Shown: piece by piece, positions 1 to 33,493 of the stretch
Numbering within the stretch: position 1 is the first letter of the stretch
Layout of the letters: each line of letters opens with the position of its first letter
DNA from: a bacterium
Lineage (GTDB): Bacteria > Chloroflexota > Dormibacteria > Aeolococcales > Bog-877
Reading direction: 5' to 3'
DNA length: 33,493 bases
Assembly (NCBI GenBank): GCA_021802045.1
Contig: JAKABB010000021.1
Span: 1-33,493 of the forward strand
Translations under genes and position numbers: made by a program
Notes under the pieces: generated by a model
What the model saw: only the letters and a program-made list of their open reading frames with translations
The model's database searches: none
Told to the model about the DNA's origin: nothing

Positions 1-620
1 GACCGGCGGCAGCCCGGCCGGGGGCTGTGGTGCGGGCCCGCCCGCGACGCACGGAGCAGACCCACGTGGTGGCGGGGGTCCGCGGCCTCTCCTACCGCGA
101 CCCGGACCGGGTGGTCCTGGACGTGCTCAACGGGGTGCTCGGCGAGGGTATGAGCAGCCGTCTGTTCGTGGAGCTGCGCGAGGAGCGGGGGCTGGCCTAC
201 GACGTGCACTCCTTCACCACCAAGCACCAGGACACCGGCGCCTGGGCGGTCTACCTGGCCACCGAGCCGGAGCGTGCCCCGGCCGCGCTGGAGGCGGCGG
301 CGGGCGAGATGCGCCGGATGACCGCCACCGCGGTGGGCGCCGATGAGCTGCGGCGGGCCAAGGAGTACCTCAAGGGCCGGCTCCTGCTGCACATGGAGGG
401 GACTGGGGCGGTCAGCGAGTTCGTGGGGCAGCAGGCGCTGCTCCTGGAGACCGTGGAGACCCCGGCGACGGTGCTGGGGGCGATCGAGGCGGTCGACGCC
501 GACGCGGTGCGGCGGGTGGCGGCCCGCCTGCTGGGCCCGGGCGCCTGGCGGGTGGCGGTGGTCGGGCCGGGGGTCAAGCGGGAGCCGTACGAGGCGGCGC
601 TCAGCGCCGCCCTGGCGTAG
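1..620 (+). CDS. M16-family (insulinase-like) zinc peptidase, C-terminal part; 5' end outside the window
   Basis: The reading frame is open from the window edge (first full codon at base 3) to a TAG at 618-620, so this is the 3' part of a longer gene. The visible protein resembles the second, non-catalytic half of M16 peptidases: a [12 protein letters not shown] strand, then [21 protein letters not shown], which is the conserved substrate-clamp region of the family, and a helical tail. The zinc-binding HxxEH motif would lie in the missing N-terminal half. A GTG at 27 is in frame but is unlikely to be the true start, because the homologous domain continues upstream. M16 proteins of this size class process peptides as dimers or two-domain clamps. 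ndk follows after 20 bases in the same direction, so the two are probably cotranscribed. Confidence 0.85.
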
Positions 621-640
621 CAGGAGGGAGGAGGAGACCC

Positions 641-1099
641 ATGACCGAGCGGACACTGGTGCTGATCAAGCCGGACGGGGTCCAGCGGGGCCTGGTTGGG
701 GCTGTGATCGGGCGCTTCGAGCGGCGCGGCCTGCACCTGGTGGGGCTGAAGCTGCTGCGGGTCGACCGGCTGGTGGCCGAGCGGCACTACGCGGAGCATC
801 GGGAGCGGCCCTTCTTCGCGGCCGTGGTCGACTTCATCACCTCGTCCCCGGTGGTGGCGATGGCCTGGGAGGGGCCGGGGGCTGTGGGCCTGGTCCGGAC
901 GATGATGGGCGCCACCAACCCGGCTACGGCCGCGCCGGGGACGATCCGGGGCGATTTCGGGGTGGATGTTGGACAAAACCTAGTCCATGGATCGGACGGG
1001 GTGGCGCGGGCGGCGGAGGAGGTGGCCCTGTTCTTCCGGCCGGAGGAGCTGGTCACCTGGGAGCGGGCCGGGCAGGAGTGGGTGGCGCCGGCGGACTGA
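641..1099 (+). CDS. ndk: Nucleoside diphosphate kinase
   Basis: Transfers the gamma phosphate of ATP to NDPs through a phosphohistidine, balancing NTP and dNTP pools in the cytoplasm. The 152-residue length is usual for the family (about 140-150). It starts [16 protein letters not shown], and the active-site signature NLVHGSDG puts the catalytic histidine at about residue 116. ATG 641 is preceded by a very strong purine-rich ribosome site (AGGAGGGAGGAGG, about 623-635), unlike several nearby genes that appear leaderless. It lies 20 bases after the M16 peptidase gene and converges on lepB with a 78-base gap. Nothing odd is seen in the sequence. Confidence 0.97.
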
Positions 1100-1177
1100 C
1101 GCCGCGCGCCGAGGGGCCCCGGGGATGGCGGGGCGAACCGATGTACGGTCAGCCGGGATCGCGTCCTGGGCTGTGGG

Positions 1178-1954
1178 TCAGGCGCGGCGGCGGCGGCGGC
1201 GCCGCCGCCGGCGGAAGATGGTGGGGATCGACCCGGTGAGGAGGGCGGGAGTGGTGCCGGCCAGCGTCGCCACCGGGCCGGGCAGGGCGCCGACGCGCGT
1301 GAGGGGCCAGAAGCGGAAGATGGCGATGGCGACGATGCCACTGCGGGGCTCCCAGCCGAAGGTGCGGGAGTCCTCGGAGTAGTTGCGGTTGTCGCCCATC
1401 ACGAAGTAGTCGTGGCTGGGAATGTGGGCCCAGCGGCCGGTGGAGGGAAGATCTGGCGAGGCCGTCCCGGCCGAGGTGCAGCAGAGCACCTGGGTGACCC
1501 AGCGCCCGTTGACATACGGCTCGAGGAGGACGTGTCCCCCGGCTGGACCGGTGGGGCGGTGGTTGCTGATGTAGACATGCCCGACGCCCTGAGCGTTGGG
1601 CGCGATCCGGATCCACTCCCCCGGGAGGCCCACGATGCGCTTGATGAAGTCGGTGGGGCTGTCCAGGGGGGGCTGGATGACCGTGATACTGCCGCGCGAC
1701 GGGCCCGCGAAGTCGAGCGACAGCTTCTCGGCGAGCAGGAGATCGTTGTTGTGGAGGGTGGGGTACATGCTGGTGCCCTCCACGTGGACCGTCTGCACGG
1801 CGAAGGCGATCACCAGGTAGATGACCGCCGCCAGGGCCAGGATCTCCACAAGATCGCGGAGGAGGGTGTGGGGACGTTCCTGGGGGGGCTGGGGATCCGG
1901 GAGGCCGGAGTCGAGCGGGGCCGGGCGCGGCTCGACGGTGGGATCCAGGGGCAC
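1178..1954 (-). CDS. lepB: Signal peptidase I
   Basis: Membrane serine protease that removes signal peptides from exported proteins. The protein has 258 residues: a proline-rich cytoplasmic N-terminus, one membrane segment at about residues 36-53, then the catalytic domain outside. The nucleophile is Ser62 in EGTSMYPTL and the general base is Lys105 in FIKRIVGLPGE. The MGDNRNYSEDSR box follows near residue 188. The start is a GTG with no ribosome site but a TATACT box 8 bases upstream, so a leaderless transcript is likely. Oddity: the protein ends in ten consecutive arginines plus alanine, encoded by a GCG/CCG repeat. It is convergent with ndk and lies just downstream of parB (37-base gap), so it could also be read from the parAB transcript. 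Confidence 0.95.
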   Translation of the reverse strand: MPLDPTVEPRPAPLDSGLPDPQPPQERPHTLLRDLVEILALAAVIYLVIAFAVQTVHVEGTSMYPTLHNNDLLLAEKLSLDFAGPSRGSITVIQPPLDSPTDFIKRIVGLPGEWIRIAPNAQGVGHVYISNHRPTGPAGGHVLLEPYVNGRWVTQVLCCTSAGTASPDLPSTGRWAHIPSHDYFVMGDNRNYSEDSRTFGWEPRSGIVAIAIFRFWPLTRVGALPGPVATLAGTTPALLTGSIPTIFRRRRRRRRRRA

Positions 1955-1962
1955 GGGAGGGG

Positions 1963-1968
1963 AGTATA
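1963..1968 (-). promoter_or_regulatory. Putative -10 box of lepB (leaderless)
   Basis: TATACT on the minus strand matches TATAAT at five of six positions and ends 8 bases before the lepB GTG, placing the transcript start on or next to the start codon. No clear -35 is visible. Confidence 0.5.
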
Positions 1969-1991
1969 CGGAGGGGGCGGCGAGGCGGCCG

Positions 1992-2939
1992 CTACAGACG
2001 GACGCCGAGGCGGGCGCAGAGGCCGTCGAGCTGGTCGGGGTCGAAGTAGTCGATGACGATCTGCCCGCCGCGGCCGCCGCGCCGGGCGCGAACGAGGACT
2101 CGGGTGCCGAGGAGGCGGGTGAGGGCCTCGGCCAGGGCGTCCGTGGGCGCGCTGACCGAGGAGGCGGGCGGCACCGTGGCGCGGGGTCTGGCGCCGCGCC
2201 CCGTGTCCCGCGCCAGGTGCTCCGTGTCCCGGACGGAGAGGGTGGCGGCGATCACCTGGCGCAGCGCGTGCCGCTGATCGGCGGGATCGGTAAGGGCCAG
2301 GAGGGCCCGGGCATGGGCGGCGCTGATGGTGCCGCTCTCCAGCGCCGCCTGGACCTCGGGGGTGGCCTGGAGGAGGCGCATGGCGTTGGCGACGGCGGGC
2401 CGGCTGCGGCCGACCCGGGTGGCGATGGCGTCCTGGGTGAGGCCGAACTCATCCGCCAGGCGGGTGTAGGCCCGGGCCTCGTCCAGGGGGGAGAGGTCCG
2501 CGCGCTGGAGGTTCTCGACCAGCGCCAGCTCGAGGGTCTCGCGGTCCTCGGCCTGCGGTCGGATCGCCGCCGGGATCCGGGTGAGGCCGGCCAGCTGGGC
2601 CGCGCGCCAGCGGCGCTCACCGGCCAGCAGACGGAAGTGTTCGCCGCCGATGGCCTCGACCACGACCGGCTGGAGGATGCCGTAGCGGCGGATGGAGTCG
2701 GCGAGGGACTTGAGCGAGGCGTCGTCGAAGCTCGAGCGCGGCTGGGTGGGATTGGCCTCGATCCAGCCGACGGGGAGCTCGCGGACCCCTGGCCCGGTGA
2801 GGACCCCGGCGAGCCCCGGGGGACCGGTCGGGATGAGCTGGGCCAGGCCGCGGCCGAGCCCGCGCCGGGGCCTGGCCGGCTGGTCGTCGGGGCCGGGGGC
2901 CGGGCGGGCGGAGTCCGGGGGTACCGGGGCGCGCCTCAT
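1992..2939 (-). CDS. parB: Chromosome-partitioning protein ParB (CTPase/parS-binding)
   Basis: Centromere-binding protein that loads on parS, spreads as a CTP-dependent clamp and stimulates ParA. It has 315 residues. Order of parts: a basic N-terminal tail with GLGRGLAQLIP, typical of ParB; the CTP-binding N domain with PTQPRSSFDDASLKSLADSI and the GERRWRAAQLAG motif; an ENLQRADLSPLDEARAY stretch; the helix-turn-helix (LTQDAIATRVGRSRPAVANAMRLL is the core); then a linker and a short dimerisation domain ending YFDPDQLDGLCARLG. The ATG at 2939 overlaps the parA stop as ATGA, so translation is probably coupled. The frame stays open far upstream through parA, but that part is only a shadow. Two parS-like sites lie upstream of parA. 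Confidence 0.95.
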   Translation of the reverse strand: MRRAPVPPDSARPAPGPDDQPARPRRGLGRGLAQLIPTGPPGLAGVLTGPGVRELPVGWIEANPTQPRSSFDDASLKSLADSIRRYGILQPVVVEAIGGEHFRLLAGERRWRAAQLAGLTRIPAAIRPQAEDRETLELALVENLQRADLSPLDEARAYTRLADEFGLTQDAIATRVGRSRPAVANAMRLLQATPEVQAALESGTISAAHARALLALTDPADQRHALRQVIAATLSVRDTEHLARDTGRGARPRATVPPASSVSAPTDALAEALTRLLGTRVLVRARRGGRGGQIVIDYFDPDQLDGLCARLGVRL

Positions 2940-3718
2940 GCCGCCACCAGGGCGTCGCGGGCCAGCAGCTCGGCCGCCAGGGCGCGGTAGGCCTGGGCGC
3001 CCTTGCCGTCGGGGTCGTAGAGGGTGACCGGCAGCCCGTGGCTGGGGGCCTCGCTCAGGCGGACCGTCCGCGGGATGAGCGTGGAGAAGACCTCGGCCGG
3101 GAAGCGCTGGCGGACCTCGGTGACCACCTGGGCGCTGAGGAGGGTGCGGGAGTCGAAGAGGGTCATGACGATGCCGGCGATGGTCAGGGACGGGTTGAGC
3201 TCCTGACGCACCAGGTGGTGGGTGTGCGTTAGGAGCGAGAGCCCCTCCAGGGCGTAGTACTCGCACTGGAGCGGGATCAGCATGGCGTGGGCGGCGACGA
3301 GGCAGTTGATGGTGAGCAGGGCCAGGGACGGGGGGGAGTCGAGCAGGATGTAGTCGTAGCCGTGCAGGCCTTCGAGGGCGTAGCGGAGGCGGTACTCGCG
3401 GCGGGCGAGGTCGGCCAGCTCGAGCTCGGCGCCGGCCAGGGAGAGGGTGGCGGGGGCGACGTCGAGGCCGTCCATGTGGGGCGGACGCTGGAGGATGTCG
3501 TTGATCGGCTGGCCCAGCACGATGACGTCGTAGATCGAGGGGTCGGAGGGGCCGAGGGTGAGGCCCAGCCCGGAGCTGGCGTTGCTCTGGGGGTCGACGT
3601 CGACCAGGAGGACGCGCCGGCCGCGCTCGACCAGGGCGGCGGCCAGGTTGACCGCGGTCGTGGTCTTGCCGACCCCGCCCTTCTGGTTGCAGATCGCCAG
3701 GACGCGGCCGCTGGGCAT
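2936..3718 (-). CDS. parA: Chromosome-partitioning ATPase ParA (Soj-like)
   Basis: Walker-type ATPase that binds DNA when ATP-loaded and drives segregation of ParB-parS complexes. It has 260 residues and no N-terminal HTH, i.e. the short chromosomal Soj type. The deviant Walker A motif KGGVGKTTTAVNLA begins at about residue 12, followed by VDVDPQSNASSGLG (switch I), and YILLDSPPSLALLTINCL gives the Walker B region. The start chosen is ATG 3718 (MPSGRVLAICNQKGG), which matches the family; the frame is open to 4075 but that extension would run across a parS site. TATACT lies 8 bases upstream, so the mRNA is probably leaderless. parB follows with a 4-base overlap. Confidence 0.96.
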   Translation of the reverse strand: MPSGRVLAICNQKGGVGKTTTAVNLAAALVERGRRVLLVDVDPQSNASSGLGLTLGPSDPSIYDVIVLGQPINDILQRPPHMDGLDVAPATLSLAGAELELADLARREYRLRYALEGLHGYDYILLDSPPSLALLTINCLVAAHAMLIPLQCEYYALEGLSLLTHTHHLVRQELNPSLTIAGIVMTLFDSRTLLSAQVVTEVRQRFPAEVFSTLIPRTVRLSEAPSHGLPVTLYDPDGKGAQAYRALAAELLARDALVAA

Positions 3719-3726
3719 GGTTGGGA

Positions 3727-3732
3727 AGTATA
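3727..3732 (-). promoter_or_regulatory. Putative -10 box of parA (leaderless)
   Basis: TATACT on the minus strand, followed by 8 bases and then the parA ATG. It is the same hexamer and spacing as at lepB. The nearer parS-like site starts 24 bases upstream, so ParB bound there could repress this promoter (inference). Confidence 0.5.
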
Positions 3733-3755
3733 GGGGCGCCCGCTGGTGGGGCCGA

Positions 3756-3771
3756 TGTTCCACGTGAAACA
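3756..3771. promoter_or_regulatory. parS-like centromere site 1
   Basis: TGTTCCACGTGAAACA differs at one position from the widely conserved 16-base palindrome TGTTTCACGTGAAACA bound by ParB. It sits in the parA upstream region, as expected for a chromosomal parABS locus. Confidence 0.85.
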
Positions 3772-3860
3772 GTGGCGGGAGTGGGCCGAGCGGGCCCCGG
3801 CAGCCCGGGGGGCGGGTGCGGAGGGGGGCCGGATCCAGCCCTCGAGAGCTCGGTGACCGA

Positions 3861-3876
3861 TGTTTCCCGTGAAACA
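3861..3876. promoter_or_regulatory. parS-like centromere site 2
   Basis: TGTTTCCCGTGAAACA also has a single mismatch from the parS consensus, at a different position from site 1. Start-to-start distance from site 1 is 105 bases, close to ten helical turns, so both sites face the same side of the DNA. Confidence 0.8.
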
Positions 3877-4639
3877 GTGACGCTCTGGGCCGGCCCCACG
3901 GCGGCGTCCCGGGAGACGCCATCACGAGCGCCTCGGCGCCGGGCAGGCGGGGGCCACCGTTGCCGCGGGTCGGCCCGACCGCCTGCCTTGGGCCGCGGGC
4001 GGAACTCCCAACCCTCGACGAGCTGTGTGCCGGCGCCCACGGGCCGATGCCCACGACGGGCGTGTCGAGCGCCACGACCGCGGGGCCCGGGGGGCGCCCC
4101 CCGGGGACCGGTCGACCGGGTCATCCGGTGCGACCTGGACCAGGTCAGCGCCGAGGGGCGCGGGCCAAGCGCCGGCCGTCCGCGATCCAACACAGCGTGA
4201 TCTGGTCATTGGCGGCAACCCAGAGCCGCTAACCCCAGACCCCACGCGCCATCCAGACTCGGCCATGGTGGTCGGCCGCGATGCGTTGGCACGAGCGACC
4301 GACTCGCCCGGCACCGGGAACAGCTCGGTGGACTCCGCCTTGGCCGAGGACCGACAGACCGCCCCGGCGCCGACGTTCACCGCGAGGTGGGCGACGACCT
4401 CGGTGACCTTCCCGAAGCCCGGCCCCATCCGGGAGTGCAGCCACATACCCCAGGACTTGAGGTGCGGGCCCAGCTGGGAGCCCGCCAATCAGGGGGCGTC
4501 CGAAGTCTGCTCGGGGCGGTACCCAAGTACGATCCGGCTGTTACTCAAGCCGACTGTCGAGGTGGCCGGCGCCGGCGCAGCGTTCGCTTTCGGCGATGCC
4601 ACGCCCGAGGGACAGGGTCCAGAGCGAAGGAGCTAACCA
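3877..4639. other. Long non-coding stretch between parS and the thioesterase gene
   Basis: I see no recognisable gene here. Open frames on both strands exist, but they have no familiar motif, a composition expected from high-GC DNA, and they are interrupted by stops in all frames around 4200-4260. The stretch may mark the junction between the parAB locus and the accessory island. An AAGGAG ribosome site for the next gene lies at about 4626-4631. Confidence 0.4.
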
Positions 4640-5110
4640 GTGACATCAGATTCCCTACCGGCCGCCGTGCCCGAGCTCGCCCCCGAAATAGCTGCGCGAG
4701 TTCGGGCCAACATTGCGCGGCAAACCCTTCTCAGCACCCTCGGGGTCACTGTCGAGTGCCTCGCGGCCGGGCACGTCGAACTCGGTCTGGCGAGCCGAGC
4801 GGACCTGATGCAGCAACACGGCTTCGTGCACGCGGGGGCCATCACCACCATCGCTGACTCCGCATGCGGCTACGCCGCCTACACGCTCTTTCCCGAAGAC
4901 CGCGACGTCCTCACCGTCGACTTCTCCATGAACCTCGTTGCCCCGGCGATGCAACGAGCATTCTTGGCCGCCGGCAGCGTGGCCAGGTCTGGGCGGACGA
5001 TTACGACCTGCCGCGGTGAGGTCTACGGCATTGAGCCCGATGGCCAGCGCACCCTCATCGCACTGATCCAGGCGACGCTCATGGCGGTCACCCGCATGTC
5101 GGCATCCTGA
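4640..5110 (+). CDS. PaaI-like hotdog-fold thioesterase
   Basis: Probable acyl-CoA thioesterase of the hotdog superfamily, hydrolysing an acyl-CoA whose identity cannot be told from sequence. It has 156 residues, normal for a single hotdog domain. The segment MQQHGFVHAGAITTIADSACGYAA (about residues 57-80) matches the PaaI pattern HGGxxxxLaD...a, forming the central helix and active site; VDFSMNLVAPAM is the following conserved strand. Start GTG 4640 is supported by AAGGAG with about 8 bases of spacing. It stands alone between a long non-coding stretch and decayed gene remnants, at the left side of an island with toxin-antitoxin genes. Base composition looks a little less GC-rich than in the flanking housekeeping genes. 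Confidence 0.85.
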   Translation: MTSDSLPAAVPELAPEIAARVRANIARQTLLSTLGVTVECLAAGHVELGLASRADLMQQHGFVHAGAITTIADSACGYAAYTLFPEDRDVLTVDFSMNLVAPAMQRAFLAAGSVARSGRTITTCRGEVYGIEPDGQRTLIALIQATLMAVTRMSAS

Positions 5111-5190
5111 CCGGGTTTGCCGACGTGAGGACCTGCGCAACCGCTTGCCCGACAGCGACCGAGACCGACGCTTGCCGCGGCGGCGGCGGG

Positions 5191-5335
5191 CTTGCGCTGC
5201 TCGGCATCTGCCTCGGGTTCTTTCTGGTCCTGCCGGACGCCAGGATCGGCAACGTCTCCCTCAGGACTCTCTCCCGCTCGAGCGGCGGCTCGCTACCCGG
5301 TGGCCAAGGGACGCTGAACGCCTACATCCAGGCCG
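5191..5335 (+). pseudogene. Decayed N-terminal fragment of an MFS transporter (DHA2/EmrB-QacA type)
   Basis: The translation LALLGICLGFFLVLPDARIG, followed by NVSLRTL, SGGSLPGGQGTLNAY, closely tracks the first membrane helix and loop of DHA2-type drug exporters (family pattern LALLGICLGFFLVLLDATIVNVALP...LQWVVNAY). After about 5335 the similarity ends and the frame turns arginine-rich. Conserved residues such as the D-x-T-I-V of the first loop are changed to DARIG. There is no suitable start, no second helix and no remaining 400 residues. I read this as a dead remnant. The match is from memory of the family pattern, not from a search. Confidence 0.5.
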
Positions 5336-5418
5336 CCCGTCCTCGCTTCCCCTGGCCGGCCGGACGCCGGCGCGCTGTTCGCCGGTCCCGTGCCCCGCGA
5401 GCGGTGGGCGGAGCCCCC

Positions 5419-5640
5419 GTCACGCCGAAGACCATCCTCGCGTGGCACCGGGCGCTCGGGCGGCCGCGCCGGCCCTGTCCGCAGCGTCGACCGGGGCGCC
5501 CGGCCAGTGCCCAGGAAACCGTCCAGCTGAGCGTGCGCTTGGCGAGGGAGAACCCCCGCCGACGCGGCGCCGCGCAAGCCTCTCCCAGGGCAGCGTCGCC
5601 AAGGTGCTGCGACGCCATGGGCCTCCGCTCAGACGACCAG
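5419..5640 (+). pseudogene. Frameshifted remnant of an rve/integrase-type transposase
   Basis: VTPKTILAWHRALGRPRR, then RRPGRPASAQETVQLSVRLA and RENPR, resembles the segment just before the catalytic domain of IS3/IS481-like transposases (family pattern VTPxTLLRWHR...RRPGRP...LVLRLARENPxWG). After about 5560 the similarity continues in another frame with SQGSVAKVLRRHGPPLRRP, corresponding to the ISxSTVRRVLRRHGLPPAP element. So there is at least one frameshift, and the DDE domain is absent. Its 3' end overlaps the end of the vapC gene on the opposite strand, so insertion of vapBC or deletion of the transposase probably truncated it. Confidence 0.6.
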
Positions 5641-6021
5641 CAGCACCTCGACCGCATATCGGCAGACGAGCGGGTCCGCGGTGATTATGGTCAGCCCTTC
5701 CATCTGGGCCTGCGCCACCAGGAGCCGGTCGAAGGGATCGCGATGATGGTCAGGCAGTGCGGCACCCCTTAGCGCGTGGCGGTGCTGGATCGGAAAGCCG
5801 ACCACGCCTGACTCCCGCAGGTAACGGGGGACGAACTCCTCCGGGGGGGCGGGAAGCTCAAGACGCTGGAGTTTGTGCTTGATCGCGATCTCCCAGGAGC
5901 TGGCCGCGGACAGCAGCAACTCCTGGTCCCGGTCAAGGAGGATGGGCCATATGTCCTGGCGGATCCGTTCCGGCGCGGCCAGCATCCAGAGCCAGACATG
6001 CGTGTCGAGCAGGTACCTCAC
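5629..6021 (-). CDS. vapC: VapC-type PIN-domain toxin
   Basis: PIN-domain ribonuclease, toxin half of a type II toxin-antitoxin pair; the family cleaves tRNA or rRNA. It has 130 residues. Acidic active-site residues expected for PIN are present: Asp6 in MRYLLDTHVWLW, Glu44 in SSWEIAIK, Asp98 in DPFDRLLVAQA and Asp116 in TIITADP. The subtype (LDTHxxLW, WEIAIK, DPFDRLLxAQA) is the one usually paired with Phd/YefM antitoxins, and that is what lies upstream. ATG 6021 overlaps the antitoxin stop by 4 bases. The C-terminus VCRYAVEVLLVV is normal for the subgroup, so the toxin looks intact. Its last codons run over the decayed transposase on the other strand. Confidence 0.93.
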   Translation of the reverse strand: MRYLLDTHVWLWMLAAPERIRQDIWPILLDRDQELLLSAASSWEIAIKHKLQRLELPAPPEEFVPRYLRESGVVGFPIQHRHALRGAALPDHHRDPFDRLLVAQAQMEGLTIITADPLVCRYAVEVLLVV

Positions 6022-6245
6022 CGCTCGAACTCCTCCAGCACAGACTCCGGGAGAGGGCTGTCAAAGTCCTCGGGAACCGTGAGGATGCCTCGCAGCTGGC
6101 CCGTCCGGCGGAGAGGGGGCCCCATGGGCACGAGCCGAGCAACCGGCTCTCTGCCCCGCCGGATCACGATCTCCTCGCCCTCGGCCACCCGGCGCAGCAG
6201 GTGGGAGAGGTTGGTCTTCGCCTCGTGAACGCCTACATCGGCCAT
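6018..6245 (-). CDS. vapB: Phd/YefM-type antitoxin
   Basis: Antitoxin partner of the PIN toxin downstream. It has 75 residues. The N-terminal MADVGVHEAKTNLSHLLRRV and EGEEIVIRRGREPVARLVP are the Phd/YefM DNA-binding fold; the C-terminal PEDFDSPLPESVLEEFER is the typical toxin-neutralising tail. ATG 6245 has no ribosome site but a TAGTCT box 6 bases upstream and a TTGACT box 18 bases further, so it is probably translated from a leaderless mRNA. The promoter contains two perfect copies of a 9-base near-palindrome that are good candidates for autorepression sites. The 4-base ATGA overlap with the toxin indicates coupling. Confidence 0.93.
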   Translation of the reverse strand: MADVGVHEAKTNLSHLLRRVAEGEEIVIRRGREPVARLVPMGPPLRRTGQLRGILTVPEDFDSPLPESVLEEFER

Positions 6246-6251
6246 TGCCCC

Positions 6252-6281
6252 AGACTACGACTTAGTCCGGGACTTAGTCAA
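6252..6281 (-). promoter_or_regulatory. Promoter of the antitoxin-toxin operon
   Basis: On the minus strand: TTGACT at 6281-6276 (five of six to TTGACA), an 18-base spacer, TAGTCT at 6257-6252, then 6 bases to the ATG. This is the best sigma-70-like promoter in the window. Confidence 0.7.
6259..6279. repeat. Two copies of GACTTAGTC: probable antitoxin operators
   Basis: GACTTAGTC occurs at 6259-6267 and again at 6271-6279, separated by CGG (12-base period). Each copy is itself a near-perfect palindrome (GACT-T-AGTC). A degenerate third copy, TACTTAGGA, follows at about 6282-6290. The copies fill the space between the -35 and -10 boxes, an ideal place for Phd-type autorepression. Confidence 0.65.
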
Positions 6282-6290
6282 TACTTAGGA

Positions 6291-6819
6291 TCCCCTGGCA
6301 CGCTCAGTCCCGAGCCGCAGGGCATCTCCGTGGACGCCATCGATCGGAAGATCCTTGACGAGGCACGCGACCCCCCGGGCATAGCGCCGGGAGCCATCGT
6401 CGTGGCCGGCACGCCTGACGCCGCCGCCGCCGAGGTCGTCGACCTCGTCACCGAGCCGCCCGGGCCCATCGTCCACTGCCACCACAGCCGGGGTCGCCTG
6501 CACCGCTCGCCATGTCAGCGGTCGCCACGACGGGTCGCCGATCAACGACCATCCGGCATCGAATTGCGTGCTATCGCGAGCACAAGACAGATCCCAACAC
6601 AGGTGAGGTGTCCTGCGCTCAGCCGACGTGTTGCACGGTTCCGCGCGTCGGGTTCGCGACCGGCTCACCGAGTCCGGGCTCCACGATCGGCGCGACGGCC
6701 TCCACCGAGCTTGGGTGGGATCGGCACCCAGAGCCGCTGCCGGACCATGTCGGTTCAGAGCGCCCGGCGGGGGGCTTGCCCCTTGTTGTGGCCATAGCCA
6801 GCGAACGCCGCGATCCGTC
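6291..6819. other. Non-coding stretch between the TA module and the methyltransferase
   Basis: No intact gene is seen. A plus-strand stretch at about 6330-6480 translates to protein-like text (AIDRKILDEARDPPGIAPGA, then IVVAGTPDAAAAEVVDLVTE) that might be a relic of a coding sequence, but I do not recognise the family and the frame then degenerates. Base composition is slightly less GC-rich than average. Confidence 0.35.
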
Positions 6820-7455
6820 ATGATCGGGCCGTCGGCGCCCTACTCGGAGACGTTGATGTTCCACGACATGCCAACCGACATGCTCGAGCGTATGCGTGAG
6901 CTCGAACGGCGTGACCAGGCTGACCGCGCCGACGGCACCTCCCGCCTTGATCGGCTTCGCCAGATCCCGGAGGAAACCGGGCGCTTCCTTGCCCTGTGGG
7001 CAGCCTCGGCCCCTGAGGGGGCATTGATCGAAATCGGGACCAGCGCCGGCTATTCGGCGCTCTGGCTGTCGCTTGCCTGCCGAGCGACAGGGCGCACGCT
7101 CACGACCTTTGAGGTGCTGCCCCAGAAGGCGGCCCTCGCCCGAGAAACGTTCTCGCGAGCCGGCGTCGACGCCCTGGTCAGGCTCGTCCAGGGTGACTTC
7201 CTCAATCATGCTGACCAGCTCGATCGGGTGGGGTTTTGCTTCCTCGACGCCGAGAAGGAAGTGTATGAGGCCTGTTACAAGGCAGTGGTGCCGCGCCTTG
7301 TCCCCGGTGGCATCTTGATCGCGGACAACGCGATCAATCACAGGGAGACGCTACAGCCGATGCTAGACACCGCTCTTGCCGATGAGCGCGTCGACGCTCT
7401 CGTAGTTCCCATCGGCAAGGGTGAGCTGGTTTGTCGCAGGAAGGCTGAGCCTTGA
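6820..7455 (+). CDS. Predicted SAM-dependent O-methyltransferase (class I, YrrM/COG4122-like)
   Basis: Small class I methyltransferase; the substrate is unknown. It has 211 residues from ATG 6820; an ATG at 6856 ([10 protein letters not shown]) is an equally possible start giving 199 residues. Motif I is [19 protein letters not shown] (about 68-86), followed by an acidic strand end [15 protein letters not shown], then VQGDF, the motif [11 protein letters not shown] in place of the usual FIDAxK, and [12 protein letters not shown]. This order is that of catechol/caffeoyl-type O-methyltransferases and of the YrrM group. No clear ribosome site precedes either start. It lies alone in the accessory island; codon use is less GC-biased than in the flanking operons, suggesting acquisition. 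Confidence 0.85.
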
Positions 7456-7483
7456 CCGGTGCCAGGCGCTCGGTCGGCGAAGC

Positions 7484-7705
7484 CCGGCATAGTTGAGCCA
7501 AGTTTCCCGCGGCCAGGGCCAACTGGCCAATGAAGTCACCGATGGCATCGCCGAGGCGGTCGAACTGCTGCCGCAGCGGTGTGGCTGTGGCTTGCGGGGC
7601 AAAGGCGAGAGCGAGTCCCTGCCGTAGGGGACGGGCGTAGGTGCGGGTGAAGAACATCGCCACGCGGAGCCCGGCGGGCGTCCCAACCGCGTCGACTACC
7701 ATCCC
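7484..7705 (-). pseudogene. Possible C-terminal remnant of a transposase-like protein
   Basis: On the minus strand, GTPAGLRVAMFFTRTYARPL, then RQGLALAF, ATPLRQQFDRLGDAIGDFIG and QLALAAG, resembles the C-terminal tail found on many actinobacterial and chloroflexal transposase-like proteins (pattern LTpxGlrvAlfftrxyxRllrPGLa...plrrAldxld). No start codon or upstream domain remains, because the GNAT gene begins on the other strand at 7712. The family pattern is recalled, not searched, so the call is tentative. Confidence 0.4.
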
Positions 7706-7711
7706 ACCAGC

Positions 7712-8497
7712 ATGGACAGACAGGTGGCCCTCGCGGCCTTCGACGAGCAGATACGGCGCCGCCCGCAGCCGCAGCCACCGGATGGACTGGTGGAGCAGGA
7801 CGACCGTGTGGTTCGGAGCGTGTCCCCCTGGGGCGGCTGGACCGGAGTGACGTGGAGTGGCCTGGATCGCGCCGGTGCCGACGCGGTCATCGCCGCGCAG
7901 GTCGGCCGGTTCGCAGGATGGGCTTCTCCCTGGGAGTGGAAGTACTACTCCCACGACCAACCACCCGACCTGCCCGACCGCCTGCGGGCAGCCGGCTTCA
8001 CCCCGGGGCCGTCCGAGGCGGTGCTGGTGGCCGAGATCGCCGACCTCATCCTCGATGTGCCACCACCCCCGGGCGTGGCCCTGCGGGCCGTCGTCGACGA
8101 GCCGGGGGTGGAGGCGCTGGTGTCGCTCCACGACGAGGTCTTCGGCGGAGACCACTCCGCCGTGGGCAGGGCCGTGCTGGCCGGTCTCGCGCGCCGACCG
8201 AGCGCCACCACCGCCGTGCTTGCCGTCGCCGGGCGCACCCCCATCGCCGCCGGGCGCGTGGAGTTCCATCGTGGCACGGAGTTCGCCAGCCTGTGGGGTG
8301 GCGGCACACTGCCGTCCTGGCGAGGCCGCGGCGTGTTCCGCTCGCTGGTGGCCTACCGGGCCGCCCTGGCGTCGGGTCGGGGCTTCCGCTACCTGCAGGT
8401 GGACGCCTCTCCAGACAGCCAGCCCATCCTCCAGCGCCTCGGCTTCGTCATGGTGGCCACCACGACCCCGTTCACGCACCCGGGCGGAGCCGGCTGA
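7712..8497 (+). CDS. GNAT-family N-acetyltransferase
   Basis: Acetyl-CoA-dependent acetyltransferase with unknown acceptor. It has 261 residues. The N-terminal third (residues 1-125) carries no motif I know but is well formed (WASPWEWKYYSHDQPPDLPD, then LRAAGFTPG). The C-terminal half is a GNAT domain: LHDEVFGG, AGRVEFHRGTEFASLWGGG, the acetyl-CoA loop LPSWRGRGVFRSLVAYR (the R/Q-x-x-G-x-G/A element) and the final DASPDSQPILQRLGFVMV strand. Start ATG 7712 has no ribosome site; a TACCAT box ends 9 bases upstream (7697-7702), perhaps another leaderless start. Proteins of this size and layout are often fused or duplicated GNATs. Confidence 0.88.
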   Translation: MDRQVALAAFDEQIRRRPQPQPPDGLVEQDDRVVRSVSPWGGWTGVTWSGLDRAGADAVIAAQVGRFAGWASPWEWKYYSHDQPPDLPDRLRAAGFTPGPSEAVLVAEIADLILDVPPPPGVALRAVVDEPGVEALVSLHDEVFGGDHSAVGRAVLAGLARRPSATTAVLAVAGRTPIAAGRVEFHRGTEFASLWGGGTLPSWRGRGVFRSLVAYRAALASGRGFRYLQVDASPDSQPILQRLGFVMVATTTPFTHPGGAG

Positions 8498-8553
8498 CGC
8501 CCCGGCCGTCGCTCTGGCCGCCCCCCGGCGGGGCCGGGCCTGGCGGCGGCCCG

Positions 8554-8559
8554 TAGAAT
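8554..8559 (+). promoter_or_regulatory. Putative -10 box for the gene at 8566 (leaderless)
   Basis: TAGAAT followed by 6 bases and the ATG. No ribosome site is present in between, and no clear -35 upstream. Confidence 0.5.
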
Positions 8560-8565
8560 CGGGGC

Positions 8566-9177
8566 ATGCTGTACCTGGGACGCCGCCGCACCCTGACCTG
8601 GACCGTCACCGTCTTCACCCCGCCGCGGGAGGTCTTCGTGGTCATGGAGCAGGTCCTGGCCCTGCCCCCGTTCACCTTCCGGGTGATCGACGCCGAGACG
8701 GCCGAGGCGGTCCAGGACCGTGTCAACGGCTTCTTCGGTCAGTGGCGGACCCTGAAGCACCCCCGGGACCTGGTCCGGGTCCGCTGCCAGCTGACCGCCC
8801 AGGGGACGCGGGTGGACGTGACCGCCATCGGACCCCGTAGCAGCAGCCGCCGGGCCCTCAACCTGCTCCGCATCCTGACGCGGGGGGCGGAGGACCCGCG
8901 CACCATCTACCGGACCCGGACGATCCCCCCCGGTCCCTGCACCATCCCCCAGAGCTGGGCCGGGACCGGGTACCCGGTCTTCCAACGCCCCGACCACGCG
9001 GCCCCGCGGGGGGCCGCGGTCCTCCCGGCCAGCCCGCTGGTGGCTCTGGAGCAGCAGGGGCACTGGGTGCGCGTCCGGGTGGGGGTGGGCCAGACCGCCA
9101 GCGAGGGCTGGATCGAGGCCGACCAGCTCATCCCGGACCTGGGCCCGGAGTCGGCTCCGGCGGTGGCCCCCGCCTGA
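8566..9177 (+). CDS. Unrecognised protein with possible SH3-like C-terminus
   Basis: I do not recognise a family for the whole protein. It has 203 residues, no signal peptide and no membrane segment. The N-terminal part (LTWTVTVFTPPREVFVVMEQ, then RVIDAETAEAVQDRVNGFFG) has alternating strands and a helix, in the style of a START/polyketide-cyclase-like fold. The C-terminal 65 residues (GYPVFQRPDHAAPRGAAVLP, then SPLVALEQQGHWVRVRVGVG and SEGWIEADQLIP) look like a bacterial SH3 domain, with the W-V-R-V core and the GWIEADQL ending. The combination suggests a cytoplasmic binding protein. It is probably leaderless (-10 box 6 bases before ATG). It is convergent with the aldehyde dehydrogenase operon. 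Confidence 0.75.
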   Translation: MLYLGRRRTLTWTVTVFTPPREVFVVMEQVLALPPFTFRVIDAETAEAVQDRVNGFFGQWRTLKHPRDLVRVRCQLTAQGTRVDVTAIGPRSSSRRALNLLRILTRGAEDPRTIYRTRTIPPGPCTIPQSWAGTGYPVFQRPDHAAPRGAAVLPASPLVALEQQGHWVRVRVGVGQTASEGWIEADQLIPDLGPESAPAVAPA

Positions 9178-9198
9178 CCGCGGCGCCCGCCGCAGCCG

Positions 9199-10026
9199 TC
9201 AGGTCCCGACCGGGTGCCAGATGGTCTTCATCTCCAGGGTCCGCACCGCCAGCTGGGGGCTGAGCCGCAGGGCCGCGCCGGCGGCGCCCGGAGGCAGGAC
9301 GCGCATAACGCTGTCCGCCGCCCGCTCCTCGAGGGCGGTCAGCTGCTCGGGGGTGCAGCCGACGGCGTCCACCGCGTCCAGGTCGCGGTGCGACCCGACC
9401 CATGGCAGCAGCTCCGACCGCAGCCCGCTGAGGAGCGCGACCACCCCTGGCGGGATGTCGCCGGTGGCCAGCACCTCCCCGAGCAGGAGGCCGGGCAGCG
9501 GCGCCGTCTCCGCCACCAGCGCCACCACGCAGTTGCCGCCGCACAGGGCCGCGGCCAGGGGGACCACCAGGCCCAGCAGGGCCGGGCGCTCGCCGGCCAC
9601 CAGCGCCACCACCCCGACCGGCTCGGGCACGGTGAAGTTGAAGTAGGGGCCGGCCACGTCGTTGACGCTGCCGCTCAGCTGGCTCAGCTTGTCGGCGGCG
9701 CCGGCGAAGTAGACCAGCGCCTCCAGGCCGGCGTCCACCTCGCGCCCGGCGCCGCGGCCCCCGCCCAGGACGGCCACGAACTCCCGCCGCCGGCCCTCCA
9801 GCATCTCGGCCACGCGGTAGAGCACCTGCCCGCGGTTGTAGGCGGCGCGCCGGGCCCAGCCCGGCTGGGCGGCGCGGGCGGCGCGCACCGCCTCCCGCAG
9901 GTCCTTGCGCGAGGCCCTGGGGATGTTGGCGGCGACCTCGGTGCGGTAGACCCGTCCGGACTCGGAGCGCACGAAGGCCCCGCCCAGGTAGAGCTTGGCC
10001 GTCTTCGCCACCGCCAGCGCCGTCAT
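9199..10026 (-). CDS. Truncated, catalytically dead aldehyde-dehydrogenase-like protein
   Basis: It has 275 residues, about half of an ALDH. The similarity is clear: KLYLGGAFVRSESGRVY, then PGWARRAAYNRGQVLYRVAE and PEPVGVVALV at the strand that normally leads into PWN. But PWN is replaced by AGER, the NAD-binding lysine of the VLKPAE motif is gone (VVALVAETAPLPG), and the protein stops before the catalytic Glu and Cys positions. So it should not be active alone. Its ATG overlaps the stop of the full ALDH gene as ATGA, implying a paired product. An active domain followed by a vestigial one lacking the cysteine is the layout of ALDH16; here it would be split in two. It is the last gene of the psuG-deoC operon. 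Confidence 0.85.
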   Translation of the reverse strand: MTALAVAKTAKLYLGGAFVRSESGRVYRTEVAANIPRASRKDLREAVRAARAAQPGWARRAAYNRGQVLYRVAEMLEGRRREFVAVLGGGRGAGREVDAGLEALVYFAGAADKLSQLSGSVNDVAGPYFNFTVPEPVGVVALVAGERPALLGLVVPLAAALCGGNCVVALVAETAPLPGLLLGEVLATGDIPPGVVALLSGLRSELLPWVGSHRDLDAVDAVGCTPEQLTALEERAADSVMRVLPPGAAGAALRLSPQLAVRTLEMKTIWHPVGT

Positions 10027-11555
10027 CCCCGCTCCACGTAGGCCGCCAGCCCCTGGACGCCGCCCTCGCGGCCGAACCCGGACTCGCGGAAGCCGCCGAA
10101 GGGGGCCGCGGCGTCGAACTGGTTGTAGGTGTTGGCCCACACCACCCCGGCCCGCATCCGCTGGGACATCCACAGGATGCGGGCCCCGCTCTGGGTCCAG
10201 ACCCCGGCCGAGAGCCCGTAGCGGGTGTTGTTGGCCCGCTCGACCGCCTCCGCCGGGGTGCGGAAGGTCAGCACCGCCAGCACCGGGCCGAAGATCTCCT
10301 CGCGGGCGATGCGGTGCGACGGGGCCACATCGGTGAAGAGGCTGGGCGGGAACCAGAAGCCGCGCGAAGGCAGCTCGCAGGGCGGCTGGTAGAGGCGAGC
10401 CCCCTGGGCCACCCCGCTGGCCACCAGCTCCGTGATCCGGCCCAGCTGCTCTCGGGAGTTGATGGCGCCGACGTCGGTGTTCTTGTCGAGGGGGTCGCCC
10501 ACCCGCAGCCGGGCCATGCGCCGGGTCAGCCGGCGCAGGAACGGCTCGGCCATCGACTCCTGCAGCAGCAGCCGGCTGCCGGCGCAGCAGACGTGTCCCT
10601 GGTTGAAGTAGATGCCGTTGATGACCCCCTCGACCGCCTGGTCCATGGGCGCGTCGTCGAACACGACGTGGGCGGCCTTGCCTCCCAGCTCCAGCGAGAG
10701 CCGCTTGCCGCTGCCGGCCAGGGCCCGCTGGATCTCCTTGCCGACCGCGGTCGAACCCGTGAAGGCCACCTTGGCCACCCCGGGGGCCCGCACCAGCTGG
10801 GCGCCGACGGGGCCCCCGCCGGTGACGACGTTCACCACCCCGTCGGGCAGGCCGGCCTGCTGGCACAGCTCGGCGAAGAGGAGGGCGGTCAGCGGGGTCG
10901 TCTCCGCCGGCTTGAGGACGACGGTGTTGCCGGTCGCCAGCGCCGGAGCGATCTTCCAGGCCAGCATCATCAGTGGGAAGTTCCAGGGGATCACCTGGCC
11001 GCAGACCCCGAGGGGGCGCCAGGGCGCACCCGGAAAGGCGTGGTCCAGCTTGTCGGCCCAGCCGGCGTGGTAGAAGAAGTGCTGGGCCACCAGCGGGATG
11101 TCCACGTCGCGGGACTCGCGGATCGGCTTGCCGCCGTCCAGGCTCTCCACCACCGCCAGCTCGCGCTGGCGCTCCTGGATCAGCCGCGCCAGGCGGAACA
11201 GGTAGCGTCCGCGGCGGCCGCCCGGCAGGCGGCTCCAGCTGCGGAAGGCGCGCGCGGCCGCCGCCACCGCGCGCTCCACGTCCTCGGGGCCCGCCTCGGC
11301 CACCTCCGCCAGGGGCTCCTCGGTGGCGGGGTTGATGCTGAGGCGATGCTCGCCGGCGGCGGGCGGCCGGAATTGGCCGTCGATGAACAGCTCGTAGCGG
11401 TCGCGCAGGCGCAGGTGGTCCGTCGCCTCCGGGGCCGGGGCGTAGGTGAACCGGCCCCCGGCCGGGCGCCGGTCCTCGGCCCCGTGCCCACCGCCGGGCC
11501 GGGGCGCCGGCGCGGCGTCAGGCGTCGCTGAAGTCGTCGGGGGACTGGTAGCCAC
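10023..11555 (-). CDS. NAD(P)-dependent aldehyde dehydrogenase, deoC-linked
   Basis: Oxidises an aldehyde; next to deoC the likely substrate is the acetaldehyde released by deoxyribose-phosphate aldolase (inference). It has 510 residues with a proline-rich, poorly conserved N-terminal 45. Key residues are all present: Asn192 in IPWNFPLMMLAWK, Lys215 in VVLKPAETTPL, Glu289 in LSLELGGKAAHVV, and the catalytic Cys323 in FNQGHVCCAGSR. The motif EEIFGPVLAVLTF follows, and FGGFRESGFGREGG ends the domain. The start is GTG 11555, overlapping deoC by 38 bases; no later ATG or GTG precedes the conserved domain. It overlaps the ALDH-like gene downstream by 4 bases. Together the two proteins total about 785 residues, close to full-length ALDH16. 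Confidence 0.95.
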   Translation of the reverse strand: MATSPPTTSATPDAAPAPRPGGGHGAEDRRPAGGRFTYAPAPEATDHLRLRDRYELFIDGQFRPPAAGEHRLSINPATEEPLAEVAEAGPEDVERAVAAAARAFRSWSRLPGGRRGRYLFRLARLIQERQRELAVVESLDGGKPIRESRDVDIPLVAQHFFYHAGWADKLDHAFPGAPWRPLGVCGQVIPWNFPLMMLAWKIAPALATGNTVVLKPAETTPLTALLFAELCQQAGLPDGVVNVVTGGGPVGAQLVRAPGVAKVAFTGSTAVGKEIQRALAGSGKRLSLELGGKAAHVVFDDAPMDQAVEGVINGIYFNQGHVCCAGSRLLLQESMAEPFLRRLTRRMARLRVGDPLDKNTDVGAINSREQLGRITELVASGVAQGARLYQPPCELPSRGFWFPPSLFTDVAPSHRIAREEIFGPVLAVLTFRTPAEAVERANNTRYGLSAGVWTQSGARILWMSQRMRAGVVWANTYNQFDAAAPFGGFRESGFGREGGVQGLAAYVERG

Positions 11556-12432
11556 CGCTGTGCTCCTTGGCGATCTGCATCAGGACATCGTTGAGCAGCG
11601 ACGAGGCGCCGAGGCGGAAGCGCTCGGGGGTCAGCCAGTCGTCGCCGAGGACCTCGTTGACCGCGACCAGGTAGGTGATCGCCTGGCGGGCGGTCCGGAT
11701 GCCGCCCGCCGGCTTGAGTCCGATGATTCGCCCCGTCGCCCAGGCGAAGTCGCGGATGGCCTCCATCATGACCACCGCCACCGGGAGCGTCGCCGCCGGC
11801 TGGATCTTGCCGGTCGAGGTCTTGATGAAGTCGGCCCCGGCGGCCATGGCCAGCCAGCTGGCGCGCCGGACGTTGTCGTAGCCGCCCAGCTCGCCGGTCT
11901 CCAGGATGACCTTGAGATGGCGCCCGCCGACGGCCGCCTTGACGGCCGCGATCTCGTCGGCGACCTGCCCGTAGCGGCCGGCCAGGAAGGCCCCCCGGTC
12001 GATGACCATGTCGATCTCGTCCGCGACCGCCGCCGCGGCCCGGGCCTCCGCCAGCCGACCCTCGAACGGCGCCTGGCCGCCGGGGAAGCCGGTGGCCACC
12101 GCCGCCACCCGGACCGGGCTGCACCGCAGGTGGTCTCGCGCCACCGCCGCCAGGGCCGGGTACACGCACACCGCCGCCACCGGGGGGATGGTGGGGTCGA
12201 GGGGGGCGGGATGCATCGCCTTGGTGCAGAGCGTGGCCACCCGCCCCGGGGTGTCGGCCCCCTCCAGGCTGGTGAGGTCGGTGCAGCGGATCGCCAGGTC
12301 GAGCGCGAAGAGCTTGGCCTCGCGCTTGATCGACCGGCTGGCCAGCATCGCCGCTCTCGCCTCGAGGCCGACCTGATCGACCCCCAGGAGGGCTTCGGCC
12401 GGGAGCGGGCGGCGCGCGGTGGCGGCACTCAT
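11518..12432 (-). CDS. deoC: Deoxyribose-phosphate aldolase
   Basis: Cleaves 2-deoxyribose-5-phosphate to acetaldehyde and glyceraldehyde-3-phosphate through a Schiff base. It has 304 residues, the longer form of the family (about 300-330) rather than the 220-260 forms. The Schiff-base lysine is Lys204 in DFIKTSTGK; the proton-relay lysine is Lys240 in GLKPAGGIR. VCVYPALAAVARDHL, VATGFPGGQ and EIDMVIDRGAFLAG are family blocks. ATG 12432 lies 10 bases after the stop of the broken kinase gene; a CATAAT sequence 9 bases upstream might drive separate transcription. Loss of the kinase need not silence deoC, although the IS607 insertion sits upstream in the same transcription unit. The aldehyde dehydrogenase gene downstream overlaps it. 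Confidence 0.97.
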   Translation of the reverse strand: MSAATARRPLPAEALLGVDQVGLEARAAMLASRSIKREAKLFALDLAIRCTDLTSLEGADTPGRVATLCTKAMHPAPLDPTIPPVAAVCVYPALAAVARDHLRCSPVRVAAVATGFPGGQAPFEGRLAEARAAAAVADEIDMVIDRGAFLAGRYGQVADEIAAVKAAVGGRHLKVILETGELGGYDNVRRASWLAMAAGADFIKTSTGKIQPAATLPVAVVMMEAIRDFAWATGRIIGLKPAGGIRTARQAITYLVAVNEVLGDDWLTPERFRLGASSLLNDVLMQIAKEHSGGYQSPDDFSDA

Positions 12433-12442
12433 CCGTCGCCGA

Positions 12443-12974
12443 TTATGGACCGGTCCGCCGGGGTCTTCGCGCGCGCGGGGGCCGTCCGCCCACCTCGCTG
12501 ATGGCGGTGGCGGCGGCCGCAGCCCCGGCGGCCAGGGCCTCCGCCGGCGGCGCCCCGCCCAGCCAGGCCGCCAGCCAGCCGGCGGTGAAGGCGTCTCCGG
12601 CCCCGGTGGTGTCCACCACCGGGGCCGGGGGCGCGGCCAGGCGCTGCCGCTCCGCCCCCCGCGCCCACAGGGCCCCCGCCGGGCCCAGGCTGAGCACGAC
12701 CGCGCCGTAGTCCCCGGTCAGCCCGGCGACGATCGCCTCGGGGTCGGTGGCGCCGGTGAGGACCCGTCCCTCGTCGAGGTTGGGCAGGAGGACGTCGACC
12801 CCGCGGGTCCACGTCCGGAACGCGCCCGCCCCGACCCGCCCCAGGGGGGCGTGGGAGCTGGGGTCGACGGAGATGGTCATCGGGGCCGCCCGGGCCCGCT
12901 CCAGGGCGGTCAGGCCCGCAGGGCGCGTGTCCGGGTCCAGCAGCAGGCAGCCGGACAGGTGCAGGTGCCGTTCC
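12443..12974 (-). pseudogene. psuK: PfkB-family kinase, C-terminal part (gene split by IS607)
   Basis: This is the 3' part of a sugar/nucleoside kinase gene. It opens with ERHLHLSGCLLLDPDTRPAG, continues VDVLLPNLDEGRVLTGA and contains the PfkB signature 2, DTTGAGDAFTAGWLAAWLGG, with the catalytic aspartate. It has no start codon of its own at the right place; the frame simply runs in from the inserted element. Joining G12973 to the kinase N-terminal part at G14944 gives an uninterrupted frame of 310 residues. Because psuG lies immediately upstream, pseudouridine kinase is the likeliest original function; ribokinase-like specificity cannot be excluded. Confidence 0.88.
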
Positions 12975-14294
12975 TCAAACGGCGACAAATGCGACGCGGG
13001 TCTGCGGACCACCGATCGAGCCGGTGAGCTCCGGGGAGATCCCGGTTCCTGCTTCACGGCCACCAGCCAGGCACAGCCTGGACTTACGGTCGGCTCCACA
13101 GGCAGTTCGCGTCTCCGCCGCACTGGCGGTGACGGCCGGGGGGGGCCACCCGGCGAGGTTGATCGCGGCGTTGAGATCGCGGTCCAGGGCCAACCCGCAC
13201 CGTTGGCAGCGGTAGATCCGCTCCGTGAGGGACAGCGCATCCTGGATGGCGCCGCAGCGGGAACAGGTCTTGGAACTAGGGAACCACCGGTCCGCCACCA
13301 CGAGCGTGCTCCCGTACCAGGCACACTTGTAGGCGAGCTGGCGACGGAACTCCGCGAAGCCGGCATCCGCCAGGGACCGGGCGAGGGGCCGATTCCGGAG
13401 CATCCCGCGGACGTTGAGATCTTCGACCACGATCCGGCGGTGGGTCTTGGCCAGGGTGGTCGTGAGTTGGTGCCAATGGTCGCGACGGACGGCGGCCACG
13501 CGAGCGTGGTGCCGAGCGAGCCGGCGCGCGACCTTGGCGCGGTTGCGGGAGCCGCGGCGCTTGCGCGAATGGGCGCGGGAGAGCTGCCGAAGCTTGCGTA
13601 GGCCGCGGCGCAGGGCCTTCGGTCCGGGGATCACCGTGCCGTCGGAGCAGGTGGCCAGAGCCAGGATCCCGAGGTCGACGCCCACGGGATCGAGCGCCCC
13701 GTTCGCGACAGGGATGGCGCGCTCCACCTCGACGGCCAGCGCGACGACCCAGCGGTCGGCCTCGCGGCTGACGGTAGCGGCGCTGATCCGGACGGTGCCC
13801 GCCGCGATCCGGTCCGTCCACCGGCTGGCGTCCTCGTGCAGGCGAACCGTGCCGATCCGCGGCAGGGTGACCGCGCGGCCGTGCAAGGGGAGGGCGCCAG
13901 TGAGCCGGAAGGCGTCGCGGGCGCGGCCCTTCTTCTTGAAGCGGGGGAAGCGGACGCGGGGTCCGGGCCGTTCGCCGCGGCCGCTCGCCCAGAACGCCTG
14001 CAGGCCGCGCTCGAGATTGCGGAACGCCTCCTGGGGCGCACACTTCGAGACCTCGGTCCACCACGGGATGCCGTCCGGGCTGCGCTTCCAGGCGTTCCAC
14101 TCCCGGTGGAGCGTCATCGCCGACGGGACGCGTATGGTCGTGTCGCCCGCCCGGCGGGCGTCGAGCGCATCCATCACCCGGCGCAGGCCCCAGTTGTACG
14201 CATAGCGGGCGGAGCCGGCGTGCCGGGCCAGGTCGCAGCGCTGGGCGACGGTGGGATCGAGAGCAAGGCGCACCGCCTGGTGGACCCGGGCCAT
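12975..14294 (-). CDS. tnpB: TnpB RNA-guided endonuclease (IS607-associated)
   Basis: TnpB nucleases cut DNA under guidance of an RNA made from the element's right end and help retain the transposon. It has 439 residues. The RuvC residues are complete: Asp207 in GVDLGILALA, Glu291 in RIVVEDLNVRGML and Asp373 in LDRDLNAAINLA. The zinc ribbon is present with Cys344, Cys347, Cys363 and Cys366 (CSRCG...CQRCG). The N-terminal helix-rich part, including SARYAYNWGLRR and PRFKKKGRARDAFRL, is usual. ATG 14294 is used because it overlaps the tnpA stop (TGATG). The TGA stop abuts the predicted right end of the element, so the guide would begin in the kinase gene at 12974 and below. Confidence 0.94.
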   Translation of the reverse strand: MARVHQAVRLALDPTVAQRCDLARHAGSARYAYNWGLRRVMDALDARRAGDTTIRVPSAMTLHREWNAWKRSPDGIPWWTEVSKCAPQEAFRNLERGLQAFWASGRGERPGPRVRFPRFKKKGRARDAFRLTGALPLHGRAVTLPRIGTVRLHEDASRWTDRIAAGTVRISAATVSREADRWVVALAVEVERAIPVANGALDPVGVDLGILALATCSDGTVIPGPKALRRGLRKLRQLSRAHSRKRRGSRNRAKVARRLARHHARVAAVRRDHWHQLTTTLAKTHRRIVVEDLNVRGMLRNRPLARSLADAGFAEFRRQLAYKCAWYGSTLVVADRWFPSSKTCSRCGAIQDALSLTERIYRCQRCGLALDRDLNAAINLAGWPPPAVTASAAETRTACGADRKSRLCLAGGREAGTGISPELTGSIGGPQTRVAFVAV

Positions 14295-14872
14295 CAGGCG
14301 GCCTCCACCGGCTGGGCGGCGCACCGCAGCGCCCGAGCCGCCCGGGTCCGGGCTGAGCGGCGGCCGTACAGCCGGGCGCACAGGCTGGTCAGCACCTCGG
14401 TCATGTCCCGCACGAGGTCGTCCTCGACTTCCGTAGCGTCGACCACGAGCAGCCGGCGCCCGGCGCCCAGCAGGGCGGCCTCGATGTACTCGGCGCCGAG
14501 CCGCGCGAGCCGGTCGCGGTGCTCGACCACGATGGTGGTGACGGTCGCGTCGGCGAGCAGGCGGCGCAGCTTCGGGCGGGCACCGTTCATCCCCGACCCG
14601 ACCTCAGCAACCGTGAGGGTGACCGGCAGATCCTGGGCCATCGCCCACCCGGCCAGGCGGCCGAGTTGGCGGTCGAGGTCGGCCCGCTGGTCGTGTGAGG
14701 AGACGCGCGCGTACAGCGCCACGCGCTCGGCCCCCCCCGTCAGGGGCTCCTCGACCAGGATGGTCCCGGACGGGAGCTGGCGAGCGGGAACGGGGAGGGT
14801 GCCGGCCCGAAACCAGCGCATGGCGGTCCGGGGGTGGATGTGCTGGGTCCGGGCCCACTGGCTCAGTTTCAC
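14294..14872 (-). CDS. tnpA: IS607-type serine recombinase (transposase TnpA)
   Basis: Small serine recombinase that moves the element through a circular intermediate. It has 192 residues. The N-terminal MerR-like helix-turn-helix (MKLSQWARTQHIHPRTAMRW) is the DNA-binding part, placed before the catalytic domain as in IS607. The catalytic serine is Ser58 in VALYARVSSHDQ; the supporting motifs EVGSGMNGARPKLRRLL, VVEHRDRLAR (the RLAR arginine pair) and the C-terminal VRDMTEVLTSLCARLYG follow. The GTG start lies 6 bases after TAGACT, so it is likely leaderless. Its stop overlaps the tnpB start by one base. Confidence 0.94.
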   Translation of the reverse strand: MKLSQWARTQHIHPRTAMRWFRAGTLPVPARQLPSGTILVEEPLTGGAERVALYARVSSHDQRADLDRQLGRLAGWAMAQDLPVTLTVAEVGSGMNGARPKLRRLLADATVTTIVVEHRDRLARLGAEYIEAALLGAGRRLLVVDATEVEDDLVRDMTEVLTSLCARLYGRRSARTRAARALRCAAQPVEAA

Positions 14873-14878
14873 CCGCCC

Positions 14879-14887
14879 AGTCTAGCA
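14879..14887 (-). promoter_or_regulatory. Extended -10 promoter element of tnpA
   Basis: TGCTAGACT on the minus strand (TG-n-TANNNT), 6 bases before the tnpA GTG. The identical 9-mer occurs upstream of the nucleoside-binding lipoprotein gene at 26700-26708. Confidence 0.5.
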
Positions 14888-14943
14888 CTATGCACGCCCG
14901 TTTGTGCCAGCTTGTCACCGCCTCCCTGAACAGTTCGTGAACC

Positions 14944-15346
14944 CCCCGGGGGTGAAGAGCCGGGCGGGGAGGTGGTGGGGCTGCAGGGCGGCGCTGGCCC
15001 CCCGGCTGGTGACCATGGTGCGCCCGCCGTCCTGCCCGACCAGCGCCACCACCACCCCGGTGGGCTGGCCGCGGACCGTGGGGCCCCGCAGGGTGATGCC
15101 TCGGCGGTGCAGGTCCTGGCGCTGGTGGCGGCCCAGCCAGTCGGCGCCGACGGCGCCGACGAAGGTGGTGTCCACCCCCAGCCGGGCCAGCCAGGCGGCA
15201 ACGTGGGCCCCCGCCCCTCCGCACTCCAGGGTGATCGTGGCCTGGGTGTCACTGTCCGCCGCCAGGGGGGTGGCCAGCCGGGCGGAGACGTCGGCCAGCA
15301 CGTCCCCGACCACCAGGACCGGGGCGTGGGGCGCCGGGGGGCGCAT
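14944..15346 (-). pseudogene. psuK: PfkB-family kinase, N-terminal part (gene split by IS607)
   Basis: ATG 15346 opens a PfkB kinase: VLVVGDVLADVSARLATPLA, ECGGAGAHVAAWLARLGVDT and FVGAVGADWLGRHQRQDLHR are the N-terminal sugar-binding and lid elements, with the GG signature of PfkB kinases. It reads to HHLPARLFTPG, then enters the insertion element and stops after seven foreign residues. The peptide therefore lacks the ATP site and the catalytic aspartate. It starts 17 bases after the psuG stop, consistent with a psuG-psuK operon. Confidence 0.9.
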
Positions 15347-15363
15347 CGTCGCGGACGGGAGGG

Positions 15364-16317
15364 TCAGGCCGGTCGCGACACGGGCGCGGGCTCGCCGGCC
15401 ACCAGGGCCGCCGCCACCGCGGCCGCCAGGCTGGCGTTGGCCAGCACCAGGTGGCGGTTGACGCGCACGCTCTCCCCACCGGTGGCCGCCTCCATGTGGC
15501 CGAGGAGGAACGGGGTCACCGCCTTGCCCCGGATCGCCCGGGCCTCCATCTCCGCCAGGGCGGCCGCCAGCAGCCGGTCGTGCCAGGCGGGGTCGAGCTG
15601 GTGGGCGGGGTCCACCGGGTTGGCCAGCAGGATGCCCGAGGGGGCCGGCTGCAGCCGGCGGGCCGCCCGGACCACCGCCGCCGCCCCGTCGGCGTCGTCG
15701 ACCGACCAGGTCAGCTCGCAGCCGGAGTCGGTGACCAGGAAGCCCGGGAAGCGGCGGGTGCGATAGCCGATGACGGGGACGCCCAGCGTCTCCAACTGCT
15801 CCAGGGTGGCGGGGACGTCGAGGACCGACTTGACCCCAGCGGCCACGACCAGCACCGGCTCCCGGCGCAGCGCCAGGAGGTCCGCCGAGACGTCCCAGCT
15901 CTCGCGGGCGCCCCGGTGGACGCCCCCCAGCCCGCCCGTCGCCATGACTCCGATCCCGGCCGCGGCGGCCAGGGTCAGGGTGGCGGCGACGGTCGTCGAC
16001 CCGTCGGCGCCGCAGGCCGCCGCTGGCGCCAGGTCTCGGTCGGAGAGCTTGATGACGGCGGGGGCGGTGGCCAGGTGCTCCAGCTCGCTGTCGGTGAGCC
16101 CGATCGTCGGGCGGCCGCCCAGGACGCCGATGGTCGCCGGGACGGCCCCGCCGGCGCGAACCGCCGCCTCCAGGGCGCGCCCGACCTCCAGGTTGACCGG
16201 TCGCGGCAGGCCGTGGGCCACGATCGCCGTCTCCAGCGCGACCACCGCCCGTCCCGCGGCCAGGGCGGCGGCCACGTCGGGGTGCAGCCGCAGCGCCGCG
16301 GGGGGAGGGGGTGGCAT
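15364..16317 (-). CDS. psuG: Pseudouridine-5'-phosphate glycosidase
   Basis: Cleaves the C-glycosidic bond of pseudouridine 5'-phosphate to uracil and ribose-5-phosphate. It has 317 residues, the family norm. Conserved blocks: [98 protein letters not shown] and the terminal [20 protein letters not shown]. The glutamate in [10 protein letters not shown] and the lysine in KLSDRD are metal/active-site candidates. ATG 16317 follows TATGGT by 6 bases. The partner kinase, needed to make the substrate, is disrupted by IS607, so PsuG may now depend on imported or RNA-derived phosphorylated substrate, or on another kinase. Confidence 0.96.
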
Positions 16318-16323
16318 CCGCCT

Positions 16324-16329
16324 ACCATA
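16324..16329 (-). promoter_or_regulatory. Putative -10 box of psuG (leaderless)
   Basis: TATGGT on the minus strand, 6 bases before the psuG ATG. It lies in the 60-base divergent region shared with cdd, so the two operons may be co-regulated. Confidence 0.45.
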
Positions 16330-16377
16330 CCCAACCGTGAGCAGCCCCCCCCCGCGCGCGGGCCGCCGGGCGAGCGG

Positions 16378-16791
16378 ATGACGGCCGCCATCGACTGGGC
16401 CCGGCTGCGGGCCGACGCCGAGGCGGTGGCCGCCCACGCCTACGCGCCGTACTCGGGGCTGCGGGTGGGCGCCGCGGGGCTCACCGACGGGGGCCGGATC
16501 GTGACCGGCTGCAACGTGGAGAACGCCTCCTACGGGCTCGCCCTCTGCGCCGAGTGCGGGCTGGTGTCCGCCCTGCGGGCCACCGGGGCGGAGCGGCTGG
16601 TGGCGGTCGCGGTCTGCGCTGGCGACGGCCGTCCCCTGGCGCCCTGCGGGCGCTGCCGGCAGCTGCTCTGGGAGCACGGCGGACCGACCCTGCTGCTCGA
16701 CGCGGGTGGGGACCAGGCCCCGGTGGCGCTGGCGGCGCTGCTGCCCGGCGCCTTCGACGCCGACGAGCTCGCCAGCCGCCGCGAGTCGTGA
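16378..16791 (+). CDS. cdd: Cytidine deaminase
   Basis: Deaminates cytidine and deoxycytidine to uridine and deoxyuridine. It has 137 residues, the small tetrameric form. The zinc site is complete: Cys57 with catalytic Glu59 in [10 protein letters not shown], and Cys90 and Cys93 in [24 protein letters not shown] and [11 protein letters not shown] are substrate-binding blocks. ATG 16378 is the first suitable start after the divergent promoter region. The TGA overlaps the deoA GTG (GTGA), so the two genes form one coupled operon that turns deoxycytidine into uracil and deoxyribose-1-phosphate. Confidence 0.96.
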
Positions 16792-18074
16792 CCGCGACCG
16801 CCGGACCGGTGCACGCGGTCGAGCTGATCCGGGCCAAGCGCACGGGCGCGACCCTCGACCCCGGGGCCATCGAGGCGCTCCTGGCCGCCTACCTCGCCGG
16901 GTCGGTCGGCGACGAGCAGATGGCGGCGCTGCTGATGGCGATCTGCTGGCGCGGGATGACCGCACCCGAGCTCGCCGCCTGGACGGGCGCCATGGTGGCC
17001 TCCGGGGACCGCCTGGACCTCTCCGGCCTCGACCGGCCGACGGTGGACAAGCACTCCACCGGTGGCGTGGGCGACAAGGTGTCCCTGGTGCTGGCCCCGC
17101 TGGTGGCGGCCTGCGGGGCGGCCGTGCCGCAGATGTCGGGCCGTGGCCTGGGCCACACCGGCGGGACCCTGGACAAGCTGGAGGCGATCCCCGGCTGGCG
17201 CTCGGACCTGACCCCGGACGAGGTGATCCGCCAGCTGGAGCGCGTCGGCTGCGTGATCTGCGCCGCCGGACCGCGGCTGGCCCCCGCCGACCGGCGCCTG
17301 TACGCCCTGCGGGACGTGACCGGGACGGTGGAGTCGATCCCGCTGATCGCCAGCTCGATCATGTCCAAGAAGGTGGCCGAGGGGACGGGGGCTCTCCTCC
17401 TCGACGTCAAGGTGGGCACCGGGGCCTTCATGCCCGACCGCGACCAGGCCCGGGAGCTGGCCCTCACCATGATCCGGCTGGGGGGTGACTACGGAGTGCG
17501 CACGGCGGCCCTGCTCACCGCCATGGACGCGCCCCTCGGTCGGGCGGTGGGCAATGCGGTGGAGGTCGCCGAGGCCGTGGAGCTGCTCCAGGGTGCCGGC
17601 CCGGCCGACCTGCGGGGCCTGGTCCTGGCCGAGGCCCGGGCCATGCTGGAGCTGGTGGGGATCGAGGCCGACCCGGCGGCGGCGCTCGATGACGGCCGGG
17701 CGCTGGCCACCTTCCGGGCCATGGTCCGGGCCCAGGGCGGCGACCCCGACGCGCCGCTGCCCCGGGGGACGTCCCTGGGCACGGTGGACGCCGACCGCAC
17801 GGGCGTCCTGCAGCAGCTGGACGCCCGTGCGGTGGGGGTCGCGGCCTGGCGGCTCGGGGCGGGGCGCTCGCGCCCGGGCGAGCGGGTCTCGCCGGCGGCG
17901 GGGATCCTGTGCCGGGTCAAGCCGGGCGAGCCGGTGGCGGCGGGGGAACCGGTGCTGGAGCTGTTCGGCGACGACCCGGCACGCGTGGCGGGGGCGCTGG
18001 ACGCGCTCCGGGGCACGGTCGTGGTCGGCGCTGAGCCCATGAGCGCGCCCCAGCAGATCCTTGAGCGGCTGTGA
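16788..18074 (+). CDS. deoA: Thymidine/pyrimidine-nucleoside phosphorylase
   Basis: Phosphorolysis of thymidine, deoxyuridine and possibly uridine to base plus (deoxy)ribose-1-phosphate. It has 428 residues, in the usual 430-440 range. The family signature [16 protein letters not shown] lies at 117-132 and the phosphate loop [13 protein letters not shown] at 88-100; [11 protein letters not shown] and [10 protein letters not shown] are the base-contact blocks. The C-terminal PYNP domain ([20 protein letters not shown]) is present. GTG 16788 is chosen because it overlaps the cdd stop by 4 bases and gives the right N-terminus ([13 protein letters not shown]). Whether it accepts uridine as well as thymidine cannot be told from sequence by eye. 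Confidence 0.95.
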
Positions 18075-18176
18075 CCCGGACCGGCCGCGCGGGGCCACCA
18101 CGCCGGTGTTCAGGTCGGGCCACGGCTGACGGGGGGGTGCGTCGCGGTGGCAACGCGTCGCTGGCGGATGGCTGGA

Positions 18177-18575
18177 TCAGCCAGCGGTCGCCCGGGGCAG
18201 CTCGACGCGGAGATCGTGCATCGGGAAGTCGCTGACGTTGTGCGTGAGCAGGACCGCCCCGTGGGCTCTGGCCGTGCCGGCCACCAGCGCATCGGCGGTG
18301 TGGATCGTCCGCCCCCTCCTGGCGAAGTCGGCCTGATAGCGCCCGGCCCGGCGGGCTGCCTCTCGGTTGGTGGGCAGGAACCGGAGGGCGTCGAGAAAGG
18401 CGGCTCCTCGCTGGCGCTCCTTCGCCCGCAGGCCTCGCTCCACCTCGGCGACGTTCACGCACGTGGTCGCCAGGGTGTGACCCTCCGCCAGCCGGCCCCG
18501 GAGGTCGGACGCGATCGCGGGCAGGTCCCGGAGGTAGCCGATCAGCACGGTGGAGTCCAGGACGTAGACGGTCAG
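18177..18575 (-). CDS. vapC: VapC-type PIN-domain toxin
   Basis: Second PIN toxin. From the proposed start it has 132 residues: VYVLDSTVLIGYLRDLPAI with Asp7, NVAEVERGL with Glu44, HTADALVAGTARAHG with Asp95, and LLTHNVSDF with the last acidic position, all PIN active-site residues. The start is uncertain. A GTG at 18611 is in frame but would overlap the antitoxin by 40 bases. A CTG at 18575, overlapping the antitoxin stop (CTGA) and preceded by GAGGAGG with 4 bases of spacing, places the start just before the first PIN strand, so I prefer it. It differs in subtype from the toxin at 5629. Confidence 0.88.
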   Translation of the reverse strand: MTVYVLDSTVLIGYLRDLPAIASDLRGRLAEGHTLATTCVNVAEVERGLRAKERQRGAAFLDALRFLPTNREAARRAGRYQADFARRGRTIHTADALVAGTARAHGAVLLTHNVSDFPMHDLRVELPRATAG

Positions 18576-18817
18576 GACGCCTCCTCGGTCCGGCGCTGGG
18601 CGCGCACCCACTCGTTGATCGAGGCCTGGTCCGCAAACTCGGGGTAGTCGGTTGCCCGCACGACCCCGGCGGTTGAGGCCAGGGCGTGCTCAAGCCGCAG
18701 GCGTTCCAGCTTCTCGCGGGCGGCCACTTCGAGGAAGCGGCTCCGCCCGCGCGGGCCCACCAGGTGGTCGATGGCTTCCATGACCTGGTCGTCGACGATC
18801 ACGTGAGTTCGTGCCAT
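18572..18817 (-). CDS. vapB: VapB-like antitoxin (ribbon-helix-helix)
   Basis: Antitoxin for the PIN toxin downstream. From ATG 18817 it has 81 residues: MARTHVIVDDQVMEAIDHLV, then GPRGRSRFLEVAAREKLERL, a typical ribbon-helix-helix start with the GxRGRSRFL helix turn. The C-terminal half, DYPEFADQASINEWVRAQRR, is the toxin-binding tail. Two further in-frame ATGs lie upstream at 18832 and 18844, one in each copy of a 12-base tandem repeat. The family N-terminus and an AGAGAGG stretch favour 18817. TAGAGT at 18853-18848 is a possible -10 box. Confidence 0.85.
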   Translation of the reverse strand: MARTHVIVDDQVMEAIDHLVGPRGRSRFLEVAAREKLERLRLEHALASTAGVVRATDYPEFADQASINEWVRAQRRTEEAS

Positions 18818-18828
18818 CGCCTCTCTTC

Positions 18829-18852
18829 TCATCCCACTCTTCATCCCACTCT
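18829..18852. repeat. 12-base tandem duplication at the vapB start
   Basis: TCATCCCACTCT is repeated exactly, at 18829-18840 and 18841-18852. On the minus strand each copy carries AGAGTGGGATGA with an in-frame ATG, so the repeat duplicates a start codon and may be an antitoxin operator. Confidence 0.7.
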
Positions 18853-19019
18853 ACCAGTGAGGAGCCCCCGGGCGGCGTGGCCGGATCCCCTGCCGGGCCC
18901 CCCGCGGCCGCGTGCTCGCGGCTGGCAGGACGCCGTCCCGGTGCTCTGGGGTGGGGGCGGGCGGTATCGAGGAGGCCCCGCCCGTGCCGGGGAGCGCCCC
19001 CCCTGCGGCCGCAGCCGAC

Positions 19020-19580
19020 CTACGTCAGCGCCCGGCGCATCTCGAGCACGTCAACCCCGGGCTGGTTGCGCAGCGGTTTGCGGGCGCCCGTCAGCCGGAA
19101 TCCGACTCTCTCGTAGAACCGCCGCGCCCGCGGGTTGACCTCTGACACCTTCAGCCGCACCGCTGCCGCACCGTCGCCCTGCGCCCACCCGCACACGGCC
19201 GCGACCAGCTGCGCGGCCGCGCCGGTGCCGCGACACGAGGGGGCGACCCACATCGACACCAGCTCTCGGCTGCCGGGATCCGCCGCGTCACCCGGAAGGC
19301 CGGCGACCACCCCCACGACCGCGTCGCCGTGGTGGGCGACGAACCAGGCCGTGCGGACCACGGAGGCCCGCCAGAACTCGTCGCCGCGGGCGGCGGTCTC
19401 GGTGTGGGTCGCGCCGAAGGCGTGGGGCGCGTCGCGCAGGGCCCGCTGGCGGACCTCGCGCAGCAGCGGCCACTCCGTGCCATCGAGCCGGCGCACGGCG
19501 TGGACCGTCCGGCCCGTGCCCTCGGAGTCCTGAGGGTGTTCCAACCCGAGCGCCTCCTGCCGGTCCAGCCCGGCGGTCAT
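19020..19580 (-). CDS. GNAT-family N-acetyltransferase
   Basis: Acetyl-CoA-dependent acetyltransferase, acceptor unknown. It has 186 residues. The domain runs from VHAVRRLDGTEWPLLREVRQ through FVAHHGDAVVGVVAGLPGD, ELVSMWVAPSCRGTGAAAQL (the R-x-x-G-x-G/A acetyl-CoA loop) to VSEVNPRARRFYERVGFRL, which is typical of the C-terminal strand and helix. It starts with a 4-base overlap to the PP2C stop, so it is part of the long nucleoside-uptake operon and likely coupled to the phosphatase. The first 25 residues are poorly conserved. The linkage to a phosphatase is unexplained. Confidence 0.9.
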   Translation of the reverse strand: MTAGLDRQEALGLEHPQDSEGTGRTVHAVRRLDGTEWPLLREVRQRALRDAPHAFGATHTETAARGDEFWRASVVRTAWFVAHHGDAVVGVVAGLPGDAADPGSRELVSMWVAPSCRGTGAAAQLVAAVCGWAQGDGAAAVRLKVSEVNPRARRFYERVGFRLTGARKPLRNQPGVDVLEMRRALT

Positions 19581-20242
19581 CCCAGGAAGATCACCAGCGC
19601 CGTCCGGTCGTCAACCTTGCGGGCCACCCGCACCAGGGCCTCCGCGGCCGCCTGGGGATCGGGCCCGGTCAACGCGGCGGCCAGGTCCTCGGGCGTCAGC
19701 AGGTCTGGGGCAAAGTCGCCGGTGATGCCGTCGGTGACCAGCAGCACCCGGTCGCCGGCTTCGGCCGACAGCGTGCCCCGCTGCCGCACCACGCTGGTGG
19801 CGGGCCAGGGCCGGCCGTGGCCCAGGTAGTTGTCCAGGACGTTCCCCTCGCCCTCGTCCCGGGTGACCTGGACCAGCGGCCCGCCGATCGGCTGCCGGTA
19901 GAGGCGCGAGTCGCCGACCGACACGTAGTGCAGCTGGGGCCCGATGATCCAGGCCACCGTGGCGGTGGTGGCGCCGGTGATGGTGGCGCCGATGGCCCGG
20001 TCGGCCTCCTCGCAGCCGCGGACCAGGGCGTCGAGCGGGGCCAGCGGCTGCTCGCGGCACGCCCGGGCGATGACGTCCGCGGCGAGTTGGGCGGCCCGAC
20101 CGCTGTCCCTGAACTCACCGACCCCGTCGAAGACGCCGAACAGCCCGAGGACGGAGTCGACCAGGGCGCGGTCCTGCCCGTGCCGGGCCAGCTGGGCGCA
20201 CCCGACCCGCAGGGTCACGGTCGCCGGTGGCGGCTCGGGCAC
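19577..20242 (-). CDS. PP2C-type (PPM) serine/threonine phosphatase
   Basis: Metal-dependent protein phosphatase. It has 221 residues, compact for the family (about 240). Motifs: GQDRAL in place of the usual N-x-D motif 1, GLFGVFDGVGEFRDSGRAA (motif 2, normally DGhGG), LHYVSVGDSRLYR, VLLVTDGITGDFAP and the final DDRTALVIFLG. All metal-binding aspartates expected at these motifs are seen. It lies 31 bases after the purine nucleoside phosphorylase gene and overlaps the GNAT gene by 4 bases. A protein phosphatase in a nucleoside uptake operon suggests a link to regulation, but its target cannot be deduced. Confidence 0.9.
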   Translation of the reverse strand: MPEPPPATVTLRVGCAQLARHGQDRALVDSVLGLFGVFDGVGEFRDSGRAAQLAADVIARACREQPLAPLDALVRGCEEADRAIGATITGATTATVAWIIGPQLHYVSVGDSRLYRQPIGGPLVQVTRDEGEGNVLDNYLGHGRPWPATSVVRQRGTLSAEAGDRVLLVTDGITGDFAPDLLTPEDLAAALTGPDPQAAAEALVRVARKVDDRTALVIFLG

Positions 20243-20273
20243 GGCCGGGCCCTGGCGGCGCGAGCGGTCGCCG

Positions 20274-21140
20274 TCAGGGCCGCGATGATGGGCCCGTCCG
20301 CTCCCCGGTGGCGGGGAGCGCGCGCAGGACCGCCGCCAGCAGGAGGCCGAGGGAGCCGGCGGCGTCCCGGCCCACCGCCAGCACCTCGTCGGCGTCGACC
20401 CCGGCCGGGGCCAGGCCGCTGGCCAGGTTGGTCACCAGGGAGAGCCCCAGCACCCGGGCCCCGAGGTGGTGGGCGGCGATCGCCTCCAGGGCGGTCGACA
20501 TGCCGACCAGGTCGGCCCCCTGCCGGCGCAGCATCGACACCTCGGCCGGGGTCTCGAACTGCGGCCCGGCGACGGCGGCGTACACGCCCTCGCCCACCGA
20601 CGGGTCGATGCCGCGGACCACGGCCCGCAGCTCCGGGTCGTAGAGCCGGCTCAGGTCGACGAACCGACCGGGGAGGGGCGGCGGTGGGGGGGCGCCGGTC
20701 AGCGGCGAGGCGCCGGTGAGGTTGATCTGGTCGGCGATCAGGACCGGGCGCCCCACCTCGAGGTCCGGCCGCAGCGCCCCGGCGGCGTTGGTGAGGACGA
20801 CCGTCCGTGCCCCCGCCAGCACCAGGGCGCGGACCCCGTGGACCACCGCCGCCGCCCCGTGCCCCTCGTAGAGGTGGACCCGGCCCGAGAGCGTGGCCAC
20901 CAGCTCGGGCCCGACCCGGCTCGCCCGCAGCAGCCCGGTGTGCCCGGGGGCGGTGGGGGCGGCGACCCCCAGGAGCTCCGCCGCCGGCCGCTCCAGCTCG
21001 GCCGGTCCCAGGGCATCGGCCACCGCCGCCCAGCCGGAGCCCAGGACCACCGCCACCGAGGGGCTCCGGCCCAGCCGCTCGCGCAGCCGGGCCCCCGCCG
21101 CCTGCGCGGCCTCGAGGGGGTGGCGGTCCTGGCTCACCAC
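20274..21140 (-). CDS. punA: Purine nucleoside phosphorylase
   Basis: Phosphorolysis of inosine and guanosine (and deoxy forms) to the base plus (deoxy)ribose-1-phosphate. It has 288 residues, the trimeric PNP length. Family blocks: SVAVVLGSGWAAVADAL (phosphate loop), ATLSGRVHLYEGHG, VVLTNAAGALRPDLEVG, LIADQINLTG, YAAVAGPQFETPAEVSMLRR with the base-binding Glu, ADLVGMSTALEAIAAHHLG and LSLVTNLASGLAP with the Asn that contacts purine N7 in 6-oxopurine-specific enzymes. It starts 4 bases after the permease stop, so it is the intracellular first step for nucleosides brought in by the importer upstream. Confidence 0.95.
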   Translation of the reverse strand: MVSQDRHPLEAAQAAGARLRERLGRSPSVAVVLGSGWAAVADALGPAELERPAAELLGVAAPTAPGHTGLLRASRVGPELVATLSGRVHLYEGHGAAAVVHGVRALVLAGARTVVLTNAAGALRPDLEVGRPVLIADQINLTGASPLTGAPPPPPLPGRFVDLSRLYDPELRAVVRGIDPSVGEGVYAAVAGPQFETPAEVSMLRRQGADLVGMSTALEAIAAHHLGARVLGLSLVTNLASGLAPAGVDADEVLAVGRDAAGSLGLLLAAVLRALPATGERTGPSSRP

Positions 21141-21144
21141 CGGG

Positions 21145-22419
21145 TCACTCGCGCCGGTACGGCATCCCGTCGGCGCCGGGCGGCCGCACCCGGCCCACCA
21201 GGCCGGCGACGGCGATGATCGTGGCCACGTACGGCGCCATCAGCAGGAAGGGCGAGGGGATCGGCACGTTCAGGACCGCCAGCACGCTCTGCAGCGAGTC
21301 GGCGAACCCGAACAGGAGGGCGGCCGACGCCGCCCACAGGGGCTTCCACCGTCCGAAGATCATCGCCGCCAGGGCCACGAAGCCCAGTCCCGCCGACATG
21401 TCCTGGGTGAACTCGCCGGTGGAGCCGATGGAGAGCGCCGCCCCCCCCAGGCCACCGATGGCCCCGCCCAGGATGACGTTGCGGTAGCGGATGAGGAGCA
21501 CCGAGATCCCGACGGTGTCGGCGGCCCGGGGGTGCTCCCCGACGGCGCGGACCCGCAGCCCCCAGCGGGTGTGGAAGAGGCCGATCTGGATGATGGCCAG
21601 GAGCGCCAGCGCCAGGTACAGGAAGATGTTCTGGTCGAAGAGGATCGGCCCCAGCACCGGGATCCGGTCCAGCACCGGCACCGCGATGTTGGGGAAGATC
21701 TGCGGGCTGTTGAGGGTCGCCTGGTTGGGGGTCAGCACCTGCAGGTCGAGGAAGGCGGTCAGCCCGGTGGCGAAGGTCACGATGACGATGCCGACGATGA
21801 TCTGGTCGGCGTGGTAGCGCAGGCACAAGAAGGCCAGCATCGCCCCCAGGAGCGCCCCCGCGGCGGCGCCCGCCAGCATCCCCAGCCAGAGGTTGCCGCT
21901 GACGGAGCCGATCATGGCGCCGAGGAAGGCCCCGGCGAGGAACTGCCCCTCGATGGCGATGTTGATGACCCCCGAGCGCTCGCACATCACCCCCGACAGG
22001 GAGCCGAAGATGAGCGGGACGGAGTCCACCAGGGTGCTGGCCAGCATGCCCTCCAGGCTGAGGTCCGCCCCCCGGGCCGCCCAGATGACGAACGCCAGGC
22101 CGAACGCGACCAGCCCGGCGGCGAGCAGGGCGTAGGTCCCGCGGGCCCCCCGGCGCAGGGCCAGGACCAGCCCCAGGGCGACGCAGATCGCGGCCAGGAC
22201 CGCGGTCGTCTCCCGCACCGGCACCGCGGGCACCGGCAGGGGCAGCGCGGGGGCCGAGTTCAGGTCCAGGTGGGTCACCACCCCGGCCGGGACGTGGGCG
22301 GCGAAGGCGTACCCGGCCAGCAGGCCGAGGGCCACCAGGAAGCCCCCGAGCCAGCGCCGCCGCCGGTCGGTGCCGGCGGTGGCGGCCGCGGGGACCACGC
22401 CCCAGGCCATCTCGCTCAT
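21145..22419 (-). CDS. nupQ: Nucleoside ABC transporter permease 2 (NupQ/YufQ-like)
   Basis: Second integral membrane subunit of a BMP-dependent nucleoside importer. It has 424 residues, longer than the usual 300-320 because of an N-terminal extension with extra membrane segments (about residues 20-120). The conserved core begins LEGMLASTLVDSVPLIFGSL, SGVMCERSGVINIAIEGQFL (family hallmark) and continues with FHTRWGLRVRAVGEHPRAAD, where the EHPxAAD motif contacts the ATPase, then GGAIGGLGGAALSIG. ATG 22419 overlaps the stop of the first permease by 4 bases. Gene symbol is by analogy with Bacillus subtilis NupNOPQ. Confidence 0.93.
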   Translation of the reverse strand: MSEMAWGVVPAAATAGTDRRRRWLGGFLVALGLLAGYAFAAHVPAGVVTHLDLNSAPALPLPVPAVPVRETTAVLAAICVALGLVLALRRGARGTYALLAAGLVAFGLAFVIWAARGADLSLEGMLASTLVDSVPLIFGSLSGVMCERSGVINIAIEGQFLAGAFLGAMIGSVSGNLWLGMLAGAAAGALLGAMLAFLCLRYHADQIIVGIVIVTFATGLTAFLDLQVLTPNQATLNSPQIFPNIAVPVLDRIPVLGPILFDQNIFLYLALALLAIIQIGLFHTRWGLRVRAVGEHPRAADTVGISVLLIRYRNVILGGAIGGLGGAALSIGSTGEFTQDMSAGLGFVALAAMIFGRWKPLWAASAALLFGFADSLQSVLAVLNVPIPSPFLLMAPYVATIIAVAGLVGRVRPPGADGMPYRRE

Positions 22420-23735
22420 CCGCCCCACCCCTGGGAGAAGAGGCGGAAGCCGGTGCCGCTGGTCCGGATCCGGTAGATGGCCCGCACCAGGGCCGGGGCG
22501 GCGATGAAGAAGACGATCACCGCCTCGATCACCTGCACCAGCTCCAGGGGGATGGTGGTCGACGCCTGCATCTGCAGGCCCCCCGCCTGGAAGGCGCCGA
22601 AGAGCAGTGCCGCCAGGACCACGCCGCCGGGCCGCGCCTGGCCCAGGAGGGCCACGGTGATGGCGGTGAAGCCCAGGTTCTGGGCGAACCCGGGCACCAG
22701 CTGGGGGGAGACGCCCAGGATCTCCACCACCCCGGCCAGGCCGGCCAGGGCCCCGGCGATGACCATCGAGCCGGTGATCATCCGGCGGATGTCGACCCCG
22801 GCGGCGCTGGCCGCGTCGTGGCTCGCGCCCACCATGCGGAAGCGGAAGCCCAGGGTGCTCCGCTGCAGCAGCCACCAGACCCCGTAGGCGGCGGCCAGGG
22901 CCAGCAGGATCCCGGCGTTGACCCGCAGGCCCGGGCCGGCGAGGTGCGGCAGCCGGGCGGAGGCGGGGGTGGTCCGGGAGATGGCGTTGGCCGCGCCGCG
23001 CGGGAGGAAGGCCGGCAGGGACAGCAGGTAGATGAGCAGGTTGGCGGCCACGTAGTTGAGCATGATGGTGACGATCACCTCATGGGCTCCGGTGCGGGCC
23101 CGCAGCACCCCGGGCACCCACCCGGCCACGGCCCCGGCGCCGGCGCCGGCCAGGATCGCCAGGGGGAGGTGCACCGGCCAAGGGAGGCCGGGCAGGGAGA
23201 ACCCGACCCAGCCGGCCACGATGGCCCCGGCCAGCAGCTGGCTCTGGGCCCCGATGTTGAAGAGCCCGGTGCGGAAGGCCAGCGAGACCGAGAGCCCGCC
23301 CAGCAGGAGCGGGGCGGTGGCGACGAGCGTCTCCGACAGGGGGTAGGCCGCGGCGGTGAGGGCCGGGGGCGAGAGGCTGGTGATGGCGTGCAGCCAGGCC
23401 GCCGGGCTGCCCACGGCCCCGACGAAGAGGGCGGTGTAGGCGCTGGTCACCAGGGTCCAGGAGCTGCCGAGGGCGGCGCCGGGGTTGGAGGGGAAGGCGC
23501 TCCAGGCGCTGAGCGTCTGGGGGGTGGTCACGATCATGATCACCGCGCCCACCACCAGGGCCGAGAAGATGGCCAGGGTGGTGGTGACGGCGGTGCCGGA
23601 GCGGGCCACGACCTGCAGGCCCCGGCCCAGGCGGCGCCGCGCATCGGGCAGCCATCGGGCCCCGCCACCCTCGGGCGGCGCCGGGGGCTGCTCCACGTCG
23701 GGCGCCACCGCCGGCGACTCCGCCTGACCGCTCAC
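22416..23735 (-). CDS. nupP: Nucleoside ABC transporter permease 1 (NupP/YufP-like)
   Basis: First permease of the importer, with 439 residues (family about 350-370) because of a charged N-terminal tail and extra residues before the core. The hallmark LLLGGLSVSLAFRTGLFNIG plus AQSQLLAGAI is present, as are RARTGAHEVIVTIMLNYVA and FRFRMVGASHDAASAAGVDI, the ATPase coupling region. About nine hydrophobic segments can be counted. The start is a GTG overlapping the ATPase stop (GTGA). The order ATPase-permease-permease with successive 4-base overlaps matches nupOPQ and keeps the subunits at even stoichiometry. Confidence 0.94.
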   Translation of the reverse strand: MSGQAESPAVAPDVEQPPAPPEGGGARWLPDARRRLGRGLQVVARSGTAVTTTLAIFSALVVGAVIMIVTTPQTLSAWSAFPSNPGAALGSSWTLVTSAYTALFVGAVGSPAAWLHAITSLSPPALTAAAYPLSETLVATAPLLLGGLSVSLAFRTGLFNIGAQSQLLAGAIVAGWVGFSLPGLPWPVHLPLAILAGAGAGAVAGWVPGVLRARTGAHEVIVTIMLNYVAANLLIYLLSLPAFLPRGAANAISRTTPASARLPHLAGPGLRVNAGILLALAAAYGVWWLLQRSTLGFRFRMVGASHDAASAAGVDIRRMITGSMVIAGALAGLAGVVEILGVSPQLVPGFAQNLGFTAITVALLGQARPGGVVLAALLFGAFQAGGLQMQASTTIPLELVQVIEAVIVFFIAAPALVRAIYRIRTSGTGFRLFSQGWGG

Positions 23736-25258
23736 GGCGCCGCCGCCGCCGGGCCGCTCGTCACCCCGGCCATCATCAGCCCGATCTCCTCTCGCGGCGT
23801 GGAGGGCTGCGCGTAGCCGGTGATCCGCCCCCGGGACATGACGGCGATGCGGTCCCCCAGCCCCAGGACCTCGTCGAGCTCGGTCGAGACCAGCAGGATG
23901 GCCGTGCCCCGGTCCCGCTCCTCGACCAGGCGACGGTGCACGATCTCGGTGGAGCCCACGTCCAACCCGCGGGTGGGCTGGGTCGCGATCAGCAGCTTCA
24001 GGGGGCGGGAGAACTCCCGGGCCAGGACCACCTTCTGCTGGTTACCGCCCGAGAGGGTGGCGGCCGGGGCGGCGGGGCCGGCGGCCCGGATGTCGAACTC
24101 CTCCAGGCGGGCGCGCGCGTTGGCCGTGACCGCCCGGGGGTCGAAGCGCAGCCCCCGCCCGAACGGGGCGCGGTCGTACAGGTCCAGCACCAGGTTCTCG
24201 GCCACCGAGAAGGGCAGCACCAGCCCCTCGCGCTGCCGGTCCTCGGGGACGTAGCCCACGCCGGCGGCGGCCACCCGCCGGGGGGTGGCCCCGGTGACGT
24301 CGGTGCCGTCCACCCGGACCCGGCCCGCCACGGGCGGGACCAGGCCGAAGAGGGCCCGGACCAGCTCCGTCTGGCCGTTGCCCTGGACGCCGGCCACGGC
24401 CAGGATCTCCCCGGCCCGCACCTGGAGGGCGACGTCGACCACGGCCAGCGCCCCGCGGGCATCGGCGACCGTCAGGCCCTCGACGTCCAGGACCACCCGC
24501 CCGGCCTGGGCCGCGGCCTTGGCGACCCGGAACTCCACCGCCCTGCCGACCATCATCGAGGCCAGCTCGGCCTCGCTGGTCCGGTCGGGGGTCGTCCGCC
24601 CGACCACCGCGCCGTGGCGCAGCACCGTGATCCGGTCGGCGATCTCCAGGACCTCGCCCAGCTTGTGGGTGATGAACAGGATGGAGCGGCCATCGGCCTT
24701 CAGCGATCGCATCACCCGGAAGAGCTCCCCGATCTCCTGGGGGGTGAGCACCGCCGTCGGCTCGTCGAGGATCAGGAGCTGGGCCTGGCGGACCAGGGCC
24801 TTGACGATCTCCACCCGCTGCTGGACGCCGACGGGCAGCGACTCCACCACCGCCTCCGGGTCGACGTCGAGACCGAAGGCCTGGGAGAGGCGGCGGATCT
24901 CTTCGTGGGCCCGGCGCCGGTCGAGGAAGCCGAGCGGGCCGCGCACCGGCTCATGCCCCAGCACCACGTTCTCGGCCACCGTGAACACCGGGACCAGCAT
25001 GAAGTGCTGGTGGACCATGCCGATGTGCGCGTCCAGGGCGGCCCGCGGACTGCCCAGGTGCACCGGGTGCCCGTCGATCAGGATGGTGCCCTGGTCGGCA
25101 TGGTAGAGGCCGTAGAGGATGTTCATCAGCGTCGTCTTGCCGGCGCCGTTCTCGCCCAGGAGGGCGTGGATCTCGCCGGGCTCGACGGTCAGGTCGACCG
25201 CCCGTGAGGCGACCAGACTGCCGAAACGCTTGGTGATGCCGCGCAACTCGACCTGCAA
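23732..25258 (-). CDS. nupO: Nucleoside ABC transporter ATPase, two ABC domains (NupO-like)
   Basis: Energises the importer; a tandem ATPase of about 508 residues. First domain: Walker A GENGAGKTT (35-43), LPVGVQQRVEIVKAL signature and LLILDEPTAVLTPQE Walker B. Second domain: degenerate P-loop GVQGNGQTELVRAL, typical of this family, then GVGYVPEDRQREGLVLPFSV, LSGGNQQKVVLAREF and LLIATQPTRGLDVGS. The preferred start is TTG 25258, preceded by GGAG with 5 bases of spacing, which gives LQVELRGITKRF at the normal family N-terminus; a GTG at 25336 would add 26 low-complexity residues. It lies after a strong stem-loop that follows the lipoprotein gene. Confidence 0.94.
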   Translation of the reverse strand: MQVELRGITKRFGSLVASRAVDLTVEPGEIHALLGENGAGKTTLMNILYGLYHADQGTILIDGHPVHLGSPRAALDAHIGMVHQHFMLVPVFTVAENVVLGHEPVRGPLGFLDRRRAHEEIRRLSQAFGLDVDPEAVVESLPVGVQQRVEIVKALVRQAQLLILDEPTAVLTPQEIGELFRVMRSLKADGRSILFITHKLGEVLEIADRITVLRHGAVVGRTTPDRTSEAELASMMVGRAVEFRVAKAAAQAGRVVLDVEGLTVADARGALAVVDVALQVRAGEILAVAGVQGNGQTELVRALFGLVPPVAGRVRVDGTDVTGATPRRVAAAGVGYVPEDRQREGLVLPFSVAENLVLDLYDRAPFGRGLRFDPRAVTANARARLEEFDIRAAGPAAPAATLSGGNQQKVVLAREFSRPLKLLIATQPTRGLDVGSTEIVHRRLVEERDRGTAILLVSTELDEVLGLGDRIAVMSRGRITGYAQPSTPREEIGLMMAGVTSGPAAAAP

Positions 25259-25348
25259 CGTTGCTCCTGCTCGCGCCGCCCTGCCGTGGTCGCCCCCCCA
25301 CCCCGGTCCGCGCGCGGCCGCAGACCCGGGGCGCACCAGCGCGGAGAT

Positions 25349-25380
25349 CGGGCCCGCGCGGCGCGTGCCGCGCGGGCCCG
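25349..25380 (-). terminator. Perfect 14-bp stem-loop between lipoprotein and ATPase genes
   Basis: CGGGCCCGCGCGGC and its exact reverse complement enclose the 4-base loop GCGT. It starts 20 bases after the lipoprotein stop and has no T-run, so it is more likely a partial terminator or 3' mRNA stabiliser than a full stop, and would let the lipoprotein be made in excess over the membrane complex. Confidence 0.75.
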
Positions 25381-25400
25381 GGGTCCCCTAGCGGCGCATC

Positions 25401-26540
25401 TCAGCCGTTGACCGGGTAGCTGTTGGGGTTGACCGAGATGGTACCGGCGATGATCCCCTGCTTGATGGTCTGCAGCTCGCTCTGCACACTGGCCGGGATC
25501 TTGCTGGAGAAGTCGTGGAAGGGGGCCAGGGCCACCCCGTTGTTGGCCAGGGTCCCGCTGTAGTTGCCGCCCTGGAAGGTGCCGTGGGCCGCCGCCAGGA
25601 CCGCCGCCTCGACCGAGGTGGCGATGCCCTTGGTGACGCTGGTGAGGAAGATGCTGCAGTACTGGGGGGCGGAGACGCAGCCGTCGGTGTCCACCCACTC
25701 CATGTAGTTGGAGCCACCGGCGGCCTTGACCGCCGCGGCGGCGCCGAGCCCGACCGACCCCGCCACCGGGAAGATGACGTCGGCCCCCTGGTTCATGAGG
25801 TTTTGGGTGTCCAGCCGGCCGGAGGCCTGGTCGGTGAAGCTACCGGTGAACAGGCCGGTGTTCTTGGCGGGGTTCCAGCCCAGCACCTTGACGTGGGCGT
25901 GGTTGTGCTGGTCGTAGTAGCGGACCCCGGCCACGAAGCCGTTCATGTAGATGGTCACCGGGGGGATGTCGATGCCCCCGAAGGTGCCCACCACATGGGA
26001 CTTGGACATGGCGGCCGCCAGGTAGCCGCCGAGGAAGGCGTCCTGGTTGGTGGCGTAGAAGAGGCCCAGCACGTTCGACATGGCCGGAGAGTAGGTGTAG
26101 TCCACGATGGCGAACTTCTGGTTGGGGTTGGCCTTGGCCGCGGTCTGGGTGGCCTGGGCCATGAGGAAGCCGACGGTGACGATGATGCCGCAGTGCTGGC
26201 CCACGAAGGCGTTGATGTTGGGCACGTAGTCGCTGGAGGTGGTCGACTGCAGGTACTTGACCTTGATCTGGGGGTCGGCCTTGGCGGCGTCCAGCATCCC
26301 CTGCCACGACGAGGCGTTGAAGGAGCGGTCGTCGATGCCGCCGGTGTCGGTCACCATGCAGCCCTGGAAGGTGGTCTTCACCGCCGGGGTGTGCTTGGGG
26401 CCGGTGGTGGGCGTGGAGGTCGCCCCCCCGCAGGCGCTGGCGATGAGGGGCAGGATCGCCAGCGCCACCAGCCGGGCGCCGCGCCAGCGCCGTCCCCACC
26501 TGCTGGACGGGCGCGAGTCTACCGAGGTCGGGTCAGCCAT
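25401..26540 (-). CDS. nupN: BMP-family nucleoside-binding lipoprotein
   Basis: Extracellular substrate-binding lipoprotein of the importer (BMP/PnrA family, purine-nucleoside binding). It has 379 residues. A signal peptide with a basic start and hydrophobic core LVALAILPLIASAC places the lipid-modified cysteine at about residue 37, followed by a low-complexity linker. The domain shows FQGCMVTDTGGIDDRSFNAS (family hallmark DxGGIxDxSFN), GIIVTVGFLM, NQDAFLGGYLAAAM and VDTDGCV. ATG 26540 is used because GGAGG lies 6 bases upstream; the ATG at 26546 is fused to that site. A leader of about 150 bases precedes it. Confidence 0.95.
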   Translation of the reverse strand: MADPTSVDSRPSSRWGRRWRGARLVALAILPLIASACGGATSTPTTGPKHTPAVKTTFQGCMVTDTGGIDDRSFNASSWQGMLDAAKADPQIKVKYLQSTTSSDYVPNINAFVGQHCGIIVTVGFLMAQATQTAAKANPNQKFAIVDYTYSPAMSNVLGLFYATNQDAFLGGYLAAAMSKSHVVGTFGGIDIPPVTIYMNGFVAGVRYYDQHNHAHVKVLGWNPAKNTGLFTGSFTDQASGRLDTQNLMNQGADVIFPVAGSVGLGAAAAVKAAGGSNYMEWVDTDGCVSAPQYCSIFLTSVTKGIATSVEAAVLAAAHGTFQGGNYSGTLANNGVALAPFHDFSSKIPASVQSELQTIKQGIIAGTISVNPNSYPVNG

Positions 26541-26602
26541 GGACATCCTCCAATCTCACTGCCGGCGGCCGTCGCCATTCCCTGCGCCACCGGCGGTGGG
26601 GA

Positions 26603-26643
26603 CGGGATGGTGCGACCCGCAGTCGAGGGACCACGGCATCCCG
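26603..26643 (-). promoter_or_regulatory. Hairpin in the leader of the nucleoside-uptake operon
   Basis: CGGGATG (26603-26609) pairs with CATCCCG (26637-26643); inside, GTG/CAC and CCC/GGG can also pair around an 8-base loop. It sits about 60 bases before the start of the lipoprotein gene. No known riboswitch consensus was recognised. Confidence 0.35.
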
Positions 26644-26699
26644 ATCCCCTTCCCCACGAGCTCTCTCCACCGCCGACCCCGCCAGCAAGTGTGGGCGCC

Positions 26700-26708
26700 A
26701 GTCTAGCA
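26700..26708 (-). promoter_or_regulatory. Extended -10 element of the nucleoside-uptake operon
   Basis: TGCTAGACT on the minus strand (TG-n-TANNNT), the same 9-mer as before tnpA. Transcription from here would give a leader of roughly 150 bases before ATG 26540. No clear -35 box. Confidence 0.45.
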
Positions 26709-26812
26709 GTCGCCCGGGCGGCCCGGACGGCTGCCCCTGTCATAGCACCCCGGCCCGGTCCGTGCCCGGGATTCCACTGCGCGGAACGCTCGCGCCGCGG
26801 CCCCGCCGCCGG

Positions 26813-27808
26813 TCAGACCTGGGGGATCACCTCCTGCGCGTAGGCCGCCAGGGTCTGCTCCTGCTGGTCGTGCATCAGGTAGACCGCGAACTGGTCCACG
26901 CCCAGGGCGGCCAGCTCCGCGAGCTTCTCGCGGTGGGCCGCCGCCGGGCCGAGGAGGCAGAAGCGATCCACGATGGTGTCCGGCACGAAGTCGGTGGTGG
27001 GATTCCCGGCCCGGCCATGGTGCTGGTAGTCGTAGCCCTTGCGGTCCCGGATGTAGTCGGTCAGCGCCTGGGGCACCGCCTCCGACTCCGAGCCGTAGCG
27101 CTGGACGATGTCGGCGACGTGATTGCCGACCATGCCCCCGAACCAGCGCACCTGGTCGCGCTGGTGGGGCAGGTCCTCGCCCACGTAGGCCGGGGCCGCG
27201 ACGCAGATGGTCAGGGCCGCGGGGTCGCGCCCCGCCGCCCGGGCCGCCTCGCGGAAGGTGCCGATGGCCCAGCGCACGATGACCGGGTCGGCCAGCTGCA
27301 GGATCAGCCCGTCGGCGTGCTGCCCGGCCAGCGTCAGGGCCCGCGGTCCGTAGGCCGCCATGAGCACGTCCAGACGCCCCGGGAGCACCCACGGCATGCG
27401 CAGCTGCTGACCGCGCCAGCTGACCTCCCGCCCCTCGGCCAGGCCCTTGATGATGCCCATCGCCTCTTGCAGGTGGGCCAGGCTGGCGGGCCGACCCCCC
27501 GTCACCCGCACCGCCGAGTCCCCGCGCCCGATGCCGCAGATGGTGCGGGGCCCGAACATCTCGTTGAGGGTGGCGAAGCAGGAGGCGGTGACCGTGGGGT
27601 CGCGGGTGAGGGGGTTGGTGACCATGGGCCCGACCCGAATCCGCTCCGTCGCCGCCAGGATCTGGGAGTAGATCACGAACGGCTCCTGCCAGAGCACCAC
27701 CGAGTCGAAGGTCCAGACGTGGCTGAACCCGCCCGCCTCCGCCCGCTGCGCCAGCTCCACCGTCCGCCGCCCCGGGGGGTCCGTCTGCAGCACCAGTCCG
27801 ATGTCCAC
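26813..27808 (-). CDS. LLM-class (F420/flavin-dependent) oxidoreductase
   Basis: Luciferase-like TIM-barrel oxidoreductase. It has 331 residues. Conserved parts: MDIGLVLQTDPPGRRTVELA with the N-terminal barrel strand, AEAGGFSHVWTFDSVVLWQE, ERIRVGPMVTNPLTRDPTVT, GIGRGDSAVRVTGGRPASLA, then MAAYGPRALTLAGQHADGLI. This is the group of LLM proteins annotated as F420-dependent that often lies beside dihydropyrimidinases. Whether the cofactor is F420 or FMN cannot be read off. It starts at a GTG with a strong GGAGGAGGG ribosome site, 14 bases after the dihydropyrimidinase stop, so it is cotranscribed. A role in pyrimidine or hydantoin breakdown is inferred from context only. Confidence 0.9.
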   Translation of the reverse strand: MDIGLVLQTDPPGRRTVELAQRAEAGGFSHVWTFDSVVLWQEPFVIYSQILAATERIRVGPMVTNPLTRDPTVTASCFATLNEMFGPRTICGIGRGDSAVRVTGGRPASLAHLQEAMGIIKGLAEGREVSWRGQQLRMPWVLPGRLDVLMAAYGPRALTLAGQHADGLILQLADPVIVRWAIGTFREAARAAGRDPAALTICVAAPAYVGEDLPHQRDQVRWFGGMVGNHVADIVQRYGSESEAVPQALTDYIRDRKGYDYQHHGRAGNPTTDFVPDTIVDRFCLLGPAAAHREKLAELAALGVDQFAVYLMHDQQEQTLAAYAQEVIPQV

Positions 27809-27822
27809 CGGTCCCTCCTCCC

Positions 27823-29226
27823 CTAGGCCAGGTACTGGCAGAGCCCGCGCCGGATGAAGCGGCCATCACCCGCATGGCCGGTGTACCGGCCCTGGTCGAT
27901 CACCACCTGGCCGCGGACCAGGACCGTGTCCACCCCGCCGGTGATGGTGCGGCCCTCGTAGCAGGAGTAGTCGACCGCCATGTGGTGGGTGGCCGCCGAC
28001 AGCGTCTGCTGACGCCGGGGATCGTAGACCACCAGGTCGGCGTCGGAGCCCGGGGCCACGGTGCCCTTCTTGGGGTACATGCCGAACATGCGCGCCGGCG
28101 CGGTCGCGATCAGCTCGACCCAGCGGGTGAGCCCGATCCGGCCCTCGACCACTCCCTGGTGGAGGAGGTCGACCCGGTGCTCGACCCCGGGGAGGCCGTT
28201 GGGGATCTTGGAGAAGTCGTCGCGCCCCAGCTCCTTCTGCTCCTTGAAGCAGAAGGGGCAGTGGTCGGTCGCCACCACCGCCAGGTCATCGGTGGCCAGT
28301 CCCTGCCAGAGGGCCTCCTGGTGGGCCGCCGGCCGCAGCGGGGGTGAGCAGACGAACTTGGCACCTTCGAACCCCTCCCGGGCCAGGTCCGCGTCGCTGA
28401 GGAAGAGGTACTGGGGGCAGGTCTCGGCGAAGACCGACTGGTGCCGGTCGCGGGCCTCGACCACCCGCGTGAGGGCCTCCGCCGCCGAGAGGTGGACGAT
28501 GTACAGGGGGGCTCCCGCCACCCGGGCCAGCTCGATCGCGCGATGGGTGGCCTCCCCCTCCAGGATCGAGGGGCGGGTGGACCCGTGGAACCGGGGAGCG
28601 ATCTCCCCGCGGGCCAGGGCCTGGGCCACCAGCTGGTCGATGGCGATCCCGTTCTCGGCGTGCATCTGGATGAGGGCCCCGTTGCCGGCCGCCCGCTGCA
28701 TCGCGCGCAGGATGTCGCCGTCGGTGGAGTAGAAGACCCCGGGGTAGGCCATGAAGAGCTTGAAGCTGGTCACGCCCTCCTCGACCAGTCCGTCCATCTC
28801 CACCAGGGAGTCGTCGTTGACGTCGCTGACGATCATGTGGAAGCCGTAGTCGATGGCGCAGTGCCCCTCGGCCTTGGCGAACCAGCGGTCCAGCCCCTGG
28901 CGCAACGGCTCGCCCCGGGACTGGATCGCGAAGTCCACCAGGGTGGTGGTGCCTCCCCAGGCCGCCGCCCGGGTCCCGGTCTCGAAGGTATCCGCGGAGA
29001 AGGCCCCTCCGAAGGGCATCTCCATGTGGGTGTGGACGTCGATCCCGCCGGGCAGGACGTAGCGGCCGCTGGCCTCGACGATCCGGTCGGCCGAGCTGGC
29101 GAAGGCCTCGGCCACCGCCGAGCCCGGTGCCACCACGCCGGTCACCCGCTCATCCTCCACCAGCACCTCCGCCGCCACCGCCTGGGCGTCGGTGACCACC
29201 GTGCCGCCGCGAAGCATCAGGCGCAT
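27823..29226 (-). CDS. hydA: Dihydropyrimidinase / D-hydantoinase
   Basis: Cyclic amidohydrolase that opens dihydrouracil or dihydrothymine to the N-carbamoyl beta-amino acid. It has 467 residues (family about 460-480). The binuclear metal site is complete: His65 and His67 in GGIDVHTHMEMPFGG, the carboxylated Lys156 in TSFKLFMAYPG, His189 in MHAEN, His245 in IVHLSAAEA and Asp321 in VATDHCPFCF. The loop GAFSADTFETGTRAAAWGGT is typical of dihydropyrimidinases rather than allantoinases or dihydroorotases. ATG 29226 starts 10 bases after the amidase stop. It acts directly before the amidase in the reductive pyrimidine pathway. Confidence 0.95.
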   Translation of the reverse strand: MRLMLRGGTVVTDAQAVAAEVLVEDERVTGVVAPGSAVAEAFASSADRIVEASGRYVLPGGIDVHTHMEMPFGGAFSADTFETGTRAAAWGGTTTLVDFAIQSRGEPLRQGLDRWFAKAEGHCAIDYGFHMIVSDVNDDSLVEMDGLVEEGVTSFKLFMAYPGVFYSTDGDILRAMQRAAGNGALIQMHAENGIAIDQLVAQALARGEIAPRFHGSTRPSILEGEATHRAIELARVAGAPLYIVHLSAAEALTRVVEARDRHQSVFAETCPQYLFLSDADLAREGFEGAKFVCSPPLRPAAHQEALWQGLATDDLAVVATDHCPFCFKEQKELGRDDFSKIPNGLPGVEHRVDLLHQGVVEGRIGLTRWVELIATAPARMFGMYPKKGTVAPGSDADLVVYDPRRQQTLSAATHHMAVDYSCYEGRTITGGVDTVLVRGQVVIDQGRYTGHAGDGRFIRRGLCQYLA

Positions 29227-29236
29227 CGGAACCCCC

Positions 29237-30079
29237 TCATGGCGCGCTCAGGGTGCCGTAGGAGTCGGGCCGGCGATCGCGGTAGAAGGCCCACAGCTGG
29301 CGGACCTCCTCCAGCACGGCCATGTCCAGATCGCGCACCACCACCGCGTCGTCGGTGTCGGAGGCGGCCTCCCCGACCAGGCGGCCCCGGGGGTCGGCGA
29401 AGTACGAGCCTCCGTAGAAGTCGTTGTCGCCCAGGGGCTCGACCCCGACCCGGTTGATGGCGCCCACGAAGTACTCGTTGGCGACCGCCGCCGCCGGCTG
29501 CTCCAGCTGCCACAGGTAGGCGGACAGGCCCCGCGAGGTGGCCGAGGGGTTGAAGACGATGCGGGCGCCGGCCAGGCCCAGGGCCCGCCAGCCCTCGGGG
29601 AAGTGGCGGTCGTAGCAGATGTAGACCCCGATCGGCCCCACCGCCGTCTGGAAGACGGGATACCCCAGGTTGCCGGGGCGGAAGTAGAACTTCTCCCAGA
29701 ACCCCTTGACCTGCGGGATGTGGTGCTTGCGGTACTTGCCCAGGTAGCGGCCGTCGGCGTCGATGACGGCGGCGGTGTTGTAGTAGACGCCGGGCTGCTC
29801 CTCCTCGTAGACGGGGACGACCAGCACCATGTGGAGCTCAGCCGCCAGGGCCCGCATGCGCTCGATCGTCGGCCCGTCGGGGACCCGCTCCACCAGCTGG
29901 TAGTACTGCGGGTCCTGGACCTGGCAGAAGTAGGGCCCGTAGAACAGCTCCTGGAAGCACAGGACCTGAGCACCCTGGGCCGCGGCCTGGCGGGCCAGGG
30001 CGACGTTCGCCTCGATCATCGACGCGACCTCTCCGGTCCACCGGCTCTGGACCAGGGCCGCTCGCACCACGTCTGCCAT
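29237..30079 (-). CDS. Nitrilase-family amidase, probably beta-ureidopropionase
   Basis: Hydrolyses N-carbamoyl amino compounds; next to hydA the likely substrate is N-carbamoyl-beta-alanine. It has 280 residues from ATG 30079, chosen because GGGGGAGG lies 5 bases upstream; a TTG at 30094 is less likely. The catalytic triad is complete: Glu44 in LCFQELFYGPYF, Lys118 in YRKHHIPQ and Cys155 in VYICYDRHFPEGWR. The block FWEKFYFRPGN and the sequence FYGPYFC are those of the N-carbamoylputrescine/beta-ureidopropionase branch, so N-carbamoylputrescine amidase is the main alternative. It heads a three-gene operon with a promoter of its own at 30126-30155. Confidence 0.92.
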   Translation of the reverse strand: MADVVRAALVQSRWTGEVASMIEANVALARQAAAQGAQVLCFQELFYGPYFCQVQDPQYYQLVERVPDGPTIERMRALAAELHMVLVVPVYEEEQPGVYYNTAAVIDADGRYLGKYRKHHIPQVKGFWEKFYFRPGNLGYPVFQTAVGPIGVYICYDRHFPEGWRALGLAGARIVFNPSATSRGLSAYLWQLEQPAAAVANEYFVGAINRVGVEPLGDNDFYGGSYFADPRGRLVGEAASDTDDAVVVRDLDMAVLEEVRQLWAFYRDRRPDSYGTLSAP

Positions 30080-30125
30080 CCGTGCCTCCCCCAAATGTGC
30101 CGCCGCGTGGACTCTCCCGCGAGGG

Positions 30126-30155
30126 ACTCTGGCACGGTCCCCCCGGCAGGGTCAA
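30126..30155 (-). promoter_or_regulatory. Putative promoter of the pyrimidine-degradation operon
   Basis: TTGACC (30155-30150), an 18-base spacer and CAGAGT (30131-30126) on the minus strand. It would give a leader of about 40 bases carrying the GGGGGAGG ribosome site. Confidence 0.4.
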
Positions 30156-30186
30156 GCCCAGCCCCCGGCCGCGGGCCCCGCGTCCC

Positions 30187-31632
30187 CTACGGGGTCTCGG
30201 GATGGGGCCCGTGGTGCTCCAGGCGATGCCACCCGGGGAACAGGGCCCTGGCCGCCGTCGGCCCCGCGCTGCCCGCCGGGTACGGCTCCACCGCGAGGTC
30301 GGTCTGCCAGAGGGGTTCCAGCGCCGTCCAGGCGGCCTCGGTCTCGTCCTCGCGGATGAAGAGCGTGTGGTCGCCGAGGAGGACGTCGTGGAGCAGCCGC
30401 TCGTAGGCCTCGGCCGGCTGGCTGGTGAAGGAGGTGCCGTAGGAGAAGTCCATCCGCACCGGCTGCTCGACGACCCGGGGCCCGGGCCGCTTGGCGCTGA
30501 AGGAGAGGGAGATCCCCTCATCGGGCTGGATGCGCAGGGTCAGGCGATTGTGTTCCAGGGAGCCGATGTCGGTGTTGCGGAAGAAGTGCAGGGGCACGTC
30601 GCGGAAGGAGAGCACGATCTCGGTGCGGCGGGTCACCAGCGCCTTGCCGGTGCGCAGGTAGAAGGGGACCCCGGCCCACTCCCAGGTGTCGACGTAGCAG
30701 CGCATCGCCACGTAGGTCTCGGTGCGCGAGCCGGGGGCGACGCCCGCCACCGCCCGGTACCCGTCCATGGGCTGCGAACCGACGCGCCCGGCGGTGTACT
30801 GCCCCAGGACCACGTCGCCCGGGTGCACCGGGCGGATGGCGCGCAGGACCTTGACCTTCTCGTCCCGCAGCGCCTCTCCGCCGAACGACGCCGGGGCGGA
30901 GATGCAGGTCAGGGCCAGCAGCTGGAAGAGGTGGTTCTGGACGATGTCGCGCAGGGCGCCAGTCTCCTCGTACAGGGGCCCGCGGTCGTCGACCCCGATC
31001 TCCTCGGCGACGGTGAGCTGCACGTGGTCGATCACGTCGCGGTTCCAGATCCGCTGGAAGAGCGTGTTGCCGAACCGCAGGACCAGCAGGTTCTGCACGG
31101 TCTCCTTGCCGAGGTAGTGGTCGATGCGGAAGATGCGCGACTCCGGCACCGTGCGGTGCAGGGTGCGGTTCAGCTCGCGGGCCGTGGCCAGGTCGCGTCC
31201 GAAGGGTTTCTCGATGACCACCACCGCGCGCTGCGCCAGGCCGTGCCGGCGCAGGTCGTCCAGGAGGGGCGCGAAGGCGGAGGGGGGCACGGAGAGGTAG
31301 AAGACGCGCTCGGGCTGCTTCAGCATGGTGGCCAGCCGCTCGTAGGCCCCGACCGCGGCCGGGAGGTAGCGCAGCCGCTCCGCAAACGCGGACCAGGCGG
31401 TCTCGTCCAGCCCGGTCCCGGAGAACTCGGCGACGGCGGCCCGGGCGCGCTCCCGGAACGCGGCGTCACCCAGCGGCTCCAGGGCCAGGCCCACGATCAG
31501 GCCCTGGGCCGGGAGGGAGCCCTCCCGGCTGAGGTTGTAGAGGGCAGGGAGCAGCTTCCGGCGCGCGAGATCCCCCGACGCCCCCACGAGCACGATGTCC
31601 TGGGGCGGGGGAGGGGACGGGGCAGCAGTCAT
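30187..31632 (-). CDS. zwf: Glucose-6-phosphate 1-dehydrogenase
   Basis: First enzyme of the oxidative pentose phosphate pathway; makes 6-phosphogluconolactone and NAD(P)H. It has 481 residues, the normal length. The nucleotide-binding loop VLVGASGDLARRKLLPALY follows a short proline-rich start. The signature RIDHYLGKE lies at 169-177 with Asp171, and His233 in IVQNHLFQLLAL is the catalytic base by homology. EKPFGRDL and PFYLRTGKALVTRRTEI are present. ATG 31632 (MTAAPSP) is preferred over an in-frame ATG at 31650. It is divergent from the sigma-like gene (76 bases between starts). 6PGD and transaldolase genes are not in the window. Confidence 0.96.
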   Translation of the reverse strand: MTAAPSPPPPQDIVLVGASGDLARRKLLPALYNLSREGSLPAQGLIVGLALEPLGDAAFRERARAAVAEFSGTGLDETAWSAFAERLRYLPAAVGAYERLATMLKQPERVFYLSVPPSAFAPLLDDLRRHGLAQRAVVVIEKPFGRDLATARELNRTLHRTVPESRIFRIDHYLGKETVQNLLVLRFGNTLFQRIWNRDVIDHVQLTVAEEIGVDDRGPLYEETGALRDIVQNHLFQLLALTCISAPASFGGEALRDEKVKVLRAIRPVHPGDVVLGQYTAGRVGSQPMDGYRAVAGVAPGSRTETYVAMRCYVDTWEWAGVPFYLRTGKALVTRRTEIVLSFRDVPLHFFRNTDIGSLEHNRLTLRIQPDEGISLSFSAKRPGPRVVEQPVRMDFSYGTSFTSQPAEAYERLLHDVLLGDHTLFIREDETEAAWTALEPLWQTDLAVEPYPAGSAGPTAARALFPGWHRLEHHGPHPETP

Positions 31633-31695
31633 CGAACGGCAGTGTCGCACGGGGGCGCCGACCCGGTCCCCGGTCGAGGGGGCCGGCCCGGCACC

Positions 31696-31701
31696 TATAC
31701 T
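31696..31701 (+). promoter_or_regulatory. Putative -10 box of the sigma-like gene (leaderless)
   Basis: TATACT, 7 bases before the GTG at 31709, with no ribosome site in between. Confidence 0.55.
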
Positions 31702-31708
31702 CCCCGGC

Positions 31709-32323
31709 GTGCCGCCTCCCGACGCCCCGGGTCAGCCCGATGCCGACCCGATCCTCGATGGGCCAGCGCTCGCGGCCCAGTACCCGCCGCTGAGCGAGCC
31801 CGACGCGGCGGCGCTGCTGAGGCAGGCGGCCGGCGGCGGCGAGGCCGGGGCGGCGGCGGTCGCCCGGCTGGTGGCCCACCACCTGTACCTGGTGGCGGAG
31901 GTGGTGGCGGGGCAGACGGATCTTCCCCTGCCGGCTGCCGACCTGTTTCAGGAGGGGGCCCTGGGGCTGGCCTCCGGCCTGGAGCAGTTCCTGGCCACCG
32001 GCGCCGGGGTCGACCGGCTGGTGGCCCATCTGCGCCGGGCGGTGGCCGACCAGATCGCCGCCGCCGTGGCGCGGGAGCTGGAGGCGCGGAGCGAGGAGGC
32101 TCGCTGGGTGGCCGATGGCGAGCGGCTGGCGCTGGCCGAGGCCCATCTCAGGCACACCAAGGGGCGGCCCCCCACCACCGGGGAGCTCGCGCTCCGTCTG
32201 GGCTGGGAGGAGGAGCGGGTGGACCGGCTGCGCGAGGCCGTGTCCCGGGCCCAGGCGGCCCATGACCTCGAGCTGCTGGAGACCCTCTCCGTGCTGGACG
32301 AGATCGAACCGGACGACGAGTAG
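31709..32323 (+). CDS. Sigma-70-like protein with regions 2 and 3 but no region 4
   Basis: It has 204 residues from GTG 31709. Residues at about 40-90 resemble sigma region 2: ARLVAHHLYLVAEVVAGQTD followed by LPAADLFQEGALGLASGLEQ, compare the DLIQEGxxGLxxA of sigma factors. Residues at about 145-180, HTKGRPPTTGELALRLGWEE, match the start of region 3 (GRxPTxxELAxxLG). The protein then ends after an acidic tail, LETLSVLDEIEPDDE, without the region 4 helix-turn-helix that would bind the -35 box. It could therefore be an alternative sigma for promoters without a -35 element, a regulator, or a degenerate gene. The leaderless GTG start fits better than upstream in-frame codons. It is divergent from zwf. 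Confidence 0.75.
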   Translation: MPPPDAPGQPDADPILDGPALAAQYPPLSEPDAAALLRQAAGGGEAGAAAVARLVAHHLYLVAEVVAGQTDLPLPAADLFQEGALGLASGLEQFLATGAGVDRLVAHLRRAVADQIAAAVARELEARSEEARWVADGERLALAEAHLRHTKGRPPTTGELALRLGWEEERVDRLREAVSRAQAAHDLELLETLSVLDEIEPDDE

Positions 32324-32373
32324 CGGGCGGCCGGGGCGAGCGCCCCGCGCACCGGAGCCCGGGCCGGGCCTGG

Positions 32374-32379
32374 CAGACT
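32374..32379 (+). promoter_or_regulatory. Putative -10-like box of the dehydrogenase gene
   Basis: CAGACT, 6 bases before the ATG at 32386. It is weaker than the other boxes but at the same spacing, and no ribosome site is seen. Confidence 0.35.
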
Positions 32380-32385
32380 GGGGGC

Positions 32386-33393
32386 ATGGGTGCCCCGCCG
32401 ACCCGAGTGCTGGTGACCTTCTCCCCCGACGAGGACCAGCGCAGCGGCCTGGAGGCCGGGCTGGGCGACACCCCGGGGGTCGAGCTGCGCTTCCTGGCCG
32501 AGCTGCCGCCGCCGGACCGGGCGGCGGCGCTGGCGGAGGCGGACGTGCTCTTGTGCTGGCACTGGACCCGGGACCTGGACCCCTCGGAACGCGCGGCGGC
32601 GACCGGGGTCCGCCTGGTCCAGTTCCTCTCCGCCGGACTGGATCACATCCCCTTCGGGCTGCTGCCACCGGGCGCCCTGGTCGCGGGCAACGTCGGCGGC
32701 TACGCCGAGCCCATGGCGGAGCACGGCCTGGCCATGGCCCTGGCCCTCCTGAAGCGCCTGCCCCAGGGCCACGCCGACCTGGCCCGTGGCGAGTTCTCCC
32801 AGCTCGCCCGGACCCGGCAGCTGGCGGGGGCGGTGGTGGGGATCCTGGGGCTCGGGGGCATCGGGCGGGCCACGGCCACGCTGATGCTGGCGCTGGGGGC
32901 CACCGTCCAGGGGGTCAACACGTCCGGCCGGACCGAGGCGCCGGTCCAGTTCTGCGGGACCCTGGACGACTTGGAACGGGTGCTGCGCGCCGCCGACGTG
33001 GTGGTGGTGGCGCTGCCCCTGACCCGGACCACCCGGGGCCTGATCGGGGCCCGCGAGCTGGGTTGGATGAAGCCCGACGCCGTCCTGGTGAACCTGGCGC
33101 GGGGGGCCATCATCGAGGAGGCGGCGCTCTACCACCACCTGCGGACGCACCCGCGGTTCTGCGCAGGGATCGACGCCTGGTGGGTCGAGCCCTTCCGCGA
33201 CGGGGTCTTCCGGATCGACCATCCCTTCTTCGAGCTGCCGAACCTGCTGGGCTCGCCCCACAACTCGGCGATGGTCGCCGGCGGCGGAGCGGTGGCGGCG
33301 CGCCGGGCCGCGGAGAACGTCCGTCGCTTCCTGCGCGGCGAACCGCTGACCGGCCTCGGCCGTGCCGAGGACTACACCGTTGCCACAGAGTGA
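32386..33393 (+). CDS. D-isomer-specific 2-hydroxyacid dehydrogenase
   Basis: NAD(P)-dependent oxidoreductase that interconverts 2-keto and D-2-hydroxy acids; the exact substrate is unknown. It has 335 residues. The NAD fold shows GILGLGGIGRATATLMLALG (about 152-171). The catalytic triad of the family is present: Arg239 in VNLARGAIIEEAAL, Glu268 in DAWWVEPF and His292 in LGSPHNSAM. The block QFLSAGLDHIPFGLLP near residue 80 is the substrate-side loop. It starts 62 bases after the sigma-like gene in the same direction, probably from its own promoter. It resembles the glyoxylate/hydroxypyruvate and phosphonate-dehydrogenase-like branch rather than SerA, since there is no ACT domain. Confidence 0.93.
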   Translation: MGAPPTRVLVTFSPDEDQRSGLEAGLGDTPGVELRFLAELPPPDRAAALAEADVLLCWHWTRDLDPSERAAATGVRLVQFLSAGLDHIPFGLLPPGALVAGNVGGYAEPMAEHGLAMALALLKRLPQGHADLARGEFSQLARTRQLAGAVVGILGLGGIGRATATLMLALGATVQGVNTSGRTEAPVQFCGTLDDLERVLRAADVVVVALPLTRTTRGLIGARELGWMKPDAVLVNLARGAIIEEAALYHHLRTHPRFCAGIDAWWVEPFRDGVFRIDHPFFELPNLLGSPHNSAMVAGGGAVAARRAAENVRRFLRGEPLTGLGRAEDYTVATE

Positions 33394-33404
33394 ACTCTAG
33401 TAAG

Positions 33405-33452
33405 GCCACTGCTGGTGGCACCCCTGCTCGGGGTTCCTCTCCCGTTGCCGGG
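33405..33452 (+). terminator. Three small hairpins after the dehydrogenase gene
   Basis: GCCAC/GTGGC (33405-33419), ACCCC/GGGGT (33420-33434) and CCCG/CGGG (33441-33452) are adjacent short stems beginning 12 bases after the stop codon. No T-run. They may terminate transcription or belong to a structured RNA that continues outside the window. Confidence 0.3.
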
Positions 33453-33493
33453 TTCGGTTCTGACCTCACCGCGGAACGCACACCGCCGAGGCA

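What the first reader, a model, noticed from the sequence alone, without database searches (positions are those of the whole stretch)
12443..15346. IS607 inserted inside a PfkB (probable pseudouridine) kinase gene, with an exactly restorable frame
The kinase N-terminal part (15346 down to 14944) and C-terminal part (12973 down to 12443) flank a complete tnpA-tnpB element. Joining them at the GG core gives one 310-residue frame, HHLPARLFTPG-ERHLHLSG, with normal PfkB spacing. This fixes both element ends to the base. psuG next door is intact, so the lineage has a glycosidase without its dedicated kinase, or the population is mixed for this insertion.
Basis: partly seen in the sequence, partly recalled or inferred. 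Interest (0 to 1): 0.75.

Follow-up and report, generated by a model that had tools for sequence, protein, structure and literature searches.

The report
Jumping gene inside a kinase gene

Summary
A complete IS607 element (tnpA-tnpB) lies within a PfkB kinase gene, in a nucleoside breakdown cluster of a Ca. Dormibacterota MAG. Three family relatives have the intact gene (58-61% identical) next to psuG. Related copies end in AACGG (mostly GAACGG), so the right GG core is 12968-12969, not 12973-12974. At the left the crossover falls at the end of the G run (14942-14947). The same rule restores four other interrupted genes in relatives (ABC ATPase, flavin/NAD reductase, DksA/TraR-type protein, PadR regulator). 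A pseudouridine-kinase role is supported by context: in 18 family genomes, kinase and psuG occur in the same four, always adjacent. Sequence alone does not single out PsuK. psuG is full length, so this assembly has it without its neighbouring kinase. A mixed population could not be tested; no empty-site sequence exists in the MAG. No intron was found, so it is not an IStron. An ordinary insertion: new member of a known kind.

The parts
14948..15346 (-). N-terminal part of the interrupted PfkB kinase gene (ATG at 15346); its frame runs on into the element and stops at 14915-14917
   Evidence: PF00294 match, profile 4-120; ORF list
14942..14947 (-). Run of six G; the last two (14942-14943) are the left GG core, the rest is target sequence
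   Evidence: Left ends of related copies and four restored host genes
12970..14941 (-). IS607-family element, left end TTCACGAACTGTTCAG..., right end ...TTTGAGGAAC; 1974 bp with one GG
   Evidence: Homologous ends in relatives
14294..14872 (-). tnpA, IS607-family serine recombinase, 192 aa
   Evidence: NF033518 185 bits against cut-off 110; IS1535 TnpA 6DGB, E 8e-50
12975..14294 (-). tnpB, RNA-guided endonuclease; RuvC D/E/D and zinc-finger cysteines present; its ATG overlaps the tnpA stop by one base
   Evidence: NF038280 399.7 bits against cut-off 350; alignment to ISDra2 TnpB; start read
12968..13157 (-). Predicted guide-RNA scaffold region (last 190 nt), overlapping the 3' end of tnpB, with a covarying hairpin CACCGG..CCGGTG; the guide would be the kinase sequence from 12967 downward
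   Evidence: Covariation over 23 sequences
12968..12969 (-). Right GG core
   Evidence: Related right ends end in AACGG
12443..12967 (-). C-terminal part of the kinase gene, with the DTTGAGDAF catalytic motif
   Evidence: PF00294 match, profile 132-297; alignments
15364..16317 (-). psuG, pseudouridine-5'-phosphate glycosidase, full length
   Evidence: PF04227 E 2.5e-108; PDB 8k05 and 4gij
11518..12432 (-). deoC, deoxyribose-phosphate aldolase, neighbour of the kinase also in L006 and L007
   Evidence: TIGR00126 over cut-off; relatives' loci

Best explanation
A standard IS607-family element inserted, by TnpA serine recombination at a GG dinucleotide, into a PfkB kinase gene that probably is the pseudouridine kinase partner of psuG. 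Shown: the kinase is split, its parts are colinear with intact relatives, and the element's genes are complete. Inferred: the insertion inactivates the kinase, because the N part ends within the element and lacks the DTTGAGDAF motif. Also inferred: precise excision over GG would restore a 309-residue frame, while TnpB, guided by the kinase sequence next to the right end, would cut a restored allele and so favour keeping the insertion. Inferred too: pseudouridine taken up as nucleoside can no longer be phosphorylated by this enzyme, although psuG could still act on pseudouridine monophosphate arising directly from RNA breakdown.
For: Pfam and NCBIfam matches; intact orthologues L006, L007, L008 beside psuG; related right ends at AACGG; the joining rule restores four unrelated genes in relatives while one G fewer breaks them; the 309-aa join matches the length of five homologues at the junction; the same 4 of 18 family genomes carry kinase and psuG, adjacent; full-length psuG; only one full element copy in the MAG and no contig break at the site; IS607 inserts at (G)GG without target duplication (PMC6188088); published IS607 TnpB motifs are AGGAG and GAGGG (PMC11061315), and four of ten left flanks here read GAGGG.
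Against: No same-genus empty site is held; the closest orthologues are only about 60% identical. One related left end (L061, GCAGGATTC) does not fit the left-end rule exactly. Sequence searches do not rank PsuK above ribokinase. TnpB activity and its target motif in this lineage are untested, and the window's own flank (CGGGGGG) is not one of the two published motifs.
Confidence: 0.9

Rival explanations
1. One reading: the element ends at the GG at 12973-12974 and the joined kinase has 310 residues.
For: It also gives an open frame with one PfkB match.
Against: Related copies show that GAACGG belongs to the element and that the GG at 12973-12974 is not conserved; the join is one residue longer than five homologues.
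Confidence: 0.03
2. The insertion is tolerated because an RNA-level process removes it from the message, as in IStrons (IS607 elements with a group I intron).
For: Element and gene are on the same strand and the frame is restorable.
Against: No Rfam match in the element at gathering score or at E<=1; only 69 nt lie between the left end and tnpA, and tnpB ends five bases before the right core, so there is no room for a group I intron.
Confidence: 0.02
3. The kinase was never a pseudouridine kinase but a ribokinase-like or other nucleoside/sugar kinase of the same cluster.
For: Best family matches are ribose-1-phosphate kinase and ribokinase models, all below cut-offs; PsuK models score low.
Against: Exact co-occurrence and adjacency with psuG in the family, and adjacency again in another family of the class.
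Confidence: 0.3
4. The population is mixed: the MAG consensus carries the insertion while other cells keep the intact gene.
For: The source looks like a MAG, and both kinase parts are free of stops and frameshifts, as for a recent insertion.
Against: No empty-site sequence in the MAG with up to 3 mismatches, though assembly would usually drop the minor allele.
Confidence: 0.25

Closest known systems
IS607 family (H. pylori IS607; M. tuberculosis IS1535)
   Same: tnpA serine recombinase, tnpB, GG at the ends, (G)GG target, no target duplication
   Different: Nothing of substance; a Dormibacterota lineage in which tnpB runs to five bases before the right core
IS607 TnpB with reRNA (ISFba1)
   Same: RuvC nuclease next to a structured RNA at the right end; G-rich motif at the left flank
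   Different: The RNA region overlaps the tnpB 3' end and has no Rfam match, so it is not a recognisable RAGATH-18 RNA
E. coli psuK-psuG pair
   Same: PfkB kinase gene beside psuG
   Different: The kinase is only distantly related to E. coli PsuK by sequence, and is interrupted here
IStrons (IS607 plus group I intron)
   Same: IS607-type element inside a gene
   Different: No intron found, so no splicing repair

Membership tests
IS607 family | tnpA is an IS607-type serine recombinase | tested here: met
   NF033518 over cut-off; IS1535 TnpA structure match
IS607 family | insertion at GG without target-site duplication | tested here: met
   Left core GG 14942-14943, right core GG 12968-12969; flanks join colinear with relatives
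IS607 family | IS607-type tnpB with intact RuvC residues | tested here: met
   NF038280 over cut-off; D, E, D and cysteines present in the alignment to ISDra2-type TnpB
IS607 TnpB RNA-guided nuclease | structured guide RNA at the right end | tested here: met
   13 of 28 pairs with changes on both sides over 23 sequences, shuffle mean 6.9, maximum 11; relatedness not controlled
IS607 TnpB RNA-guided nuclease | cleavage of a target with its flanking motif | not testable with these tools
   Needs an assay; ten left flanks all end in GGG, four in GAGGG
Pseudouridine kinase (PsuK) | PfkB fold family with GAGD catalytic motif | tested here: met
   PF00294 match, DTTGAGDAF in the C part
Pseudouridine kinase (PsuK) | specific sequence match to PsuK | tested here: not met
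   NF007355 38.7 bits against cut-off 540; ribokinase-type hits score higher
Pseudouridine kinase (PsuK) | gene pairing with psuG | tested here: met
   Same 4 of 18 family genomes, adjacent
Pseudouridine kinase (PsuK) | phosphorylates pseudouridine | not testable with these tools
   Needs an enzyme assay of an intact relative
IStron | group I intron at one end | tested here: not met
   No Rfam match

The most novel reading that the evidence does not exclude
In this Dormibacterota family IS607 elements repeatedly sit, in frame-restorable form, inside genes at GGG sites that serve both as recombination target and as part of the TnpB motif. TnpB guided by the interrupted gene then polices the restored allele, making the insertion a locked switch on a pseudouridine-salvage kinase.
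Probability: 0.08. Interest if true: 0.5.

Novelty: new member of a known kind. Interest (0 to 1): 0.2.

Why it matters
It is a clean example of fixing IS607 ends from related copies and interrupted genes rather than from an open frame alone, and it shows a naturally broken member of a psuG-linked kinase family in an uncultured phylum. The overlap of the (G)GG recombination target with a GAGGG-type TnpB motif in several insertions is a small testable point.

Tried and rejected
Group I intron or other known RNA in the element: none. Empty site in the same MAG: none. A same-genus intact gene: none held; the family search returned only 18 genomes. Deciding PsuK against ribokinase by PDB or NCBIfam profiles: inconclusive. 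A first estimate of the left end from alignment alone suggested that one G belongs to the element, which would have put the kinase out of frame; the four restored host genes reversed that. Most right-end-only fragments in relatives showed no left end nearby.

Full report
What is there. The window is contig C52 of a 3.0-Mb, 206-contig genome of about 86% completeness. The element's closest relatives in named records are Candidatus Dormiibacterota MAGs, so the host is placed in that phylum by inference. On the minus strand, a PfkB reading frame begins at 15346 and ends at a stop just inside an insertion; a second PfkB stretch ends at 12443. Each part matches PF00294 alone (profile 4-120 and 132-297), and together they match once, residues 10-299. 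Between them lie tnpA, an IS607-family serine recombinase (NF033518, 185 bits against a cut-off of 110), and tnpB, an IS607-family RNA-guided nuclease (NF038280, 399.7 against 350). The closest solved relative of TnpA is IS1535 TnpA. The closest natural solved relative of TnpB is ISDra2 TnpB, and the RuvC and zinc-finger residues are present. The MAG has one full element copy, plus a 30-base left-end relic on another contig and weaker matches, so the site is not an obvious repeat misassembly.

Intact relatives. Three genomes of the same family carry the uninterrupted gene, 58-61% identical over nearly the whole length. It lies next to psuG in all three, with deoC on the other side in two of them, as here. 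No same-genus genome is held.

Right end. Copies of the element in relatives were aligned at their ends. The right ends finish in AACGG, nearly always GAACGG, followed by unrelated sequence; two differ by one base (L054 GGAAGGG, L067 GGAATGG). The core is GG at 12968-12969.

Left end. In the window the left end follows six G. In relatives it is usually GGG followed by T. Four relatives' copies interrupt recognisable genes: an ABC-transporter ATPase (L055), a flavin/NAD oxidoreductase (L056), a DksA/TraR-type zinc-finger protein (L058) and a PadR regulator (L065). Keeping all three G and joining to the sequence after AACGG restores each protein across the junction and improves or completes its Pfam match; keeping two G breaks each one. 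So the left core is the last GG before T, and in the window all six G stay with the gene. H. pylori IS607 is reported to prefer (G)GG targets with no duplication (PMC6188088).

Joined gene. With six G and the corrected right end, the joined kinase has 309 residues and reads LFTPGG-HLHLSG. The frame is thus restorable, but with different ends from those claimed. The element with one GG is 1974 bp.

What the kinase is. NCBIfam gives only below-cut-off matches, ribose-1-phosphate kinase and ribokinase first and pseudouridine kinase far below its cut-off; PDB searches likewise rank ribokinases higher. Context is stronger. Among 18 genomes of the family, the kinase occurs in four and psuG in the same four, adjacent in each. 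In another family of the class, kinase and psuG are again neighbours (L160, L161, L162), while in a third family psuG has no such kinase in the stretch fetched around it. The window also holds cytidine deaminase, pyrimidine-nucleoside phosphorylase, deoC and a PnrA-like, nucleoside-type transporter. A pseudouridine-kinase role is therefore likely but not shown. psuG itself is full length and matches solved pseudouridine-5'-phosphate glycosidases end to end.

Guide RNA and motif. Over 23 right ends a consensus structure has 28 pairs, 13 of them with changes on both sides, against a shuffle mean of 6.9 and maximum of 11; the sequences are related, so this is support and not proof. The terminal hairpin (CACCGG..CCGGTG in the window, GTCCTGG..CCAGGAC in others) is the clearest. 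Ten readable left flanks all have G before the GG core, and four read GAGGG, one of the two published IS607 TnpB motifs (PMC11061315); one further left end, L061, does not fit. The guide here would be the kinase sequence CACCTGCACCTGTCC, so TnpB could cut a restored allele. That step is inferred.

Limits. Reads were not available, so a mixed population cannot be excluded; the MAG has no empty-site sequence within three mismatches. There is no known intron or other RNA family in the element. The finding is a normal IS607 insertion; its main value is the corrected ends and the psuG-linked kinase family.

Noticed in passing
L003 1501-1530 (G000:C49:22443-22472, minus strand): A 30-base stretch identical to the element's left end (GGGGGTTCACGAACTGTTCAGGGAGGCGGT) without the rest of the element: a left-end relic in the same genome.
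   Followed up: partly
L088 228-532 (G006:C204): A mini-element of about 305 bp with an IS607-type left end after AGGG, the guide-RNA-like right end and GAACGG, but no room for tnpA or tnpB: possibly a non-autonomous copy that carries only the guide RNA.
   Followed up: partly
L071, L066, L067, L077, L078 (relatives): Right-end-only fragments inside contigs, some keeping a well-conserved guide-RNA region although no left end was found in the stretch searched.
   Followed up: partly
L170, L172, L173 (G055:C25): In a class relative both psuG and the neighbouring kinase are broken into several frames, which looks like a decaying pair or sequencing errors.
   Followed up: no
L164-L169 (third family of the class): psuG without a kinase of this type in the stretch fetched around it.
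   Followed up: partly
window 22416-26546: PnrA-like (Bmp) substrate-binding protein and a BPD_transp_2 permease: probably a nucleoside ABC transporter beside the catabolic genes.
   Followed up: partly
L055, L056, L058, L065: Four other IS607 copies in family relatives interrupt an ABC ATPase, a flavin/NAD reductase, a DksA/TraR-type gene and a PadR regulator, so landing inside genes is common for this element lineage.
   Followed up: yes
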